From assembly GCA_022825895.1 (NCBI GenBank), contig JAJDVX010000030.1, positions 1-64,000 on the forward strand: DNA of 64,000 nucleotides, in the 5' to 3' direction. Source of the DNA: Chloroflexota bacterium. Lineage in GTDB: Bacteria; Chloroflexota; UBA11872. Positions 1-64,000 of this stretch are shown piece by piece (position 1 is the first letter of the stretch; every line of letters starts with the position of its first letter). Both the position numbers and the translations under genes were made by a program. The notes under the pieces are model-generated. The model was not told where the DNA came from and ran no database searches. It saw only the letters and a list, made by a program, of their open reading frames with translations.

Positions 1-692
1 TCTCGGGAGCGATCGGCTCGATGGCCTTGCTCGGGTTTTACCATCTCTTGGCCCGTGGCAATATGTCCGTGAGCGCCCCGCTCACCGCGCTCATGGCGAC
101 GAGCGTCCCCGTGATTTTCGGCATCATCACCTCCGGCCTCCCAGGTACGGCGCAAATCATCGGGATTGGGATGGCGCTGCTTGCCATCGTTCTCATCGGA
201 TACTCTCGCAAAGAGGGTCGTGGTCACGATGCGCAACGGTCAACCTTGCAGATCCTCCTGCAACCCATCATCGTCGGCACAGTTTTTGGTTTTTGCCTGA
301 TATGTCTGAATCAGGTGCGAACCACAGATGTCTTCGCGCCACTGCTCTCGCTGCGGATTGCCGGGATGAGCACCTTGATACTCTCTCTGCTCTTGCGCCC
401 CGCCACCCGCCGCCCCATCCTCGCGCTCTGGCAAGAAAGAGAAGCGGCACGGGAAAATTTTGCGCCTGGAATCAAGTTCATGGCCCTGATCGGCATCAGC
501 GACATGTCCGCCACCGGTGCTTTCATACTGGCTTCTCAAGTCAGCACCCTCACCATCATCGCCGTGCTCGGCTCTTTGTACCCTGCCATCACCGTCTTGT
601 TGGCCCGTTTCCTCGATAAAGAAACGATCTACCGCAATCAGCTGGCGGGCCTCGTGTTATGCCTGGCTGCCATCACGTTGATTTCCCTTTAA
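1..692 (+). CDS. DMT-superfamily EamA-like permease, 5' truncated by window edge (copy 1 of 4)
   Basis: C-terminal part of an EamA-type drug/metabolite transporter in the inner membrane; the substrate cannot be read from sequence. The reading frame is open from base 3 (S-G-A-I-G-S before the first ATG at 21) and aligns with the middle of the next three genes, for example LLGFYHLLARGNMS against LLGFYQLLSRGNMS, so the true start lies left of the window. Hydrophobic segments alternate with short polar loops, and the block PAITVLLARFLDKE near the C-terminus recurs in all four copies. The stop is 19 bases before the next gene, as in an operon. Confidence 0.85.
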   Translation, partial: SGAIGSMALLGFYHLLARGNMSVSAPLTALMATSVPVIFGIITSGLPGTAQIIGIGMALLAIVLIGYSRKEGRGHDAQRSTLQILLQPIIVGTVFGFCLICLNQVRTTDVFAPLLSLRIAGMSTLILSLLLRPATRRPILALWQEREAARENFAPGIKFMALIGISDMSATGAFILASQVSTLTIIAVLGSLYPAITVLLARFLDKETIYRNQLAGLVLCLAAITLISL

Positions 693-711
693 TGACTCAC
701 GCTCTGGCTCG

Positions 712-1602
712 ATGACCGGAATCCTGTTGGGTTTGTTGACGGCCATGGGCTGGGGTCTGGGTGATTTTTTCGGTGGTGTCGCCAGCCGCCGCTGGCCCTC
801 TCTGCTCGTGATCTTGGGGAGTAAGGGGATCGCGACGCTGGCGCTGCTCGTAGTGCTCATCCTCCGCAACACCAGTCTGCAATTGAGCACCGACCTCGCC
901 TGGGCGATGTTGGCCGGCTCGATCGATTCCCTCGCCCTCCTGGGTTTCTACCAACTCCTATCCCGCGGGAATATGTCCATCAGCGCACCCCTCACGGCGC
1001 TCACGGTTGCGGTCGTGCCGATGCTCTTTGGGATCTTCACGACCGGCCTCCCGACGGCGATAAAAATCATCGGCATTGCCTTCGCTCTGGTCGCCATCCT
1101 GCTCTTTGGGTATACACCGGGGGATCGCGACGCTCCCGCACGGCGGAACATCAAGTTTCCGATGCTGATCCAACCCATCTGGGTCGGCGTGATTTTCGGC
1201 ACCGCGCTGATTTGTCTGGACCAGGTGGAAAACCCAGATGTGTTGGCGCCATTGCTTTTCCTGCGGATCGCGGCGCTGAGCACTTTGTTGCTCGCGTTGT
1301 TCACCCGCCCGAATGTTCAACGTCCCGTCCTCGCAATCTGGAATCAAAAAGGAGCGCTGCGGGAAACATTCACCGCCGGGGCGAAAATCATGGCCTTCAT
1401 CGGGCTGGTAGATATCTCCGCGACGGGCGCCTTCATACTGGCCACGCAATGGGGTAGCCTCACCATCATCGCCGTGCTCGGCTCCCTTTACCCCGCAGTG
1501 ACCGTTATGCTGGCCCATTTCATCGATCATGAAAGGCTGCAACGGCAGCAGCTGTTGGGCCTCGGGTTCTGCCTGACAGCTATTGCCTTAATCTCCGTTT
1601 AA
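712..1602 (+). CDS. DMT-superfamily EamA-like permease (copy 2 of 4)
   Basis: A 296-residue integral membrane protein with about ten hydrophobic segments in two EamA halves, the usual length for the family. It begins MTGILLGLLTAMGWGLGDFF, a typical first EamA helix, and carries SRGNMSISAPLTAL and LYPAVTVMLAHFIDHE, shared with its neighbours. Family members export or import small metabolites by secondary transport; nothing here fixes the substrate. The start ATG lies 19 bases after the previous stop and has no clear ribosome binding site, which suggests translation linked to the upstream gene. Identity to copy 1 is visibly high over the shared region. Confidence 0.88.
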   Translation: MTGILLGLLTAMGWGLGDFFGGVASRRWPSLLVILGSKGIATLALLVVLILRNTSLQLSTDLAWAMLAGSIDSLALLGFYQLLSRGNMSISAPLTALTVAVVPMLFGIFTTGLPTAIKIIGIAFALVAILLFGYTPGDRDAPARRNIKFPMLIQPIWVGVIFGTALICLDQVENPDVLAPLLFLRIAALSTLLLALFTRPNVQRPVLAIWNQKGALRETFTAGAKIMAFIGLVDISATGAFILATQWGSLTIIAVLGSLYPAVTVMLAHFIDHERLQRQQLLGLGFCLTAIALISV

Positions 1603-1621
1603 TGAAAACTGCTGAGGCAAG

Positions 1622-2503
1622 ATGACCGGAATTTTACTGGGTTTACTGACAGCGTTGGGTTGGGGTGTGGGTGATTTTTATGGTGGTGTGGTCAGTCGGC
1701 GTTGGCCCTCATTGCTCGTGGTCTTGGGCAGCATGGTGCTGGCCACGCTCGTTTTATTCGGCGGGATACTGATCCGTGGTACGGGTATCCACATCGGCGA
1801 TGATCTCATTTGGGCCATGACGGCGGGAGCCATCGGTGTCTTCTCGTTAACCGGTTTCTTCCGGCTGCTCTCGCGCGGGAACATGGCGGTGAGCGCACCC
1901 CTCACAGCACTCACAACCGCCATCGTTCCCGTCGTTTTCGGCATCGCCAGCAGCGGTTTGCCGTCACCGACGCAATCGGCGGGCATCATCATCGCGCTCT
2001 TTGCCATTCCTCTCGTGGCTCAGGGGAGCGGCGCCACCAGTTTCTATCACACGATGCGCAGCGCGCCGCTCAAAATACTGGAACCCATTCTCGTCGGTGT
2101 GGGTTTTGGGGTAGGCTTGGTTTGCCTCGACCAGATTGACACGACTGATTTACTGGCACCGCTACTCATCCAGCGGTTGACAGCCATTCCTTTACTCTTG
2201 CTCATCCTCTGGTTGAGTCCCGGTCGTCGTTTGGCGCTACGACAGGGATTTGGCCCCATCGTAACCGCCATCCGCCCTGCTCTATTCTGGTTGATCATCA
2301 TCGGTTTTTGTGATACCACCGCGAATGGCGCCTTCATCTTGGCCACGCAGCTGGGCGAGTTGACCATTGCGGCGGTTGTCGGCTCGCTGCACCCGGCAGT
2401 CACCGTCGTCATGGCGCGTTTCATCGATAAAGAACAACTGCAGCGCGCTCAATCCACCGGTCTGGTGCTGTCCCTCCTTTCAATTGTGCTAATCTCTCTG
2501 TAA
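1622..2503 (+). CDS. DMT-superfamily EamA-like permease (copy 3 of 4)
   Basis: Third tandem paralogue, 293 residues, with the same start motif (MTGILLGLLTALGWGVGDFY) and about ten membrane segments. SRGNMAVSAPLTAL and LHPAVTVVMARFIDKEQ mark the two halves. It starts 19 bases after copy 2, behind a GAGG-type ribosome binding site. It is more diverged from copies 1 and 2 in the central cytoplasmic loop (about residues 138-150). Function beyond small-molecule transport cannot be assigned. Confidence 0.88.
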   Translation: MTGILLGLLTALGWGVGDFYGGVVSRRWPSLLVVLGSMVLATLVLFGGILIRGTGIHIGDDLIWAMTAGAIGVFSLTGFFRLLSRGNMAVSAPLTALTTAIVPVVFGIASSGLPSPTQSAGIIIALFAIPLVAQGSGATSFYHTMRSAPLKILEPILVGVGFGVGLVCLDQIDTTDLLAPLLIQRLTAIPLLLLILWLSPGRRLALRQGFGPIVTAIRPALFWLIIIGFCDTTANGAFILATQLGELTIAAVVGSLHPAVTVVMARFIDKEQLQRAQSTGLVLSLLSIVLISL

Positions 2504-2526
2504 CCAAGCAGCGCTGAGGAGGCGAA

Positions 2527-3408
2527 ATGGCCGCAATCCTGCTGGGCTTGTTGGCTTCATTGGGTTGGGGTACCGCCAGTTTCTACGGCGGCATCGCCAG
2601 CCGGCGCTGGCCTCCGATCTTCATCACTCTATACAGTTACATCTGTGAATTGATCATTTTGCTCGGCATCGCCTTATTGCGAGGCGCCAGCTTCGATATG
2701 GGTGATGATCTGTACTGGGCAATGGCCGCAGGTTCGCTGGCTGTGATCTCGATCGCTTGGTTCTTTCACTTGCTGGCGCAGGGCAATATGGCCTTAACGG
2801 CGCCGCTGACGGCCCTGACCTACGCCATCGTACCCGTGCTATTCGGTGTCATCAGCATTGGTTGGCCCAAGAACACTCAGCTAGTTGGTATTGGCATCGC
2901 GCTCCTGGCCATCCCTTTGATGGCGCAGGGTGGTGCGAAGGTCCATATCGAGAACATCTGGCGCCATTCCCTGCGGCTGCTCGGTTCACCCATCCTCGCT
3001 GGAATTGGCTTCGGCCTCGTCTTGATCTTCATCAACCAAGTCCAGTCGAGTGATTTACTGCCACCGTTGGTCGTCGCGCGGTCAACCGGAAGCCTGATAC
3101 TCCTGATCCTCCTATGGTTGAGCATGAGGCGGCGCCAGCCCGAAGCTTCAGGTGCGGGGATATTGGTCGCCGCGCTGCGCCCGGCCTTGGTTTACGTATT
3201 GGTGATCGGCGTCGGGGATATCATCGCCTACGGCGCTTTCATCCAATCGGCCCGACTGGGCGGCATCACCATCGCGGCGGTGATGAGCTCGCTCCCCCCG
3301 GCGGTGACCGTGCTCATGGCGCGCCTCATCGACAAAGAACAGCCGAGCCGCGCCCAATTGGCTGGTCTCGTGCTGTCCCTCGTCGCGATTGTGTTGATTT
3401 CGCTCTAG
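2527..3408 (+). CDS. DMT-superfamily EamA-like permease (copy 4 of 4)
   Basis: Fourth and last paralogue, 293 residues, starting MAAILLGLLASLGWGTASFY behind a good GAGGAGG ribosome binding site 7 bases upstream. It keeps AQGNMALTAPLTALTYAIVP and LPPAVTVLMARLIDKEQ but replaces the GD of the first-helix motif with AS, so it is the most diverged of the set. It ends 34 bases before the convergent pdxS gene. Four such genes in one direction with 19-23 base gaps look like repeated tandem duplication followed by divergence, perhaps giving a set of permeases of differing specificity or a hetero-oligomer (inference). Confidence 0.88.
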   Translation: MAAILLGLLASLGWGTASFYGGIASRRWPPIFITLYSYICELIILLGIALLRGASFDMGDDLYWAMAAGSLAVISIAWFFHLLAQGNMALTAPLTALTYAIVPVLFGVISIGWPKNTQLVGIGIALLAIPLMAQGGAKVHIENIWRHSLRLLGSPILAGIGFGLVLIFINQVQSSDLLPPLVVARSTGSLILLILLWLSMRRRQPEASGAGILVAALRPALVYVLVIGVGDIIAYGAFIQSARLGGITIAAVMSSLPPAVTVLMARLIDKEQPSRAQLAGLVLSLVAIVLISL

Positions 3409-3442
3409 AAGCTTCTTCTCTTAAATCGGGCTCAGCTTCCTT

Positions 3443-4342
3443 TTACCAGCCGCGGTCAGCCAAACGCTCTTCCTGGGGCATCGTGCTCACGTTGATCCCG
3501 ACCATCGGCTCTCCCAGACCACGGCTCACCTGCGCCAGGATCTCCGGGTTCTGGTAATGCGTCACCGCCTCGACGATCGCTTTGGCACGTGGCGCTGGGT
3601 CGGCGCTCTTGAAAATACCACTACCCACGAAAACGCCATCCACCCCAAGCTGCATCATCAACGCTGCATCCGCCGGGGTAGCCACGCCACCCGCGGCAAA
3701 GTTCACGACCGGTAGCCGCCCCAACCGCGCCGTTTCCTGCACCAATTCATAGGGCGCTTGAATGTCCTTGGAATAGGTGAAGAGTTCGTCCTCATTCATG
3801 GAAGTGAGGCGGCGAATGGCACCCATCACGCTGCGTGCGTGGCGGACCGCTTCGACTACATCGCCGGTGCCCGCCTCACCCTTGGTTCGGATCATGGCGG
3901 CGCCTTCGGCGATCCGACGCAACGCTTCCCCCAAATTGCGACAACCGCAGACGAAGGGCACCGTAAAGACGTGTTTGTTGATGTGATGCGCTTCATCCGC
4001 CGGGGTGAGCACCTCGCTCTCGTCGATGTAATCCACACCGAGCGCTTCCAAGATCTGCGCTTCGACGAAATGCCCGATGCGCGCTTTCGCCATGACGGGG
4101 ATGCTGACCGCGTTGATGATCCCCTCAATCATATCCGGGTCAGACATGCGGGCGACGCCGCCCTGCGAACGAATATCTGCCGGAACGCGCTCTAAGGCCA
4201 TCACCGCGCAGGCGCCGGCGTCTTCGGCAATTTTGGCGTGTTCCGGAGTGACGACGTCCATGATGACGCCGCCCTTGAGCATCTGCGCGAGGCCGCGCTT
4301 GACAGTTTCGGTGTTCTTGCTGACCGCGCCGTTGGAACTCAT
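3443..4342 (-). CDS. pdxS: Pyridoxal 5'-phosphate synthase subunit PdxS
   Basis: Synthase subunit of the DXP-independent vitamin B6 route: it makes pyridoxal phosphate from ribose 5-phosphate, glyceraldehyde 3-phosphate and ammonia supplied by the glutaminase PdxT. The 299 residues match the family length. Family landmarks are all present: [17 protein letters not shown] near residue 30, [14 protein letters not shown] with the Schiff-base lysine, [14 protein letters not shown] with the second lysine, and [19 protein letters not shown] forming the phosphate site. No pdxT is adjacent, so the glutaminase must be encoded elsewhere. The gene faces the EamA cluster convergently. Confidence 0.97.
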
Positions 4343-4413
4343 GGCTACCCCGGACAGAGATCTCGAGAATCAAGACTCTTAGCCCACATTCTAGCGTGAG
4401 CCGCCGCGGCGTC

Positions 4414-5787
4414 CTATGCGGGCTGGGCCACCTGAACCAGTTCTGCCAGGGGCGTGTCGAGCGGGGCGTGCAGCGCGCCACGGAGAGCGGCTTCGGCAAG
4501 ATCCGAATCCACCGGAACGGCGGCGGATTGGAACTTCTCCACGAGTTCGGCATCGCTCAACGGCCGTCTTGGATCGCCGCGCGGGTCGTCGACACGGATG
4601 GTCCGAGCCTCACCGCTCGTGAACTCGGCGTTCAGTACGCAGCCCCAGCGCTGCGGATAGGCGGCATCCAGCGTCGGGTCGCTGGTGACCTCGATGCAAT
4701 CGGCCACACGCAACACCTCGGGGTCCCGGAGATGCGTCTCGCCGAAACTCGCCAGCGTCGGCCGGCCGTGGACCAGGGCCTGCGCGGCTCCGTAGTACAC
4801 GCTGAACTGGGCGTCCACGCGGTTGGCGGGACGACGCTTCGGTTCGGGCGGATCGGCGACGATCTCGCCGCCGCCGGGAAGGACGCTCACGGAGACTCGC
4901 CGCAGCCGGTCGAGTCGAAAGCCGTTGGCGGCGCGTAGCTCACGACAGGCGTCGATCACGGGATGAATGTAGCGACAGCAGGGGTAAGGCTTGATGGCGA
5001 CATCGAGCAGGGCCGGATGGTCGGGATCCAGCGCATTCAGCAGCTCGGGCCGCGGGTCGTTGCTGAAGGCCTCCAGCAGCCCGTAGGTCCCGGTGAGGGC
5101 GTCGGTGGGGCCGACGACGCCGGCCGCGGCCAGGTCGGCGGCCACGAGTCCGGCCTGCGCGGCCCAGCCGGCATTCAAGCGCTTGCCGTCGCTGCCGTTC
5201 TGGACGTAGGCCATCGATCCGGCGGCCAGGCCTCCGGCAAGCCCCAGGGCCTGGTGAATGCCGTCGGCATCCAACCCACCCGCGTGCGCGGCGGCAACCG
5301 CGGCGCCCAGGGCGCCGGCGACCCCGGTTGGGTGAAACCCGCGCGCATACGTGGCGGGCGCGTAGAGCGCATCCCCGACCCGCATGGTTACCTCGTAACC
5401 GCCGACGCCGGCCGCCAGCAGATCGCCAAGTGTCCCGCCGCCGCGTTCAACGGCCGCCATGGCGGCAGGCCAGACCACGACGCCGGGATGCAGCGAGGAC
5501 TCGTTGGTCACGTCGTCAAGTTCCAGCGCGTGGGCGGCCATCCCATTGGCCAGCGCCGCGGCGGGCGCCGGCGCCCGTTCACGCAGATGGACCGAGGCCT
5601 CGCCGTCGCCGGGTTGAACGGCGTAGGTCGCGACGCGCTTGGAGACGGCAAGGTCGCTGCCGCCAATCAGCACGCCGAAATAGTCGAGCAGCAGGCCGCG
5701 GGCGCGCGCTTCGACCTCCGGCTGCAGAGTGTCGGGTGAAACTGCGGCGGCAAACTCGGCGAGATCGCGTGAGGGGTTCTTCGTCAT
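4414..5787 (-). CDS. MmgE/PrpD family protein
   Basis: Member of the MmgE/PrpD family, which includes 2-methylcitrate dehydratase and cis-aconitate decarboxylase/immune-responsive-gene-like enzymes. It has about 457 residues from the preferred start MTKNPSRDLAEFAA; an upstream in-frame start at 5838 would add 17 residues that look non-native. Family features include DYFGVLIGGSD near the N-terminus, ANGMAAHALELDD (conserved His/Asp region), GYEVTMRVGDAL, and KPYPCCRYIHPVIDAC, the conserved substrate-pocket motif. No prpB or prpC lies nearby, so it is probably not a dedicated methylcitrate-cycle gene. The exact substrate is unknown. Confidence 0.85.
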   Translation of the reverse strand: MTKNPSRDLAEFAAAVSPDTLQPEVEARARGLLLDYFGVLIGGSDLAVSKRVATYAVQPGDGEASVHLRERAPAPAAALANGMAAHALELDDVTNESSLHPGVVVWPAAMAAVERGGGTLGDLLAAGVGGYEVTMRVGDALYAPATYARGFHPTGVAGALGAAVAAAHAGGLDADGIHQALGLAGGLAAGSMAYVQNGSDGKRLNAGWAAQAGLVAADLAAAGVVGPTDALTGTYGLLEAFSNDPRPELLNALDPDHPALLDVAIKPYPCCRYIHPVIDACRELRAANGFRLDRLRRVSVSVLPGGGEIVADPPEPKRRPANRVDAQFSVYYGAAQALVHGRPTLASFGETHLRDPEVLRVADCIEVTSDPTLDAAYPQRWGCVLNAEFTSGEARTIRVDDPRGDPRRPLSDAELVEKFQSAAVPVDSDLAEAALRGALHAPLDTPLAELVQVAQPA

Positions 5788-5863
5788 GGCGATGATTCCG
5801 CAGCGCCCGGCCCCGCCATGATGCCAAGACTCGGCCAAGCCGTGTCAGGCGGCTGCCGGTGCT

Positions 5864-6307
5864 TCAGAGGTTCGAGCCGCGCGGCGCCGCCCGCTCCCAC
5901 CGGAGGCGCCCCGAACGCGATTTTCCGTGGATGACCATTGGCGGGGTCGTCAAGAGGAGCTCATCACCATCCAGGTGAATGTATCTGACCTGTTCGGTCC
6001 CAACGCGATTGGGATAGAAGGCTGTCTCGATTCGGTGCACGACGCGGTCTCCGAGGAACTCATACGCGCCGCCGTAGGAAATGAAGGTGCCTGCCGCCGC
6101 CAGCTTTTCCTCGTCGGTGCCGCCCAGGATGTCGTCCGACGCGAAGTTGGTCCGGCCGGCGGCCATGATGAGGACCGCCATGTAGCCATCGGGCGTGTAC
6201 ATGATCAAGCCCGACGCGTCCTTGCCCAACGGGTATGACACATCGTCACCGGCGTGGGCCTCGTAGGTAACCAGGCGCCAGGCTCCGATCAGCGGGTTCG
6301 GCTCCAT
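5864..6307 (-). CDS. Lipocalin-like domain protein
   Basis: A 147-residue soluble protein with the pattern of the bacterial lipocalin-like family: NPLIGAWRLVTYEA at the N-terminus, GLIMYTPDGYMAVLIM in the middle and YIHLDGDELLLTTPP near the end. Members form a small beta-barrel; a bound ligand is not known. The start ATG at 6307 is preceded by GGAGAGG at suitable distance and was preferred over one 12 codons further out. It sits between the ABC ATPase gene and the MmgE/PrpD gene on the same strand and may be transcribed with them. Confidence 0.72.
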   Translation of the reverse strand: MEPNPLIGAWRLVTYEAHAGDDVSYPLGKDASGLIMYTPDGYMAVLIMAAGRTNFASDDILGGTDEEKLAAAGTFISYGGAYEFLGDRVVHRIETAFYPNRVGTEQVRYIHLDGDELLLTTPPMVIHGKSRSGRLRWERAAPRGSNL

Positions 6308-6355
6308 GGCGACCTCTCCATCGACGCGAACTGGGGCCATCATGCCAATCCACGG

Positions 6356-7129
6356 CTAGGCGGTGTCGGCCAGCAATGCGTCCAGCAGCCGCTGCTTGAG
6401 GGCGGCAAACGCCGGCGTTCCTCGCACGGCGCGCGTTCGGGGCCTGGGCAAGCCGACGGGCAGATCCAGCTGAATGCTGCCGGGGCGTCGGGTCATCACG
6501 TAGACGCGGTCCGAGAGCCAGAGGGCTTCTTCCACGTCGTGCGTGACAAATAGCACGGCCGCCTCGAGCCGTTCCCAGATTTCGAGCAGCCACTCCTGGA
6601 GCGCCGCGCGGGTGAGCGCATCGAGGGCGCCGAACGGCTCGTCCAGCAGCAGGATGTCCCGTTCGAGCAGGACAGTGCGCAGTAGCGCCGCGCGTTGCCG
6701 CATACCGCCGGAGAGGGTGTGCGGCAGCGCGTCGGCAAAGCCTTCAAGACCGAAGGACGGCAGCAGTGACCGCGCGCGCGTGCGCGCCGCGGCGCGGTCG
6801 CCGCCGCCGACCTCCGCCCCGAGCGTCGCGTTGTCCAGCAGCGAGCGCCAGGGCAGCAGCAGATCGCGCTGCGGCATGTAGGCCACCTGGCCGGGCGTAC
6901 CGTCGGCTTCGGTCGCGATTTCAATCGCGCCGTCCGTCGGCTCCTCAAGCCCCGCGATCAGTCCCAGCAGCGTGCTCTTCCCACAGCCGCTGGGACCGAC
7001 CAGGGAGACAAACTCCCGGCGGCCGACCTCCAGGCTGACGTTGCGCAACGCCTGAACCGACTGCCCGCCGTTGGCCGGGTAAGCCTTGGACACGCCGGAC
7101 AGCCGCAAGACCGGCGGTCCAACGGACAT
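6356..7129 (-). CDS. ABC transporter ATP-binding protein of the HMP/thiamine-precursor uptake system
   Basis: Cytoplasmic ATPase of an NitT/TauT-type importer. Walker A GPSGCGKST is at residues 45-53, the signature LSGGMRQR at 139-146 and Walker B ILLLDEP at 159-165. It is the last gene of a riboswitch-led operon and starts 6 bases after the substrate-binding protein gene. Together with the permease, the THI5-like binding protein and the small thiamine-binding protein it most likely imports the pyrimidine HMP or a derivative (ThiXYZ type). Substrate assignment rests on the TPP riboswitch and gene partners, not on the ATPase itself. Confidence 0.9.
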   Translation of the reverse strand: MSVGPPVLRLSGVSKAYPANGGQSVQALRNVSLEVGRREFVSLVGPSGCGKSTLLGLIAGLEEPTDGAIEIATEADGTPGQVAYMPQRDLLLPWRSLLDNATLGAEVGGGDRAAARTRARSLLPSFGLEGFADALPHTLSGGMRQRAALLRTVLLERDILLLDEPFGALDALTRAALQEWLLEIWERLEAAVLFVTHDVEEALWLSDRVYVMTRRPGSIQLDLPVGLPRPRTRAVRGTPAFAALKQRLLDALLADTA

Positions 7130-7135
7130 TGGCCT

Positions 7136-8128
7136 CTAGCTGTTCCGGATGAAGCTGTTGTCCATGGCGTCCGAGGTGTTGATCACGCGCGACTGCAAGC
7201 CGTTCGCCACCATCCAATTCGCGTAGGCGTCCCAGACCGCCTGCGACTGGTCCCCCCAACGGTCGGCATCCTCGGCGTAGCGGGGGCTCAACCACGGCTG
7301 GCTGAGGCGCACGAGGTCGGCGTTGATGCCTTCCGCGTTGGCGATCAGGATTTCGGCCGCATCCTCGGGGTACCTGATGGCGTAGTCGTAGCCTCGCTTC
7401 ACCGCCCGTGTCCAGCGCTGCACGACGTCGGGCCGATCGGCAATCAACTGTTCGCCGGTGACGTAGACCGGCGTGTAGTAGTCCGGCACGCAGTCCAGGT
7501 CGGTCATCCGCACGAAGTTCAACTCGATGCCGCGCAACTGCGCCTCAACGCCCGTCCAGCCCTCGAAGATCCAGACGAAGTCGACATCGCCGCGCTCCCA
7601 GGCCACGAACGGGTCGGTGAAACCAATGTCTACAAACTCGATGGCATTCACGTCGCCGCCGTCGCACTCCATGAGCGAGGTGAGCACCTGGCGTTCGACA
7701 TCGGAGCCGAAGGCTCCGTACTTCTTGCCCTCGAAGTCCTTGGGCCGGCGAATGCGCCGGTCGACCGGCGAGGCGAAGCCGGACGTGTTGTGCTGGATGA
7801 CCGCTGCGATGGAGACCACCGGCACGTCCTCGACACGCGCCAGCGTGACGGCTTCCTGGTAGCTGACGCCGAAACTGGCCGCCCCGGAGCCTACGGCGGC
7901 CTCGACGCCAGCCGTACCCGGCTCGACGATCGTGACCTCAAGCTCTTCTTCCGCGAAGTAGCCCTTGGACTGCGCCACGTACAGCCCCGTGTGGTTGGTA
8001 TTCGGGACCCAGTCGAGCATGACGGTCACGCTGGCCGGGCCGGACGATGCTTCGCCGCAGGCGCTGAGCAACGGAATCGCCGCCGCCGCGCCAAGCGCGC
8101 CCAGGGCGCGCCGTCGTGTGAGCTTCAT
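7136..8128 (-). CDS. THI5/NMT1-like substrate-binding lipoprotein (HMP/thiamine precursor)
   Basis: Extracytoplasmic binding protein of 330 residues. It opens with a twin-arginine-like stretch MKLTRRRALG, a hydrophobic segment and a lipobox LLSAC at residues 20-24, so it is probably a membrane-anchored lipoprotein. The mature protein has the NMT1/THI5-like fold: VTVMLDWVPNTNHTGLYVAQ, the family's pyrimidine-site region, followed by KGYFAEEELEV. The start ATG overlaps the permease stop as ATGA, showing translational coupling. An open frame continues upstream to 9127 but reads through the permease gene in the wrong frame and is not coding. Confidence 0.9.
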   Translation of the reverse strand: MKLTRRRALGALGAAAAIPLLSACGEASSGPASVTVMLDWVPNTNHTGLYVAQSKGYFAEEELEVTIVEPGTAGVEAAVGSGAASFGVSYQEAVTLARVEDVPVVSIAAVIQHNTSGFASPVDRRIRRPKDFEGKKYGAFGSDVERQVLTSLMECDGGDVNAIEFVDIGFTDPFVAWERGDVDFVWIFEGWTGVEAQLRGIELNFVRMTDLDCVPDYYTPVYVTGEQLIADRPDVVQRWTRAVKRGYDYAIRYPEDAAEILIANAEGINADLVRLSQPWLSPRYAEDADRWGDQSQAVWDAYANWMVANGLQSRVINTSDAMDNSFIRNS

Positions 8129-8901
8129 GTCTGGGCCTCCTCCGTTCGAACGTAAATCCAGGGCGCAATCCAGCGCCCGACGACATCGACTGCGAGAAAC
8201 AGGGCAACGCTTAGGACCGCGATGACCGCGATGACCGCGAACACACGCGCCGTCTGGAACGAACTGGACGCGCGCAGCATGTAGAGGCCGAGCCCCTGGC
8301 TGGCGCCGACCCATTCGCCGATCACCGCGGCGATCACGCTGTAGGTGGCCGCAATCTTCATGCCGCTCAGCAGCGACGGGATGGCGGACGGCAGCTTCAC
8401 CTTGCTGAAGACCTGCCGACGGCTGCCGCCCATCGAGCGCACCAGCGCCTGCATGTCCGGGTCGGCATTGCGCAGACCGCCGGCCAGGCTGACCGCGATG
8501 GGAAAGAAGCAGGCCAGGGCCACGATCAGGATCTTGGGCGTGATGCCGAATCCGAACCAGATGGCCAGCAGCGGCGCCAGCGCGAAGATCGGGATCGTCT
8601 GCGAGGTCACCAACAGCGGCGACAACGCCCGCCGGGCCAGGCCCGACTGATCGATCAGCGCGGCCACCGCGAACGCCAACAGCAAGGCTGCGGCGTAGCC
8701 AATGGCGGCTTCCAGCAGCGTCCGACCGGTGTGCGGCGCCAGCTGCGGGAGCGACTCGACGAATTCGACCACGATCACGGTCGGACTCGGCAGCAGCCAC
8801 TCGGGCACGGCGGCCAATCGAGTAACCAACTCCCAGGCGCCCACCAGCACCGCCAGCACCCCCAGCGCCGGCGCAATCCGCGCGACGCGATGAGTGTTCA
8901 A
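8125..8901 (-). CDS. ABC transporter permease of the HMP/thiamine-precursor uptake system
   Basis: Inner-membrane permease of 258 residues with about six membrane segments, BPD_transp_1 family (SsuC/TauC type). The EAA loop is seen at ALVRSMGGSRRQVFSKVKLP followed by SAIPSLLSG. It starts with TTG at 8901, overlapping the preceding stop as TTGA, and its own stop overlaps the next ATG as ATGA, so three genes are translationally chained. Function as the membrane channel for the HMP-type ligand follows from the operon. Confidence 0.9.
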   Translation of the reverse strand: MNTHRVARIAPALGVLAVLVGAWELVTRLAAVPEWLLPSPTVIVVEFVESLPQLAPHTGRTLLEAAIGYAAALLLAFAVAALIDQSGLARRALSPLLVTSQTIPIFALAPLLAIWFGFGITPKILIVALACFFPIAVSLAGGLRNADPDMQALVRSMGGSRRQVFSKVKLPSAIPSLLSGMKIAATYSVIAAVIGEWVGASQGLGLYMLRASSSFQTARVFAVIAVIAVLSVALFLAVDVVGRWIAPWIYVRTEEAQT

Positions 8902-9203
8902 GCGGCGGTCTGCCGGCGGAAGGGCGCGACGCGCTCGCGCATGGTCTGCAGACCGGTCGGGCGCTCCAGCAGGCGGATATTGGTCTGGATCGCATCCGGG
9001 CCCTTGGCGATGGCGGCGCGGTGGGCGCCGATGGCGACCTGCATGAGTTCGGCGGCGTCATCGCCTTCGATGGTGGTTTCCAGCGAACCGACTTCGTACT
9101 CGAGGCCGGCCGCCTGGATGTGCGCAATGGCCGCGTTGATCGGCTCCAGGTCGTCGCAGCCTTCGAGCGACTGCACTTGAATCCCCAGCGTTGCTCGTGG
9201 CAT
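8898..9203 (-). CDS. MTH1187/YkoF-type thiamine-binding protein
   Basis: A 101-residue protein of the small thiamine-binding family (DUF77/MTH1187, related to YkoF). MPRATLGIQVQSLEG opens the first beta strand, and LEYEVGSLETTIEGD contains the family's GSxxTxIEG motif. The start at 9203 is chosen because GAGGAGG lies 6 bases upstream; the next ATG at 9209 abuts that site directly. It is the first gene after the TPP riboswitch. Family members bind thiamine or HMP in the cytoplasm and often accompany ThiXYZ transporters, perhaps as a sensor or carrier. Confidence 0.88.
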   Translation of the reverse strand: MPRATLGIQVQSLEGCDDLEPINAAIAHIQAAGLEYEVGSLETTIEGDDAAELMQVAIGAHRAAIAKGPDAIQTNIRLLERPTGLQTMRERVAPFRRQTAA

Positions 9204-9267
9204 CGCCATCCTCCTCAAGAACGACGAAATCCGCGGGTTGCCGTGCAACCTGCGGATCGGCGCGAGC

Positions 9268-9362
9268 CTGCTCCCTACGCTGGCATTACCCAGATCAGGT
9301 TCCACGGGTCGGCGACGGCTCCGGTCGCCTTCTCAGCCGGGCTTGCCCCCGGCTCCCCCACG
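9268..9362 (-). promoter_or_regulatory. TPP (thiamine pyrophosphate) riboswitch
   Basis: Reading the minus strand, the region contains GGCTGAGA (the pyrimidine-sensing core), a variable P3 hairpin (GGCGACCGG...CGTCGCC), then GAACCTGATCTGGGTAATG and CCAGCGTAGGGA, the classic thi-box pyrophosphate-helix sequences. It ends about 65 bases before the thiamine-binding protein start, which has its ribosome binding site close by. Control of the four-gene HMP/thiamine transporter operon by thiamine pyrophosphate is expected. No long U-tract was seen after it, so control by hiding the ribosome binding site is more likely than termination (inference). Confidence 0.97.
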
Positions 9363-9437
9363 ATTCAGTTGTTGAGGCTCGTCCGAACGCGAGCCGTTAG
9401 TTCATCCACCTAACGCTCGCACGCGCGAATCGGGGTG

Positions 9438-10103
9438 TCAATTGCCGGCCGGGCCGTGCTCGTGCACAAGCAGCACCATGCCCGATCCGACCTCCACCGT
9501 CGCCGCTGAACAGGTGAGTTCGTTGCTGACGCCGAGGCTCGTTGCGACTTCAAGGTTGCGGCCGTCAAGCTCGTAAGCGAGCCCCTGGGATTGGAGGTCG
9601 AGCGCGGGCCCGTCCACGGCCAGCAGCGTGACGATGTCGCCGGCGCGGCCGTGAATCTCAGCCCGATCGGTCACCAGCCGGACGTCGCGGCGACCGTCGG
9701 CCAGTACGACGTCGCGGCCTCGCCACTGCGGGTTGGCGAGCAGCATGACGTTCGCCAGTTCGTGGTCGAGGCGGGCGCCGCCGAACGCACCCACGACGAG
9801 AATTCGCTCAGGATCAACTTCAATTGCCGCCCGCAGGGCCAGCTCGGCGTCGGTGGCGTCCTTGGCGGTCGGAAAGCGACGGACTTCGACATCCGGGTTT
9901 GCCTTTTGCGCCTCTGAGAGTCCTGCCTCGCCAAGCGAGTCACCATCGCCCACGATGACATCACAGATGCCCCCGGCTTCGGTAACAGCCCGGGCCCCGC
10001 CGTCGGCGGCGACGACGCGATCCGCCGTCGCCAGCTGCCGCGCCAGAAACGCCGGGTCGATGTCCCCGTTCAGCACCACCAGCACCGTCAGGCCGGAGCC
10101 CAC
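9438..10103 (-). CDS. thiN: Thiamine pyrophosphokinase
   Basis: Transfers pyrophosphate from ATP to thiamine, giving TPP. It has 221 residues, a normal length. Landmarks are LVVLNGDIDP at the N-terminus, VVAADGGARAV, and DVIVGDGDSL, the acidic metal-binding motif, followed by KDATDAELALR and GAFGGARLDHELANVML. The C-terminal beta-barrel that binds thiamine follows. The start is GTG with GGAGGG upstream. It lies just upstream of the riboswitch on the same strand, so it is probably transcribed from another promoter and then followed by the TPP-controlled uptake operon. Confidence 0.93.
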   Translation of the reverse strand: MGSGLTVLVVLNGDIDPAFLARQLATADRVVAADGGARAVTEAGGICDVIVGDGDSLGEAGLSEAQKANPDVEVRRFPTAKDATDAELALRAAIEVDPERILVVGAFGGARLDHELANVMLLANPQWRGRDVVLADGRRDVRLVTDRAEIHGRAGDIVTLLAVDGPALDLQSQGLAYELDGRNLEVATSLGVSNELTCSAATVEVGSGMVLLVHEHGPAGN

Positions 10104-10118
10104 GCGACGCCCTCCGGT

Positions 10119-12530
10119 CTAGAGATCCGTTCGGTAGAGGTACCGGACGTCCCAGAGCCCGAACAAGGTCGGGGTGAGGTTTCCAAAGACGTTGCGGACC
10201 GCCGTGATCCGCTCCGCGTGCGTCGTGTAGATCACGGGGAGGTGTTCGGCGGCAAGCTCCTGGGCCCGGTGGTAGCGCCGGACCCGCTGCTCGTGGTCCA
10301 GCTCCTGGCTGCCTTCGACGAAGAGCCGGTCAATCTCGGCCTCCCAGGAGGTGGCGGGGGTGACCTGATTCGGATTCCAGAGATGCAGGGCTTCGCTGCT
10401 GTGCCAGAAGCCAATACTGAAGTGCGGCTCGACGCCGCCACCGAAGCCAATGACTACCGCTTCCCAATCGTGGGTGTTGGTCAACTGGTCGACGAGGTCG
10501 CCGAACGGAACCGACACGACGTCGGCCCGGATCCCGATCCTGGCGAGACCTTCGTGGACGATCCGCTGCACCTCGCGGCGCACCGTGTTGTCGTCGGCGT
10601 TCGTGGCCAACGTGAACGATAAAGCGTTTCCGGCGTAGTCCTCGCGGACGCCATCGCCGTCGCTATCCAGCCAGCCGAGGCCGTCCAGGATGGCGTTGGC
10701 TCTCTCGATGTCGAAGTCGTACTGCCGAACGTCGGGGTTGTGAAAGTCGCCGGCGGCGGGGCTTATGAAGGCCCACTGCGGGTAGCCCAAGCCGTGCTGC
10801 ACGCCGTCGATAATGCTGTCCTTGTCGATCGCGTGCGCGACGGCCTGCCGGAACCTGGTGTTCTCGAACCAGCGCAGCTTGTCGGGGTCCAGGAAGGGCT
10901 CGCCGGTCCCGGCGTCCCTGCCGGGGTTCATGTTGAAGGCCAGGAACGTCGAGCCGAAGGTGGGACCGCGTCTGAAGATCGTGAAGTCCTCGGCGTCCTG
11001 TAACGGATCGAGCGTCGCGAACTCCTCGCCCAGGACGCCGTGGGCGTCCGTCTCGCCCGATCGGAACTTCGTAAGTTCGGATTCCAGGTCCTCGACGATG
11101 ATGTATCTGACTTCGTCCAGATACGGGAGCGAATTGCCTTCGCTGTCCTTCAGCCAGTAATTCGGGTTGCGCTGCAGGACGATGCTCTCGCCGGGAACGT
11201 AGCTCTCGATCGTGAAGGGTCCGGTGCCGACGATTTCAGCCGGATCGGTCTCAATGTCCCAGGTCGTCGCAAACATGCTGTTGGCCACGGACTTCTCGAG
11301 GATGTGCCTGGGATATATGGGGGTGCCCATGGCGCGCAGGAACGGTGCAAAGGGCACCGGCAGGACGAACCGCACGGTGTAGTAGTCGATCGCGGTGACC
11401 GTCATCCGCGCTTCGGTCCACTCGCCGCTTTCGGCGTCGAGCACCCGGAAGTTGAACGGCGCGCGATCTCCGGTGGCGATGTCGTCGTTGTAGATAATCC
11501 GGTCAAAGGTGAAGGCAACGTCCTGAGCGGAGAAGAGTTGCCCGTCGTGCCACCGGACATCGCGGCGTAAGTGGAATGTCCAGGTTAAGCCGTCGTCGGA
11601 GCGTTCCCAGGACTCCGCCAGTCGCGGCTCCACCTCATTGGTCAGCCACGAGGTTTGGGTAAGACCTTCGAAGAGATAGCCGAGGATGCCGGATGAGGAC
11701 GAATCGTTCGCAAGGGCCGGATTCAACGTCAGAGGCTCACCGATCGTGGCGTAGGTGATGCTTCCGCCCGGCGTTCCCACGGTGTAGTCGAACGCCTCGG
11801 CATTGGCTCGCAACTCGGTGACGGTCGAGCTGGCGGGACTGTCGGGGGATGGGCGCTCCTGGGATGAGGTCGGCGTAGCCGCGGGCGTCGGCATGGGCGT
11901 AGCCGAGGGCGTCGGGCTGGGCGTGGCGACAGGTGTCGGGCTCGGTGTGGCAACAGGTGTTGGGCTGGGCGTGGGGCTGGGTGTGGGGCTGGGCGTGGCC
12001 ACGGGCGTGGGGCTGGGCGTGGCCACGGGCGTGGGGCTGGGTGTGGCGATGAGTGTGGGTTCCGGCTGCGGAAACAGGGGCGGCGGCGCAACCAGTGGTA
12101 CCGGAACGTACAGCCACTCGGCGTCTGTTTGGTCGCTGATGGTTCCAAGAATCTGGGTTAACGGTCCGGGGAAATCGGCAACGGTCGTCGTGAAGGACGT
12201 GGCGACAACTCTCGACTCGTGAGTCGGCAAGTCACCGAGCGCCTGCTTCTTGCCCTCAACCGGAAGATATCCACGGAACGTGTAGTGAAGCAGGAAGACG
12301 TTGGTCAGGTCGGTCCCACCGACATTGGTTACCGTGACTCGGCAGGTCACGGTGTCGCCCAGCACCAGCGGTTCGGCACCGCACGAGGCGCTGACCTCAA
12401 TGCCTGGAGGACCCTCGTGCAACGCCTCAGCGTTCCAGGACCCTAAAGCAAAGGCTGCCGCCGCGGCCAAGATTGCCGTGATGACGGCAAGCCGGGGCGA
12501 TTGAAAGCGAGTGAGGCGGAGGACTTTCAA
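10119..12530 (-). CDS. Secreted fusion: CARDB-like domain, PT-rich linker and family 5 (oligopeptide-type) solute-binding domain
   Basis: An 803-residue secreted protein. Residues 1-35 form a signal sequence with a long hydrophobic stretch. About 40-150 resemble a CARDB/DUF11-type beta-sandwich ([20 protein letters not shown]). About 155-235 are a low-complexity linker of TPSPTP units. From about 250 to the end it is a complete SBP_bac_5 domain, with [33 protein letters not shown] and [19 protein letters not shown]. Such domains bind peptides, nickel or sugars for ABC importers. Its permeases and ATPases are not in the window. The location between thiN and thiO is odd; a thiamine link is unproven. 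Confidence 0.88.
11890..12055 (-). repeat. In-gene tandem repeats coding for a Pro/Thr/Ser linker
   Basis: Degenerate 12- and 18-base direct repeats (plus strand GTGGGGCTGGGCGTGGCCAC and variants) encode repeated ATPSPTPV and SPTP units between the two folded domains of the solute-binding fusion. They are in frame and contain no stop. Linkers of this type are typical of secreted proteins; length variation by slippage is likely. Confidence 0.85.
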
Positions 12531-12619
12531 CTAGCTGCCCAGCCCGTGGCCAACCGCGATACTTACAATAGTAACGTCCGCTTCGCGCCAGTCAATATCA
12601 GCTAGGTTGGCCCATTTCC

Positions 12620-12985
12620 TCAGGCGAAGCGGTCCGGGCCAAAGGGGCTGAGGAGGGGGTCCAGGCGGTCGTCGCCTACGAGGTCGGCTACGAGTTTGAC
12701 CGTTACCGGCGCAAGAGCGATGTCCCTGGTGAAGTGGCCGGTGGCGACGACGAGTCCATCGACCGCCGTCGGGCCGATGACCGGAAAGCCATCGGCCGAC
12801 TGGGGACGGAAGCCCATCCAGGTCTCCATGATCTCGGCGTCGGAGAGTCCGCGGGCGAGGGCGGCGGCATCGGCGTGTACCTGCCGGATGGCAGCGGCGT
12901 TTACGGGAGTGTCGAACCCCTCGCCCTCCCGCGAGGCGCCCGGTGCGACACGTCCATTGGCGTGCAGCTCAACGCGAGGAACTGC
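12620..12985 (-). pseudogene. 3' fragment of a second glycine oxidase (thiO) copy
   Basis: About 122 codons on the minus strand align without a gap to the C-terminal third of the intact thiO at 13539-14633: GFRPQSADGFPVIGPT, GLVVATGHFT and LALAPVT-type segments match, as does AAIRQVHADAAAL upstream. The frame is open to at least 12985, but the FAD-binding N-terminal two thirds are missing and there is no proper start. It is the remnant of a tandem duplication that was later cut by sequence now holding the small gene at 13051-13353. Confidence 0.85.
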
Positions 12986-13050
12986 CGAGGCATCCGCGGA
13001 ATCTCCGCGTGGCGAGCCTGAGGCTGGGTTCCAGGTCTATCGACCTGGAC

Positions 13051-13353
13051 CTATTCCCTCTCGGTTTCCGACGACTCGGCAGAGCCGCGCTCCGCGACTT
13101 CCGACGATTCGGTTAGGTCGATCTCCGGCGTCGGTCTCTTCGCGCCAACGACCTGGCGGACGCGATCCACCGCGCCAGCGGCGGCGGCGCCCGTCGTTCG
13201 CGCAGCCTGATTGGACGTCGCCTGTACTCGGCCAGCCCCCGCCTTCGCCCAGGCCGCGAGCGGCCGGCCGGCCTCCACGGCTTTTCGATTGAATCGGACG
13301 ATGACCGCACCGGTAACCAACAATGCCGCAACTAGCCCAAGAAGCTTCCTCAT
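13051..13353 (-). CDS. Small membrane-anchored hypothetical protein (YtxH-like)
   Basis: A 100-residue protein starting MRKLLGLVAALLVTGAVIVR, one N-terminal membrane helix, followed by an Ala/Arg-rich helical stretch (about residues 25-75) and an acidic Ser/Glu tail. The ATG at 13353 has a strong AGGAGG 6 bases upstream and is preferred over a longer frame. The arrangement resembles YtxH-type stress-associated proteins, but similarity is by architecture only. It lies between the thiO fragment and the intact thiO. Confidence 0.6.
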   Translation of the reverse strand: MRKLLGLVAALLVTGAVIVRFNRKAVEAGRPLAAWAKAGAGRVQATSNQAARTTGAAAAGAVDRVRQVVGAKRPTPEIDLTESSEVAERGSAESSETERE

Positions 13354-13538
13354 CACCCGCCTCCTCACAAGACAGCAGCCAAATGCCACTGAAGGGACAC
13401 TCAAGGAACGAGCCCCGGTCCTTGTGCGAAACGCACTTGGATCAATGTCCACCTGGATCCGGTCGCCTGGATCAGGTTCGAACCATAAGTTCGACCGGTG
13501 GGCAAATTATACGCGCCGAAGCGGGTCCCAGGCCGGGT

Positions 13539-14633
13539 TTAACTGAAGCGAAACGCTCCGAAGGGCACCAGCAGCGGGTCAAGCCGACCGTCGCATACGA
13601 GGTCGGCGACGAGTTCGGCCGTCACCGGCGCCAGGGCGATGCCCTTGGTGAAGTGGCCGGTGGCGACGACGAGGCCCTCGACTGGCGTCGGGCCGATGAC
13701 CGGGAATCCGTCGGCCGACTGGGGGCGGAAACCAATCCAGCTCTCCACGATCTCGGCATCTGTGAGTCCGGGGATGAGGGCGGCGGCATCGCCGTGTACC
13801 TGCCGGATGGCGTCGGCGTCGATGTGGGCGTCGAATCCCACGTCCTCCTGCGTGGCGCCCAGCGCGACCCGTCCGTCGGCGCGCGACACGATGACGCCCT
13901 CGGGAAAGTTGATGGCGCGGCGCGGTCCCTCGGCGCGCACGGCGCACATCTGCCCCTTGCAGGGACGCACGGGCAGCCGGAAGCCCGGCGCCAGGCCGGC
14001 GCACCAGGCGCCGGCGGCCAGGATCACCGCGGAGGCGGCTATTGATCGGTCACGCAGACAGACTCCCGTGGCGCGACTGCCGGTGACCTGTATGGAGCTG
14101 ACCGGTGAGTCCGTCAATACCTCGACGCCCGCCGACCGAACGGCCTGCTCCAGGGCTGCGGCGAGCGGGCGCGGATCCAGCGAGGCGTCGGCCGGGAACA
14201 GCGCCGCCGCTTCAACGGGACCGGTACACGACGGTTCCAGCGCGCGGAGTTCCCACGGTGTCAGGAGTTCGGCCGGGTATCCGGCGTCGATCAGCCAGGA
14301 CACTCTCGACGTGAGTTCCGCGACGTCTTCGTCGGTGCGCGCGACGGCCAGGATGCCGTCGGCGCTCCAATCCACGGCATCAGCCTTAACCTGTTCCAGG
14401 AATTCCGGATAGGCCGCGAGCGAGCGGCGCAGCAGGTCGAACAGGGGTCCGGGGCCGGCCCCGTTGTGGTGGGCAGCGATGATGCCGGCCGCAGCCCAGG
14501 TGGACTCACGCGCCGGGCGCCCGCGCTCGATCAGGGTGACGCGCAGGCCGCGGCGCCGCAGTTCCCAGGCGCAGGCCAGACCAACGATTCCGCCGCCCAC
14601 GACGGCAACGTCAGCGGTGTGTCCGTCACTCAC
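13539..14633 (-). CDS. thiO: Glycine oxidase ThiO
   Basis: FAD-dependent amine oxidase of the DAO family, 364 residues. In thiamine synthesis ThiO makes dehydroglycine (iminoglycine) for the thiazole ring. The N-terminal dinucleotide-binding motif is VVGGGIVGLACAWELRRRG at residues 11-29. STWAAAGIIAAHHNG contacts FAD, and the C-terminal block ESWIGFRPQSADGFPVIGPT closes the fold. thiS and thiG are not next to it. The neighbouring fragment at 12620-12985 shows a past duplication. The thiamine transporter and kinase lie a few kb away on the same strand, which supports the thiamine role. Confidence 0.85.
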   Translation of the reverse strand: MSDGHTADVAVVGGGIVGLACAWELRRRGLRVTLIERGRPARESTWAAAGIIAAHHNGAGPGPLFDLLRRSLAAYPEFLEQVKADAVDWSADGILAVARTDEDVAELTSRVSWLIDAGYPAELLTPWELRALEPSCTGPVEAAALFPADASLDPRPLAAALEQAVRSAGVEVLTDSPVSSIQVTGSRATGVCLRDRSIAASAVILAAGAWCAGLAPGFRLPVRPCKGQMCAVRAEGPRRAINFPEGVIVSRADGRVALGATQEDVGFDAHIDADAIRQVHGDAAALIPGLTDAEIVESWIGFRPQSADGFPVIGPTPVEGLVVATGHFTKGIALAPVTAELVADLVCDGRLDPLLVPFGAFRFS

Positions 14634-14666
14634 CGCCTTGCCGATCCGGTGCGGGTCAGTCTCCGA

Positions 14667-15461
14667 CTAGGCCCCATCCACAGCGGCTCGCAGCGCTTCG
14701 CCGTTCTGGGCCCACCAGCTGGAGAGGATGCCGATGTCGGTGCCGATCGAGAAGTGGGTCACGCCCATGTCCAGGTAGCGCTTGGCGTGGTCCGGCGAGC
14801 CGATCTCGGCGCGCGGCTGAATGCCCATGTCGAGCGCGGTCTTGATGACGTAGGCCTCGGCTTCGCGAACCTCGGGGGAGCCACCCTGGCCGGGCTTGTC
14901 GATGCTCATGGCGTAGTCGGTGGGACCGAACTGGACCATGTCCACGCCGCCGACACCGATTACGTTTTCGAGATTTCGGACGGCTTCGTCCTTCTCGATC
15001 ATCAGCATCACGACGGCCTGCTCCAGCGCGTCCACGAAGGCCTGACTACCACCCTCGCGCACGTACCCGGTGTCGCGGCGCGAACCGGCGCCATGCTTAC
15101 CGCCGGTGGACGGGGTGCTGGCTCGGACCGCCTGCACGCACTCGCGCGCTTCCTCGGGCGTTCGCACGTCCGCAAACAGGAGGTTCTGGATCCCCGAGCC
15201 GATGGCCCGCACGGTCAGGTAGGTCCGCGGCTCCTGCTCGATCTTGATCATGCCGCTGAAGTTGTCGAAGAGATCGATGGCGCGCCCGATGTTCTCCAGC
15301 GCGTAGAGGTCGTAGGGCGCGTATTCGGCCACGAATTCCACGTAGTCGTACTGCCCGGTCTGGCCGACCAGCTCAACGATCGCGGGCCAGGAGATCAGGA
15401 CGTGCGTGCTGTAGCTGGGCTTGCCGGCATCCAGCAGTTCGCGAAGACGGTTAGGGCGCAT
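14667..15461 (-). CDS. HpcH/HpaI aldolase/citrate lyase family protein
   Basis: Class II pyruvate-type aldolase fold, 264 residues. Members split or form C-C bonds of 2-keto-3-deoxy acids using a divalent metal. The metal and pyruvate region is represented by YDYVEFVAEYAPYDL near residue 38, MIKIEQEPRTYL near 70, VMLMIEKDEAV near 148 (catalytic Glu) and GGVDMVQFGPTDYAMS near 168. It is followed 78 bases downstream of the enolase-superfamily dehydratase on the same strand. Dehydratase plus aldolase is the usual pair for breakdown of acid sugars (inference). Confidence 0.85.
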   Translation of the reverse strand: MRPNRLRELLDAGKPSYSTHVLISWPAIVELVGQTGQYDYVEFVAEYAPYDLYALENIGRAIDLFDNFSGMIKIEQEPRTYLTVRAIGSGIQNLLFADVRTPEEARECVQAVRASTPSTGGKHGAGSRRDTGYVREGGSQAFVDALEQAVVMLMIEKDEAVRNLENVIGVGGVDMVQFGPTDYAMSIDKPGQGGSPEVREAEAYVIKTALDMGIQPRAEIGSPDHAKRYLDMGVTHFSIGTDIGILSSWWAQNGEALRAAVDGA

Positions 15462-15539
15462 GAGGACTTACCAGTTAGGTGTCGGCTGCGGCGCAGTGTT
15501 TCACACCGCCGCGGGCCGCGTCTCAGCCGGCTGCCGCGC

Positions 15540-16652
15540 TCAGGTCACCCGGTACTCGCGCAGCGCTTCCCAGTTGACATTCATGCCAAGGCCGGGGCCC
15601 TGCGGGAGACGAACGGTCCCACGATCGGTAAGTTCCAACTTCTCGTGGAACATGACGTCGTTCAGACCGGCCACATTGGGGTTGTAGTACTCCAGGATCA
15701 GCGGCATGGGGAACGCCGCCAGCAGGTGGATATGAATCTCCTGCAGGCCGTGCGGCGCGATGGGGATCTCGTAGGCCGCCGCCAGGGCCGCAACTCTGCG
15801 GTATTCAGTGATGCCACCGAGCACCATCGCGTCTGGATTGAGGATGTCCACGGCGCCGGTTTCAAGAAGCTCGCGGAAGCCCCAGCGGGTGTACTCGTTC
15901 TCGCCGGCGGCGACCGGCACGGTCGACGAGCGGGCCGTCGCGGCGCTGCCGCGCATGTTGTCCGGGGAGACCGGCTCCTCGAACCAGAAGGCGTCGTATT
16001 CCTCCAGGATGCGAGCCATGCGAACCGCGTCCGCCTGTACGTAGGCGTTGTTGGCGTCCACCAGCAGGTCGATGTCGGGGCCGATGGCGTCGCGAACGGC
16101 GCGGATGCGGACCTCGTCTTCGCGAAGCGGGACCGCGCCGATCTTCATTTTGACGGCGTTGGCGCCTTGCTCCACGTAGCCCAGCATCTCGTCCTGCAAC
16201 TCGGCCAGGCCCTTGCCCTCGGCGTAGTAACCACCGGCAATGTAGGCGCGCACCTCGTCCGTGAAACCGCCCAGCACCTGGTAGAGCGGGCACCCAAAGG
16301 ACTTGGCCACGATGTCCCACAGCGCGATGTCGATAGCCGAAATGGCCCTGGTCGTCAGACCTTTCCGGCCGAAGATCTTGGGCTGGTAGAGGGATTCCCA
16401 GATGCGCTCGACGTTGCGCGGGTCCTCGCCGACCAGCGCCTGCCGCATGTCGTTGACGGTGGCAATGGTGGCGTCACCCTGCGCCGTCGCGGCGATGCCG
16501 CCGGCGCCGCAGATCCCAAAGCCTTCCAGACCGTCGTCAGTCGATATCCGCACCACGACGTTCTTGGATGCGGTGTAGGTGTACTTCCCGTTGCTGATCG
16601 GGGTGTCGTACGGCTTGGCGTACAACTCGGCGGTGACGTCGGTAATCTTCAC
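15540..16652 (-). CDS. Mandelate racemase/muconate lactonizing enzyme family (acid-sugar dehydratase-like)
   Basis: Enolase-superfamily enzyme of about 370 residues. Catalytic elements are in order: VKMKIG (K-x-K), LLVDANNAY (first metal Asp), FWFEEPV (second ligand), AAGENEY (third ligand) and APHGLQE, the C-terminal histidine block of the MR/galactonate dehydratase type. These enzymes abstract an alpha proton and dehydrate or racemise hydroxy-acids. GTG at 16652 (V-K-I-T-D-V) is preferred over an upstream start because family N-termini begin at this strand. It pairs with the downstream HpcH/HpaI aldolase. Specific substrate unknown. Confidence 0.87.
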   Translation of the reverse strand: MKITDVTAELYAKPYDTPISNGKYTYTASKNVVVRISTDDGLEGFGICGAGGIAATAQGDATIATVNDMRQALVGEDPRNVERIWESLYQPKIFGRKGLTTRAISAIDIALWDIVAKSFGCPLYQVLGGFTDEVRAYIAGGYYAEGKGLAELQDEMLGYVEQGANAVKMKIGAVPLREDEVRIRAVRDAIGPDIDLLVDANNAYVQADAVRMARILEEYDAFWFEEPVSPDNMRGSAATARSSTVPVAAGENEYTRWGFRELLETGAVDILNPDAMVLGGITEYRRVAALAAAYEIPIAPHGLQEIHIHLLAAFPMPLILEYYNPNVAGLNDVMFHEKLELTDRGTVRLPQGPGLGMNVNWEALREYRVT

Positions 16653-16719
16653 GCGGCGGCTCGTATTGACTGAAGGGACCAGCCGCAGCAAACCACGGCG
16701 GCGGGCGCGCGGTCAATCG

Positions 16720-17574
16720 CTAGCGGGCAACGCTCGGCTGGTCCACAACCGTGAATACGGTTTCGGCCGCCACGGCGCCGTCGACTGTGATCGCAACCGA
16801 GTGTTTGCCAAGGCAGTTGGTCTCGTCCACGTAGAACGCAAAGTACCCGCGCCGCAGCGCCTGTTGCGGACCAGTCTCGAATTCGCCGCCGCAACTGCCG
16901 GAACTCCAGCGGAATCCAAGTCGAGCGCCCTCACGCACATCGCGAAACTCGACGCTGATAAATATACGGTCGTCGAGTCCAAACACTTCCGATACGTCCT
17001 GCGGTCGCTGCAGACCATCCACGGTCAGCGCGGTGGCAACGCGGCCGATGTTCGCGCGCAGTGGAGTGGGCGTCCGCGCAGGAGTCGGCGGCGGCGGCGC
17101 CGGCGGCTGGGTGACCGTCGGCGAGGCTGCGGGCACCGCCGTGGTTGGGCCAGGCGACGGTGAGGGCGATGCCACCGACGGAGCGGTGGGCGACGGACTT
17201 GGCGAAGGCGATAGCGCCGTCCCTGTCGCCGTGGGCGGCGGTCCGGCCGGCGGCGCTGTCGGCGGGGGTGTTGCCGGTGGCGGCGTGGGCGTCGTCGCCG
17301 GGACCGCCGCAGCCGTGGGCGTAACGGTTGACGCAACGCGCGGAGCAGCGGCCAGGGATGCGGCCGTCGGCGTGGACGAACTCGCCGCGACCGTTGGCGC
17401 CGGGCTCTCGGCCACCGGCGGCGCACGTGTGGGAACCGTCACGCTCGGCGTCTCCGCGACGTCGCCATTGCACGCCGCTATGGAAGCAAATGCCAGCCCC
17501 AGGCACACGTAGAGAAGCGCCGCCCTCGCGCGGGACCTCGCTGGTGTTGTGCAGCGTTGCACGCTGGTCCTCAT
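16720..17574 (-). CDS. PT-rich lipoprotein, unknown function
   Basis: A 284-residue exported protein: Arg-rich N-terminus, hydrophobic stretch and lipobox SIAAC near residue 35, so likely lipid-anchored. About residues 45-165 are Pro/Thr/Ala/Ser-rich low complexity. The C-terminal 105 residues form a compact domain (SVEFRDVREGARLGFRW, CGGEF, NCLGKHSVAITVDG) with two cysteines that could form a disulphide, perhaps an Ig-like sandwich. Not assigned to a known family by eye. Confidence 0.75.
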   Translation of the reverse strand: MRTSVQRCTTPARSRARAALLYVCLGLAFASIAACNGDVAETPSVTVPTRAPPVAESPAPTVAASSSTPTAASLAAAPRVASTVTPTAAAVPATTPTPPPATPPPTAPPAGPPPTATGTALSPSPSPSPTAPSVASPSPSPGPTTAVPAASPTVTQPPAPPPPTPARTPTPLRANIGRVATALTVDGLQRPQDVSEVFGLDDRIFISVEFRDVREGARLGFRWSSGSCGGEFETGPQQALRRGYFAFYVDETNCLGKHSVAITVDGAVAAETVFTVVDQPSVAR

Positions 17575-17731
17575 CAGTCGCCGCAGCCTATTTGGAGTCG
17601 CAGACTCGGATTAATCCAAGTAGCCAAAACGCTTGCGAAGCGTGCCTTGAGTCTAACAACGGCAGGCTCCAACTCTTTGGTCACTATGAGACCGCAGCAG
17701 ACTGTCGCGACGTTACGCGCGTCGCCAGGAA

Positions 17732-18715
17732 CTACCGTCCGTTGAGCGCCTCGTGCAGGCGGTTGAGTACCTGCTGGGTCGCCACGTCGAGCGGCTCCTC
17801 CACGGTGGCGCCCGCCGCCAGGGCGTGGCCGCCGCCGCCGAAGGCTGCCGCCACCCGGTCGATACGCGGCCCCTGTGAACGCAAACTCACGCGCGTACGC
17901 GACGTATCGATTTCGTAGAACACGGCCACCGCCACCGCGTCGGCGACATCCTGGAGAGCATTCGGAATGCCCTGCGAGTCGGCAATGCGCGCACCCACAT
18001 CCACCGCCATCCGCTCGCTGACCTGCGTCCAGACCACGCGCCCGTCGTCTGACCGCACCGCCGCCGCCAGCGCAGCGCCCAGCAATCGCGAGGCTTCGAA
18101 TGTCCGTACGTTGAGCACCCGGCGCGGGACACCCGCCGTGGCGCCGCCCAGCGTTTGCAGGGCGGCAGCCGCTCGCAAGGTGCGCGGTCCCGTCTCTTTC
18201 GTCTGAAATCCGAGCGTGTCGGCCACCAACCCGGCCTGCAGCGCAATCGCGCCATCGCGCGAGATGCCGCCGCCCATCGTGCTCGACAGCATCCAGATCA
18301 CTTCCGCCGCGGCGGCGGCGTCCGAAACCACGTAGTTCACGTCGCCGTATCGGTCGTTGGTGACGTGGTGGTCAATGTTCACGATCGGACGAACCGCGCG
18401 CAGCGCCGTTTGGACGTCCTCGTCGGCGCTCAGAAGGCGCACGCTGGCCGTGTCGACGGAGAAAAGGACGTCGAACGGTCGGGCGTCAGGCGGCGACGAC
18501 AGCAATTCCGTTGTCAGCGCGTGAAATCGCTCAGTCCCCGGGATTGAAGCCAGCACCGCATCGATGTTCTCGGGCTGACTGACCGCCAACACCGGTGAGG
18601 CGCCCAGCCCCTCGAGAATCGCCGCCAACCCAAGGGCTGAACCAAGGCTGTCGGGGTCCGGGTTTCGATGCGAAACGATGAGCGGACGCCTGGCTCGCCG
18701 AATGTGCGCCACCAC
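17732..18715 (-). CDS. DHH/DHHA1 phosphoesterase, NrnA-like
   Basis: A bifunctional oligoribonuclease/pAp-phosphatase type protein, 327 residues. The DHH domain shows SHRNPDPDSLGSALGL at residues 15-30, FSVDTAS at 85-91 and NIDHH at 113-117, all Mn-binding motifs. The DHHA1 domain ends with AAAFGGGGHALAAGATV, the RNA-binding glycine motif. Family members degrade nano-RNAs and clear 3'-phosphoadenosine 5'-phosphate. It starts with GTG and is divergent from the IscA-type gene at 18908, the 192 bases between holding both promoters. Confidence 0.9.
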   Translation of the reverse strand: MVAHIRRARRPLIVSHRNPDPDSLGSALGLAAILEGLGASPVLAVSQPENIDAVLASIPGTERFHALTTELLSSPPDARPFDVLFSVDTASVRLLSADEDVQTALRAVRPIVNIDHHVTNDRYGDVNYVVSDAAAAAEVIWMLSSTMGGGISRDGAIALQAGLVADTLGFQTKETGPRTLRAAAALQTLGGATAGVPRRVLNVRTFEASRLLGAALAAAVRSDDGRVVWTQVSERMAVDVGARIADSQGIPNALQDVADAVAVAVFYEIDTSRTRVSLRSQGPRIDRVAAAFGGGGHALAAGATVEEPLDVATQQVLNRLHEALNGR

Positions 18716-18907
18716 CGCACCGCGAATGTCAGGCTGGCGGGATGCGTCGCGGATGGCTGAGAGTCCTTGGGCGTGGCAGCACGGTCTGCGCCCATCTTAT
18801 CGGCGCGGTCGGCCATTTCGGGACCCGGTGTTCCAGCAAATCGCTTTCGCGTGCTAGGTTCGGGGGAGCGAACGGAAATCTGGTTCCAATAGTCGCTGGG
18901 GGAACGC

Positions 18908-19375
18908 ATGAGCGCGGTTGAAACGGGCGAACGCATTGGCCTGCCGCAGGACAAGCCACCGGCTGAGCGGATGTCGCTGCCGATGGCCGCCCCGCCGTCT
19001 CCGGAGCCGGCCGCCGCGATATCCCTGTCGCAGCGCGCCGCCCGAGCCTTCCGCGAGATCCTGGAGGGCAAGGGCGAATCTTATGGCGCGCTCAAGGTCG
19101 CCGTCACGGGCGGCGGCTGCGCGGGCAATCAGTACGCCATGGCCATCGCCCGCGCTCCGGAACCCACCGACATCGTGCTGGAGTCTCGCGGCGTGGACAT
19201 CTTCGTCGACAGCTCTAGCGCTCACATGATGGTCGGCGCCGAAATCGACTTCATCGACAGCATGATGGGCCGGGGTTTCACGGTCAGGAACCCGAGCGCG
19301 GAGCAAACCTGCGGCTGCGGCAGTTCCTTCAACACCAACGGCAGCGGCGTGAAGCCGGGAGGCTGCACCGCCTAG
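18908..19375 (+). CDS. HesB/IscA/ErpA family iron-sulphur assembly protein
   Basis: A-type Fe-S carrier of 155 residues. The three conserved cysteines are present as VTGGGCAGNQY and the terminal TCGCGSSF. Compared with usual A-type proteins (about 105-120 residues) it has an N-terminal extension of roughly 35 residues (Pro/Ala-rich) and a short Gly/Asn tail ending GGCTA. The start ATG at 18908 follows GGGGGAACGC, a weak binding site. No other isc or suf gene is near, which suits a general carrier role. Confidence 0.88.
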   Translation: MSAVETGERIGLPQDKPPAERMSLPMAAPPSPEPAAAISLSQRAARAFREILEGKGESYGALKVAVTGGGCAGNQYAMAIARAPEPTDIVLESRGVDIFVDSSSAHMMVGAEIDFIDSMMGRGFTVRNPSAEQTCGCGSSFNTNGSGVKPGGCTA

Positions 19376-19385
19376 GCGGCTTCGC

Positions 19386-20912
19386 TCAGCCGCCGTAACC
19401 CAGGTCGGCCAACGCCTCGCGCGCGGCCGCGGCCTCGTCCCACGGCTCTTCGCGGTGGGCGAACTGAATGGATTGTTCGTGGCCTTTGCCGGCCAGCACC
19501 ACGGTGTCGCCGGCGCGCGCCAGGTCGAACGCTCGAGCAATGGCCTCGCGGCGGTCGTGAATCGTCTCGAAGCGCGCGCCGCCAAGGGTGCTTCCGGCAA
19601 TCACCGCGCGCGCAATGTCCTCGGGGCGTTCCCGTCGCGGGTCCTCGTTGGTGACGATCGCCACATCCGCGCCCTCTGAGGCGGCGCGGCCCAGCAGCGG
19701 GCGCTTTTCCGCGTCCTGGTCTCCCGCGCTGCCAAACACCGCCAGCACCCGGCCGGAGGTGAATGCCCGAACCTCCGCCAGGCAAGCGGCCAGCGCCGCC
19801 GGCGTGTGGGCGAAGTCCACGATCACGTTAAACGGCTGGCCGGCCGTGACGGTCTCCATCCGACCCTTCACTGGAGCAAACGAAGCCAGCCGGTCCACTC
19901 CCGCCGACAGGTCGCCCGTGATGCTGCCCACGCAAGCCACGGCGGCCGCCACGTTGGAAACGTTCCAGCGACCGCGCAGGCGAGTCCGCGCTTCCCAATG
20001 TCCCCACGGCGATGAGCCGGCGACCACCAGTCCGTCGGGAGTGACGCCGGCGCAGCGTGCCGAGATGTCGGCCGGAGTCGTTTCGCCGAAGGTCAGCACG
20101 TCAACGGGGCATCCCTCCACGAAGCCAGCCGTTACCGGATCATCGGCGTTGAGCACGGCCGCCTTCCCCCGCCCGTCGTCCGGCCCCTGATCCAGCAGGT
20201 CCAGCAGCCGCCGCTTGGCCGCGCGGTAGGCCTCCAGCGTGCCGTGCAGATCGAGGTGCTCATGGGTCACGTTGGTGATCACGGCCCGGTCGAAGGCAAA
20301 GCCGTCCACGCGCGCCAGTTCCAGGGCGTGGGAGGCCACTTCAACCACCGCCCAGGCGTCGCCTTCCCGAACCATTTGGGCCAGGAGCCGGGCCACGGTG
20401 GGGGCTTCCGGGGTCGTCAGCCGGCTGGCCTTTGCTAGGTCCACGCCGCCCGCCCGCGTATTGACGGTCGTGAGTTCGCCGACTCCCCCGACGTAGGCGC
20501 CCAGCATCCAGGCGATGAGTCGAGAGGTACTGGTCTTGCCGTCGGTGCCGGTGACGCCCACGAGTCCCAACTGTCGATCCGGCTCGCCCCAGAATCGGCG
20601 CGCCAGGCCGGCCAGCGCCACCCGGCCGTCCGGCACGATGGCCAGGCCAACGTGGGGAGGCGTCTCGACCGGGCGTTCCGCGACGATCGCCGCCGCCCCG
20701 GCGGCCAGCGCGGCAGGTGCGTAGTCGTGGCCGTCGACCCGGAACCCTTGTCGGCAGACGAAGCACGATCCCGGCCGCACGTCCCTGGAATCAAGCGCAA
20801 TGTCGCGAATGCGGGCGCCGGACGCGCGTATCGGCTGCGCGCCTGGCAGGCCGGCGATCAGCTCGTCAAAGGTCGGATACACCTGCCTGGCCTCAGCTTT
20901 GCGGCTGTCCAC
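19386..20912 (-). CDS. murE: UDP-N-acetylmuramoyl-tripeptide synthetase MurE
   Basis: Cytoplasmic Mur ligase that adds the third amino acid to UDP-MurNAc-L-Ala-D-Glu, 508 residues. The ATP loop VGVTGTDGKTSTSRLI is near residue 120, and NVTHEHLDLHGT plus VLNADDP mark the central domain. The C-terminal substrate loop reads TNEDPRRERP at about 421-430. meso-diaminopimelate enzymes typically have DNPR here, so the sequence is close but altered. The start is GTG at 20912, overlapping the FemABX-like gene by 20 bases. The context (FemABX) hints at a branched cross-link. Confidence 0.93.
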   Translation of the reverse strand: MDSRKAEARQVYPTFDELIAGLPGAQPIRASGARIRDIALDSRDVRPGSCFVCRQGFRVDGHDYAPAALAAGAAAIVAERPVETPPHVGLAIVPDGRVALAGLARRFWGEPDRQLGLVGVTGTDGKTSTSRLIAWMLGAYVGGVGELTTVNTRAGGVDLAKASRLTTPEAPTVARLLAQMVREGDAWAVVEVASHALELARVDGFAFDRAVITNVTHEHLDLHGTLEAYRAAKRRLLDLLDQGPDDGRGKAAVLNADDPVTAGFVEGCPVDVLTFGETTPADISARCAGVTPDGLVVAGSSPWGHWEARTRLRGRWNVSNVAAAVACVGSITGDLSAGVDRLASFAPVKGRMETVTAGQPFNVIVDFAHTPAALAACLAEVRAFTSGRVLAVFGSAGDQDAEKRPLLGRAASEGADVAIVTNEDPRRERPEDIARAVIAGSTLGGARFETIHDRREAIARAFDLARAGDTVVLAGKGHEQSIQFAHREEPWDEAAAAREALADLGYGG

Positions 20913-21930
20913 GCCGGCGCTGGAGCGCGGTGCGCGCGCGCAACACCCCCGAGGTCAGCACCCACGAGCGGACGCGTTGCAGCGGGAGATCGTACGTACC
21001 CGGATATTCCACCAGCCCCGGGTTGAAGCCGAGCTTGAAGCGATGCACGCCGGCCATCGGGTCGTCGGGATCATTGGGATCGGCCATTCCCCAGAGGTCA
21101 TAGCGTCGGCAGCCGCGTTCCCGCGCCCACTGCATGGCAGCCCATTGCGTGGCGTGCGGGGCCATGCGCCCGCGCTCGGCGTCCGACGACGCGCCATACA
21201 GGTACACCGCCTCGGGGCCGAAGGCCACGGCCATCAGCGCCGCCAGCGGCCGGCCCTCAAATCGCGCCACAAGCAGCGCGGCGTAATCGCCGAAGGTTTG
21301 CGCCACGTCGCGGTAATAGGAGGCCGCATGCACCGCAAACCCCTGCCGCGTCGCCGTGGCGGTGGTCATCTCATAGAAGGCCTCGAAACCGGCCTCGCTT
21401 GAGTCCCGTTCCACCTCCACGCCTCGCCGCCCGGCCAGCCGGATGTTGTAGCGCATTTTCGACTTGAAGGAGGCCAATAACTCGGCGTCGTCCGCCGCCA
21501 GATCCACGACGGCCGTCCGCGGAATCTGCACAAAGGCCTCGGTCTTGCGAAACCTCAGTGCCTCCAGCACGGCCGCGTGCCCGGCGTGCACGGGCTCGAC
21601 CCGCAGCAGCGATGCCCCAAGGCGCCGCGCTTCCTCGGAGGCCGCCTCCATCAGCGCCCGAGCGTCCGCGTCGGACTCCGCCAGGGGACCCCGTGGGACG
21701 TAGGCCAACCCGACCGACGGTCCCAGCGGCGGAACCCGGCGGGTTCGAGTCAAAAGCTGCACGCCCGAACCCGGCGCTTCGGCATCGCCCACCGCCAGAC
21801 GGGTGACTTGCCAGCCGTAGCGCGCCTTCAGGTCGCCCCAGGAACCGGACTGCAGGAGGTTCGCGTCCGGGTGCGCGGCGGCGAACCCGTTCCACTCGCG
21901 AGCGCTCGATACGGACCGGACCGGCGACAC
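20893..21930 (-). CDS. FemABX-type peptidoglycan interpeptide-bridge aminoacyltransferase-like protein
   Basis: A 345-residue protein of the GNAT-like FemABX family, which adds amino acids from tRNA to lipid II side chains. Seen are NLLQSGSWGDLKARYGW, the usual first motif, LAYVPRGPLA, FKSKMRYNIRLAGRRGVEVE, and YDLWGMADPNDPDDPMAGVHRFK in two parts of the C-terminal half. GTG at 21930, three bases after the preceding gene's stop codon begins, is preferred because the longer frame runs into that gene. It overlaps murE downstream. The pair suggests a linked role in building a bridged peptidoglycan. Confidence 0.87.
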   Translation of the reverse strand: MSPVRSVSSAREWNGFAAAHPDANLLQSGSWGDLKARYGWQVTRLAVGDAEAPGSGVQLLTRTRRVPPLGPSVGLAYVPRGPLAESDADARALMEAASEEARRLGASLLRVEPVHAGHAAVLEALRFRKTEAFVQIPRTAVVDLAADDAELLASFKSKMRYNIRLAGRRGVEVERDSSEAGFEAFYEMTTATATRQGFAVHAASYYRDVAQTFGDYAALLVARFEGRPLAALMAVAFGPEAVYLYGASSDAERGRMAPHATQWAAMQWARERGCRRYDLWGMADPNDPDDPMAGVHRFKLGFNPGLVEYPGTYDLPLQRVRSWVLTSGVLRARTALQRRRGQPQS

Positions 21931-21932
21931 GG

Positions 21933-22640
21933 CTACACCCGGGTCGCCGTGTGCAGGGCCACGCTGCCAAGCCCCAGGCGATGCACGCGCACGTCGGCGA
22001 ATCCGGCTTCGGCAATCACAGCCGCCAATGCCTCCGCGCTCACGAATTCGTCCACCGATTGCGGCAGCCACGAATAGGCGCTGGCATGCCGGCTCACCAG
22101 CCGCCCCAGCAGCGGCACCCAGCGATTGAAGTACAGGCGAAACAGCGCGCGCGGCAGCGTGTGCCGCATCGGCGTCATTTCCAGGATCACCAGACGTCCG
22201 CCGGGGCGCAGGACCCGAGCCATGGCCGCGAAGATTCCGGGTAACCCGTCCACGTTGCGCAGCAGAAATCCGCTGATCACGGCATCTACGGATGCGTCCG
22301 CCAGCGGCGGGCGGAACGCATCGCCCAGGACGAATCTCGCGGTCTGGCCGGCCTTGGCCTCGCCGGCGCGCCGCCTGGCGATCCGGAGCATTCCCTCCGC
22401 GAAGTCCAGTCCGACGATCTCGGATCCGGCGCCTCCCTCGCGGGCCAGCGCCAGGGCCAGGTCGCCCGTTCCCGTTCCCACATCCAGCACCAGGCGCGGC
22501 TCAACCGCCATGACCTCCCGGACCGCACGCCGCCGCCAGCCGAGATGCAGGCCGAAGCTCATCAGGAAATTGAGCAGGTCGTAGCGCGGCGCAATGGCGT
22601 CGAACATCGGCCGCACCCAGAGGGCCTTGCGCGCTGGCAC
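21933..22640 (-). CDS. UbiE/MenG-type quinone methyltransferase
   Basis: SAM-dependent C-methyltransferase, 235 residues. FDAIAPRYDLLNFLMSFG is the UbiE N-terminal signature, LVLDVGTGTGDLALALA the SAM-binding motif I, SVDAVISGFLLRNVDG the central UbiE motif and RVLRPGGRLVILEM the post-motif strand. It lies 17 bases downstream of a long-chain polyprenyl diphosphate synthase gene, which fits the last step of menaquinone synthesis (demethylmenaquinone methylation). The SGFLLRNV form deviates slightly from the usual AFGLRN, so a related substrate is possible. Confidence 0.87.
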   Translation of the reverse strand: MPARKALWVRPMFDAIAPRYDLLNFLMSFGLHLGWRRRAVREVMAVEPRLVLDVGTGTGDLALALAREGGAGSEIVGLDFAEGMLRIARRRAGEAKAGQTARFVLGDAFRPPLADASVDAVISGFLLRNVDGLPGIFAAMARVLRPGGRLVILEMTPMRHTLPRALFRLYFNRWVPLLGRLVSRHASAYSWLPQSVDEFVSAEALAAVIAEAGFADVRVHRLGLGSVALHTATRV

Positions 22641-22657
22641 GGCGTCAGCCGCGAGAC

Positions 22658-23668
22658 CTAGGTGTGGCGATCGGTCGCGTAGGTGACGAGATCGGCCAGG
22701 GCGTCGAAGGCCGGGTCTGGCGGCAGCCGGGTCAGCGCGGCCCGCGCCCGGTCCGCATACCCCTCGGCCACCGCGCGCGCCGCGTCCACGGCGCCCGACG
22801 CACGCAGCGTCTCGATGGCTTCGGCGGACTCGGTCTCGGACACCCCCTCGCCCTCGGCCAGCCGCCGCATCACGGGCGTGGGCGCGGCGGCGGCGGCCAG
22901 GTATTCCACCACCGGCAGGGTCAGCAGGCCGGCCCGCAAGTCGCCGCCCACCGGCTTGCCGGTTTCCCGCGAGACGCCCGCGATGTCCAGCACGTCGTCC
23001 GTAACCTGAAAGGCCATGCCCAGCGACCAGCCAACGTCGTGCAGGGCCTCGGCCTCGTCGTCCGGCGCGTCGGCCAGCACCGCCGTCGCGTCGCAGGCCA
23101 GGGCGATCAGCGCCGCCGTCTTGCCCCCGATCTTCTCCAGGTACTGCCGGCGCGTGGCCTCGGCGTCGCCATTGAAACTCGGGAAGACGAATTCGCTGCG
23201 CGACATCACGTGGATGGTGTCGGCGAATTGCCGCACGATCTTGGGGCGGTTGAGCCTGGCGACCAGGTCCGCCGCGCTGGCAAAGAGATAGTCGCCGGCC
23301 AGGACCGCGACCTTGGTGGACCAGGCCGCGTGAACCGAGGGCTGCCCGCGCCGCGAGTCCGCCTCGTCCACGATGTCGTCGTGTACCAGCGTGGCGCTGT
23401 GGAGCACCTCGGTGCCCGCCGCCAGCAGGACGACTTCCTCGCGGTCCACGCCGTAGGCCTGGCCGATGAGGAGCGCAATGGCCGGGCGCAAGCGTTTGCC
23501 CGAGCCGCCCAGGACCGACGCCAGCACGCCTTGCAGCATGGGGAGTTGGCTATCCGCGACACAGCGCGCCAACTCAGACTCAACCTGTGCCTGACCCATC
23601 TGCACCGGGGCCAGGATTTCCGCGAGGTCACGCGGCGGACGGCGGTCCGTTACGGCAGAGGAGCGCAC
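22658..23668 (-). CDS. Polyprenyl diphosphate synthase (heptaprenyl/octaprenyl type)
   Basis: Trans-isoprenyl diphosphate synthase making the quinone side chain. Numbered from GTG at 23668 (336 residues), LGGSGKRLRPAI is at 53-64, the first Asp-rich motif DDIVD at 97-101 and the second DDVLD at 224-228, with GGKTAALIALAC between. The first motif lacks the extra residues of short-chain bacterial enzymes, as in long-chain members. This start lies inside the tatD 3' end (overlap 19 bases); a start at 23707 is also open. Partner of the adjacent menG-like gene. Confidence 0.92.
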   Translation of the reverse strand: MRSSAVTDRRPPRDLAEILAPVQMGQAQVESELARCVADSQLPMLQGVLASVLGGSGKRLRPAIALLIGQAYGVDREEVVLLAAGTEVLHSATLVHDDIVDEADSRRGQPSVHAAWSTKVAVLAGDYLFASAADLVARLNRPKIVRQFADTIHVMSRSEFVFPSFNGDAEATRRQYLEKIGGKTAALIALACDATAVLADAPDDEAEALHDVGWSLGMAFQVTDDVLDIAGVSRETGKPVGGDLRAGLLTLPVVEYLAAAAAPTPVMRRLAEGEGVSETESAEAIETLRASGAVDAARAVAEGYADRARAALTRLPPDPAFDALADLVTYATDRHT

Positions 23669-24429
23669 CGAAATAGCTCCCGAGCGTTGTGCGTCGTGGT
23701 GGCGCAAAGCGAGGATACCGACACGTTTCGCACAGCCGCGACCACGGCGGCGGTATGCGGCAGGTAGGCCGGCTCGTTGCGGCGCCCGCGCATCGGCGTA
23801 GGCGCCAGGTAGGGCGCGTCGGTCTCGATCAGCAGCCGGTCGGCTGGAACCTCGGCCGCCGCCGCCCGCACGTCGTCGGCTTTCTTGAACGTCACGATGC
23901 CCGAGAACGAAATGTGGAGTCCAAGGTCCACGAATCGCTGCACGGTCTCCGGCGGTCCCGTGAAGCTATGCATGACTCCGCCCGCGGAGCCCAACGCCTC
24001 GCCCAGGACGCGTTCGACGGCGTCCAGGCTCTCGCGCTGGTGCACCACGACGGGCAAATCGAGTTCCGCCGCCAGCCGGCAGTGGGCGCGGAACGCCTGC
24101 TCCTGCAGCGCCGGCGGCTGATGCTCGCGGTAGAAGTCCAGGCCGGTTTCGCCGATAGCCCGAACGTTGGCGTCCCTGGTCAGGTCGCGCAGGGCATTGA
24201 CGGTCGCCGCGGCAAAGCCGCCGCAGTCGTGCGGATGCACCCCCACCGTGGCGTACCAGCCGTCGAAGTCCCGGCAGATCCCAACCGCACGCGCGCTGGT
24301 GGCCAGGTCGGTCGCCACCACCAGCGCCTCGGACACACCGGCGCTCCGGGCGCGCTCGTGGATGGCATCCAGGTCGTCGGCAAACCCGGGGTCCGCCAGG
24401 TGGGCGTGACTGTCGAACAGGCGGACTAT
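23650..24429 (-). CDS. TatD-family metal-dependent deoxyribonuclease with non-canonical start
   Basis: TIM-barrel hydrolase of the TatD/YcfH family, about 259 residues. The metal-binding N-terminal motif LFDSHAHLAD (H-x-H) lies at 24420-24391, upstream of the first ATG/GTG/TTG in frame (24336). A start at 24336 would remove that essential strand. In frame before the motif only ATA (24429), GTC, CGC and CTG occur; the ATA overlaps the metG TAG as ATAG. Other motifs are VGVHPHDCG, AIGETGLDFYREH, PVVVHQRES, MHSFTGPPE and LLIETDAPYLAP. Nuclease or tRNA/DNA-repair roles are proposed for the family. Confidence 0.85.
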   Translation of the reverse strand: MVRLFDSHAHLADPGFADDLDAIHERARSAGVSEALVVATDLATSARAVGICRDFDGWYATVGVHPHDCGGFAAATVNALRDLTRDANVRAIGETGLDFYREHQPPALQEQAFRAHCRLAAELDLPVVVHQRESLDAVERVLGEALGSAGGVMHSFTGPPETVQRFVDLGLHISFSGIVTFKKADDVRAAAAEVPADRLLIETDAPYLAPTPMRGRRNEPAYLPHTAAVVAAVRNVSVSSLCATTTHNARELFRCAPLP

Positions 24430-25949
24430 CCGTCCAGGCGCGGAAACAGCGGCGGGCCGCCGGGCACGTGCTGGCCGGCTTCGATCACGCCGGCGTCGTC
24501 GCCCCAGGCCGCCGGCCGCCCGGCGATTCCCAGCTGCACTTCGATGGCGTCAGCCGTCTGCGGAATTGCCGGACGCACCATGGTGGCGATGCGCGGCAGC
24601 GCGTCCATCAGCATCGCCAGCACCGTCCGCAGGCGCGGCTGTTGCGCCTCGTCCCGCGCCAGCCGCCAGGGTTCCGTCCGTTCGATGTACTGGTTCACCG
24701 CCGTGATGTAGCGCCACACGGCGGCCAGCGCCAGGTGAAAGCGCCAGTTCTCGTAGTGGTGGGCCGCCACGTCCCAGGCCGTCTGCTCGGCCGCGCGCAA
24801 TTCGGACTCCTGGCTGGTGAGGTCGGTCAACTCAGGCGCAATGCCGTCCAGGTAGCGGTGCAGCATGGAGGTGCTGCGCAGCACCAGGTTGCCCAGGTCG
24901 TTGCCGAGATCGTGCTGATAGCGCCGCGCCATGCCTTCCCAGGTGAAGTCGCCGTCGCGCTCGTAGGCCACTTCCCGCAGCAGGAAATAGCGCAGCGCAT
25001 CCGAGCTGAACCGCTCCACCACCTCGGCCGGCCGCACCACGTGCCCGCCGCTCTGGCTCAACTCTTCGCCGGCAAAGTTCACCCAGCCGTGCACGCAGAC
25101 CTGCCGCGGCACCTCCACGCCCGCCGCCATCAGCATGGCCGGCCAGTAGATCGCGTGGAAGCGCACGATGTCTTTGCCGACCACGTGTACGTCCGCCGGC
25201 CAGCGCTTCGCAAACAGGTCGTCACCGCCGGGCTGCCCGAAGCCGATTCCGGTGATGTAGTTGATCAGAGCGTCGAACCAGACGTAGATGACATGGTCCG
25301 GATCGTTGGGCAGCGGCAAGCCCCAGCCGCCGGTGGCACGCGAGATGCTGAAGTCCTTCAGTCCCTGCCGCAGGAAGCCGAGCATTTCGTTGCGCCGCGA
25401 TTCGGGCCAGACGAAGTCCGGTCGCTGTTCGTAGAGTTCCAGCAGCGGCTCCTGGTACCGCGAGAGGGCGAAGAAGTAGTTGTCCTCTTCCACCCACTCC
25501 GGCGGTACGCGGTGCGTCGGGCAGCATCCGTCCACCAGTTCCTCGTCGCCGTAAAAGGCTTCGCAGCGGACGCAGTACCAGCCCTCGTACCGGCCCTTGT
25601 AGATATCGCCGTTGTCGAATACCCGCTGGTAGAAGGCCTGCACCGTCTGCAGATGCCTTGGTTCCGTGGTGCGCACGAAGTCGTCGAACTCCACGCCCAC
25701 CAGGTCCCACGCGGTCTGGAAGCGCACCGCCGCCTGGTCAACGTAGGTCTGGGTGTCGATCCCTTCGTCGCGCGCCGAACGGCTGACCCGTTGACTGTTC
25801 TCGTCCAGCCCGCCCAGGAAGAAAACGTCCTGGCCACGCAGCCGGCGATACCGCGCCATGGCGTCGGCCGTGATCATCTCGAACGAGTGCCCAACGTGCG
25901 GCTCGCCGCTGGGATAGGGAATGGACGTGGTCAGGTAGTAACGGGACAC
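24426..25949 (-). CDS. metG: Methionyl-tRNA synthetase with altered KMSKS motif
   Basis: Class I synthetase charging tRNA-Met, 507 residues, lacking the C-terminal EMAP-like extension. HIGH is present as HVGH at residues 18-21 (PYPSGEPHVGHSFEMITADA). A single zinc-knuckle region is CVRCEAFYGDEELVDGCCPT. YVWFDALINYITG and RFHAIYWPAMLM mark the catalytic core. The KMSKS position reads ELSQS (residues 296-300) within GEELSQSGGHVVRP, so both catalytic-loop lysines are replaced. The anticodon-binding helical domain (DLGNDLGNLVLR onward) is intact. GTG start. It is 36 bases downstream of rsmI. Confidence 0.93.
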   Translation of the reverse strand: MSRYYLTTSIPYPSGEPHVGHSFEMITADAMARYRRLRGQDVFFLGGLDENSQRVSRSARDEGIDTQTYVDQAAVRFQTAWDLVGVEFDDFVRTTEPRHLQTVQAFYQRVFDNGDIYKGRYEGWYCVRCEAFYGDEELVDGCCPTHRVPPEWVEEDNYFFALSRYQEPLLELYEQRPDFVWPESRRNEMLGFLRQGLKDFSISRATGGWGLPLPNDPDHVIYVWFDALINYITGIGFGQPGGDDLFAKRWPADVHVVGKDIVRFHAIYWPAMLMAAGVEVPRQVCVHGWVNFAGEELSQSGGHVVRPAEVVERFSSDALRYFLLREVAYERDGDFTWEGMARRYQHDLGNDLGNLVLRSTSMLHRYLDGIAPELTDLTSQESELRAAEQTAWDVAAHHYENWRFHLALAAVWRYITAVNQYIERTEPWRLARDEAQQPRLRTVLAMLMDALPRIATMVRPAIPQTADAIEVQLGIAGRPAAWGDDAGVIEAGQHVPGGPPLFPRLDG

Positions 25950-25985
25950 GGCTGCTAAGTGACCGGGGTGGAGCGGTGCGCGATT

Positions 25986-26831
25986 CTACGCGCTGTCGGC
26001 GTGCGGCTCGCGCAACGCCCGCGCGATTCGGTAGACATCTTCCCTGGGCAGATCCAGGGCGCGCGCCACGGCCCCGGCCGCCTTACCCGGACGCATTCCA
26101 GCATCCAGACGGCTGCGCAGCTGCTCCTCCACCGTTGTCTGGTCAATCGTGGGCGTCTCGGCGACGCCGCCGACGTCAACCACCACCGTAAGCTCCCCGC
26201 GCGCGCCCACGACGGACACGTAGTTGGCAATCTCCGCCAGCGTTGATTCGCGAATCTCCTCGTGCATCTTGGTCAGTTCTCGGCACATGGCCGCGGGGAC
26301 GTCGCCCAGCCATGCCTCCAATTCGGACAGCCGGTCGGTCACCCCGTGCGGGGACAGGTAGATCACCAGCGTCCGCGCCGTGTCGGCGGCGCGGCGCACC
26401 AGCCGCTCCCGCCGAACCCGGCGCTCCGGCAAGAAGGCCAGAAATGCCACCGGCTGTCGCGCGAACGACACGACGGATAGCGCGGTGGTCAGCGCCGAGG
26501 GTCCCGGAATAGGGCTGATTGGCAGCCCTTCAGCCCGCACGCGCCCCAGCAGATCCGGCCCCGGATCGGAAACGCCCGGCGTGCCCGCGTCCACGATCAG
26601 CGCCACGTCGCCGGCGCGCAGGCGCTCGATGATGGCGTCCTCTCGACTCTCGGGGCTGTCCTCGCGGTAGGTGATGACCTTGGGCGTGCTGCCCACGTGA
26701 CCCAGCAACTTGCGGGCGCGCTGGACATCCTCGGCCACCACGACCTCAACCGAGCGCAGCACCCGAGCCGCCCGAAACGTGAGGTCCTCCAGGTTGCCGA
26801 TCGGCGTGGCGACCACGTAGAGCGTGCCCAT
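25986..26831 (-). CDS. rsmI: 16S rRNA (cytidine1402-2'-O)-methyltransferase RsmI
   Basis: SAM-dependent tetrapyrrole-methylase-fold enzyme, 281 residues, methylating C1402 of 16S rRNA. Diagnostic parts are LYVVATPIGNLEDLTFRA at the N-terminus, VVAEDVQRARKLLGH, ALIVDAGTPGVSDPGPDLL and PISPIPGPSALTTALSVV, plus REL/TKMHEEI in the C-terminal part. It heads the metG-tatD-polyprenyl synthase-menG-fem-murE run on the minus strand. Confidence 0.95.
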   Translation of the reverse strand: MGTLYVVATPIGNLEDLTFRAARVLRSVEVVVAEDVQRARKLLGHVGSTPKVITYREDSPESREDAIIERLRAGDVALIVDAGTPGVSDPGPDLLGRVRAEGLPISPIPGPSALTTALSVVSFARQPVAFLAFLPERRVRRERLVRRAADTARTLVIYLSPHGVTDRLSELEAWLGDVPAAMCRELTKMHEEIRESTLAEIANYVSVVGARGELTVVVDVGGVAETPTIDQTTVEEQLRSRLDAGMRPGKAAGAVARALDLPREDVYRIARALREPHADSA

Positions 26832-26876
26832 GCGGCGAGTCTACGCAGCAGGGCGCGCGGCCGGTCGAAATGGCAA

Positions 26877-26914
26877 GGGGCCGGGCCTGGACGGGATGTC
26901 CACGGCCCGGCCCC
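26877..26914 (-). terminator. Strong hairpin downstream of the glycoside hydrolase gene
   Basis: GGGGCCGGGCC followed by TGGAC, a short loop, GTCCA, one bulged C and GGCCCGGCCCC makes a stem of about 16 base pairs. It lies 15 bases after the stop of the minus-strand gene at 26930-28870. The minus-strand continuation is TTGCCATTTC, only weakly U-rich, so it may act as a terminator or an RNA end stabiliser. Confidence 0.65.
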
Positions 26915-26929
26915 GGATCGACCTTCCGG

Positions 26930-28870
26930 CTACTTGGGCATCGCCCTGATGGCGTCGTAGGCCGGACGCGGGGACAAGTCGGGCCGCAGGATGCCGAAGG
27001 CCCACTTCTCGTCGGTGTTCGGCACCACCTGCTGGAAGTTCAGGTTCCACATGATCATGTGGGTGACGTACGAACTCTCAGCCCGGACCTTGGCGAAGGC
27101 CCGCGCCAGGAACGCCGCCTGATCGGCTTCCGAGTTGCAGCGCGCGTACTCGTACCCCGCGGCTGGCGCGGCTGGCGCGCCCGGTCCGTCAATCGTGGCC
27201 CAGCCGAACTCGGTGAACCAGACCGTCTTCTCCGGGTGCCCGCGCGCCGCCATCAGGTTGTACAGCTCCTTGTAGCGGTCGAAGAAGAAGCTCGGGTGCG
27301 TGGACCAGCCGCCGCCGCACTTGGCGTTGCTGTTGTGCGCGCGGCCCACCCAGTCGTCCGGCGCATTGGCGCCGCCGTTCGGGTGCACACCCAGCGCTTC
27401 GAAGTAGTTGAACACCTCGCCGTTGTTGTGGTCGAAGACGCGCTGCAGGTAGATAGCGTCGTCAATGCCCACGTTGTTGTTGAACACACCCGTCGGGGTC
27501 GGTGCGCCGAGGATGACGATCGCGTTGGGATCGGACTCCTTCACGCCCAGGTAGCCGTTCTTCACCAGGTCAACAAACTGCCCGTACGAGGCGTTCGAGA
27601 ACGTGCCCCACTCCAGCGAGAGGTTCTCCTCATTCCAGATCTCATACGCCTGAACGCGTCCCTTGTAGCGGGCGGCGATCTCACGCATGAAATCGCGCAG
27701 CTTCGCCGGATCGGCGGGTCGCCCGTGCCCGGTGCCCCGCTTGCTTGCCTCGGCCTTATAGAAGTCCGGCGATTTCACGACGCTCAGCAGGATATTCAGC
27801 CCCTTGGCGTTCATCGTGTTCACCAGGCGATCCGTCGGACCCCAGTTGAAGACGCCGGGGCGGTTCTCCACTTCCTCCCACGGAATCTGCTGCTTGACCC
27901 AGTTCAATCCGGCGCCCTTTACGATGTCCGCCAGCCGGCCGTCGTCCGGACGACGGTATTCGCCCTGGATGCCAAACCCGGTCAGCCCGCGTGAAAGCAC
28001 GCGCGGCGCCGGGATTGACCCCACGGACACCGGCGTGGTTCGCCGCGTAGTGTCCGGCGCCTCGGTCGGCGTTGGTGCGGGGGTTGCGGGCCGCGCAGTC
28101 GTCCGTGGCGGGGCTGTCGCCGCGCGACCGCCAGCCTGGGCCGCGGTTATCGGCGGCTTGGCGGCGTCCGGAATGATCACGTTGCTGAGCTTCTTCACCT
28201 TGTCCGGCACGTTTTGCCGGCCCACCGCCCCGATCGACGTCCCGGGCGCGGGCACGTTCCAGACCTCGAACACGATGCGCTGCGCGCGTAGCAACTGCAG
28301 TCCCTGCGGGTTGCCGTTGACTTCGCGTTCCTCGTAGCGGATTGGCAGCCCGTAGAGGTTCAACCAGTTGGGATCGGCCAGGAACTCGGCCCTGATCTTG
28401 GGATTCGCGTCCAGCAGCGCCAGGTGGTTGCGGACGATCACCGCGAAGTCAGTCACGCCCCGGTCCGCGGCCAGAACCTGGTGCGGCGGCACGTTGGGCA
28501 GGTCAACGTTGGGATAGCGGTTGGCCAGCGCGTCCAGCGTGTTGTACCAGTTCATGTGCCGGTTCGTTGAATCCCATTGCAGGATCACCTTCTGGAAGGC
28601 CTGCAACGTGAACGGACCCTCCACCCAGCGGCCACTGATCGGGTAACCCAGGGCCTGGAGGTCCTTGTCTCGAATGAAGTCCCACATCGGGACCCCGCCG
28701 GCGTTGGTCACGGCGTAGCCATCGTCGTCCCGATTGGGCGTGTCACCACCCGTCGCGGTAAACAAGCATCCGTCGCTCAGGGGAATGCCATCGCATTCGA
28801 ACGCCTGGACCGGAGCGGCCATGGCCAGCACGACCAGCAACACGACCACACCAACGACTAGCTTGCGCAT
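26930..28870 (-). CDS. Secreted glycoside hydrolase-like (GH39/GH5-type TIM barrel) protein
   Basis: A 646-residue exported protein. MRKLVVGVVVLLVVLAMAAP is a signal peptide with cleavage after VQA. Residues of about 25-240 form an N-terminal module with no family recognised by eye (WDFIRDKDLQALGYPISGRW, FQKVILQWDSTNRHMNWYNT). A Thr/Pro/Ala linker follows at about 245-290. The rest is a TIM-barrel hydrolase: WVKQQIPWEEVE, YKGRVQAYEIWNEENL with the likely acid/base Glu, EALGVHPNGG and KTVWFTEFGW with the likely nucleophile Glu. Polysaccharide target unknown. ATG at 28870 is preferred over one 10 codons upstream. Confidence 0.85.
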   Translation of the reverse strand: MRKLVVGVVVLLVVLAMAAPVQAFECDGIPLSDGCLFTATGGDTPNRDDDGYAVTNAGGVPMWDFIRDKDLQALGYPISGRWVEGPFTLQAFQKVILQWDSTNRHMNWYNTLDALANRYPNVDLPNVPPHQVLAADRGVTDFAVIVRNHLALLDANPKIRAEFLADPNWLNLYGLPIRYEEREVNGNPQGLQLLRAQRIVFEVWNVPAPGTSIGAVGRQNVPDKVKKLSNVIIPDAAKPPITAAQAGGRAATAPPRTTARPATPAPTPTEAPDTTRRTTPVSVGSIPAPRVLSRGLTGFGIQGEYRRPDDGRLADIVKGAGLNWVKQQIPWEEVENRPGVFNWGPTDRLVNTMNAKGLNILLSVVKSPDFYKAEASKRGTGHGRPADPAKLRDFMREIAARYKGRVQAYEIWNEENLSLEWGTFSNASYGQFVDLVKNGYLGVKESDPNAIVILGAPTPTGVFNNNVGIDDAIYLQRVFDHNNGEVFNYFEALGVHPNGGANAPDDWVGRAHNSNAKCGGGWSTHPSFFFDRYKELYNLMAARGHPEKTVWFTEFGWATIDGPGAPAAPAAGYEYARCNSEADQAAFLARAFAKVRAESSYVTHMIMWNLNFQQVVPNTDEKWAFGILRPDLSPRPAYDAIRAMPK

Positions 28871-29042
28871 CTTGACTCCCTGGGCGACGACCGGCGGCAA
28901 GGCTTTGAGGTTGCGCCGCCACGTGTATCAACGGTCGGGCATCCAGTCTGTTACGTAAACTTCACCGGCGCAACACCCGCGCGCCGCGCATGCCCGGTCG
29001 GCGCTCACGGGCAGATGCCAATCCTCGACCCGACGACGGCAG

Positions 29043-29762
29043 CTAGTTCGAGTGAAAGTGCGTCCGGATGACGTGATTCAGCAAGTCGGCGGTGCACTCG
29101 GCACAGTAAATCGTGCGGGTCTCGTGTTCTTCCCGCGCAAAGGCAAGCAATTGCCCCACGTCGGCGGCAAAGCGCAGCGCGCAACGGTTCAGGCACACCG
29201 TGCGGCCCAGGGCCAGGTCCACGTTTGATTCACGGTTGGCGGCGGGGAGCTCCAGCACCTGGCCGAAGGCGTTGATGGCCAGCCGCCGCAAGGCGGTCTG
29301 CCGCTCCGACGCCTGCCGTATCGCGCGCAGGCGGTGCACCGACATCACCGCGGCCAGGTCCGGCCGGCAACTGGCGAACACATGCGGATCGCTCTGCGGC
29401 GAAATGTTGTGCTCCGGCGCGTCCCGCAAGTCCTGGTCCAGGATGGCCACGTCATAGTGCGGTCCGGCCTGCTGCCACGGCTCCTGCTCGAACGTCCGGA
29501 TGTAACGCGGTCCCACAATCTGTCCGTTCTCAACGTCCAGGCTCTGTTCCACGTACCAGAGCGTGCTCCAGTAGGGGGACCCGCGCGGAAGCTGCGGGAT
29601 CACCCAGGTCCCGAACGGCCGCAGTTGGCCGCGCTCCACGCTGAACCCGGCACGCTGGCCCAGCACCAGCGCGACCTCCTGCACGTGCGCAATCGTGGAG
29701 ACCACGGTCTCCGCTTCCCAGCTCTCCACCCCCGGCGTCCATTGAAACGATATGGACTTCAT
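29043..29762 (-). CDS. Archaemetzincin-like protein with degenerate active site
   Basis: A 239-residue protein. Its centre and end follow the archaemetzincin plan: YDVAILDQDL at 103-112, AAVMSVHRLR at 137-146 (compare AVVSLYRLR in the family), a helix where HELGHTLGL is expected but AINAFGQVLEL (162-172) is found, then Cys190, Cys194 and CAEC at 220-223, like the family's structural-zinc cysteines. The catalytic histidines and glutamate are absent, so protease activity is unlikely. The start (MKSISFQWTPG) faces the GlmL gene divergently with 91 bases between. Family call is by pattern recognition, moderately sure. Confidence 0.65.
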   Translation of the reverse strand: MKSISFQWTPGVESWEAETVVSTIAHVQEVALVLGQRAGFSVERGQLRPFGTWVIPQLPRGSPYWSTLWYVEQSLDVENGQIVGPRYIRTFEQEPWQQAGPHYDVAILDQDLRDAPEHNISPQSDPHVFASCRPDLAAVMSVHRLRAIRQASERQTALRRLAINAFGQVLELPAANRESNVDLALGRTVCLNRCALRFAADVGQLLAFAREEHETRTIYCAECTADLLNHVIRTHFHSN

Positions 29763-29853
29763 CGTTCGGGTCGGTGGACGGCGCCTGGCTGCCGGGCCGC
29801 GCGTGTTTGCTTCGCCTCGTTCATACTGAGATGAGTATGCGACGCCAGCCCCG

Positions 29854-31602
29854 ATGCGTGTGAAACCCAACGCCGAACGCCTCATGGTCGTGGACCTCGG
29901 GCCGTACGTGCGCGCCGGCGTTTTTGCCCGCGGACCGGGCGGGTACCGAATCCTGGCGGCCGGCGCGGCGCCGTCCACGCTGGATGCCCCGCATTTCGAC
30001 CTCACGCCGGCCTTTGAGGGCGCGCTGGCCGATGTCGCCGCCCGCGCGGGCAGCTTCGCCTTTCCGGGTCCGCCGCACGACGGGCCGCTGGTCGACCGCG
30101 CACCCGGCATTTCGGCGGTGACCGGCGACGAGGCCGTCCGCCGGCCCACGGCCTTCCTCCTGGGCAACCTGGTGCAGCGCGATCTCGACGAGCTGACCAA
30201 CGCGATCGCTCAAGCCGGCTTCGAGCAGATTGGCGCCGCCACCACCTCGGTCCGCGCCTTTCGAGATCGCGTCGACGGGCCCGCGGCCGTGGAAGTCATC
30301 GTGTCGCGCATGCCCGACACCATCGTCCTGGCCCTGACCGGCGATGACACGGGCGAGAGCCTGGAATACGCGGTTGACTTGCTGACCGGTGGGCTTGCCG
30401 GCCACGAGTCCGGCTATCTCCCGCGCGTGGTCGTGCTCTATGCCGGTGTGCCCGCGCCGGACGTCGGCGATCGCCTGCGGGCCGCGCTGCCGACCACGGT
30501 CTTCCAGGTCTACGGCGGGTCACCCACCGAGCCCATGGACATGGGGACGCCGCTGGCCGCCCTGCAGGACTCGGCGCGCGCGGTGCAGCGGGCCGAGTCG
30601 TCGGATCGCGTCGTCCCGCCAGCCCTGAGTCGCGCGCCCCAGGTCCCCCGTGAGGCGGCCCTGGGAGCGGCGGCACGCTGGTTGAGCGCGGGCCAGGAGC
30701 TTGATGTGGCGGTTATCTCCTTTGATTACGGCGACGTTACGGCCGCGATGCCGCAGGACGAGTCATCCGTGGTGACGCGGCTCAGTTCCGAACGGGCGCA
30801 CGGTCGCCCCTTCCACCTCGGGCTGCATACCCCCGTGGACCGCGTCGCGCGTTGGACCGCCGACGAGCCGCGCCCCGAGGCCCTGCAGGTCTTCGTGCTG
30901 GAGCGCACGGCGCAACCGACCGCGCTGCCGGGTTCGCCGTCCGAGCTGCAGCTGGCCCATGCCATCTGGACAGCCGCGGCGCGGGAAGCCCTCGGCGAAT
31001 CCGGCGGGAGTCGCGGCCGGCCGCTCCAGGTCGACCTGGCCGTGATAACCGGCGACATCACCCGCACGCTTGCGCGACCCGTGCAAGCGGCGCTCGTCCT
31101 GATCAACAGCCTTGAGGCCGCGGGCGTCACCCAGTTGGCGCTCGACGCCTCAAACGCGCTGGCCATGAGTGGTTCCCTGATTCACACCGGGCTGGCCGCG
31201 TCCGTCGAGTCCTCGCTGGTGCGCCTGGGCGCCTGCGCGGCGCTGCGCGGTGATGCCTCGCTCGGCAATGCGGCCGTTGCCGTCGAGGTCCATCCGGCCG
31301 GTGCTTCCGTGATCGAGCGCGAAGTGACCGCGGGCTCCATGGACGTCATCCAGTGGGACGCCGACGTGGAAGCCGACGTCCGCATCTGGCCGGCGCCCGA
31401 ATTCGACGCGGGCTTGGGCTACGGGCGCCCGGTGCACCTGCGCGCCCCGATTGTGGCCGGCAGCGTGGGCCTGGTCGTGGACGCGCGCGGCCGGCCGCTT
31501 GTGTGGCCGGATGCCCCGGATGCCCGCCAGGCCTGGGTCGCGCAATGGCACCGCGCCTTGAACGCCTATCCCGCCGGCCGGCCGCCCCGCCATGTCTCCT
31601 GA
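29854..31602 (+). CDS. GlmL/MutL-family ASKHA ATPase-like protein
   Basis: A 582-residue protein of the GlmL/MutL family, which in glutamate-mutase clusters is thought to protect or reactivate the B12 enzyme. ERLMVVDLGPYVRAGVFARG gives an ASKHA phosphate-1-like start, EQIGAATTSVRAFRDRV and AVISFDYGDVTAAMP provide later family blocks, and ITGDITRTLARPVQAALVL plus LIHTGLAASVESSLVRLGAC close the protein. No glutamate mutase subunits (glmS, glmE) are near, so it is an orphan. It overlaps the next gene by 11 bases, forming a two-gene unit. Confidence 0.78.
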   Translation: MRVKPNAERLMVVDLGPYVRAGVFARGPGGYRILAAGAAPSTLDAPHFDLTPAFEGALADVAARAGSFAFPGPPHDGPLVDRAPGISAVTGDEAVRRPTAFLLGNLVQRDLDELTNAIAQAGFEQIGAATTSVRAFRDRVDGPAAVEVIVSRMPDTIVLALTGDDTGESLEYAVDLLTGGLAGHESGYLPRVVVLYAGVPAPDVGDRLRAALPTTVFQVYGGSPTEPMDMGTPLAALQDSARAVQRAESSDRVVPPALSRAPQVPREAALGAAARWLSAGQELDVAVISFDYGDVTAAMPQDESSVVTRLSSERAHGRPFHLGLHTPVDRVARWTADEPRPEALQVFVLERTAQPTALPGSPSELQLAHAIWTAAAREALGESGGSRGRPLQVDLAVITGDITRTLARPVQAALVLINSLEAAGVTQLALDASNALAMSGSLIHTGLAASVESSLVRLGACAALRGDASLGNAAVAVEVHPAGASVIEREVTAGSMDVIQWDADVEADVRIWPAPEFDAGLGYGRPVHLRAPIVAGSVGLVVDARGRPLVWPDAPDARQAWVAQWHRALNAYPAGRPPRHVS

Positions 31603-32686
31603 GTCGGTGAACCACAAGACGCTTCCGCGCGGCGTGTTGGTGGGACGCCTGCGTCGCCGCCACGCCCTGCCGTTTCCCGGTCGCATCCTCGTGGAGGTGG
31701 GCGACACGGTCGCCCCGGGCCAGACCTGGTGTCGCGGCCGGATCCGGCGCGGCGCGCTGGTGGTCGACCTTCCCCGCATCCTGCAGGTCCCGCCGGGCGA
31801 AGTCCTCGACCTCCTCGTCGTTGAGCCCGGCGAAACCGTTGAGGCCGACACCCTGCTCGCCGGTACGCCCGGCCGCCTGCGCGGCAACCGCAACTGGCTG
31901 GCGCCGGCGCGCGGGATGCTCGCCGAATTCAATGCTCGAACCGGTGTCGCGGTATTTGTCCGCGAGGAACGCGAAGCCGCCCTCGCCTGTCGGCTGGCCG
32001 GCGAGGTTGTGAGCGCCGACCCGGACGACGGAATCGTCGTAGAGGGCGACGGCGTGGCCGTCGCCGGCGCTCTCGGCGGTGGCGGACGCGCCTTTGGACC
32101 CTTTCGGTTTGTCGAGTCCGGCGAGCGCCCGGACGCCAGGGCCGGCGATCACCAGCCGGGCATTCTCGTCACGCCGGATCCGCTGCGCGCCGAGTGGGTG
32201 CGGCGCGCCCTGGAAACACGGCCGGCCGGCATTGTGGCCCCGTCGGCCGACGCCGAAATGGTGACGGGACTCGCGCTCGCCCAACCCATCGCCGGTCTTG
32301 CGCCGCCCGAGGGCAGCTACGGCCGTCCCCCGCAGGCCATCGTGCTGACCGGCGGCGTGGGCTTCGCCCGCATGCCGCACGGCCTGCAAGACTTGTTTCG
32401 GGCCGCTCAGGGTCAGGTTGGCGCCGCGATCGGCGCACGGCGGCCCGGACAGTCGGAAATCCTGCTGCCGCCCGCGGCCGCCGAAGGCCTGGCGCGGCGC
32501 GCGGCGCGGGGTCTCCCGGTGCGTCTGACCGTCGGTACCGGCGCGGGCGCGGAGGGAATCATGCTCGGCGAGGCGCCCGACGTGGGCCGCCTGAGCTCGG
32601 GTATCGCGACCCAGTTCGTGCGCGTCCGCCTGGCGGAGGGCGGCGTGGCGATCTGGCCAACGCCCAACCTCGCCACGCTCGCCTGA
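31592..32686 (+). CDS. Conserved hypothetical partner of GlmL, lipoyl/barrel-sandwich-like N-terminus
   Basis: A 364-residue soluble protein with no family recognised for certain. Residues of about 12-90 contain FPGRILVEVGDTVAPGQTW and VVEPGETVEADTLL, the repeated GDxVxxGQ/GExVEAD pattern of barrel-sandwich hybrid (lipoyl or RnfC-N) domains, without a modifiable lysine. A second half has GILVTPDPLRAEWVRRALE and AIVLTGGVGFARMPHGLQD, Gly-rich and possibly nucleotide-binding. It starts inside the GlmL 3' end, so translation is coupled. The pair probably works together; role unknown. Confidence 0.7.
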   Translation: MSPESVNHKTLPRGVLVGRLRRRHALPFPGRILVEVGDTVAPGQTWCRGRIRRGALVVDLPRILQVPPGEVLDLLVVEPGETVEADTLLAGTPGRLRGNRNWLAPARGMLAEFNARTGVAVFVREEREAALACRLAGEVVSADPDDGIVVEGDGVAVAGALGGGGRAFGPFRFVESGERPDARAGDHQPGILVTPDPLRAEWVRRALETRPAGIVAPSADAEMVTGLALAQPIAGLAPPEGSYGRPPQAIVLTGGVGFARMPHGLQDLFRAAQGQVGAAIGARRPGQSEILLPPAAAEGLARRAARGLPVRLTVGTGAGAEGIMLGEAPDVGRLSSGIATQFVRVRLAEGGVAIWPTPNLATLA

Positions 32687-32693
32687 CGCCGAA

Positions 32694-34343
32694 CTACATT
32701 CGTTCGGGCGCGCGTATCCCCAGCAGGCCGAGGCCGTTCGCCAGCACCTGCTGCACGGCTCGGATCAGTTCCAATCGCCGGGCCGTTCGGGCGGCGTCGT
32801 CGGTCACCACGCGATGCTTGTTGTAGTAGGAATGGAACACGCGCGCCAAGTCCAGCAGATAGTGCGTCACCCGATGGGGTTCGCGATTCTCACAGGCGTC
32901 GGCCACGACTTCCGGAAAGGCCAGCAGGCGCCGCGCCAGCGCCACGTCGTCGTCCGTCAGGGTCGCCGCCCCGCCAGCCGCGCCGGCCGTTGCCGCGGTG
33001 CGCTGGATGCCGGCGCAGCGCGCATGCGCCATCTGGATGTAGTAGACGGGGTTTTCCGGGTCTTCGCGCTTGGCAAGGTCCAGGTCGAACTCCATCTGGC
33101 TGTCGATAGCCTTGGACAGGAAGAAGTACCGGGTGGCCGCCGGACCCACCTCATCCAGCACCTCGCGGAGCGTCACGAATTTGCCGCTGCGCTTGCCCTG
33201 GCGTCCAAGCTCGCCGTCGGTGCGAATGCCGACCATCTGCGTCACCAGGATCTCCAGGCGCCCCGCGTCCGCGCTCCGATCCAACGCCTCCATGGCCGCG
33301 TGCATGCGCGGCACGTGGCCGTGGTGGTCGGCGCCCCACACGTCGATCACGCGCTCGAAACCGCGCGTCTCGAACTTGTCCCGGTGATAGGCGATGTCCA
33401 CGGCGAAATAGGTGGGATCCCCGCGCGAACGCACCAGGACGTTTTCGCGGTCGTCCGCGCCTGCGCCCCCGATGAACCAGACGGCGCCGTCGCGCTCGGC
33501 GACGAACCCCTGCCCGTCCAGGGCCTGGAGCACCTCGTCCACGGCGCCCCGATCGCGCATGGCCTGCTCGGAGAACCAGACGTCGAATTCGATCCCCAGG
33601 TCATCCAGATCCCGTCGAATTTCCCCGAGGCCAATCTCGACCGCCCGCGTCTCGAACGCCCGCGCGTCGCTCGGAACCCCGTGGCCCAGCCAGCGCGCGC
33701 CGTCGTCGCGCGCGATCTGCTCGGCCCAGGCCGAGACGTAGTCGCCGCGGTAGCCGTCGGCCGGGAATGGCGCCGCTTCCCCAAGCGCCGCGGCGTAATG
33801 GTGATAGACGCTCAGCCCCAGGATTTCGACCTGGTGCCCCGCGTCGTTGACGTAGTACTCCCGCGTGACCTCGTAGCCACAGGCCGCCAGGAGCCGCGCC
33901 AGGGCGTCGCCAACCACGCCGCCGCGACCCGCGCCCGCCGTCAGCGGTCCGGTCGGATTGGCGCTGACATACTCAACCTGCACGCGCGAGCCGGCGCCGG
34001 ATTTCGAACCGCCAAACGCCGCGCCAGCCTCCAGTATCTCGGCCAGCTGCCCCATCACCCAGGCGTCGTCGATCCAGAAGTTGATAAACCCCGGCCCCGC
34101 GGTCTCGACGCGACTCACGACGGGCGCTGCCGGCAGATTGGCCACGATGGCCTCGGCGATCCGACGCGGCGGTGCGCCCACAATCCGGGCCAGGCGCAGG
34201 GCCTCGGAACTCGAATAGTGCGCCAGCTCGTCGTCGCGCCGCTCCAGGTTGAAGTTGACCGCGGGCGTGGCGCCAACCGCGCCAGCGGCCTGGGCCGCGA
34301 CGAGTCCTTCGGACAACAATGCGGAGAGCCGGCTGCGAATCAT
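32694..34343 (-). CDS. argS: Arginyl-tRNA synthetase with altered HIGH motif
   Basis: Class I synthetase charging tRNA-Arg, 549 residues. The N-terminal Add-1 domain is followed by VEYVSANPTGPLTAGAGRGG, where the HIGH position reads TAGA and lacks histidine. EYYVNDAGHQVE, VDVWGADHHGHVPRM and GKRSGKFVTLREVLDEVG (KMSKS-region equivalent, KR retained) follow. The DALR C-terminal domain ends the protein (ALEPHRVTHYLLDLARVFHSYY-type pattern). ATG at 34343 begins MIRSRLSALLSEGL, the family N-terminus; upstream extension looks non-native. It is convergent with the GlmL pair. Confidence 0.94.
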   Translation of the reverse strand: MIRSRLSALLSEGLVAAQAAGAVGATPAVNFNLERRDDELAHYSSSEALRLARIVGAPPRRIAEAIVANLPAAPVVSRVETAGPGFINFWIDDAWVMGQLAEILEAGAAFGGSKSGAGSRVQVEYVSANPTGPLTAGAGRGGVVGDALARLLAACGYEVTREYYVNDAGHQVEILGLSVYHHYAAALGEAAPFPADGYRGDYVSAWAEQIARDDGARWLGHGVPSDARAFETRAVEIGLGEIRRDLDDLGIEFDVWFSEQAMRDRGAVDEVLQALDGQGFVAERDGAVWFIGGAGADDRENVLVRSRGDPTYFAVDIAYHRDKFETRGFERVIDVWGADHHGHVPRMHAAMEALDRSADAGRLEILVTQMVGIRTDGELGRQGKRSGKFVTLREVLDEVGPAATRYFFLSKAIDSQMEFDLDLAKREDPENPVYYIQMAHARCAGIQRTAATAGAAGGAATLTDDDVALARRLLAFPEVVADACENREPHRVTHYLLDLARVFHSYYNKHRVVTDDAARTARRLELIRAVQQVLANGLGLLGIRAPERM

Positions 34344-34583
34344 GATGGTTGGCCCGCGAATTGCTGGAGCGTGACGTGCACGTTCGCGCGGGATGCTTGG
34401 CGAGTATAGCGAGAGCCTCGGAGACGGCACACCGCCGTCCGACGCGACACCGAGGACACTTGGCGGTATGACGAGCACCTCACAATCTTGCGTGAGTTAT
34501 GTCATCTAGTTAACATCGGTAAGGCGCGCCTGGACTGGCCTGGGTCGGGTTGAGCAGTGGCCGCCTAAGGAGTCGCGCGGGAG
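34344..34583. other. Divergent intergenic region, argS / zinc-ribbon gene
   Basis: About 240 bases between two divergent genes. It must hold both promoters, but no convincing -35/-10 pair was seen. The plus side ends with AAGGAG at 34567-34572, the ribosome binding site for the TTG start at 34584. A lower-GC stretch lies at about 34470-34530. Confidence 0.5.
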
Positions 34584-35117
34584 TTGCAGTGTCCACGGTG
34601 CTGGACGCGTCAGTACGGTGCTGTCGCCCGCTGTAGTAACTGTAGTAAAGACCTCTTGCCCGGTCGGTCGCCCCGTCTCCGCTATTACGCATCGGTTCTC
34701 GCCGTCTTCTGCCTTGCAATCGTCGGCGGCGTTGCGCTGAGCGCCGAGCGCATTCCATTTGCCTACCTGATCGTCGGGCTGGGGTTGCTGGCGGCCGGCG
34801 GCGCCGCGGTGTATGCGGTGCGTCCCGTCTCTATGTCCAGCCGCTATCGGCAACGGGCATTGCTACACCTGCGCGGCAACCCCGACCTTGCGCTGCTGGA
34901 CTTGACCCGGGCGATCGAGTTGGACCCGAACGACCGCCGTCTGCTGGTCGACCGTGCCCGCGCCTATCGCCTGCTGGGCCGGCACCGCAAGGCGGCCCTC
35001 GACTTGCAGACCTACCTGCGGCACACGCGCGGCGAACCGCCCGCGCGCGTGGACCAGGCGCGGATGCTGCTAGAGCGTGTTGAATCCGGCGGCGGTCTCC
35101 GTCTCTGGGAGGTCTGA
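34584..35117 (+). CDS. Zinc-ribbon, two-TM, TPR-repeat membrane protein
   Basis: A 177-residue protein. It begins with a zinc ribbon, CPRC (residues 3-6) and CSNC (16-19), then two membrane helices (about 32-52 and 60-80), then a helical TPR-like region: LLDLTRAIELDPNDRRLLVDR and AYRLLGRHRKAALDLQTYL. The start is TTG, supported by AAGGAG 11 bases upstream and by the Cys ribbon being at the very N-terminus. Its last 48 bases overlap the convergent TIM-barrel gene. Function unknown; the layout suits a membrane scaffold or sensor. Confidence 0.72.
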   Translation: MQCPRCWTRQYGAVARCSNCSKDLLPGRSPRLRYYASVLAVFCLAIVGGVALSAERIPFAYLIVGLGLLAAGGAAVYAVRPVSMSSRYRQRALLHLRGNPDLALLDLTRAIELDPNDRRLLVDRARAYRLLGRHRKAALDLQTYLRHTRGEPPARVDQARMLLERVESGGGLRLWEV

Positions 35118-35924
35118 GGGAGGCCGACCTGCCGCCCACGCGTCGCCGATTCGCCGCACCAGCGCCGCGGTAGCCGCCGGACCGGCGGCGCCCGTTCCCA
35201 CTTCAAACGTCCACGCGCCGTCGAACCCGATCTCGATCAGGGCCCCGGCCACCCGGCGCCAGTTGATGTTCCCCAGCCCCGGCGGCCAGTGCCGGTCCTC
35301 CGCCGCGTCGGTATCTTGCAGGTGCAGCGCAATCAGCCGCTCGCCCGCAATCCGCGCCTCGTCCGCCGGGTCCAGGCCGTTGTTGTTGGCGTGGCCGGTG
35401 TCCAGGCAGATGCCCACGGTCGACGGGTAATCGTCGACCACACGCCGCAGGTCCTCCATCCGGCACAGCGGCCGCGGCTGCCCTTTGTGCTGCAGGTTCT
35501 CGCAGGCAAGGCGGATGCCCAACTCGTCGGCCCTGGCCGTCAGGCTGTCCAGCGAACGCCGAAAGGCGCCGGTGTGCAACGCCGCATCGTCGTTGGAGTC
35601 GCGGCCGCTGGGATGCACGATCACCGCAAACCCGCCGAGTTCGGCAAACGGTTCAAAGCATGACGCCACTGACGTGACGGCCCGGGAACGTTCGTCGTCA
35701 TCGAGCGCCGCCAGGTTGACGCCAAGGTCGGAGTGAATCGTGCGGACCCGAACGCCGTGCTGGTTCAGGATGCGCCGCCGCTCCCCGGCCGTTCGGTCAT
35801 CCGCCAAGTCTTTGGTGTCAAAGATCTCGCACTGCGTGAATCCGGCGGCGGCGACCTCGGCAATGACCTGGTCAAAGGGCACGCCGTTGGGCCACAGGGC
35901 GGTGGCCAGGCTGAATACAGGCAT
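35070..35924 (-). CDS. Sugar phosphate isomerase/epimerase (xylose isomerase-like TIM barrel)
   Basis: AP-endonuclease-2-type TIM barrel, 284 residues. Metal-binding residues can be placed in VIVHPSGRDS, LACENLQHKG (Glu), ICLDTGHANNNG (Asp and His), LIALHLQDTD (His) and the final WTFEVGTG (Glu). Enzymes of this group isomerise or epimerise sugars, inosose or hydroxypyruvate. It starts 3 bases after nadE, so it belongs to that operon. Substrate unknown. The 3' end overlaps the convergent TPR gene. Confidence 0.85.
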   Translation of the reverse strand: MPVFSLATALWPNGVPFDQVIAEVAAAGFTQCEIFDTKDLADDRTAGERRRILNQHGVRVRTIHSDLGVNLAALDDDERSRAVTSVASCFEPFAELGGFAVIVHPSGRDSNDDAALHTGAFRRSLDSLTARADELGIRLACENLQHKGQPRPLCRMEDLRRVVDDYPSTVGICLDTGHANNNGLDPADEARIAGERLIALHLQDTDAAEDRHWPPGLGNINWRRVAGALIEIGFDGAWTFEVGTGAAGPAATAALVRRIGDAWAAGRPPSDLPETETAAGFNTL

Positions 35925-35927
35925 CGG

Positions 35928-36785
35928 TTAGCGTCCCCAATCGCGCGGGTAGCGGAAGTCGCGGTCAATCGTACGGTTCGAGAGCTTGGCGATCAGCGGC
36001 AGCCGCCGCTTGAACTGCGAGCGCACCACCCGGCGTTGCAAGTCGTGCACCAGGTCGGCCTCGAATCCGTCCGCGATCAGGTCCTCCGCCGCGTACATCT
36101 CGTCGATCAGCAGGTAGAGCGCCTGGTCGGCGGTCTCGTAATCGAACCCAAGCTCATCCTCGTCCGACTGTCCGACCCACAGGTCGGCGCTGGGCGCTTT
36201 TTCTCGGATTGCGCGTGGAATCTCCAGCGCCTCCGCCAGGGCGCGCACCTGGGCTTTATAGAGATCGCCGATCGGGTTCACGGCGCTGGCCATGTCCCCG
36301 AACTGGGTGCCGTACCCCAGCAGCAATTCAGTCTTGTTGCTGGTACCCACCACCAGTCCCCCGAACGCCTCGGACTGGTCGTACAGCGCGATCATCCGCG
36401 CGCGCGCCATGATGTTCCCACGCCGCAACGGGCTCGGATCGTCGTCCAGTTCGCCCAGCAGACCGTCGACCGCCGCCGAGATTTCGATCAGCGTCGAGTA
36501 GATGCCCAGCTGATCGACCAGCGTCTCGGCATCGGCGCGGCTGGCCGGATTGCTCGTGCGGTACGGCATCAGCACGGCCAGCACCCGCTCGGGTCCGAAG
36601 GCGCGGGCCGCCAGGGCGCAGCTCACCGCGGAGTCGATCCCGCCGGACAACGCAATCACGGCGCGCTGGATACCGAATTTCTCAAGCTCTTCACGAATGA
36701 ACGCTTCAAGCACCCGGCAGGTCAGCCCCGCGTCCAGATCGAGCCCCCGCCGCGCCCGTTCGCGCAGGCTCACCTCAACCGTCAT
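35928..36785 (-). CDS. nadE: NAD+ synthase, synthetase subunit
   Basis: N-type ATP pyrophosphatase that amidates nicotinic acid adenine dinucleotide to NAD+. From ATG at 36785 it has 285 residues. The P-loop is VIALSGGIDSAVSCALAAR; MPYRTSNPASRADAETL, LVVGTSNKTELLLGYGT and FGDMASAVNPIGDLYK are the family blocks, and KAPSADLWVGQSDEDELGFDY the C-terminal one. It overlaps by 11 bases the upstream nitrilase-type gene that corresponds to the glutaminase half of glutamine-dependent NAD synthetase. The complete glutamine-dependent enzyme is thus split over two genes (inference). Confidence 0.93.
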   Translation of the reverse strand: MTVEVSLRERARRGLDLDAGLTCRVLEAFIREELEKFGIQRAVIALSGGIDSAVSCALAARAFGPERVLAVLMPYRTSNPASRADAETLVDQLGIYSTLIEISAAVDGLLGELDDDPSPLRRGNIMARARMIALYDQSEAFGGLVVGTSNKTELLLGYGTQFGDMASAVNPIGDLYKAQVRALAEALEIPRAIREKAPSADLWVGQSDEDELGFDYETADQALYLLIDEMYAAEDLIADGFEADLVHDLQRRVVRSQFKRRLPLIAKLSNRTIDRDFRYPRDWGR

Positions 36786-37644
36786 CCAGCCAATGCCGCT
36801 GGGCGGCGATGCGGGCGAACTCACGGCCGTTCAGCATCACGTTCTCGTCGCGACGCAGCGGCAGCCGCGTGCGCTGGCGCCGCAGCGGCGCGTCGGTCAG
36901 CGTGGCGAACACCAGCGCCTCGTCAAAGTCCGGCGCGCGCGCCAGCACCTCGCCGTCCGGGCCCACCACCTCGGAACCGCCCCAGAAGTTCACGCCATCC
37001 TCAAAACCGACCCGGTTGCAATGCACCACGTAGCAGACGTGCAGCGTGGCGTAGAGCCGGTTCATGGCCCGCCACGTCTCCGCCGATCCCAGTTCGTTCG
37101 TTCCGCCCGCCACCCCGCGCCCGGGACTGCTGGACAGCCCGTAGATCACGTCCGCGCCGTCCGCCGCCGCGATGCTGGCCGTGGTGGGGTGCCACAAGTC
37201 TTCGCAGATCAGCATCGACTTCCGGCCGAACCGCGTGTCGAACGCGCGCACCGTCCCGCCCCCGGCCAGGTCGCGCGCCTCGTCGAACAGGCCGTACGTC
37301 ACCAGGTAGACCTTGTGGTGGACGTGCACGAACTCCCCGTCATGCAAGTAGCCCGCCGCCGGCAGAAACCGGTGGTCCGTGGTTTCCTCCACGAACCCGA
37401 AAATCACGTCCAGCTTCCGGCTCGCCTCGCGCAGCGCATCCAGCCGCGCATCGTCCCGCGGCAGCGCCACATCCGGTACCAGGTCGCTGAGGAAGTACCC
37501 CGTCAGCGACTGCTCGGGAAACACCACCACGTCCGCGCCGTCCGCCGCCGCCCGGTCGATGTAGTCCAGGTGCAGCGCCAGGTTGCGATCCAGGTCGCCC
37601 AGGGCGGGCCGAATCTGGGCCAATGCCAGCCGAAAATCGTGCAC
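36775..37644 (-). CDS. Nitrilase-superfamily amidohydrolase, probable glutaminase subunit for NadE
   Basis: Carbon-nitrogen hydrolase of 289 residues from GTG at 37644. The catalytic triad is visible as Glu44 (VVVFPEQSLTGY), Lys111 (HVHHKVYLVTYG) and Cys147 (LICEDLWHP). The sequence around the Lys and Cys (YGLFDEARDL, ICEDLWHPT) is like the N-terminal domain of glutamine-dependent NadE rather than free amidases. It ends inside the nadE start. Likely it releases ammonia from glutamine for NadE. A much longer open frame upstream is non-coding, lying over the htrA promoter and gene on the other strand. Confidence 0.88.
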   Translation of the reverse strand: MHDFRLALAQIRPALGDLDRNLALHLDYIDRAAADGADVVVFPEQSLTGYFLSDLVPDVALPRDDARLDALREASRKLDVIFGFVEETTDHRFLPAAGYLHDGEFVHVHHKVYLVTYGLFDEARDLAGGGTVRAFDTRFGRKSMLICEDLWHPTTASIAAADGADVIYGLSSSPGRGVAGGTNELGSAETWRAMNRLYATLHVCYVVHCNRVGFEDGVNFWGGSEVVGPDGEVLARAPDFDEALVFATLTDAPLRRQRTRLPLRRDENVMLNGREFARIAAQRHWLDDG

Positions 37645-37752
37645 GGCGCCTCGCCGGGCGGTCGGTCGGCGCCAGTCTAGCCGCGAACCTCGGCCGCCAG
37701 GCCGGCGGTAGCGTTTCGTACAGAGGGCGCGCGGTCCCTCCTTATACTCAAG

Positions 37753-38955
37753 ATGAACTGTCCGGTTGACCGTCCCATGTCGCAATCGCCATCCCCTCGG
37801 CCTCCGCTGGTCGTCTCCCGTTGGATCGTCGGGCTCTTGGCGCTCACGGTCGTCCTTGGCACGGGCGGCGGCGCGGTCACCGGATACCTGGCGGGTCGCG
37901 CGGCCGTGCCATCCCCAACCCCGGCCCCCGTCGCCCCCCAACCACGGCCGTCCCCCGTGGCCACCGCCGCCGCCATCCCGGCCGCCGCGCCCACCTCCTA
38001 CGTCAACCTGCTGGAGCAACTGATGCCCGCCGTCGTTACCGTCGAAGCCCGCCAGGGCGTGCTGAATCGCGGCATCGGCATCGGCACCGGCTTCTTCTAC
38101 AGCACCGATGGCCGGATTCTCACCAACGCCCACGTGTTGCCCGAAGGAACCAACGGGGAAGTGCGCGTGACGCTCTCGGACGGCCACCGGATTCCGGCAA
38201 CAATCATCGGACGCGACGTATGGGGCGATGTGGCGGTGTTGCAAGCCGAAGGCGGTCCGTTCCCGGCGCTGGAGCTGGCCGACGATGTCGAGCTACGCGT
38301 TGGCGAACCCGTCCTGGCCATCGGCAGCCCGCGCAATTTCCGCAACACCGCCACCTCCGGCATCGTCAGCGGCCTGGACCGCCTCATCCCGCGCACCGTC
38401 AACACCGACAGCGGCCCCATGGCCATTCCGCTGCGCGGCCTCATCCAGACCGATGCCGCCGTCAACCAGGGCAACAGCGGCGGCCCCTTGGTCACTGCCG
38501 ACGGCCGCGTCATCGGCATCAACACCGCCGTGCAGTCCAACGCCAACGACATCGGGTTTGCCCTGCCCATCGCCGACATCATCCGCCGCCTGCCGGAGCT
38601 CGAGTCGACCGGAACCGTCGCCCGCGGCCTCCTGGGCGTGCGCTACCAACTGGTCGATCCCGAACTCGACAGCTTCGCCGGCACGCCCTATCCCTACGCC
38701 GTGGCCGTCAGCGCCGTCATGCCGGATACCACCGCCCAGGCGGCGGGCGTCCGGGCCGGCGACCTGATCGTGGCCGTCAACGGCCAGGCCCTGACCCGCG
38801 ACTTCAACCTGTCGCACGCCATCGACGGCGTGCGCGTAGGCGAGCCGGTCACCCTCTCCGTGCGGCGCATGGACCGGCTGCTGGACCTTGAGGCAACACT
38901 CACGCCTCGCCCGCGCGCCACCAGTACCACGCCGCAAAACCTGCCCCCCAGCTAA
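37753..38955 (+). CDS. HtrA/DegP-type serine protease with PDZ domain
   Basis: Membrane-anchored trypsin-like protease, 400 residues. An N-terminal helix (VVSRWIVGLLALTVVLG, about 20-36) is followed by a Pro/Ala linker, then the protease domain with the triad His127 (RILTNAHVLP), Asp159 (WGDVAVLQ) and Ser242 (QGNSGGPLV), and one C-terminal PDZ domain (GVRAGDLIVAVNGQAL). Works in the cell envelope on misfolded proteins or as a regulatory protease. ATG at 37777 (MSQSPSPRPP) is an alternative start; TATACT at 37744-37749 looks like a -10 box and would favour it. Confidence 0.92.
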   Translation: MNCPVDRPMSQSPSPRPPLVVSRWIVGLLALTVVLGTGGGAVTGYLAGRAAVPSPTPAPVAPQPRPSPVATAAAIPAAAPTSYVNLLEQLMPAVVTVEARQGVLNRGIGIGTGFFYSTDGRILTNAHVLPEGTNGEVRVTLSDGHRIPATIIGRDVWGDVAVLQAEGGPFPALELADDVELRVGEPVLAIGSPRNFRNTATSGIVSGLDRLIPRTVNTDSGPMAIPLRGLIQTDAAVNQGNSGGPLVTADGRVIGINTAVQSNANDIGFALPIADIIRRLPELESTGTVARGLLGVRYQLVDPELDSFAGTPYPYAVAVSAVMPDTTAQAAGVRAGDLIVAVNGQALTRDFNLSHAIDGVRVGEPVTLSVRRMDRLLDLEATLTPRPRATSTTPQNLPPS

Positions 38956-39055
38956 CCCGGGTTACGTCGCCGCCGCGCCGCGCATACCCTCGCGGCTGCC
39001 GTGCGCATACGATATGGGCCGGTGAGCTGTTGGCGGGGCAGGTCGGAGGCGCCGT

Positions 39056-40201
39056 GTGAACGACTTGAACATCAAGCTGGGCATCGAGGAAGAGTTCTTC
39101 CTCGTCGACCCCGAGTCCCGCGACCTCCTGGCCGATCCCGATGTCCGCATCTTCGAGGCCTGCGAGAACCACGGCGGCCCGCACAAGTTCGTCCGGGAAT
39201 TCCTCCGCACCCAGATCGAATCCAACTCCCGCGTCTGCGACTCCGTGGCCGACGTCCGAACCGCCCTGCTCGAAACCCGCCGCGTCGTCATCCGGGCCGC
39301 CGAGACCTACGGCGCCGCCGTCATGGCCGCCTCAACACACCCCTTCGCCGACTGGAAGGAACAGGCCCCCACGCCCCGCGAACGCTACGAGCGCTTCGTT
39401 GTCACCTTCCAGGACAGCGTCCGTCGATTCCTGATCAGCGGCATGCACATCCACGCCGGCTTTGGCGATCCCGACTCGCGCATCCGCGTCATGACCGCCA
39501 TCCGTCGCTACCTGCCCATCCTCCACGCGCTGTCCGCGTCCTCGCCCTTCGTGGAGGGCCGTGAAACCGGCTTCAAGTCATTCCGCCTCAATCTCATGAC
39601 CAACCTTCCCCGCACCGGCCTGCCGGGCCCGCTCCAGTCTCGCGCCGAGTTCGACCGCCTGGTCGCCGACTACCAGCGCATGGACTTCATCAACGACGCC
39701 AGCGAACTCTGGTGGGACATCCGGCCCTCCGGCAAGTTCCCCACCATCGAAATGCGCATCGGCGACGTCTGCACCCGCATTGACGACGCCATGTGCATCG
39801 TCGCCCTCTACGCCTCCCTCGTCCGTTACCTGCTCCGGCAAGACCAGGACCGCAATCTCCCGCCCGAACCCCCAACCGAGATCATCGCCGAGAACCGCTG
39901 GCTCGCCCAGCGCTACGGCGTCCTGGCCTTCTTTGGAAACGAACAGGGCGGCGGCCGCAAGGACATCATCGACGTCACCGAAGAACTCGTGGACACCCTC
40001 GCGGACGACGCTCGCGCCCTCGGCTGCGAACCCGAACTGCGCCACGCCCTCACCATCATCGCCGAGGGCACCGGCGCCGACCGCCAGGTCGACCTCTACC
40101 GCCTACGCCGCCTCGAAGGCGACACCCACGAAGAGTCCCTCCACCAGGTCGTCGACCACGTCCTCGCCGAAACCCGCGCCAGCATCCACCCCCCGGCCTG
40201 A
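39056..40201 (+). CDS. Carboxylate-amine ligase, GCS2 (YbdK) family
   Basis: ATP-dependent glutamate-cysteine-ligase-like enzyme, 381 residues. LNIKLGIEEEFFLVDPESRD at the start carries the GIEEE metal motif; QIESNSRVCDSVADVR, GMHIHAGFGDPD (conserved His) and LWWDIRPSGKFPTIEMRIGD are the other GCS2 blocks. YbdK members have weak gamma-glutamylcysteine synthetase activity; the real substrate may differ. GTG start with GGAGG 7 bases upstream. Independent of the HtrA gene by 100 bases. Confidence 0.9.
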   Translation: MNDLNIKLGIEEEFFLVDPESRDLLADPDVRIFEACENHGGPHKFVREFLRTQIESNSRVCDSVADVRTALLETRRVVIRAAETYGAAVMAASTHPFADWKEQAPTPRERYERFVVTFQDSVRRFLISGMHIHAGFGDPDSRIRVMTAIRRYLPILHALSASSPFVEGRETGFKSFRLNLMTNLPRTGLPGPLQSRAEFDRLVADYQRMDFINDASELWWDIRPSGKFPTIEMRIGDVCTRIDDAMCIVALYASLVRYLLRQDQDRNLPPEPPTEIIAENRWLAQRYGVLAFFGNEQGGGRKDIIDVTEELVDTLADDARALGCEPELRHALTIIAEGTGADRQVDLYRLRRLEGDTHEESLHQVVDHVLAETRASIHPPA

Positions 40202-40223
40202 CGCACGTCCCGGCCCCGGGCAG

Positions 40224-41057
40224 TCACGCCCTGGCCACAACCACAAAGTGCGCCGACATGCCGAGCAGCGACCGCTCCTCTTCGACCGAGCGAATCAGGT
40301 CTAGCAGCTGCTCCCGCTTCACCGGGTCCGCCAGTCGCCCATCGAGATCCCTGGCGACACGCCCCGGACCCTGCACCGCGTAAGTGCCCATCCGCTCGAA
40401 CCCCGCCTCTAAGACCGCCGCCTCAAGGTCTTCCGGCCGGTGAAAGAAGGCCGTCGTGAAGTAGCCGAAGTCATCCGGCAGCCCGCGATGCTGCCCGTCC
40501 TCGAGATCCCGACGCAGGATTGAAACGAAGTTCGGGTCATCGATATAGCTCTCAGTGAGCCCGTCCATTAGCGAAGCGAATCGATTGATCGCCTTCGTAA
40601 TCACCATGCCGCCGGGCCTCAACACGCGGTGAGCCTCGCGCAGCGCCGCCAGCCGGTCGTCTCTCTCCGTCAGGTGGTACAGCGGCCCCATCAGCAGCAC
40701 GCCGTCGGCGCTTTCGTCAGCCTGATCAAGCGATCGCGCGTCGCCTAGCATCACGCTTGCCAGCGGATGCTCCGGCTGTGCCCCGGAAGCCTCCCGCGCC
40801 TGCTCCACGTGCTTCGCCACCGGGTCGATCAGGTGCACCTCATACCCAAGCTCCGTCAACCAGCACGCATACCGCCCCGGACCGCCGCCCACATCCAGCA
40901 CCACCCCCGGCGGCGCCGGCAGAAACCGCCCAATCAGCTCCCGCATCCGTGCAAACTCAAGCGGCCCCGCACCCCGCACCAACCGCCCCGCCTCATCAAT
41001 CCCCTCGTAATACGAAAGAATCTCCCCGCCACCCACTGGCACCTGTCCTCCGGCCAT
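40224..41057 (-). CDS. SAM-dependent class I methyltransferase
   Basis: A 277-residue Methyltransf_11-type enzyme. LVVLDVGGGPGRYA-type motif I is VVLDVGGGPGRYACWLTELG near residue 56, motif II VHLIDPVAKHVEQ, then ADGVLLMGPLYHL and HRVLRPGGMVITKAI. The start at 41057 (MAGGQVPVGGGEILSYYEG) fits the usual N-terminus; the longer frame overlaps the VapC gene in another frame and is rejected. Substrate unknown. It is separated by 145 bases from vapC. Confidence 0.82.
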   Translation of the reverse strand: MAGGQVPVGGGEILSYYEGIDEAGRLVRGAGPLEFARMRELIGRFLPAPPGVVLDVGGGPGRYACWLTELGYEVHLIDPVAKHVEQAREASGAQPEHPLASVMLGDARSLDQADESADGVLLMGPLYHLTERDDRLAALREAHRVLRPGGMVITKAINRFASLMDGLTESYIDDPNFVSILRRDLEDGQHRGLPDDFGYFTTAFFHRPEDLEAAVLEAGFERMGTYAVQGPGRVARDLDGRLADPVKREQLLDLIRSVEEERSLLGMSAHFVVVARA

Positions 41058-41202
41058 TCCCAATTGCCTCGCAGTGCAAACGTCGCAACCGGTCAGGCTA
41101 CTCGCCTCCACCCATCGAAGGACCGAATGCCAGGGTCCTTCTCGCTGCCGTGTGCCTGGCCTTGAAGGCCCGCCAGACGCTGGCATGTCCGACGCTTCTG
41201 GA

Positions 41203-41631
41203 TCAGTTCCACTCAGCCCACCAGCCAGACTGGCCGATGTGAACGTGATGGACGACGACATCCAGTCCCGGCGCTCGCGAAAGTGGCCCATCGGCCGTAA
41301 TAAGTGGGCAGTCTTGAGTCTGTGCGGCGGCCACGTAGAAGGCGTCGTAGGCGCTGACCGTGCGGTAATACCTCCAGGCCACGGGAGCAAGGTCTCGATG
41401 CGACATGCGCTCCACAGGCCAATGACGGAGAACGTCGATGACCAACCGAGCCTGCGTCTCGCCAAGGTGCCCACGCAGCACTTCCCGCCGTAAGGCCGAG
41501 AGCACCTCGGCGTCTATCAACGCCGGCGCCAACAACTTGGCGCTGTCAATGATGTTCGCGACCGATTCGCCCAGCGGTGTTCGCAGCAAGTACTCGACTG
41601 CCACGGACGCGTCGACAACGTATCGGGTCAA
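41203..41631 (-). CDS. PIN-domain toxin, VapC family
   Basis: A 142-residue ribonuclease toxin. Acidic active-site residues are in place: Asp7 (YVVDASVAVEYL), Glu42 (LIDAEVLSALRR), Asp96 (SAYDAFYVAAA) and Asp114 (LITADGPL). VapC toxins cut tRNA or rRNA when free of antitoxin. The start overlaps the vapB stop (ATGA), the normal antitoxin-first order. Confidence 0.93.
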   Translation of the reverse strand: MTRYVVDASVAVEYLLRTPLGESVANIIDSAKLLAPALIDAEVLSALRREVLRGHLGETQARLVIDVLRHWPVERMSHRDLAPVAWRYYRTVSAYDAFYVAAAQTQDCPLITADGPLSRAPGLDVVVHHVHIGQSGWWAEWN

Positions 41632-41861
41632 CCAAGCTCCAGGTCGCGGCGTGCGCGTTCCTCGGCAATTATCGTCGCCGCATCAATGCCAAGGTCAGTC
41701 TTCGGGAGTTGGGCCCATCGTTCCCGCCACTCCAAACGCTCCAGTTCACGCTCCACGGCCCCGAGCACAACCGCGCTCATGCTGCAGTTGTTCTCGCGAG
41801 CTTGGTGCCGAAGACGTTCGTGAAGGTCGTCCGGGACATTTCGAACTTGTAGATTGGCCAT
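41628..41861 (-). CDS. Ribbon-helix-helix antitoxin, VapB/FitA type
   Basis: A 77-residue antitoxin: MANLQVRNVPDDLHERLRHQ is the RHH beta strand and first helix, NNCSMSAVVLGAVERELERL the second. The C-terminal tail, about residues 45-77, would wrap the toxin (WAQLPKTDLGIDAATIIAEE). It likely represses its own promoter, which must lie in the 60 bases shared with the divergent sialidase-like gene. The ATG at 41861 is used; nine codons upstream are non-native. Confidence 0.92.
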   Translation of the reverse strand: MANLQVRNVPDDLHERLRHQARENNCSMSAVVLGAVERELERLEWRERWAQLPKTDLGIDAATIIAEERARRDLELG

Positions 41862-41920
41862 GGCATGAGAATAGCATGAATGCTGCATGAAGGCTTGTGC
41901 CCGTCGTCAGAAAGCCCCCA

Positions 41921-43105
41921 ATGCTCAACCCAAACGTCACCCCCCTCGCCCAGGACTTCACCATCGCCGCCCGGGTCCCCGACCCCAACCTCTACTTCTT
42001 CCACGACCCCAACCTCGCTCGCCTCGACGACGGAACGCTGATCGTCGCCGCCCCCCAATGGGGCCGCCGACACACCAACCTCGGACGCTCCGTGCGCATC
42101 GTCCGCAGCACCGACGGCGGCCAGACCTGGACCGATCTGCCCACGCTCCCCTACCAGGAAGGCCGCCCCTTCGTCGTCGACGGCCGGCTCCTCATGTTCG
42201 TCCAGGAGCGCTCCCACGGCGACTTCCAGATCGTCGCCAGCGACGACCGCGGCGAAACCTGGACCGAGCCGCGGACCGTCATCCCGGGCCCGATCTGGAA
42301 CATCTCCACCTCGCAGGTCGTCCGCCCCGACGCCCTCTACTGGGCCATGGACCGCGACTCCGCCGGCGTCGACTACAAGGGCAAGGTCATGGTCCGCTGG
42401 GACCGCACCCGGTCGGCGCTCGACCCCGACGCCTGGTCAATCTCCAACGTCGTGCCGCCCCCGGAAATCCCGGCCTCCCTGACCCGCGGGCTATTCCCTG
42501 TGGACAACCGCCCCCAGGTCTACCTCGGCTGGCCCTCGCCCTTCGTCTGGCTGGAGCCCAACACCGTTGAGGTCGCCGGCCGCATCCGCGTCTTCGTCCG
42601 CGCAATCATCGACGAAAACGCCACCGCCAACATCGCCGCCGTGCTCGACTACGACGAAGCGGCCAACAAGCTCAGCTTCATCCAGTTCACCGCCTGGCCC
42701 GGCGGACAGTGCAAGTTCTTCATCCTCCACGACCAGCCCAACCGCACCTACTGGATGCTCAGCAACCTCGTCACCAACTCGCAGGACCTCCTCGGCTGGG
42801 GCCACCGCATGCGCGAGACGGGATTCACCGGCGGCCCCGGCAACGAGCGCCGCTGGCTCTTCCTGCACTACAGCGTCGACTGCCTCAACTGGTTCCCCGC
42901 CGGCTGCGTCGCCCGCTGGCCCGACAGCGTCCATCGCAGCTTCATGTACCCCAGCGCCGCCATCGATGGCGACGACCTCGTAATCCTCTCCCGCACCAGC
43001 CGCTACGCCCAAAACCAGCACGATGCCGACCTCTGCACCATCCACCGCATCCCCAACTTCCGCACCCTCGCCATGGATCTCCATCGCGGCGGATTGACGC
43101 ACTAG
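41921..43105 (+). CDS. Sialidase-like BNR-repeat protein
   Basis: A 394-residue six-bladed beta-propeller candidate with Asp-box motifs STDGGQTWTD (about residues 63-72) and SDDRGETWTE (about 107-116). No signal peptide is seen, so it may act in the cytoplasm. Aromatic and Arg-rich later blades (RRWLFLHYSVDCLNWFPAG, SFMYPSAAIDGDDLVILSR) fit glycan-lyase/exo-sialidase superfamily propellers; hydrolase activity is unproven. GTG at 41897 is an alternative start with a too-close binding site. Codon use is extremely C-rich at third positions. Confidence 0.78.
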   Translation: MLNPNVTPLAQDFTIAARVPDPNLYFFHDPNLARLDDGTLIVAAPQWGRRHTNLGRSVRIVRSTDGGQTWTDLPTLPYQEGRPFVVDGRLLMFVQERSHGDFQIVASDDRGETWTEPRTVIPGPIWNISTSQVVRPDALYWAMDRDSAGVDYKGKVMVRWDRTRSALDPDAWSISNVVPPPEIPASLTRGLFPVDNRPQVYLGWPSPFVWLEPNTVEVAGRIRVFVRAIIDENATANIAAVLDYDEAANKLSFIQFTAWPGGQCKFFILHDQPNRTYWMLSNLVTNSQDLLGWGHRMRETGFTGGPGNERRWLFLHYSVDCLNWFPAGCVARWPDSVHRSFMYPSAAIDGDDLVILSRTSRYAQNQHDADLCTIHRIPNFRTLAMDLHRGGLTH

Positions 43106-43289
43106 CCACCAGGCCGTAGCCGTTCCCCCTCCTCACTTGTGTGTGGCCGCAGCCTGGCCACGTGACCGGCTGGTCAAGAGGGCGTGAATGTCGCGTGCGC
43201 AAGACAGCCAAAGCTCTCCAGAAGATTCTGTTCCACCGTGGCTGAGTTTCGACGCCGCATCTCTCCCGAGAGTCCGCGGCGTTGCTTCG

Positions 43290-43490
43290 CTAGACCGTCT
43301 CGAACTCCAAGGCCGACAGGTTGAGGTCCGAGGACCGCTTCGAAAGGTGCAGCAGCTCCACGCCAATCACCTCATGCGCCGCGTTGTAGTCCAGCACCAC
43401 GCCCGGCGAGACTTCCTCCGACTCGACGATCTCCGAGTCGTCCAGGCGCAGGTACAGCGCGTCCGCTTCTCGGTCCACGTTCAGCTTCAT
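43290..43490 (-). CDS. DUF2283 family protein
   Basis: A 66-residue protein with the DUF2283 pattern: MKLNVDREADALYLRLDDSE, then SPGVVLDYNAAHEVIGVELL. The family is small, of unknown function, and often sits next to toxin-antitoxin or defence genes. GAGGTGAG lies just upstream of the ATG. Flanks of 184 bases (43106-43289) and 156 bases (43491-43646) hold nothing else recognised. Confidence 0.85.
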   Translation of the reverse strand: MKLNVDREADALYLRLDDSEIVESEEVSPGVVLDYNAAHEVIGVELLHLSKRSSDLNLSALEFETV

Positions 43491-43646
43491 AGCTCACCTC
43501 GCATGCCACGATCAAAGAATACGCTGACCACGCCCTGCACCCTCGGCTCGCATGAGCGCACATCGGCATGAGGGTTACTTCGCACAGGCACAGAATTGCG
43601 TTCCAGGGAGCTGACGCACCGAAGGACCGGCCAAGCCCATCGCGCA

Positions 43647-44855
43647 ATGCCCGGCACCTTGACCAAAGACGTCCCGACGTCTAAATTCCAGCCCGAGATG
43701 ACCGACGAGCACACGCGCCAGGCCCCCGGACGCGTACGCGACGGCATCGTGCAGGTGCTGTCGCACACCTCGCAGCCGCTCTCGGTCAAGGAGATTGAGG
43801 AGCGCGTATCCCAGGTCGCGGGACCCGCCCGAGGCTCCTCCATACGTTCGTACCTCCGGCTCAACACCCCAACCGTGTTCGCCCGCGAGCGACGCGGCGT
43901 CTATCGGCTTCGCTCATCGGCCGAATCCGGCGTCCAGCCAGAGATGCCGGCCGTGCGCGAGTGGGAACCCCCGGCCTCGTTCGGTCGGGCGACCCTCTAC
44001 CACGCCGACTGTTTTGACTGGCTGCGCGAGCAGGACGACGCCAGCATTCACGCCGTCGTCACCGATCCGCCCTATGGCCTGCACGAATACACCCACGAAC
44101 AGCAGGCCAAGCTGCGTCGAGGCCGGGGCGGAGTCTGGCGGATTCCTCCATCGTTCGACGGCCATCGACGCTCGCCGTTGCCACGCTTCACAACGCTTAA
44201 GCCTGAGCAGCTCAACGACATCCGGACATTCTTCTTCGTCTGGGCCCGCCTGCTGCTCCCCAAGCTCGTACCCGGCGCGCAGGTCGTGGTGGCTTCCAAT
44301 CCCCTGCTGTCGTATCTCGTTTCAGGGGCGCTGGCCGATGCGGGATTGGAGCGCCGCGGTGAGATTGCCCGACTCACCATGACCATGCGCGGAGGCGACC
44401 GGCCGAAAGCCGCACACAGGGAGTACTCGGAAGTCAGCGTGATGCCGCGTTCCATGTGGGAACCGTGGGTCGTCTACCGGAAACCCATCGAGGGCCGCGT
44501 CCAGGACAACCTGCGAACCTGGGGAACGGGCGGCTTCCGCCGGCCGGTTCCCGACAAGCCGTTCGGCGATGTCATCGCCTCCGCCCCCACCCGAAAGGCC
44601 GAGCGCGACCTGGCGCCGCATCCCAGCCTCAAGCCCCAGGCCTTCCTGCGCACGCTCGTTCGTGCCGTCTTGCCCCTCGGCGAAGGCGTGGTCCTCGACC
44701 CCTTTGCCGGCGCCGGCTCCACCCTCGCCGCCGCCGAGGCCGTGGGCTACCAGAGCATCGGCATCGAACAGGACGAACGCTATTTCGCGTTGGCCAAAAG
44801 AGCGATTCCAAAGCTGACCAGCTATACCCCGAACGGCTGTCAGCCCAGCCGTTAG
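43647..44855 (+). CDS. Solitary DNA methyltransferase with N-terminal HTH-like domain
   Basis: A 402-residue adenine/cytosine-N4 methyltransferase of the beta order: DPPYGLHEYTHEQQ at residues 140-153 (motif IV) precedes FAGAGST at 353-359 (motif I). The first 90 residues look like a winged helix: GRVRDGIVQVLSHTSQPLSV and SIRSYLRLNTPTVFARERRG resemble HTH domains fused to methylases in some mobile elements. No endonuclease gene is adjacent, so it may be an orphan or regulatory methylase. The start is uncertain: ATG at 43698 and TTG at 43596 are alternatives, none with a good binding site. Confidence 0.85.
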   Translation: MPGTLTKDVPTSKFQPEMTDEHTRQAPGRVRDGIVQVLSHTSQPLSVKEIEERVSQVAGPARGSSIRSYLRLNTPTVFARERRGVYRLRSSAESGVQPEMPAVREWEPPASFGRATLYHADCFDWLREQDDASIHAVVTDPPYGLHEYTHEQQAKLRRGRGGVWRIPPSFDGHRRSPLPRFTTLKPEQLNDIRTFFFVWARLLLPKLVPGAQVVVASNPLLSYLVSGALADAGLERRGEIARLTMTMRGGDRPKAAHREYSEVSVMPRSMWEPWVVYRKPIEGRVQDNLRTWGTGGFRRPVPDKPFGDVIASAPTRKAERDLAPHPSLKPQAFLRTLVRAVLPLGEGVVLDPFAGAGSTLAAAEAVGYQSIGIEQDERYFALAKRAIPKLTSYTPNGCQPSR

Positions 44856-45162
44856 ACCCAACGCTCCCGAATCTTCAGAATCCATTTCGGCGAGGCCCTC
44901 GCTCTGAGTGTTCCAACCATTCCCCAGGACGCGGCGAATGCACCACCCTTCGACCACTTGGCAACCGTGGGATATGGTGACTGTAGAATTCGCAGAGTCG
45001 CCATAATCGTAAGTTCAGCTATCGTGAACTGCTCCTGTAAACTCATCAAGACGAACAATAAACTGCGGTTCCGAAACTCGTTTACCTTCAGTTTCGGTGC
45101 CTTCCTGCCAGGTAGACAGTGCCCTGCTTTCCATACCGAACACCACCATTCCAAGGACTCAC
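44856..45162. other. Gene-poor lower-GC gap between methylase and lipid kinase genes
   Basis: About 307 bases, clearly more AT-rich than the flanks from about 44960 on. Two overlapping opposite reading frames (100 and 71 codons) are open but show no family pattern, no convincing binding site and biased composition. AAGGA at 45153-45157 serves the lipid kinase start. No repeat or hairpin stood out. It may be the edge of acquired DNA. Confidence 0.45.
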
Positions 45163-46077
45163 ATGAGACCTGAAGTCGAGGACACCTGGGTTGTCATCGT
45201 CAATCCCACAGCCGGTCGAGGCAAAGCTGCCAGGGCCGCAACGCTTCTGATGGCGGCCCTGGAAGAACGAGAAGCAAAGGCTGATCTCTTACTGACCAGC
45301 GGTCCCGGACATGCGGTACAACTTGCCCGGCGCGCGAGTGAATCAGGCGCTAACAGGATCGTCGCCTGCGGTGGCGACGGTACGATTCACGAAGCCATCA
45401 ACGGCATCATGTCTTCAGGTGCAAGGTCTTCGCTGGGCATTCTCGCCGGCGGCACCTGCAATGATCTTGCCTACGCCCTGGGACTCCCCGGCAATCCGGA
45501 CGAAGCGATCCGCAGGATTCTTGAACTGAACGTAAAGGGCATCGACCTGGGCCGGGTTGATCTGGGCGGGAATGACCGCAAGTACTTCGCCACCATCGCC
45601 ACGCTTGGCTTTGATAGTGAAGTCAGCGAATTCGTCGACGCCGGCCGCTGCCCGTCGTTTCTTGGAGCTTCAGCGTCTTACCTATACGCGGCAGTCCTGA
45701 GTCTATTCACGTACAGGTTTCCCCGCGTGACCTTGCACGGCGACTTCGGAACGTTCAGCGGGCCGCTCCTCCTGGCGGCGATCGGCAACACCGATCGATA
45801 CGGCGCCCGCATACGAATCACCCCGGCCGCACAGCCGGATGATGGCCTCTTCGACGTGTGTATTGTTCGACAGGTATCCAAGCATGAAGTCATGCGAGTC
45901 ATGCCGCGAACATTCAGCGGCAAACACGTCACCCACCCGGCCGTTCGCATCAAACGAACCCGCCAACTTCAAATCGATGCCGAACGCCCCCTATGGATCT
46001 GGGCCGACGGCGAACGCCTCGCCCAAACACCAATCACCGTAGAAATAGTGCCAGGAGCTCTACACGTAATACTGTAA
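45163..46077 (+). CDS. Diacylglycerol kinase-family lipid kinase (YegS/DagK-like)
   Basis: A 304-residue kinase. WVVIVNPTAGRGKAARAATL opens the catalytic domain; RIVACGGDGTIHEAINGI holds the GGDGT nucleotide motif; GILAGGTCNDLAYALGLPGN and GIDLGRVDLGGNDRKYFATI complete the core. A C-terminal sandwich ends in ADGE-RLAQTPITVEIVPGA. Phosphorylates diacylglycerol or a related lipid. The ATG at 45163 has AAGGA 6 bases upstream. Base composition is lower in GC than the methylase before it. Confidence 0.92.
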   Translation: MRPEVEDTWVVIVNPTAGRGKAARAATLLMAALEEREAKADLLLTSGPGHAVQLARRASESGANRIVACGGDGTIHEAINGIMSSGARSSLGILAGGTCNDLAYALGLPGNPDEAIRRILELNVKGIDLGRVDLGGNDRKYFATIATLGFDSEVSEFVDAGRCPSFLGASASYLYAAVLSLFTYRFPRVTLHGDFGTFSGPLLLAAIGNTDRYGARIRITPAAQPDDGLFDVCIVRQVSKHEVMRVMPRTFSGKHVTHPAVRIKRTRQLQIDAERPLWIWADGERLAQTPITVEIVPGALHVIL

Positions 46078-46151
46078 GACCAACCAATTCCAAAGCGGTT
46101 TATTCTGGGACTCCGGTCATAAATCCCATCAATCCAATTGGAGCCAGAACA

Positions 46152-46168
46152 AGTAGTTATGGACTTGA
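46152..46168 (+). repeat. Left terminal inverted repeat of the IS1595-like element
   Basis: AGTAGTTATGGACTTGA, whose first 14 bases occur inverted at the right end. The sequence continues CAGGGTGACC; TTGACA at 46165-46170 is a perfect -35 box pointing at the transposase, with no good -10 at 17 bases. A 6-base inverted repeat GTGACC/GGTCAC (46173-46190) follows, a possible operator. Confidence 0.75.
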
Positions 46169-46221
46169 CAGGGTGACCCTAATCGGTCACAGTTAGGCAT
46201 CGGTTGAACGAGGGCGACGCG

Positions 46222-47106
46222 ATGGACCTGATCCGAGTCTTCACCCGATTCCCCGACGATGAGGCGTGCGTTGAGCACTTGGAGCGCGTCCGCTGGGGCG
46301 ACACCCCGACGTGCCCGCACTGCCAGTCCACGAACGTCGGGCGCCGAAATGATGAGCGCCGGATCGCCAGGTGGAATTGCCGTACGTGCCGCGCCAGCTT
46401 CTCGGTCTTGTCTGGCACCATCTTTCACAAGACTCGAATCCCGCTGCCCAAGTGGTTTCTGGCCATCTCGCTCACGCTGAACGCGAAGAAGAGCCCGTCC
46501 AGTCACCAACTCGCCCGCGATCTCGATATGAACCAGAAGTCGGCTTGGCGCATGGCCATGCAGATTCGCGCCGCAATGGTGCACGAACGTGAACTGATGA
46601 GCGGGATCGTCGAGGCCGATGAGGCCTTTTTCGGCAGGAAGCCGCGCAATCGGAATCGTCACGGTGACGACGATGAGCCAAAGGCCCCGCGCGGGCGAGG
46701 GACGCGCAATGTACCGGTCGACGGCGTCATGGATCCCAGCGGCCACGTAGCAGCGCAACCGTCCGCTCGCGTGACCGGCCGCGACTTGCACGCCTTTATC
46801 GAATGTCTCGTGGGTAAAGACGCCAGCGTGCTTATGACTGACCAGTGGCCAGCGTGCCGTCGCGCGGGCCGGACTATGCCCCACGCGGTCGTGGACCACG
46901 CCGCCCGCTATGTCGATGGCTTCATCCAAGTTAACTCGATCGAGGGCTTCTGGGCGCTCGCGAAGCGCTTCTGGATGGGCAGCCACAACCACTGCAGTCA
47001 CCAGCACCCGGCCGCCTACATCGTCGAATCCTGCTTCAAGCTCAACGCCCGCAACCACGACAGTCCGTTTGGCGCCTTTGTTCGCGACGCGGTTGCGGTC
47101 GCATGA
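46222..47106 (+). CDS. IS1595-family transposase
   Basis: A 294-residue transposase. An N-terminal zinc ribbon (Cys31, Cys34, Cys53, Cys56: CPHC and CRTC) is followed by a helix-turn-helix-like region (SHQLARDLDMNQKSAWRMAM) and the ISXO2-like catalytic domain: Asp133 in GIVEADEAFFGRK, Asp207 in LMTDQWPA, and the VNSIEGFWALAKRFW block with Glu241. Full length, so possibly active. ATG at 46222 has GAGGG at proper distance; TTG at 46204 is also open. Its stop overlaps the next start. Confidence 0.92.
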   Translation: MDLIRVFTRFPDDEACVEHLERVRWGDTPTCPHCQSTNVGRRNDERRIARWNCRTCRASFSVLSGTIFHKTRIPLPKWFLAISLTLNAKKSPSSHQLARDLDMNQKSAWRMAMQIRAAMVHERELMSGIVEADEAFFGRKPRNRNRHGDDDEPKAPRGRGTRNVPVDGVMDPSGHVAAQPSARVTGRDLHAFIECLVGKDASVLMTDQWPACRRAGRTMPHAVVDHAARYVDGFIQVNSIEGFWALAKRFWMGSHNHCSHQHPAAYIVESCFKLNARNHDSPFGAFVRDAVAVA

Positions 47107-48722
47107 ATCGACTCTATTACGGCGATTGCTTGACCATCCTGCAAGACTTCGGCCTGTCGAGCGTCGACCTGATCTATCTGGACCCACCCTTCAACTCAAA
47201 CCGGCAATACAACGCGATTTACCGAGATCATACGGGCCGCCCGCTGCCTGATCAGGTCGAAGCGTTCTGCGATACTTGGGAGTTGGACGATGAGCGCGAG
47301 CGCGCGATTCGTGCCATGCCGGTGCTCATGCGCGAAAGCGGCATCGACGATGACACGGCGGAACTCTGGCGGCTCTGGATGCGGGCGCTGCGCCATACGC
47401 AGCCGCGCCTGCTGGCTTATCTGTCCTACATGGCGCAGCGGCTTCTCATCATGCACCGCATCCTCAAGCCTACTGGCTCGATCTACCTGCACTGCGACCC
47501 GACAGCCAGCCACTACATTAAGGCGCTGCTGGATGCAATTTTCAAGCACGACAACTTCAGGAACGAGATTGTCTGGAAGCGCACGTCGGGCCACAGTGAC
47601 GCTCAACGCTTCGGAAGTGTCCACGACACCATCCTGTTCTATGCTCGCTCCCCACACGCCACCTGGAACCCAACGTTTCAGCCGTTTGATGAGTCGTACG
47701 TCACGCAGTACTACCGCTATCAGGACGAGGACGGGCGACGGTGGATGTCAGGCGACATCAGCGCGTCGGGTCTTCGTGGTGGTGGGTACGAGTACGAATG
47801 GAAGGGGATACGGCGCACCTGGCGCGTGCCGCAGACAACCATGAAGCGGCTCGATCAGGAAGGGCGAATCTTCTACACCCGTAATGGGATTGCTCGGATT
47901 AAGCGATACCTGGACGAGTCGGACGGTCTACGGGCACAAGACGTGTGGACCGATATTGGCGCACTGCGGTCCTGGCATAAGGAACGAATGGGCTACGCAA
48001 CACAGAAGCCTGTTGCGCTATTGGAACGGATCATCGCAGCGAGCAGCAATCCGGGCGACGTGGTGCTCGATCCATTCTGCGGGTGCGCCAGCACGCTCGA
48101 AGCGGCACACAACCTTGGCCGTCGCTGGATCGGAGTCGATATCGCCATCCACGCCATTAAGCGCGTCGCGAGTGTTCGGCTTACGGAGCGGTGCGGACTG
48201 ATCGAGGGCGAAGACTTCACCGTTGAAGGCGTGCCGCGCAATCTTGAAGGTGCGCAGGACTTATGGGAGCGCGACAAGTACCACTTCCAGAAATGGGCGG
48301 TCGAACAGGTTGACGGATTCGTAACCACGAAGCGCACGTCGGACGGTGGGATCGACGGGCGGCTCTATTTCGCGCTCCACAACGATTCCGACCTGCAAAG
48401 CATGGTGCTGGAAGTGAAGGGCGGGCGGACGGTCAGCATCCGCGATCTGCGGGCGCTGCAAGGCGTGCTGGAAAACGGGGAGGCGCTGCTGGCCGGCCTG
48501 ATTGCGCTCAACCCCTTAGGACCTACCCAGGCGCGAAACTTCGCCAGATTCGCCGCCAGCGCGGGCACGATGGACGTGTTGGGCATCGAATACCCGCGGC
48601 TGCAAGTCTTGACGGTGGCGGAGATTCTGGACGGGCGGCGATTCAAGACCCCGACAGTGGTCGGACGACATGAATCACAGCCCGTCCTACCAGGAATCCC
48701 GAGTTTGGCATCAAAGGTTTAG
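47103..48722 (+). CDS. Beta-class DNA methyltransferase fused to a PD-(D/E)xK nuclease domain
   Basis: A 539-residue fusion. The methylase part carries LIYLDPPFNSNRQYNAIY (motif IV, DPPF at 27-30) and later VVLDPFCGCASTLEAAHNLG (motif I, FCGCAST at 325-331), the beta order. The C-terminal region, about residues 385-500, has an Mrr-like nuclease pattern: Asp418 in DGGIDGR and ExK at 437-439 in MVLEVKGG. One chain could therefore both modify and cut DNA. It overlaps the transposase stop as ATGA, so both are made from one mRNA. A tail of about 35 residues follows. Confidence 0.88.
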   Translation: MNRLYYGDCLTILQDFGLSSVDLIYLDPPFNSNRQYNAIYRDHTGRPLPDQVEAFCDTWELDDERERAIRAMPVLMRESGIDDDTAELWRLWMRALRHTQPRLLAYLSYMAQRLLIMHRILKPTGSIYLHCDPTASHYIKALLDAIFKHDNFRNEIVWKRTSGHSDAQRFGSVHDTILFYARSPHATWNPTFQPFDESYVTQYYRYQDEDGRRWMSGDISASGLRGGGYEYEWKGIRRTWRVPQTTMKRLDQEGRIFYTRNGIARIKRYLDESDGLRAQDVWTDIGALRSWHKERMGYATQKPVALLERIIAASSNPGDVVLDPFCGCASTLEAAHNLGRRWIGVDIAIHAIKRVASVRLTERCGLIEGEDFTVEGVPRNLEGAQDLWERDKYHFQKWAVEQVDGFVTTKRTSDGGIDGRLYFALHNDSDLQSMVLEVKGGRTVSIRDLRALQGVLENGEALLAGLIALNPLGPTQARNFARFAASAGTMDVLGIEYPRLQVLTVAEILDGRRFKTPTVVGRHESQPVLPGIPSLASKV

Positions 48723-48878
48723 CTGAATGAGCCGCAGAATCCCTGTGAGCAGAAGTCCGACCAGCAGCCCTAGCGCACAATTCAGGAGCCACACCAAGAA
48801 TCCGTGGGCACGCGACGTGGACGAGGAACTGCTGGGCTTGGCCGCCTCGTTGCTCATGGTAGGGCATCTCATGATCAT
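48711..48878 (-). CDS. Small single-pass membrane protein in the transposon
   Basis: A 55-residue protein, too short for many callers. ATG at 48878 overlaps the stop of the upstream membrane-anchored gene as ATGA. The N-terminal half is Ser-rich and polar; the C-terminal half is one strong helix (GFLVWLLNCALGLLVGLLLT). Internal ATGs at 48872 and 48857 could also be used. Its last codons overlap the convergent methylase-nuclease end by 12 bases. Coupling to its neighbour is the main support. Confidence 0.55.
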   Translation of the reverse strand: MIMRCPTMSNEAAKPSSSSSTSRAHGFLVWLLNCALGLLVGLLLTGILRLIQLNL

Positions 48879-49516
48879 GCCCAGATCATCGTAGCAGAAG
48901 CCTCAGCCGCCGTCGGTGTGGTTGGCGAGGCCGGCGGCATTGCGTCTTCGGGCATCGATCCCTGACCACACGCACGAAGCACTTGAATGGCGGGATGAAT
49001 GTTCGTCCGATAGTCGAACTCGAAGCGGGCTGCGTATGACGGGCCTCCTTCGTCAAATCGTCCCCAAAACGAAAACGAAGGCGTACGCGTGATCCGTTGG
49101 GCCAGTCGGAGGTCGGAAGGTGCCGTGACATAGGACTCGGTCGCTCGAAAGCCCCACTGGCTTGTGAGGTGTTCGCCTTCGCCAATGCGATAGGTCACTT
49201 GGACATGACCCTGGTAGCCGCTAACGACATGAATCGGAGTCACGAGCTGTACGTGAACATCAACGCGTTGCTCGGGCAAGACGCACTCAATGATCAGCCA
49301 ATGACCCTCACGCGACCGGTGCTTGACCGTCTTGTGGTACTCGCCTGACTCTGGATGAAAGTGAGAATCGTCGGTCCACGCAATAGGCTTCGGGATGAAT
49401 CGCGACTCGACTTCATCCCAGACAAGTGAGGTGATGGGAACCGCTAGAGCGACTGCAATCAAGACTTGAATCAATATGGACTGAAGGAAACCTTGGACGA
49501 TGCCCGAGAAATTCAT
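48875..49516 (-). CDS. Membrane-anchored hypothetical protein in the transposon
   Basis: A 213-residue protein: one N-terminal helix (GFLQSILIQVLIAVALAVPI, residues 9-28) then a beta-rich soluble domain that would lie outside the membrane (HWLIIECVLPEQRVDVHVQL, HVQVTYRIGEGEHLTSQWGF). The C-terminus is Pro/Thr/Ala-rich. No family recognised. First gene of a two-gene unit running against the methylase. It could be a sensor or effector partner, or unrelated cargo. Confidence 0.65.
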   Translation of the reverse strand: MNFSGIVQGFLQSILIQVLIAVALAVPITSLVWDEVESRFIPKPIAWTDDSHFHPESGEYHKTVKHRSREGHWLIIECVLPEQRVDVHVQLVTPIHVVSGYQGHVQVTYRIGEGEHLTSQWGFRATESYVTAPSDLRLAQRITRTPSFSFWGRFDEGGPSYAARFEFDYRTNIHPAIQVLRACGQGSMPEDAMPPASPTTPTAAEASATMIWA

Positions 49517-49575
49517 TCACGTAATCCTTCAACGCCGATCCTTCTACCGCCACGCCCTCAGCCTAGCACGTTTGA

Positions 49576-49592
49576 TCTAGTCCATAACTACT
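49576..49592 (-). repeat. Right terminal inverted repeat of the IS1595-like element
   Basis: Read on the minus strand it is AGTAGTTATGGACTAGA, matching the left end in 16 of 17 positions. It lies 59 bases beyond the start of the membrane-anchored gene. Outside bases (CACTCCGT) do not match the left flank (CCAGAACA), so no target duplication is visible. The rest of the gap to 49782 holds no gene. Confidence 0.75.
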
Positions 49593-49782
49593 CACTCCGT
49601 TTCGGCAAAGCCATCGTCTAATTTCCTCTCCGGGGGGAGGGCAGCGCCTGTACCGGACACGATCCGAGGATGACGGGTCTTCCCGGCTCACAACCCCAAA
49701 CAGGCCACAACCAGGAAAACAGTAGACGCAACGAATATACGATGGCCGGAAGTCATCCCGTCCGCCGGCCACAGGAGGCGAC

Positions 49783-50769
49783 ATGAAGCGCATGGCCAAG
49801 CCCGAAGGCCGCGGCAACGTGGTCTTGGAAGACGCCCCCATCCCCGAACCCGGCTACGGCCAGGTCCGCGTCAAAGCCGTCCGTAGCCTCATCAGCCGCG
49901 GCTCCGAAATCGGCCGGCGCTACGTCCTGGAAGAAGCCGTCGATCCGCAAATCATGGGCTACTCCATGGCCGGCGTGGTGGATGCCCTCGGTGAGGGCGT
50001 GCAGCACCTCGCCGTCGGCGACCGCGTCGGCGCCGTCGCGCCGCACGCCCAATACGTCGTCGGCGCCGCCATCCCCGAGCGCCAGGCCAAGCTGCCCGAA
50101 ATCCTCCCGCTCTCCCCCAGCGTCACCTGGGACCAGGCCCCCTACTGGATGCTCAGCGCCTCCGCCGTTCGCTGGACCGACATCGCCCCGTTCCAACCCG
50201 GCAACGTCATCGTCGTCCTCGGCCAGGGCCTCGTCGGCAGCCTCATCCTCCAGGTCATGCGTGCCATCGACGCCGGACGCCTCATCGCCGTCGACGCCGC
50301 CCCGCTCCGCTGCGAGCTTGCCGCCGCGCTGGGTGCCGACCACGTCGTCAATGCGGCCGAAGAGGACCCTGTCGCCGCCGTCAGGCGACTCTCCGAGGGC
50401 GTCGGCGCGGACCTGGTCGTTTACGCAGTCGGCGGACCCGCCGGCCCCAGAGCCTTCCGACAGGGCATGGAAATGCTCGCCGAGGGCGGCGCCCTCCACC
50501 TCATCGGCAAGTACGAGCAGCAATACCTGCCCCTCAGCTCCGAAATCATCCAGAGCCGCCGCATCGTGGGCGGCTACTTCGGCGGCCAGTGGCACATCGG
50601 CTCCGCCCGCCGCGCCCTCGCCCTCATCGAATCCGGCGCCATCGCCCCCGACCGCATGACCACCCACCGCTTCCCCTACACCCGCGCCCCCGAAGCCTTC
50701 CACCTCCTCCACGACCACCCCCACCAAACCCTCGGCGTCCTCCTCCACTGGGACCTCGACGACAGCTAA
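49783..50769 (+). CDS. Medium-chain (zinc-type alcohol dehydrogenase-like) dehydrogenase
   Basis: NAD(P)-dependent MDR-family oxidoreductase, 328 residues. GYGQVRVKAVRSLISRGSEI is the GroES-like part, MGYSMAGVVDALGEGV the usual strand-turn, VIVVLGQGLVGSLILQVMRA the Rossmann motif, and LAAALGADHVVNAAEEDP the second cofactor strand. Typical catalytic zinc ligands (Cys-x-His) are replaced, as in sugar- or polyol-acting and zinc-free MDRs. ATG with AGGAGG 5 bases upstream. Its 3' end has a degraded relative at 54386-54538. Confidence 0.88.
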   Translation: MKRMAKPEGRGNVVLEDAPIPEPGYGQVRVKAVRSLISRGSEIGRRYVLEEAVDPQIMGYSMAGVVDALGEGVQHLAVGDRVGAVAPHAQYVVGAAIPERQAKLPEILPLSPSVTWDQAPYWMLSASAVRWTDIAPFQPGNVIVVLGQGLVGSLILQVMRAIDAGRLIAVDAAPLRCELAAALGADHVVNAAEEDPVAAVRRLSEGVGADLVVYAVGGPAGPRAFRQGMEMLAEGGALHLIGKYEQQYLPLSSEIIQSRRIVGGYFGGQWHIGSARRALALIESGAIAPDRMTTHRFPYTRAPEAFHLLHDHPHQTLGVLLHWDLDDS

Positions 50770-51342
50770 CCGGCCAAACGTCTCAATCGGCGGGCCAGCA
50801 GGCCAGCCTGCAAGAACGCGCCGACGAACGCTTAGACGATGCCTGCGTGCTAGACAGCGTGGATGACCCGCGCCGCGTGCGCTCCCACGTTCCGCAGGCC
50901 GCCGTCGCCCAGGTGTCTCTGAGCTGCAACCGGGGGCTGCCGGACTATCTGCTCCAGGAAGCGCAAAGCCTGACTGCTGCTAACGACTGTTGTGGCTGGT
51001 GAATTAATCTGCGCAAGCCTTTGCACTTGGAGTTATTCGGGGAGATATAATCATGCACCGACACTTGACGGTGATCGGGCTGGATCCGAAACCTCAAGGG
51101 GGGACGACACGAGCCAACGAGGTATCGAATGCCCTGGCTCACTCGCCCTCGGCAGGGGGAATCGGAGCATGAACTTGGCAGGTCAGCAAGAAAGGAATGA
51201 ATCCCTAGAGAACCCAACATCGTGCTCGTAACGCGCCGGGCTGAAATGCTCACGGCCGCCGCCGTAAACGTCGCCGTGCTGTCGTCTGGCGATACAGTCG
51301 AATCAAAGAGTTGACGAGCACATCAGCCGATAGGAGGTTGTC
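50770..51342. other. Gene-poor junction between dehydrogenase and accessory island
   Basis: About 570 bases, AT content rising from about 50980. TATAAT at 51046-51051 is a good -10 box but its best -35 (TTGCAC) is 19 bases away. A 39-codon frame at 51053-51172 (starting MHRHLTVIGLDPKPQGG) follows GGGGAG and could be a leader or a remnant. AGGAGG at 51332-51337 serves the gene at 51343. No known element end was seen. Confidence 0.45.
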
Positions 51343-51810
51343 ATGCGGCAAAAGGTCGGCCTGGCCATCGCGGGCTTCCTGCTGGTAGCTCTGGCAATGG
51401 CGGTGGGGATCGGTGTTGGCCAACTCGGCACGGCGTTCCTCTGGTCGCGACTGGCAACCTCGGTTTCGTATTCAAGTGTTGAGACGACCTACGACTCGGT
51501 CCAGGAGTTCAACGAGAGCATTGAAGTCGTCGATCTCGCATGGCGAAGGCTGGGTGATACCGACCACTTTGGCCAACGAATCACATTCAAGTACACCGTC
51601 CACAACCTGTCGGACGAGGACATAACCATCAATAGCTGGCGAAGTTTCATTCCCGTGTTTGTTGATGCAGAAGGCTTCGCCATTCATGAAGCGGCAACCG
51701 GTGGTGAGTTCATTGTCCCGGCCAATGGGGAGTTCACCCACACCGGCGTCGAGCATATTGAAACCGAATTGTACGATCAGATCGTCGATCTGCGACTCTT
51801 GGGGATTTAG
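51343..51810 (+). CDS. Membrane-anchored hypothetical protein, paralogue A of a pair
   Basis: A 155-residue protein with one N-terminal helix (VGLAIAGFLLVALAMAVGIG) then an extracytoplasmic beta-rich domain: VVDLAWRRLGDTDHFGQRIT, FKYTVHNLSDEDITINSWRS, VFVDAEGFAIHE, FIVPANGEFTHTG, LYDQIVDLRLLGI. The same pattern with the same spacing appears in the gene at 52070-52531, so the two are tandem paralogues. The motif VPANGE(Y/F)T in both suggests a FxLYD or transglutaminase-like sandwich (uncertain). Strong AGGAGG ribosome site. Confidence 0.72.
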   Translation: MRQKVGLAIAGFLLVALAMAVGIGVGQLGTAFLWSRLATSVSYSSVETTYDSVQEFNESIEVVDLAWRRLGDTDHFGQRITFKYTVHNLSDEDITINSWRSFIPVFVDAEGFAIHEAATGGEFIVPANGEFTHTGVEHIETELYDQIVDLRLLGI

Positions 51811-51826
51811 CCGTGGAGAGCAGGCG

Positions 51827-51955
51827 ATGAACGCGCGAATTCGGATACCTCCGACCGCCGTATCGGGCACTGCGGATGGACCTGCAGGCTTCTTGCTGAA
51901 CGAGATCTACAGGACGCCCGCCAGCGGCATCGAAGTTTCGATCGAAGAGTCGTGA
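51827..51955 (+). CDS. Possible small protein between the paralogues
   Basis: A 42-codon frame (MNARIRIPPTAVSGTADGPA and following) whose ATG lies 16 bases after the preceding stop and follows GGAGAGCAGG. No hydrophobic segment and no recognised family. It could be a real small gene or a remnant. Confidence 0.35.
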   Translation: MNARIRIPPTAVSGTADGPAGFLLNEIYRTPASGIEVSIEES

Positions 51956-52069
51956 ACCGACTGGAGCGTCAACGGATCGCCGCTTCAGTCGGAGGGCGTC
52001 GCCGCCGAATTCCAAGCGGGCACTTTTTTCGCAAGGGTGCTTGTTTCTTGGGGGAGGCGTGAGCTGACT

Positions 52070-52531
52070 ATGAAGAAATCAACGATCGCGCTGCTGACCG
52101 TGGGTGCGTGCATTCTCGTCGTAGTCTCCGTGATTGCCGGCATGTTGGTATATCTCTTGGTTATCCGCACGATTGTGTCGTCAGCGTACTCGCCGCTTGA
52201 AGAAGAAACTATTAATGAGGATATTGTGGTGGTTGAGGACTCTGTTGAATGGAGGCTGATATCGCAATCCGATGACTATGGCAATGAAGCGCGCATTTCT
52301 TTTAGGTTCACGTTACGCAACCCGACCGGCGAGGATATCGAGGTTCGCGTGTTTGACCTGCGCATCTGGTTCTTTGATTCTGAAGGCTTTGCTCTTGCTC
52401 GCTACAACTACGCTGACGAGTTCACCGTGCCCGCCAATGGCGAATACACCTACTCGGCGCCGCACACCCTGCGGGGCGGCCTCGGCGAGCAAGTGGCCTT
52501 CATTGAAGTCCTGGGAGTGCGATCGATATGA
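52070..52531 (+). CDS. Membrane-anchored hypothetical protein, paralogue B of a pair
   Basis: A 153-residue protein from MKKSTIALLTVGACILVVVS with one N-terminal helix, then VVVEDSVEWRLISQSDDYGN, FRFTLRNPTGEDIEVRVFDL, FFDSEGFALAR, FTVPANGEYTYSAP and LGEQVAFIEVLGV. These align with the neighbour at 51343 segment by segment. The function of the family is unknown; both would expose the beta domain outside the membrane. An upstream in-frame start at 52037 lacks family support. GC is lower than the surrounding core genes. Confidence 0.72.
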   Translation: MKKSTIALLTVGACILVVVSVIAGMLVYLLVIRTIVSSAYSPLEEETINEDIVVVEDSVEWRLISQSDDYGNEARISFRFTLRNPTGEDIEVRVFDLRIWFFDSEGFALARYNYADEFTVPANGEYTYSAPHTLRGGLGEQVAFIEVLGVRSI

Positions 52532-52609
52532 AAGTTCGGAAGGCCATCGTTTGAGACACCTGGGCCAATCCGGGCTAAGCTCACTTCAGGATCTATCCTT
52601 TGGCCTCAG

Positions 52610-52789
52610 ATGATCCTTCACGATTGGCCGCCGCCAAAACCCGACGACATGCCCACCGACGAGTACGTCGAGTCCTGGTTCGGAGGCGGGCTGTGCGGGG
52701 TGCTGGTCGGCCTGCTGATTGTTGGCCTGCTGGCGTTGATCGCCTGGCTGATTAGCGGCGGCATGGAAACCACGCTTTTTAGTTTCTAA
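52610..52789 (+). CDS. Small single-pass membrane protein
   Basis: A 59-residue protein missed by length filters. A polar, Pro/Asp-rich start (MILHDWPPPKPDDMPTDEYV) precedes one strong helix (LCGVLVGLLIVGLLALIAWL, residues 28-47) and a short tail. It lies 78 bases after paralogue B and ends just before a clear terminator, so it is probably the last gene of that operon. Confidence 0.6.
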   Translation: MILHDWPPPKPDDMPTDEYVESWFGGGLCGVLVGLLIVGLLALIAWLISGGMETTLFSF

Positions 52790-52791
52790 AT

Positions 52792-52836
52792 AAAAAGCCC
52801 TGGGCAGGTTCCCCTGGCCAGGGCTCCTCTTTTTAT
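52792..52836. terminator. Bidirectional intrinsic terminator
   Basis: AAAAAGCCCTGG, loop, CCAGGGC, then TCCTCTTTTTATT. The 7-base perfect stem (52797-52803 with 52818-52824) is followed by T-runs on the plus strand and preceded by A-runs, so it can end transcription from both the small membrane protein gene and the convergent gene at 52838. Confidence 0.9.
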
Positions 52837-52837
52837 T

Positions 52838-53332
52838 CTACGTTCCGACGACTTCCTGAAATGTCGCACGCCAGGGTCCGGTCAGCTCCACGATGAGTAA
52901 CGCCGGTCCAGATGGTGCGATGATTTCTTCAGCGGTCTGCTCCACATCGTCGTCGTTGACAATCAATGGAAAGACCGATGAATGCCAGCGTGCCGAAAAC
53001 TGCAACGCTCGCAACATGAGCATTGCGCCTTCACCGTCCTGGCCATCAATGCGAATGCGCCAAGTCCCCTCTTCAAGCTGAATAGGTGCCGGTTCCTGCC
53101 CTTCGCCACTTATCGAATATCGAATGGATATCGTATCGTCACGAATAATGGCGATATCTTCTTCGACCAACGCGCCGGAACCGCGAGTCACTCCCTCTAT
53201 TTGTTCAATGACTCTTGTTTCCGACACGACGCTGGTTGAGCTTGAGAGCGCCACACTCAACACAAGGATTGCGGCAATGATTGCGAGTGCCACCGCAATG
53301 ACAACCAAGCTGGCTGTCGTTATCTGTTTCAT
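52838..53332 (-). CDS. Membrane-anchored hypothetical protein
   Basis: A 164-residue protein with an N-terminal helix (SLVVIAVALAIIAAILVLSV, residues 8-27) and an extracytoplasmic domain rich in Glu and Gly (EGTWRIRIDGQDGEGAMLML, PALLIVELTGPWRATFQEVV). No family recognised, though the architecture is that of the paralogue pair. AAAGGAGC gives a good ribosome binding site. Transcribed alone between two terminators. Confidence 0.65.
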   Translation of the reverse strand: MKQITTASLVVIAVALAIIAAILVLSVALSSSTSVVSETRVIEQIEGVTRGSGALVEEDIAIIRDDTISIRYSISGEGQEPAPIQLEEGTWRIRIDGQDGEGAMLMLRALQFSARWHSSVFPLIVNDDDVEQTAEEIIAPSGPALLIVELTGPWRATFQEVVGT

Positions 53333-53357
53333 GCCGTGCTCCTTTCAGTTTCAGCAT

Positions 53358-53394
53358 CAAAAGCCCCGGCCCTGGCCTGAAGGCCAGGGCCGGG
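53358..53394 (-). terminator. Strong intrinsic terminator of the two-gene minus-strand operon
   Basis: A perfect 13-base-pair stem (CCCGGCCCTGGCC with GGCCAGGGCCGGG, loop TGAA) followed on the minus strand by GGCTTTTGATG. It lies 26 bases after the stop of the small membrane protein gene at 53420. Confidence 0.9.
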
Positions 53395-53419
53395 AGAGAC
53401 CCGGTTCGCCCACCTGCGC

Positions 53420-53632
53420 TCACATGAACAGGACAAAGGGAGGGCCGGGGATGATCAGGTCCAAGATGGTCAAGATCACCATCACGGCTACGACGAGCGC
53501 GAGGGCGCGGACCACGACATCCACCTTCCATGTGGTGGATCGATTCGGCGAGCGCCAGATGATGATGCTGCTGCCGATCAACGCGAGCGCCGTGAGGATC
53601 AGCGGAACGAGTGGGTCCCAGGCCAAGGCCAT
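53420..53632 (-). CDS. Small two-helix membrane protein
   Basis: A 70-residue protein with two hydrophobic helices (PLVPLILTALALIGSSIIIW and ALALVVAVMVILTILDLIIP) around a basic loop (RSPNRSTTWK). Its start is 2 bases after the stop of the secreted protein gene upstream, so the two are co-expressed and the proteins may interact. No family recognised. Confidence 0.65.
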   Translation of the reverse strand: MALAWDPLVPLILTALALIGSSIIIWRSPNRSTTWKVDVVVRALALVVAVMVILTILDLIIPGPPFVLFM

Positions 53633-53634
53633 GG

Positions 53635-54243
53635 CTATTCGTACCCCGAGTCCCAGGTCACGAGGCGGCCGTTCGCGTTCACGGTCTTGGTGATCCAGAC
53701 GATGCCACAGTACAGGCCACAGAACTTACCCTTCACCCGGTCGTCGGCGTAGTTCTGGCCTTTACCGCCACGCTCGACTACCCGGTAGGTGATGCCCTTA
53801 AACCTAATCGTGGGGCTGCTCTTACCCCACGCGCTCAGCTTTGGATCGTTCGTAATGATACGGCTGTCCCAGCACCACCACGTTTGTGAGTAGAGCTTCG
53901 CGGATCCATGCCCGCCGAACCCACCGACCTTCTCCGTCACCTTCGCTGTGGAACAACCGCTTTCGGCGCTGGCCAGCAGGCTGTTGATACCCGCCTGGAC
54001 GCCGGAGGTGCTGGCTCCGGGTGCAAGGCTCCATGTTTGTGTTTGGGGTGGCCGCGATGAGTCGTGGTACGTCACCGTCACCGAGACTTCGGTTCCCAGT
54101 GAGTAGAGATCCGATGCCACCCGATTACTGCCAGGGGGTTGTTCGGGTACCGGATCTTCCGCACTCACCGTCCCGATCAGTAGGGACGCGCCGACTGCTG
54201 TGATCAGCAGGGCAAACACAATTCGGAGCACCGATTGCCACAT
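53635..54243 (-). CDS. Secreted cysteine-containing hypothetical protein
   Basis: A 202-residue exported protein. MWQSVLRIVFALLITAVGAS through SLLIGTVSA is a signal peptide with a normal Ala-x-Ala-like site. The mature part has four Cys (SGCSTAK, TWWCWDS, FCGLYCG), enough for two disulphides, and a Gly-rich turn (KVGGFGGHGSAKLYSQTWWC). ATG at 54243 is chosen for its AGGAGG 6 bases upstream over a longer frame. Function unknown. Confidence 0.7.
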   Translation of the reverse strand: MWQSVLRIVFALLITAVGASLLIGTVSAEDPVPEQPPGSNRVASDLYSLGTEVSVTVTYHDSSRPPQTQTWSLAPGASTSGVQAGINSLLASAESGCSTAKVTEKVGGFGGHGSAKLYSQTWWCWDSRIITNDPKLSAWGKSSPTIRFKGITYRVVERGGKGQNYADDRVKGKFCGLYCGIVWITKTVNANGRLVTWDSGYE

Positions 54244-54319
54244 GGCAATCCTCCTCGGCTCTGCCCGCCAGGAGAATCGCCGTTGATCCTGACTCCAGCG
54301 AGCCATGAACCGGTGGGAT

Positions 54320-54347
54320 CCTATATGAAATAATCTCCATGTGTTAA
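54320..54347 (-). promoter_or_regulatory. Candidate sigma-70-type promoter
   Basis: On the minus strand TTAACA (-35) and TATAGG (-10) are separated by 16 bases in an AT-rich patch, about 75 bases before the secreted protein start. Fits transcription of the two-gene operon ending at 53420. Confidence 0.5.
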
Positions 54348-54385
54348 CTCGCTAATGTAGGTCAGCACATCTAAGGTCGATGGAA

Positions 54386-54538
54386 CAGTCCCTGGCCCTC
54401 ATCAACTCCGGCGCCGTCAACCCCGACCGCATCACCACCCACCGCGTCCCCTACACCCGCGCCCCCAAACCCTTCCACCCCCTCCACAACCACCCCAACC
54501 AACCCCTCGGCTTCCTCCTCCACCGGGACACCGACGAA
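54386..54538 (+). pseudogene. 3' remnant of a second medium-chain dehydrogenase
   Basis: About 51 codons align with the C-terminus of the dehydrogenase at 49783: LALINSGAVNPDRITTHR against LALIESGAIAPDRMTTHR, then PYTRAP, FH-LH and LLH at equal spacing. Everything upstream is missing and replaced by the island. The frame continues in GC-rich sequence with no homology. It shows that a tandem copy existed and was cut by the inserted DNA. Confidence 0.82.
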
Positions 54539-54560
54539 ACCCAGCGCCCGCCCACCCCAC

Positions 54561-54906
54561 GCAGCAGCGCGGCCACCCTTCGCCTCTCAACGCCGCGACC
54601 CGACGGTCCCTTGGCGCGTCCCCCGGTCCCCAGCGAACCGGTGCCATCCGCGCCTGACCGTCGGCCCGTCAACTGCCCACTGTCTCCAATCCCTGAATTG
54701 CCATCTGTTCTCATCGAGTGTACACTATCCGCAGACGTTCACCCAACCGATCCCGGACCCCCCGCGTGCCCACCCCGCCGGCCCGAATCCCAGGCCCCCG
54801 CCCAGGCCATCCCAGCACGCCTCGGATCGGGCGAATTCGGGCTCCGCGCAGCCTCAAGAGTTTTTTGGAAAAAACTCTTATGTGCGCACGAGGCCGCCGT
54901 CCGGCC
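54561..54906. other. Gene-poor GC-rich region after the dehydrogenase remnant
   Basis: About 346 bases with no credible gene. It contains the short palindrome AGTGTACACT at 54717-54726 and a long AT-rich inverted repeat at 54856-54879, described separately. The rest is C-rich low complexity that keeps frames open by composition alone. Confidence 0.5.
54856..54879 (-). terminator. Perfect AT-rich inverted repeat downstream of hyuB
   Basis: AAGAGTTTTTT-GG-AAAAAACTCTT: eleven base pairs on each side of a 2-base spacer, 28 bases after the hyuB stop. In a C/G-rich setting such an A/T hairpin stands out. It may be an unusual terminator, with a U-rich 3' arm on either strand, or a protein-binding palindrome. 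Confidence 0.6.
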
Positions 54907-56544
54907 TCAGCCCGTCACCTTCCCCGCCCGCCGGTCCCGCTCCCGCGCCGCCGCCTCCCGCCGCTCCGGCGGACCCCACCCCCCGCCCCCCGCCGTCCGG
55001 TGCTCGAACACGTCCCCCCGCCGCAGCGCCGTCGTCCCCTTCCCCGCCAGCTCCATCCGCTCCCCGTCCCGCACCAGCACGCTGCTCGACGTCGCGCCAG
55101 CCTCTCCGCCCTGCAGCCCATACGGCCCCCGCGTCCGCCGGTCCGAGCGCAGGTTCAGCGTCGTCTGCTCCGCCAGCATCCGGTAATGCCGCTCCACCGC
55201 CAGCCCCCCGCGGAACTCCCCGTCGCCACCGCTATCCGGCACGAACTCATACCGGTCGATCGCAATCGGATGCTCCGCCTCGATCACCTCCGCCGGGTTA
55301 TTCGCGAAGTTCACCACCACGCTCGACACCCCGTCCGGCCCGTCCGCGAACGGCCGCCCGCCCCACGACCCGAACAGGAACTCCAGCATCACGAACGGCT
55401 CGCCCCGCGCGTCGTACCCCGCCAGGCTCACCCCCGTGTCGCCCCCCGCCTCCGCCGCCGGCACCCGCTTCGGCACCGCCTGCGCCAGCGCCCCCAGCAC
55501 CGCGTTCGCAATCCGGAACCCCGTCAGCCCCCGCGCCGCCACCGGCGCCGGCGGACGCGGATTCACGATCGTCCCCTGCGGCGCCGTCACCTCGATCGGC
55601 CGGAAATGCCCTTCGTTGTTCGGAATATCCGTCGGCATCACGCACCGCACGCAGGCGTACGCCGCCGACTTGGTAAACGGCATCGGACAGTTGATGGACC
55701 CTCGCACCTGCCCGCCCGATCCCGTGAAGTCCACCGTGATCCGGTCCCCCTCCACACGCAGCGTCACCTGAATCGGAATCGGCTCTGGATCAATCCCGTC
55801 GTCGTCCAGGTAGTCGGTGAACCCGTAGACCCCGTCCGGAATCTCCCGGATCGCTAGCCGCGCCCGCTCGGCCGCGTAGTCCAGCACCGCAGCCCCCAGG
55901 TCGGCCAGCCGCCGCGGCCCGTGCTCCTCGGCCAGCGCCAGCAGCCCGCGCTCCCCCACGTGCCCCGCCGCCAACTGCGCCCGCAGATCGCCCAGCACCT
56001 GGTTGGGCACCCGCACGTTCCGCTCCAGCAACCGCCACACGTGCTCCACCGGCTCCCCTTCCGACATCAACCGCACCGGCGGCAGGCAGATGCCTTCCTG
56101 GAACAGCTCCGTCGCGTCGCACCCGTTGCCGCCCGCTGTCTTCCCGCCAACGTCGGCGTGATGCGCAATCGTCACCACGTGCCCGATCACCCGCCCGTTG
56201 CGAAACACCGGCTGCGCCGTGTAGATGTCCGGCAGATGCGTGCCGCCCGCGTACGGGTCGTTGAGCGCGTACACGTCCCCCGGCCGCATCTCGCCGCCGA
56301 ACCGAGCCAGGAACGCCCGCATCGCGTCCGGCACCGATCCCAGGTGCAGCGGCAGCGTCAACCCCTGCGCGATCAGCCGCCCGTCCGGGTCGCAAAGCGC
56401 CGCCGACAGGTCCATCGAGTTCTTCAGGTGCGTCGAGCGCGCCGTCCGCACCATCGCCACCGCCATCTCGTCCACCAGCGCCGCCACCGCATGCCGAAAC
56501 AGTTCCCGCTGAACCGAATCGACCGTTCGGCGCCGCGCGCTCAT
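54907..56544 (-). CDS. Hydantoinase B/oxoprolinase-family protein
   Basis: HyuB-type subunit of ATP-dependent hydantoinase/5-oxoprolinase/acetone-carboxylase-like enzymes, 545 residues. ALVDEMAVAMVRTARSTHLK and DPDGRLIAQGLTLPLHLGSV open the domain, RPGDVYALNDPYAGGTHLPD is the family's diagnostic block, and HHADVGGKTAGGNGCDATEL follows. Its start overlaps the hyuA stop (ATGA), so subunits are made together. Hydrolyses cyclic amides together with the A subunit; real substrate unknown. Confidence 0.93.
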   Translation of the reverse strand: MSARRRTVDSVQRELFRHAVAALVDEMAVAMVRTARSTHLKNSMDLSAALCDPDGRLIAQGLTLPLHLGSVPDAMRAFLARFGGEMRPGDVYALNDPYAGGTHLPDIYTAQPVFRNGRVIGHVVTIAHHADVGGKTAGGNGCDATELFQEGICLPPVRLMSEGEPVEHVWRLLERNVRVPNQVLGDLRAQLAAGHVGERGLLALAEEHGPRRLADLGAAVLDYAAERARLAIREIPDGVYGFTDYLDDDGIDPEPIPIQVTLRVEGDRITVDFTGSGGQVRGSINCPMPFTKSAAYACVRCVMPTDIPNNEGHFRPIEVTAPQGTIVNPRPPAPVAARGLTGFRIANAVLGALAQAVPKRVPAAEAGGDTGVSLAGYDARGEPFVMLEFLFGSWGGRPFADGPDGVSSVVVNFANNPAEVIEAEHPIAIDRYEFVPDSGGDGEFRGGLAVERHYRMLAEQTTLNLRSDRRTRGPYGLQGGEAGATSSSVLVRDGERMELAGKGTTALRRGDVFEHRTAGGGGWGPPERREAAARERDRRAGKVTG

Positions 56545-58628
56545 CGGCTCGCCTCCAGCAGCAATGCCCCGTCCGCCTCGCGCGAACAGCGCCAGCCCGG
56601 CGGAACCACAGTGGTGGCGTCATAGTCCTCCACGATCAACCCACCCGATTCCGGCTTGCGCCCCAAGTCCCCTCGACGCACGACCGGCACGCTCCGCCAC
56701 CGCCCCTCAAACCAGGCCCGTCGCTGCGTCCGTTCCGGGCTGCGGTCCAGCGCTTCACGCAGCCTCACCGGCTCATTCGCCCGCACCGCGCTAACCCGCA
56801 GAACCGCCGCGATCACCGGGCTCGTCGGGTCCCGGTGCCCGTAAGTGGCCTCGTGCAGTGCCTCGAACCGGTCGCGAATCGTGTCAAGCGTCTTCTTAGT
56901 CACCCGCCCATCCGGAATCCCCGCCGGAATCTCGAACGACTGCCCCCGGTACCGGCACTCGGCCACGGCTTCGATCTCCAACTCGGCAGCCCCAAACCCG
57001 CCCGCAACCGCCAGCGCCATGCTGCGCTCACGCAGCGAGCCGAGTGCTTCGTCCAGCCGGCTGGCTGCACCCGACGTCCCCAGATCGATTAGCGGCGAAT
57101 GCGTCGCCATCCACCTCAAGTCGGCACCCAGCAACCCGGTCGCGCTGAACACCCCGGGACCCGCCGGCGCCAGCACCCGCCGAATCCCCAGCAGGTCGGC
57201 CACCGCGGCGGCCATGCCAGGTCCGCCGCCGCCGAACGCCACCAGCGTGAAGGCCGACGGATCCACCCCTCGTTCACTCGTCACCGCCCGCAAGGCACGC
57301 GCCAATTCCGCCGCCGCCACCTGCCGTGCCGCATCCGCGGCCCGCGCAACGTCCGTCCCCAGCGGACCGGCAAGGTGTTCCGCCACCGCCCGCTCGGCGT
57401 GCTCTGCATCGATCGCCATATCGCCGCCGAGCAGCCCCATGGGGCTCACGTGGCCCAGCACCACATTCACATCCGTCAGCGTCGCTTCCCGCCCGCCACG
57501 CCCATAGCAGGCCGGCCCCGGATCCGCGCCCGCGCTATCTGGTCCCACCGACAGCCCGCCCGCCCGGTCCACCCGCGCAATGCTGCCGCCGCCCGCCCCG
57601 ATCTCCGCCAGGTCGATCGTCGGTGTCCGCAGCAGGTACCCCGAGCCGCGCGTCAGCCGCGTCCCCGAGCTGATGCCACCGCCCAGTTCAAGCTCCGGCG
57701 CGATCGCGGGAGCGCCCTCCAGCACCACCGCCGCCTTGGCGGTAGTTCCCCCCATATCGAAGGCCAGCACCCGGTCAAGGCCGCGTTGTCGGGCCAGTTG
57801 GGCGGCGGCCAGCACCCCGGCCGTCGGTCCGGACTCCAGGCAGAAGGCCGGCAACTGCGCCGCCTCGGCCGCCGGCATCACGCCGCCGCTGGACTGCAAC
57901 ATCAGGATCGGCGCCGTCGAACCGGCATCGTGCAACGCTTTCGCCAGCCGTCCCAGGTAATCCCCCAGCACCGGTTGCAGATACGCGTTGATGACCGTGG
58001 TACTCGTGCGGTCGTACTCGCGGATCAGCGGCAGCACCGCCGAGCTGCGGGAAACCGCTGCGCCCGGCAGCCGCTCCCGCACCAATCGCTCGACGTCGAT
58101 CTCGTGCTCGCCATTGACGTACGAGTTCAACAGGCAGATCGCCACGGCCTCAACGCCGGCCTGCTCCAGCACGTCCAGCGCCCCGGCCACGCTCGCTTCG
58201 TCCAGCGGCCGTACCACCGACCCATCGGCTGCCATGCGCTCGCTCACGCCCAATCGCAGCCGCCGCTCCACCAACGGCTCCGGCCTCGACCAACTCAGGT
58301 CGTACAGCCGCGGATACCGCAGCCGCCCGATCTCCAGCACATCGCGGAACCCCTCGGTTGTGATCAAGCCAGTACGCGGCCCACGCCGCTCCAGGATGGC
58401 GTTAGTCGCCACCGTGCTGGCGTGCAGCAAGCTGCCAAGCGACGCGAGGGAGTTCCCGCTGCACGCCTGGAGGCCAGTAAGCACCCCGTTGTCGAAGTCG
58501 GGCGGCGTAGACAGCGTCTTGTGCCGCGTGACGGCGCCTTCCGCATCCACCGCCACGAGATCGGTAAACGTCCCCCCAACGTCCGCGGCGGCGCGCAAAC
58601 CGCCGGGGCTAGGACAAGCGGCCTTCAA
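56541..58628 (-). CDS. Hydantoinase A/oxoprolinase-family protein
   Basis: ASKHA-fold ATPase subunit, 695 residues. AAADVGGTFTDLVAVDAEG is the N-terminal phosphate motif; LLHASTVATNAILERRGPRT and GFRDVLEIGRLRYPRLYDL follow; VLAFDMGGTTAKAAVVLEGA is the central ATP motif and GAGGGSIARVDRAG the late one. It phosphorylates the ring amide for the B subunit. The TTG start 12 bases after the racemase stop is open to doubt. Three-gene operon with racemase and HyuB suggests use of hydantoins or a related cyclic amide. Confidence 0.93.
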   Translation of the reverse strand: MKAACPSPGGLRAAADVGGTFTDLVAVDAEGAVTRHKTLSTPPDFDNGVLTGLQACSGNSLASLGSLLHASTVATNAILERRGPRTGLITTEGFRDVLEIGRLRYPRLYDLSWSRPEPLVERRLRLGVSERMAADGSVVRPLDEASVAGALDVLEQAGVEAVAICLLNSYVNGEHEIDVERLVRERLPGAAVSRSSAVLPLIREYDRTSTTVINAYLQPVLGDYLGRLAKALHDAGSTAPILMLQSSGGVMPAAEAAQLPAFCLESGPTAGVLAAAQLARQRGLDRVLAFDMGGTTAKAAVVLEGAPAIAPELELGGGISSGTRLTRGSGYLLRTPTIDLAEIGAGGGSIARVDRAGGLSVGPDSAGADPGPACYGRGGREATLTDVNVVLGHVSPMGLLGGDMAIDAEHAERAVAEHLAGPLGTDVARAADAARQVAAAELARALRAVTSERGVDPSAFTLVAFGGGGPGMAAAVADLLGIRRVLAPAGPGVFSATGLLGADLRWMATHSPLIDLGTSGAASRLDEALGSLRERSMALAVAGGFGAAELEIEAVAECRYRGQSFEIPAGIPDGRVTKKTLDTIRDRFEALHEATYGHRDPTSPVIAAVLRVSAVRANEPVRLREALDRSPERTQRRAWFEGRWRSVPVVRRGDLGRKPESGGLIVEDYDATTVVPPGWRCSREADGALLLEASR

Positions 58629-58639
58629 GCTTCGAGCCG

Positions 58640-59359
58640 CTACGCGAGGGCGGGCGCCGCCGCTCGACCGGCCAGATTTCCCAGCGTGGCTGGAACCTCC
58701 CAGCCAAGCCGCCGCGCGATAGCCGCGAAGGTAGCGCTGTTGCTGCTGACCACCGGCACCCCGTACGCCGCTTCCAGCGGACTGATGACCTCAAAGGTCG
58801 CCATGTTGGTGCACGAGAGGAAGATTGTGTCGGCCTCTGCCGGCGGCGGTTGCGCGTCCACGAACTCACGCAGTGCTTCCGGCGTCACGTCGGCGATCTC
58901 CACCGCAACCGTGATGCCGAGTCCATACGCGCACAACGTGTCGACGCCGTGCGTGGCCAGAAACTCCTCCTCGTGATCGTTCAACTCGGCCGGATACGGC
59001 GTATACAACGCAACTCGTCGACTCTCCAACTGGGCCAGCGCCTCGGCAACAGCGCCGGACGTCGTAATGGCCGGCGCGTTCGCGGCCGCCGCAATGGACT
59101 CGCGCAGCGCCGTCTCGCCGTCGCGTCCGTCCACGAAGCTGCTGGCCGTGCAGGCGAACGCCACGATGTCCACCAGCGCGCTCCCCACCTCGTCCGCCGC
59201 CCGCTCGGCATGCGCCAGCATCTGGCGTGCGTCGTCCACACCGCAGACCGAGTTGCGCATGCGTGCCGAATGCACGCTCGCGGTCCGCGGCGTCAGCCGC
59301 CAGAACTCAGGCTCCACCACCGTATTGACCGACGGAACCAGCAGCCCCACCCGTTGCAT
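58640..59359 (-). CDS. Asp/Glu/hydantoin racemase-superfamily protein (maleate isomerase/AMDase-like)
   Basis: A 239-residue cofactor-free racemase/isomerase-type enzyme. The two active-site cysteines are seen as IVAFACTASSFVDGRDGE and TIFLSCTNMATFEVISPLE. RVGLLVPSVNTVVEPEFWRL at the N-terminus and GVPVVSSNSATFAAIARRL at the C-terminus fit the maleate isomerase/arylmalonate decarboxylase subgroup. ATG at 59359 is used; the 100 upstream open codons cover the oppositely transcribed small gene at 59469. As first gene of the hydantoinase operon it could racemise the substrate. Confidence 0.85.
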   Translation of the reverse strand: MQRVGLLVPSVNTVVEPEFWRLTPRTASVHSARMRNSVCGVDDARQMLAHAERAADEVGSALVDIVAFACTASSFVDGRDGETALRESIAAAANAPAITTSGAVAEALAQLESRRVALYTPYPAELNDHEEEFLATHGVDTLCAYGLGITVAVEIADVTPEALREFVDAQPPPAEADTIFLSCTNMATFEVISPLEAAYGVPVVSSNSATFAAIARRLGWEVPATLGNLAGRAAAPALA

Positions 59360-59468
59360 GCCACCGCTCCCCAAGAGCCAAGCCTCGCAATCGTCAGGGG
59401 AAGGGCGCTGGGATGTCAACGCTTCCAGGACATTCCGGCAGGATGGAATCTCGTGAGATACTCGCGCT

Positions 59469-59669
59469 ATGACTGCCGAGTTGATCGGTGTCTTGTCGGT
59501 GGGTGTAGCGCTCGGCGCGTTGATCGTGGCTGGACTGGCCGCCATGCGCGCCGACTTGCGGGAGATGCGGCGCGAACTGACGGAGTTGGCCCGGCAGCAG
59601 GCACGAACCGAAGGTCTGCTGGAGGGTCTGCGCGACGCGCTCATTGCGCAAAACCGCACCGGCGACTGA
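59469..59669 (+). CDS. Small membrane-anchored coiled-coil protein
   Basis: A 66-residue protein: one N-terminal helix (LIGVLSVGVALGALIVAGLA) then a charged heptad-like stretch (LREMRRELTELARQQARTEG). This layout is common for short bacterial membrane proteins of unknown role. It is divergent from the racemase gene. The 166 bases after it hold no gene. Confidence 0.6.
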   Translation: MTAELIGVLSVGVALGALIVAGLAAMRADLREMRRELTELARQQARTEGLLEGLRDALIAQNRTGD

Positions 59670-59835
59670 CGACCGAGCCCACGTGTCGGCGCGAGACCTC
59701 GCGTAGGGCGGAGACAGCTAGAGAATCCGGGCGGTCATACTGTGCCGCCCTCCGTCGCAATGCTGCGCATGCGGTTTCGACTCGGTACCTCAACCGTTCT
59801 ACGCTGAACGCACTCGGCGGGCGAGGAGATTGCTG

Positions 59836-60921
59836 ATGTCCCGTCTAAGGGTGGGCGTCGTCGGTTGCGGAGCGATTGCCCAGATCCAGCACTTGCCGCA
59901 CCTGCGCGACGGGCGCGACCGCTTTGAAATCGGCGGAATCTGCGACATCGCGCCGGATCTGCTGCGCAAGGTCGGCGAAGACTTTCACGTGCCAGAGCAT
60001 GCGCGCTTCACCGACGTCCACGACCTCGTGGCCTCCGACATCGACGCGGTGCTGATCTGTTCCTCCGGCTCCCACGCGCCGCAGGTGCTGGCCGCCGCCG
60101 CCGCGGGCAAGCACGTGCTGGTCGAGAAGCCGGCATGCGTCACGATCGCCGAGGCTCAATCCATGATCGACGCCTGCGACGCCGCCGGCGTAGTCCTCAT
60201 GGTGGCCTATCCCAAGCGCTACGAACCGAGCTACGCCTACGCCGCGAGCCGCGTACGGGCCATGGACGACGTCCGCCTCATTCAGATCAACCACCTGCAT
60301 CCGTCCAACGACCTGCACATGGCCGAGTTCTCGTTTCACCGTGCCAACCTGCCGGACGACGTTGTCGCTCCGTTGCGGGCAGCGGACACGGCCCTGATCG
60401 CTGAGGCACTGGGCCTGGATTCTCCTGCCGACCACCTGGTCCGCGCCTATCAGTTGTGCAACGGCAGCCTGATCCACGACATCAGCGTGCTTCACGGCAT
60501 GTTCGGCCTACCCGAGGCCGTGTTGAACACCGAAATCTGGCGGGACGGCGCCGGCCTTACGACCACGCTGCGCTACCCGAACGACATACGCGCCGTGCTC
60601 ACCTGGATCGACCTGCCCGATCTCTGGGCATTCGAAGAGACCTTCGCCGTCTACGGACGCTCGGAGCGCGTGATCGTCTCCTTCCCCACCGGCTTCAGCC
60701 GCGGGCTGCCGACTACGGCGGTCATTCAGGAACCCGACGCCGATGGCGCCCCCTCGCGTCGCGAACTCTCCTGGCACGAGAACCCGTTCAAGCGCGAACT
60801 CGAACACTTCCACGACTCAATCCAATCCGCACGCACCCCAGACACGCCCGGCACCGAACTGATCGACCACCTGACGCTCGTGCGCGACATCGTGCGCGCG
60901 TCGTACACCGGCGGGAGTTGA
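59836..60921 (+). CDS. Gfo/Idh/MocA-family oxidoreductase
   Basis: NAD(P)-dependent sugar or inositol dehydrogenase-type protein, 361 residues. LRVGVVGCGAIAQIQHLPHL is the Rossmann start, GKHVLVEKPACVTIAEAQ holds the EKP motif, and VAYPKRYEPSYAYAA plus SLIHDISVLHGMFG the substrate region. ATG at 59836 has GAGGAG upstream; two extra codons before it are possible. Ends 2 bases before the cupin gene, so the two form an operon. Confidence 0.9.
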   Translation: MSRLRVGVVGCGAIAQIQHLPHLRDGRDRFEIGGICDIAPDLLRKVGEDFHVPEHARFTDVHDLVASDIDAVLICSSGSHAPQVLAAAAAGKHVLVEKPACVTIAEAQSMIDACDAAGVVLMVAYPKRYEPSYAYAASRVRAMDDVRLIQINHLHPSNDLHMAEFSFHRANLPDDVVAPLRAADTALIAEALGLDSPADHLVRAYQLCNGSLIHDISVLHGMFGLPEAVLNTEIWRDGAGLTTTLRYPNDIRAVLTWIDLPDLWAFEETFAVYGRSERVIVSFPTGFSRGLPTTAVIQEPDADGAPSRRELSWHENPFKRELEHFHDSIQSARTPDTPGTELIDHLTLVRDIVRASYTGGS

Positions 60922-60923
60922 GC

Positions 60924-61571
60924 ATGGCCTTCAGAGTCTTCGATGCACGCACCGACATCCAGAACCTCATCGTTCATCCCGACATCCGCGCGCGGTTTCT
61001 CCAGATGGAGCCGGGCGAGGAAAACGTCCCGCACACCCACGACCTGGGAGCCGAAATCTTCCTGATCCTCGAAGGCCAGGCCGAATTCGTGATCGAGGGT
61101 CACACCGAAGTCCTGGGGCCCGGCCAGCTCTGCTTCGCCGACCGCGACGAAGTCCACGTCGTCCGCTGCGTCGGCGACTCGACGATGACGATGTATCTCT
61201 CGGTCACCCCCCACATCGACCCCACGCACACCTGGTGGGACGAAACCGGCGAGAAGCTCCCGCCGCGCTATGGCGGGTCAACCACTTCCGAGCGCGCGGC
61301 AATGGACGCGGAATCCCCGCCGCCTCCCATCGCCGACCTGGCCGCCGCCCATGCGGCCGCCGCAGACGAAGCCGCCCGGGCGGCACAAGCCGCCGCCAAG
61401 GCCCAGCGCACGGGCGTCGCGGCGCTCGAGCAGGCTCTGGCCGATGGCGATCAATCAGCGGCCGAAGCGGCGGTCGACGACATGTGGGCGGCCCTCTATC
61501 GCAGCTTCAGCGCAAAGCGCGACCTGGCTGCCGCCTGGAACGCGCTTGCGCCTCGAGTCGGGAGGCAGTGA
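60924..61571 (+). CDS. Cupin-domain protein with Ala-rich helical C-terminal extension
   Basis: A 215-residue protein. The cupin (about residues 25-110) has PHTHDLGAEIFLILEGQAEF (metal-binding His, His and Glu) and GQLCFADRDEVHVVRCVGD (third His). After a loop it has an Ala-rich helix (ADLAAAHAAAADEAARAAQA and onward) and a second helix (SAEAAVDDMWAALYRSFSAK), which is not normal for small cupins and may make dimers. Probably acts on the same substrate as the dehydrogenase before it. Confidence 0.83.
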   Translation: MAFRVFDARTDIQNLIVHPDIRARFLQMEPGEENVPHTHDLGAEIFLILEGQAEFVIEGHTEVLGPGQLCFADRDEVHVVRCVGDSTMTMYLSVTPHIDPTHTWWDETGEKLPPRYGGSTTSERAAMDAESPPPPIADLAAAHAAAADEAARAAQAAAKAQRTGVAALEQALADGDQSAAEAAVDDMWAALYRSFSAKRDLAAAWNALAPRVGRQ

Positions 61572-61585
61572 CTGACAGGTGGTAG

Positions 61586-62383
61586 CTAGTCCGTCCCCGC
61601 CGCCCAGGCGCCGAGCGCCATGTACCCGCCGTCCACGTTGACGAACTCACCGGTCATAAACGATGCGCCCTCACTTGCCAGGAACACTGCCACCGCGCCG
61701 ATCTCCGAGGTCTGGCCCACCCGGCCCAGCGGGTGCGAGCTTCCCCACAGGTTCAGCATCTCGTCCTCGTCGCCAAACGCTCGGGCCGCCCCGCGCGCCA
61801 ACGGCGTGTCGATCGTTCCGGGGTTGATGGCCAGCACGCGGATGTTGTCCTTGGCAAAGTCCAGCGCCATGTTGCGGGTCAGCGACAGGCTGCCGCCCTT
61901 GCTGGCGGCATAGGCCGGAACCTGCGGCTGCGACTGCAACCCCTGCACGCTGGCGATGTTGATGATCGTCCCGCCGCCGCGCGCCCGCAGGTGCGGGATC
62001 GCGAACTTGGACATCAGGAACTGGCCCTTGAGGTTGATGTTGATAATGCGGTCCCAGGTGGCTTCATCCATCTCCTCGGCAGTCATGTAGGACGCCGTCG
62101 GCTGGATACCGGCGTTGTTGACCAGCACGTCCAGGCCGCCGAACTCGGCCACGGTTTCAGCAACCATCCGCTCGGCGTCCGCAATTGAACTGACGTCGCC
62201 GATTACCGCGCTGGCGCGCTGACCGTCGCTTCGCAGGCGCTCGACCAGGCTGCAAGCCGCTGACTCGTCGACGTCGGCCACACTCACGGCCGCCCCGGCG
62301 GCGGCGAACGACTCGACAATTCCGCCGCCGATGCCCATGGCGCCACCCGTCACCAGCGCTACCTGTCCGTCGTGCTCGCTCAT
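61586..62383 (-). CDS. Short-chain dehydrogenase/reductase
   Basis: Classical SDR, 265 residues. VALVTGGAMGIGGGIVESFA is the cofactor motif, VNNAGIQPTASYM the NNAG motif, IINIASVQG the catalytic Ser and AYAASKGGSLSLTRNMALD the Tyr-x-x-x-Lys pair. ATG at 62383 is preferred to the TTG one codon earlier. Convergent with the cupin operon. Substrate unknown. Confidence 0.92.
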   Translation of the reverse strand: MSEHDGQVALVTGGAMGIGGGIVESFAAAGAAVSVADVDESAACSLVERLRSDGQRASAVIGDVSSIADAERMVAETVAEFGGLDVLVNNAGIQPTASYMTAEEMDEATWDRIININLKGQFLMSKFAIPHLRARGGGTIINIASVQGLQSQPQVPAYAASKGGSLSLTRNMALDFAKDNIRVLAINPGTIDTPLARGAARAFGDEDEMLNLWGSSHPLGRVGQTSEIGAVAVFLASEGASFMTGEFVNVDGGYMALGAWAAGTD

Positions 62384-62463
62384 CAATTCGTTCCCCGCCG
62401 ATACGCCGCAAACAGCCTAGCGGGCGCGGCGGGTGAACCGGCGCGTAGACTCCCGTCCAACTC

Positions 62464-63714
62464 ATGAGCACGCCCGCGGCGTCACTCGCAATCACCGAAG
62501 CCGGCCGGCGCCGCATCGTCGGCGCGCTGTTCGTGGCCCGCGGCAGCATCGGCGTTGGGTATCTGGCTGGATTCATCGTGCTCACCATCGCCGGCAAAGA
62601 GCTCAGCGGACACGCGGAATTGTCTGGACTACCGGCTGCGGTGTCGATGGTGGGTCGGGCGATCGGACCACCGCCGATCGCCCGTGCGATGGACGCGTTT
62701 GGACGACGGCCGGCAATCGCAGGCAGCTACGCGGTGGGGGCCGTGGGCGCTGCGACGGCCGCGCTGGCAATTGCGGCCGGACTGTTCTGGCTGTTGTTGG
62801 CCGGGTCGTTACTGATGGGCGTCGCCCGGGCCGGCGGCGACATGTCGCGTTACGTTGCGGCCGAGGTGTACGAGGCGAGCCGCCGCGGTCGCGCCATTGG
62901 CATCGTCGTTTGGGGCGCTACCGCCGGCGCCCTGGGCGGGCCGCTGCTGGGTGGGTATGCGCAGGAGTTGGCGGATGCGCGCGGGCTCTCGTACCTGGCC
63001 GGGCCCTGGGTGGCGGCATCCGGGCTGCTGCTCTTTTCGGCGCTGGTGACCTGGGCGTTTGTGCGACCCGATCCGCGTGACGTGGCCGACTCGACACCGG
63101 AGACCGCCCCCGCGGCGGACGAGGCCCTTGACCTGCGCGGCGTGTTGCGCGACCGACGGGTACAGCTGGGCATCTGGGCCATGCTCACCGGCCAGGGCGT
63201 GATGACTCTGATCATGGTGGTGGTCCCACTACATATGCACAGTTACTCGGGGTTGGGTGAGTCCGTTCCGATAGCAATGACCGCGCACGTGGCTGGCATG
63301 TTTGCCTTGGCACCGCTAACCGGGCGCCTGGTCGATGGACTGGGACCCCGGCCGATGGTTCTGCTCGGTGCGGTGCTCCTGATGCTGGCCAGCGCGCTGG
63401 CGGGGCTGGACGCTGGTCTGGGCACCGTGCTGCCGGCCATGTTCCTGCTCGGCTATGGCTGGAATGCGTGCTTCGTGGCCGGATCGACCATGCTGGCGCG
63501 CGGCGTACCGCTGACCGTTCGTGCCCGGGTTCAAGGGCGGGTTGAGGTCTTGATAGGAGTCGTCGGCGTGTTCAGCAGCTTTGCGTCCGGCCCGCTCCTG
63601 GTGGGTGGCTCCGGCATGGGCTGGCTCGGGGCCGCGGGATTGATTTCAGCACTGCTGTTGTTGGTCGCGCTCGGCTGGGAGCGGGCGGCTACTCGAGCAC
63701 CGGCGGGCACATAA
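62464..63714 (+). CDS. Major facilitator superfamily transporter
   Basis: A 416-residue permease with about twelve hydrophobic segments. SMVGRAIGPPPIARAMDAFGRRPA holds the MFS loop 2-3 signature in split form (RAMDAFGRRP), and the second half repeats it as TGRLVDGLGPRPMVLLG. A central loop (PDPRDVADSTPETAPAADEA) divides the halves. Solute and direction of transport are unknown. It lies 53 bases before the epimerase-like gene on the same strand and may supply it with substrate. Confidence 0.9.
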   Translation: MSTPAASLAITEAGRRRIVGALFVARGSIGVGYLAGFIVLTIAGKELSGHAELSGLPAAVSMVGRAIGPPPIARAMDAFGRRPAIAGSYAVGAVGAATAALAIAAGLFWLLLAGSLLMGVARAGGDMSRYVAAEVYEASRRGRAIGIVVWGATAGALGGPLLGGYAQELADARGLSYLAGPWVAASGLLLFSALVTWAFVRPDPRDVADSTPETAPAADEALDLRGVLRDRRVQLGIWAMLTGQGVMTLIMVVVPLHMHSYSGLGESVPIAMTAHVAGMFALAPLTGRLVDGLGPRPMVLLGAVLLMLASALAGLDAGLGTVLPAMFLLGYGWNACFVAGSTMLARGVPLTVRARVQGRVEVLIGVVGVFSSFASGPLLVGGSGMGWLGAAGLISALLLLVALGWERAATRAPAGT

Positions 63715-63767
63715 AGACCTCCCGCCTACAATAGACGCCGCTCGCCAGTCGCCAGCCGAGAGCCGCC

Positions 63768-64000
63768 ATGCCGCATCTCTGGGGTCGTCAGATCAGCCGC
63801 GCCGAATTGATGGCGCGCGTGGGAGACGTTTCGCAAGTCGGCGGCGTTCGCGAGTACCGCCTGGACGGTGGCGCTGGCGACGGCCTGTCGGTGGTCGACG
63901 TGAACACAGGCTCCGGGCTGCGCTTCACGGTGATCCCGGGTCGCGCACTCGACATCTCGGGGGCCTGGTTTAACGGAATCCCCCTCGGCTTCCGCAGCGC
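63768..64000 (+). CDS. DUF4432/aldose 1-epimerase-like protein, 3' truncated by window edge
   Basis: First 77 codons only: MPHLWGRQISRAELMARVGD, then VGGVREYRLDGGAGDGLSVV and LRFTVIPGRALDISGAWFNG. The GxxFTVIPxRALDIS pattern is typical of DUF4432, a galactose-mutarotase-like fold. Sugar-linked function is likely. The gene runs beyond base 64000. Confidence 0.75.
   Translation, partial: MPHLWGRQISRAELMARVGDVSQVGGVREYRLDGGAGDGLSVVDVNTGSGLRFTVIPGRALDISGAWFNGIPLGFRS

Follow-up and report, generated by a model that had tools for sequence, protein, structure and literature searches.

An element in the 64,000-nt stretch of DNA analysed here (the window) is probably an insertion sequence of the IS1595 family that carries passengers, among them a restriction–modification enzyme made as a single chain. 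Passenger-carrying insertion sequences and one-chain restriction–modification enzymes are both known already, and our best reading is that the element is a variant combining the two. It looks like a jumping restriction enzyme because related copies have swapped the putative DNA-recognising part.

Element architecture

Four genes, encoding an IS1595 transposase, a methylase–nuclease and two convergent membrane-like proteins, are enclosed by 14-base inverted repeats:

46145..46168, +, left terminal inverted repeat (core 46152-46168; outer 7 bases inferred from relatives)
46165-46170, +, -35-like TTGACA, reading outward from the left terminal repeat
46222..47106, +, IS1595-family transposase, 294 aa, by domain matches (a TTG upstream at 46204 would give 300 aa)
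47103..48722, +, methylase–nuclease fusion, 539 aa, with an ATGA overlap with the transposase (structure model mean pLDDT 86.7)
47181..47192, +, methylase motif IV DPPF, residues 27-30 (47/47 in the alignment)
47595..47972, +, target-recognition-like variable block, about residues 165-290 (low identity; differs between otherwise close members)
48069..48086, +, methylase motif I DPFCGC, residues 323-328, downstream of motif IV and the variable block
48234..48653, +, Mrr-like PD-(D/E)xK nuclease domain, residues 378-517 (D418, E437, K439; model mean pLDDT 91.6)
48711..48878, -, 55-aa protein, hydrophobic segment by eye, ATGA overlap with its upstream gene, no family match
48875..49516, -, 213-aa protein, convergent to the methylase, N-terminal hydrophobic segment by eye
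49576..49599, -, right terminal inverted repeat (outer 7 bases from comparison with relatives)

The repeat, AGTAGTTATGGACT, was found at 46152-46165 (+) and 49579-49592 (-), where the first-pass annotation had it enclosing all four genes, and the ATGA overlaps it had read between transposase and methylase–nuclease and between the two convergent genes are likewise in place. The inverted repeat lengthens to 17 nt at 94% identity, and judged by eye against relatives the outer ends of the element lie about 7 bases beyond the 14-base repeat, at 46145 and 49599. The window holds no further site at up to 2 mismatches, with 0.03 expected, and a chance origin of the repeats was therefore rejected; genome-wide, at up to 1 mismatch, there is no occurrence beyond the window pair. 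The window copy is without a flanking 8-bp target duplication (best match 5/8), and because of this and of the uniqueness of its repeat pair in the genome it may no longer be mobile.

Both transposase domains exceed their curated cut-offs, the IS1595 DDE domain PF12762 with 63.3 bits (cut-off 27) and the N-terminal zinc ribbon PF12760 with 40 bits (cut-off 25.4), which upholds the earlier description of a full-length IS1595-type transposase; NF033547 is matched at 137.2 bits (cut-off 75). Across 25 aligned transposases D133 and E241 are invariant and D207 is at least 90% conserved, and we take these three to be the catalytic residues. TTGAC occurs in 19 of 23 left ends vs 4 of 23 right ends, a count over 23 elements made without a random control, and the same promoter pattern found no -10 box in the window copy.

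The methylase–nuclease protein

The 539-aa protein, a strong match to the N4/N6 DNA methylase family, holds motif IV, the variable block, motif I and the nuclease, in that order. Its methylase motif order is beta-class, the classes being named by the succession of these motifs. By fold and by sequence, the best PDB matches of the methylase fold are EcoP15I Mod, RsrI, CcrM and M.BceJIV. As the first-pass annotation had described it, the chain joins a beta-class methylase to an Mrr-like PD-(D/E)xK region with Asp418 and Glu437-x-Lys439. D418 and K439 are invariant in all 47 family members, while residue 437 varies (E in 25 members, S in 14, Q in 8), so that on this alignment both active-site motifs, methylase and nuclease, are conserved apart from residue 437. 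When the C-terminal domain was compared with the Mrr profile, as had been suggested, 34 of the 47 members matched Mrr_cat at E <=0.01, with the window protein by itself reaching 19.8 bits, just under the 21-bit Pfam cut-off; a profile named for inactive nucleases is also matched by 28 of the 47. The nearest solved folds to the nuclease-domain model are AspBHI and MspJI (three chains, E 7e-4 to 1e-3, TM ~0.6), and a PDB sequence search with the nuclease profile returned 0 matches. Nuclease dN/dS was 0.025 and 0.055 in the two measurable pairs, the second near saturation (a third pair was saturated), with 0.038 and 0.043 for their transposases, values that place the nuclease under purifying selection in both. 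We know of no activity for any member of the family.

The block between motifs IV and I, which would recognise DNA, behaves differently from the rest of the chain. Over residues 181-290 mean pairwise identity is 0.27, with 60% gaps, vs 0.57 and 0.64 in the adjoining parts, and block identity follows that of the rest of the protein at r 0.06, as against r 0.90 between the flanking parts, figures in which block identities depend on the alignment of so variable a region and protein pairs are not independent. Two elements have transposases 99% and nucleases 98% identical and variable blocks just 39% identical. With the transposase-free L033 the window protein shares 73% identity in the block and 46% in the rest of the protein; with its nearest kin, L009, it shares 35% in the block and 77% in the rest. 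On these comparisons the variable block has its own history, independent of the rest of the protein, and elements of near-identical sequence with different recognition-like blocks seem to be a specificity change caught in the act.

Relatives and mobility

Relatives were collected by a homologue scan that favours close kin, since it was seeded by six peptides of the window protein, and their hosts are mostly metagenome bins, possibly mis-sorted. Terminal repeats like the window's were present in 32/32 transposase-linked loci tested (of 36 with some transposase similarity; L030, L066, L070 and L074 were left out). Repeats thus proved common to relatives of the transposase, and with them the proposal of a transposon carrying a one-chain methylase–nuclease passenger stands. 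Perfect 8-bp target duplications flank 21 of 34 elements, the window's not among them, vs 0.9% in swapped-flank controls, and an 8/8 duplication was also found in 8 of 10 further clade elements. The duplications of relatives are mostly AT-rich, a property for which published work on ISApl4 targets offers a comparison. One genome carries six copies of one element between unrelated flanks, 1 intact and 5 interrupted by a related insert, with target duplications around only two of the six; many relatives are broken. Transposase and methylase genes overlap by 4 bases in 21 of 24 pairs (ATGA 18, GTGA 3), and in 23 of 31 elements no more than 46 bp separate the methylase stop from the start of the right repeat (L022, L059, L060, L067, L068 and L069 were left out; the methylase ends of L141, L142 and L144r were placed by hand). 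These comparisons show that the mobile unit is the transposase together with the methylase–nuclease. Among the long right-hand tails similarity was found only between L007 and L031. In the methylase element L020 a reading frame opens in the 275-bp tail and, by eye, includes a hydrophobic stretch.

The two membrane-like genes have a different distribution. The 213-aa protein has no family match above cut-off, distant matches (24% and 20%) in two genomes of the class and no relative in the viral contigs searched; the 55-aa protein is too short for sensitive search, and the membrane or exported character of gene products was judged by eye throughout. The pair has one match, at 20% identity, among 18 family genomes and none in 74 other loci. 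A search for the four-gene set elsewhere therefore did not bear out the set as such, with relatives sharing the transposase and methylase–nuclease, and we rejected the four genes as one functional unit, the pair being private to the window copy as far as searched. We read the pair as a separate cargo of the window copy, inserted between the enzyme and the right end.

Other members of the clade vary in what they carry. Six, of three kinds and with target duplications, have convergent genes whose products look exported or membrane-bound by eye, and no methylase match was found in these six. In two others the passenger is a methylase–HNH chain (PF01844, E 3e-15 and 4e-14), and these two fall in separate parts of the transposase tree. 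Of 17 transposase places 16 were looked at, all but L159. The transposase-linked proteins do not form a single clade in the methylase tree, where well-supported branches require a minimum of 3 changes. Enzyme relatives also occur without a transposase at the locus, and 19 loci (17 without transposase) searched for inverted repeats had no IS1595-type ends. Long inverted repeats do occur at two of the loci, L011 and L044, with a sequence unlike such ends. Two other IS1595 transposases in the window's genome have no methylase–nuclease gene in the stretches examined. The suggested search for empty sites succeeded in part: none of seven sister stretches around a neighbouring gene has element-like DNA, and two of the seven keep both neighbours together, but the intergenic region is too diverged to give a base-precise site.

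Proposed function and alternatives

From sequence we infer the following course of events. The left repeat would contain the promoter from which transcription starts. A single short sequence would be marked by the methylase wherever it occurs in the host chromosome, the marked base probably being adenine, and the nuclease would cut DNA, for example of a phage or plasmid, in which the same sequence is unmarked. The enzyme would be spread by the transposon, which may itself benefit where hosts retain it. Since a single block would determine the target of both activities, block exchange would change both at once, safely. In the window copy two membrane-like genes would have been added between enzyme and right end.

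Alternatively, the methylase might serve the transposon, marking its ends to tune transposition or shielding its DNA from host restriction, with a nuclease-like domain that only binds DNA or helps process it. The coupling to the transposase and the absence of the usual glutamate at 437 in part of the family speak for this account. Fixed self-marking predicts a stable target, however, yet the recognition-like block varies independently; the nuclease is constrained as much as the transposase in the measurable pairs, HNH replaces it in two elements, enzyme relatives exist at loci that lack a transposase, and the two other IS1595 transposases of the genome lack such a gene in the stretches examined, all of which makes the account unlikely. 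It is distinctly improbable that the Mrr-like domain is modification-dependent, cutting foreign-methylated DNA or particular arrangements of its own marks. Such a nuclease might cut modified rather than unmodified DNA because the nearest solved folds, AspBHI and MspJI, are modification-dependent enzymes, but the folds are only modestly similar and a fold does not by itself define the substrate, and an attack on the enzyme's own marks would be suicidal in the absence of tight control.

The first-pass annotation had suggested a selfish addiction or defence unit, and the two halves fared differently. Addiction, in which loss of the element kills the cell as the nuclease outlives the methylase, is very doubtful because the two activities, as parts of a single chain, would be diluted and lost together; moreover, broken copies without an intact enzyme persist, although one such genome also has an intact copy. 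Defence fits better because the recognition-like block has an independent history. The accompanying idea of a functional partnership between the membrane genes and the enzyme is the least probable account weighed here. Both genes lie inside the repeats, and the six clade elements with different convergent genes that look exported or membrane-bound by eye and the frame in the L020 tail are in its favour, but methylase matches are absent from those six, the short tails of 23 of 31 methylase elements leave no room for such genes, and the window pair is unmatched in the 74 other loci.

Comparison with known systems

Under the preferred reading, a transposon with a restriction–modification passenger, the closest carriers are the transporter insertion sequences (tIS), of which published accounts give MTnSag1 and tISCpe8 as examples of IS1595 passenger carriers. 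They share with the elements here an IS1595 DDE transposase, terminal inverted repeats, 8-bp target duplications (in the relatives here) and passengers inside the ends. In the family studied here target duplications lie outside passenger-enclosing ends and near-identical copies have unrelated flanks. Unlike in tIS, the passenger is a coupled methylase–nuclease with an independently varying recognition-like block.

Type IIC/IIG enzymes such as MmeI, BpuSI and BtgZI likewise join DNA methylase and PD-(D/E)xK nuclease in one protein, with one specificity module for both (PMC4081073), and the window enzyme, with both domains in one chain, would work like a Type IIC enzyme. It is not filed with the majority kind because its domain order differs, with methylase first and nuclease last: in the majority the nuclease is N-terminal and the methylase belongs to the gamma class (PMC4081073), whereas the methylase here has beta-class motif order. 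BtgZI has the same methylase-then-nuclease order but differs in its alpha-class methylase and in having Q instead of E (PMC4081073). Type III Mod (EcoP15I Mod) and the beta-class methylases RsrI, CcrM and M.BceJIV share the methylase fold; a Type III system was not favoured, the window element having no Res helicase between its repeats and a fused nuclease domain instead. MspJI and AspBHI resemble the C-terminal domain in fold, but the MspJI family pairs the nuclease with an SRA-like domain, and the partner here is a methylase. Restriction–modification genes moved by transposases, as in PaeR7I with IS1 or IS5 and composite IS-R-M units (PMC3031569), are separate systems moved by outside insertion sequences, whereas the insertion sequence described here has the enzyme as the second gene of its own operon.

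Implications

A wider reading, which we put forward tentatively and would not yet bet on, is that one IS1595 clade is a specialised carrier of single-chain restriction enzymes. It would be a mobile defence unit of about 2.5 kb with interchangeable parts (Mrr or HNH nuclease, and recognition blocks shared with transposase-free relatives), transcribed from its own repeat, crossing phyla and, in the window, joined to a second, envelope-acting module. Restriction–modification systems are often called mobile, but the carriers described for them are plasmids, prophages, conjugative elements and composite transposons; in the present case a restriction enzyme seems to have become the second gene of an insertion sequence itself. 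The natural pairs of elements allow tests of how new restriction specificities arise, and it becomes testable whether a simple transposon is more successful when it carries a defence enzyme.

The element and its relatives

The window element is an insertion sequence whose second gene encodes a predicted one-chain restriction–modification enzyme. It spans 46145-49599 and holds four genes:

46222-47106, plus strand: IS1595 transposase
47103-48722, plus strand: methylase–nuclease, 539 aa, with an ATGA overlap with the transposase gene
Between the methylase–nuclease and the right end, minus strand: a 213-aa gene and a 55-aa gene (the membrane pair), with an ATGA overlap between the two

The first-pass annotation enclosed all four genes in a 14-base inverted repeat. 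This repeat is present, with two occurrences in the window at up to two mismatches (0.03 expected) and two in the whole genome at up to one mismatch, but comparison with relatives places the ends about 7 bases further out. A second putative DNA methylase ORF (window 43596-44855, 419 aa), with DPPYG and DPFAGAGS recognized by eye, lies upstream of the element, its end about 1.3 kb away.

Six peptides taken from the methylase–nuclease were used to search a genome contig collection described as 84,980 species for relatives. This gave 70 loci, 36 of them with some similarity to the transposase; two sister genomes contribute one further element each. The repeats are common to relatives of the transposase: matching ends were found in 32 of 32 loci tested. 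The best pair resembles CGGAATTAGTAGTTATGGGCTTGAC, except in five loci, where it belongs to a second type close to CGGACTGGTACGCTTTTGGACTT (consensus by eye). Linked loci come from records, mostly metagenome bins, named as several phyla, Pseudomonadota, Chloroflexota, Acidobacteriota, Nitrospirota and Myxococcota among them. When 400 genomes drawn from a larger number in the window's phylum were surveyed at E up to 1e-70, clade transposases appeared in nine, at 17 places, 16 of which we looked at.

The left ends carry TTGAC in 19 of 23 elements, compared with 4 of 23 right ends; in 17 of 23 left ends it is followed, 16-19 bases on, by a loose -10-like hexamer (counts made without a random control). 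These motifs make it probable that a promoter within the left repeat drives the operon; the left end of the window element has the -35, but no -10 was found there by the same pattern.

Movement of the core

To detect target duplications, each left end was set against its own right end, with right flanks swapped among elements as the control. A perfect 8-bp duplication was found in 21 of 34 elements, the window element counted as a miss, and 7 of 8 bases matched in two more; swapped flanks gave a perfect match in 0.9%. The 21 duplications are 85% A+T. One Rhodobacteraceae genome holds six copies whose shared pieces are 96.6-100% identical between unrelated flanks. Only one copy (L062) is intact, the other five being broken by a roughly 1.4-kb related insert; two of the interrupted copies, L059 and L060, match each other exactly over 3,830 bp and differ in their target duplications, while none was found for the remaining four of the six. 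Together, target duplications and near-identical copies between unrelated flanks show that the methylase gene has been aboard when the core moved, and the proposal of a transposon carrying a one-chain methylase–nuclease holds up: its parts are present, and relatives have shared repeats and target duplications. The window copy may have lost its own mobility.

Two identical 1.03-kb internally deleted elements in another genome (L067 and L068) have intact repeats and unrelated flanks, as if moved in trans; a target duplication was not found for them. In two sister genomes, the elements at L079 and L078r are inserted in the same short, hairpin-like target sequence (AAGAGTTTTTTGGAAAAAACTCTT in L079); terminators are possibly preferred as targets.

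Core and cargo

The proposal that the membrane pair forms one unit with the enzyme fared less well. The right repeat starts at most 46 bp from the methylase stop, or overlaps it, in 23 of 31 elements, which leaves no room for such genes, and none of the 74 non-window loci gave a match to the pair. Among 18 family genomes only a 20% match occurred, in one (G004), and 41 genomes of the class, the window's own included, gave one further distant match (24%, G098). None of seven sister stretches fetched holds element-like DNA; in two (G011 and G013) both neighbours of the element are still together, with an intergenic region too diverged to fix an empty site to the base. Neither observation that would have refuted the proposal (repeats foreign to relatives of the transposase, or the membrane genes at this locus without it) was therefore made. 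The most likely reading of the pair is separate cargo.

The other eight of the 31 elements have longer tails of 119-856 bp (three lengths approximate), and the contents vary, with the membrane pair in the window element and a tRNA-like gene in three. These tRNA-like genes, found in three of seven loci scanned, are sited after the methylase gene and before the right repeat; two are called tRNA-Ala(tgc) and one tRNA-Tyr(gta), 98 nt:

L007, 7655-7741, minus strand: tRNA-like gene, above the Rfam tRNA threshold
L031, 2914-3004, minus strand: tRNA-like gene, tRNA-Sec match below threshold
L141, 2718-2815, plus strand: tRNA-like gene, tRNA-Sec match below threshold

The tail of another relative, L142, whose transposase reads in two frames, has a short ORF for a very basic product (MSKKGCGKRSGKK...), with what looks by eye like a good ribosome-binding site, and that of L020 (7618-7892) has a frame starting MKCDYCGAV..., with a hydrophobic stretch, running towards the right repeat.

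Other cargo occurs within the transposase clade. Two loci, L166 (genome G262) and L167 (G217), carry a methylase fused to HNH (PF01844), convergent to IS1595 transposases from different parts of the clade tree; L166 has perfect 21-base repeats and no target duplication, and L167 has imperfect repeats at a contig end. A third locus, L165, has a convergent, frameshift-split methylase–Mrr gene at a contig end. G262 has four transposase places with differing methylase–nuclease genes. Six further elements (L168, L169, L170, L172, L173 and L174; five in genome G120) represent three kinds of IS1595 element. All six are flanked by perfect 8-bp target duplications and have convergent genes of exported or membrane-bound look by eye, and no methylase match; one has HELFH by eye and one a DUF4234 match just over the cut-off.

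The enzyme and its variable block

Alignment of 47 family members gives the order motif IV (DPPF), a highly variable block, motif I (DPFxGC) and a C-terminal domain, in which D418 and K439 are invariant and position 437 is E in 25, S in 14 and Q in 8. Structure models are confidently predicted. The methylase part is nearest to EcoP15I Mod, RsrI and M.BceJIV, and the modelled nuclease domain to AspBHI and MspJI. Mrr_cat matches 34 of the 47 members, and an inactive-nuclease profile also matches 28. In two pairs dN/dS was 0.025 and 0.055 for the nuclease, 0.038 and 0.043 for the transposase and 0.06-0.19 for the methylase parts, the second pair being close to saturation and a third saturated.

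The enzyme is also found outside the transposon. Of 58 family proteins placed in a tree, 30 belong to transposase-free loci, where a transposase profile likewise found none; linked and unlinked proteins cluster, yet neither forms one clade. Query coverage reached at least 80% in 28 of the 31 matching phage records and 8 of the 26 matching plasmid records, and the three such records looked at have no transposase annotated beside the enzyme relative. Four viral contigs carry the enzyme, with no transposase match within their stretches. Three transposase-free loci (L034, L047 and L025) have two or three family methylase genes close or adjacent.

The variable block appears to have a history of its own. 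The elements of genomes G010 (L079) and G013 (L078r) are 99% identical in transposase, 98% in nuclease, 89% in methylase N-part and 80% in methylase C-part, but just 39% in the block. Both lie in the short target TTTGGAAA inside hairpin-like sequence, and they look like separate insertions because their right flanks have no similarity over the 3 kb compared (on the left, L078r stops at a contig end). The window protein and the transposase-free L033 have 73% identity in the block and 46% in the rest; with its nearest kin, L009, the figures are 35% and 77%. Across pairs of the 47 proteins, block identity and rest-of-protein identity are uncorrelated (r 0.06; 1,010 pairs in which 60 or more block positions align), compared with r 0.90 between the two flanking parts (1,081 pairs), although protein pairs are not independent and low-identity block alignment is uncertain. 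Misalignment would hardly produce the 63-73% block identity to six proteins like L033.

Passenger-carrying IS1595 elements such as MTnSag1 and tISCpe8 are known, the term tIS is in use, and the literature describes both transposon-borne R-M genes and R-M movement driven by ISs. Among the matches listed in open-licence PMC, no paper associates IS1595 with a methylase–nuclease; the defining paper (Siguier et al. 2009) might mention methylase passengers. As treated in PMC4081073, most Type IIC enzymes have their domains in the reverse order to ours, and BtgZI shares our order but has an alpha-class methylase. The same source describes one-chain enzymes in which an altered specificity module alters both activities together, and block exchange would be safe for this reason. 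The unit of insertion sequence and enzyme is spread over several phyla and is modular.
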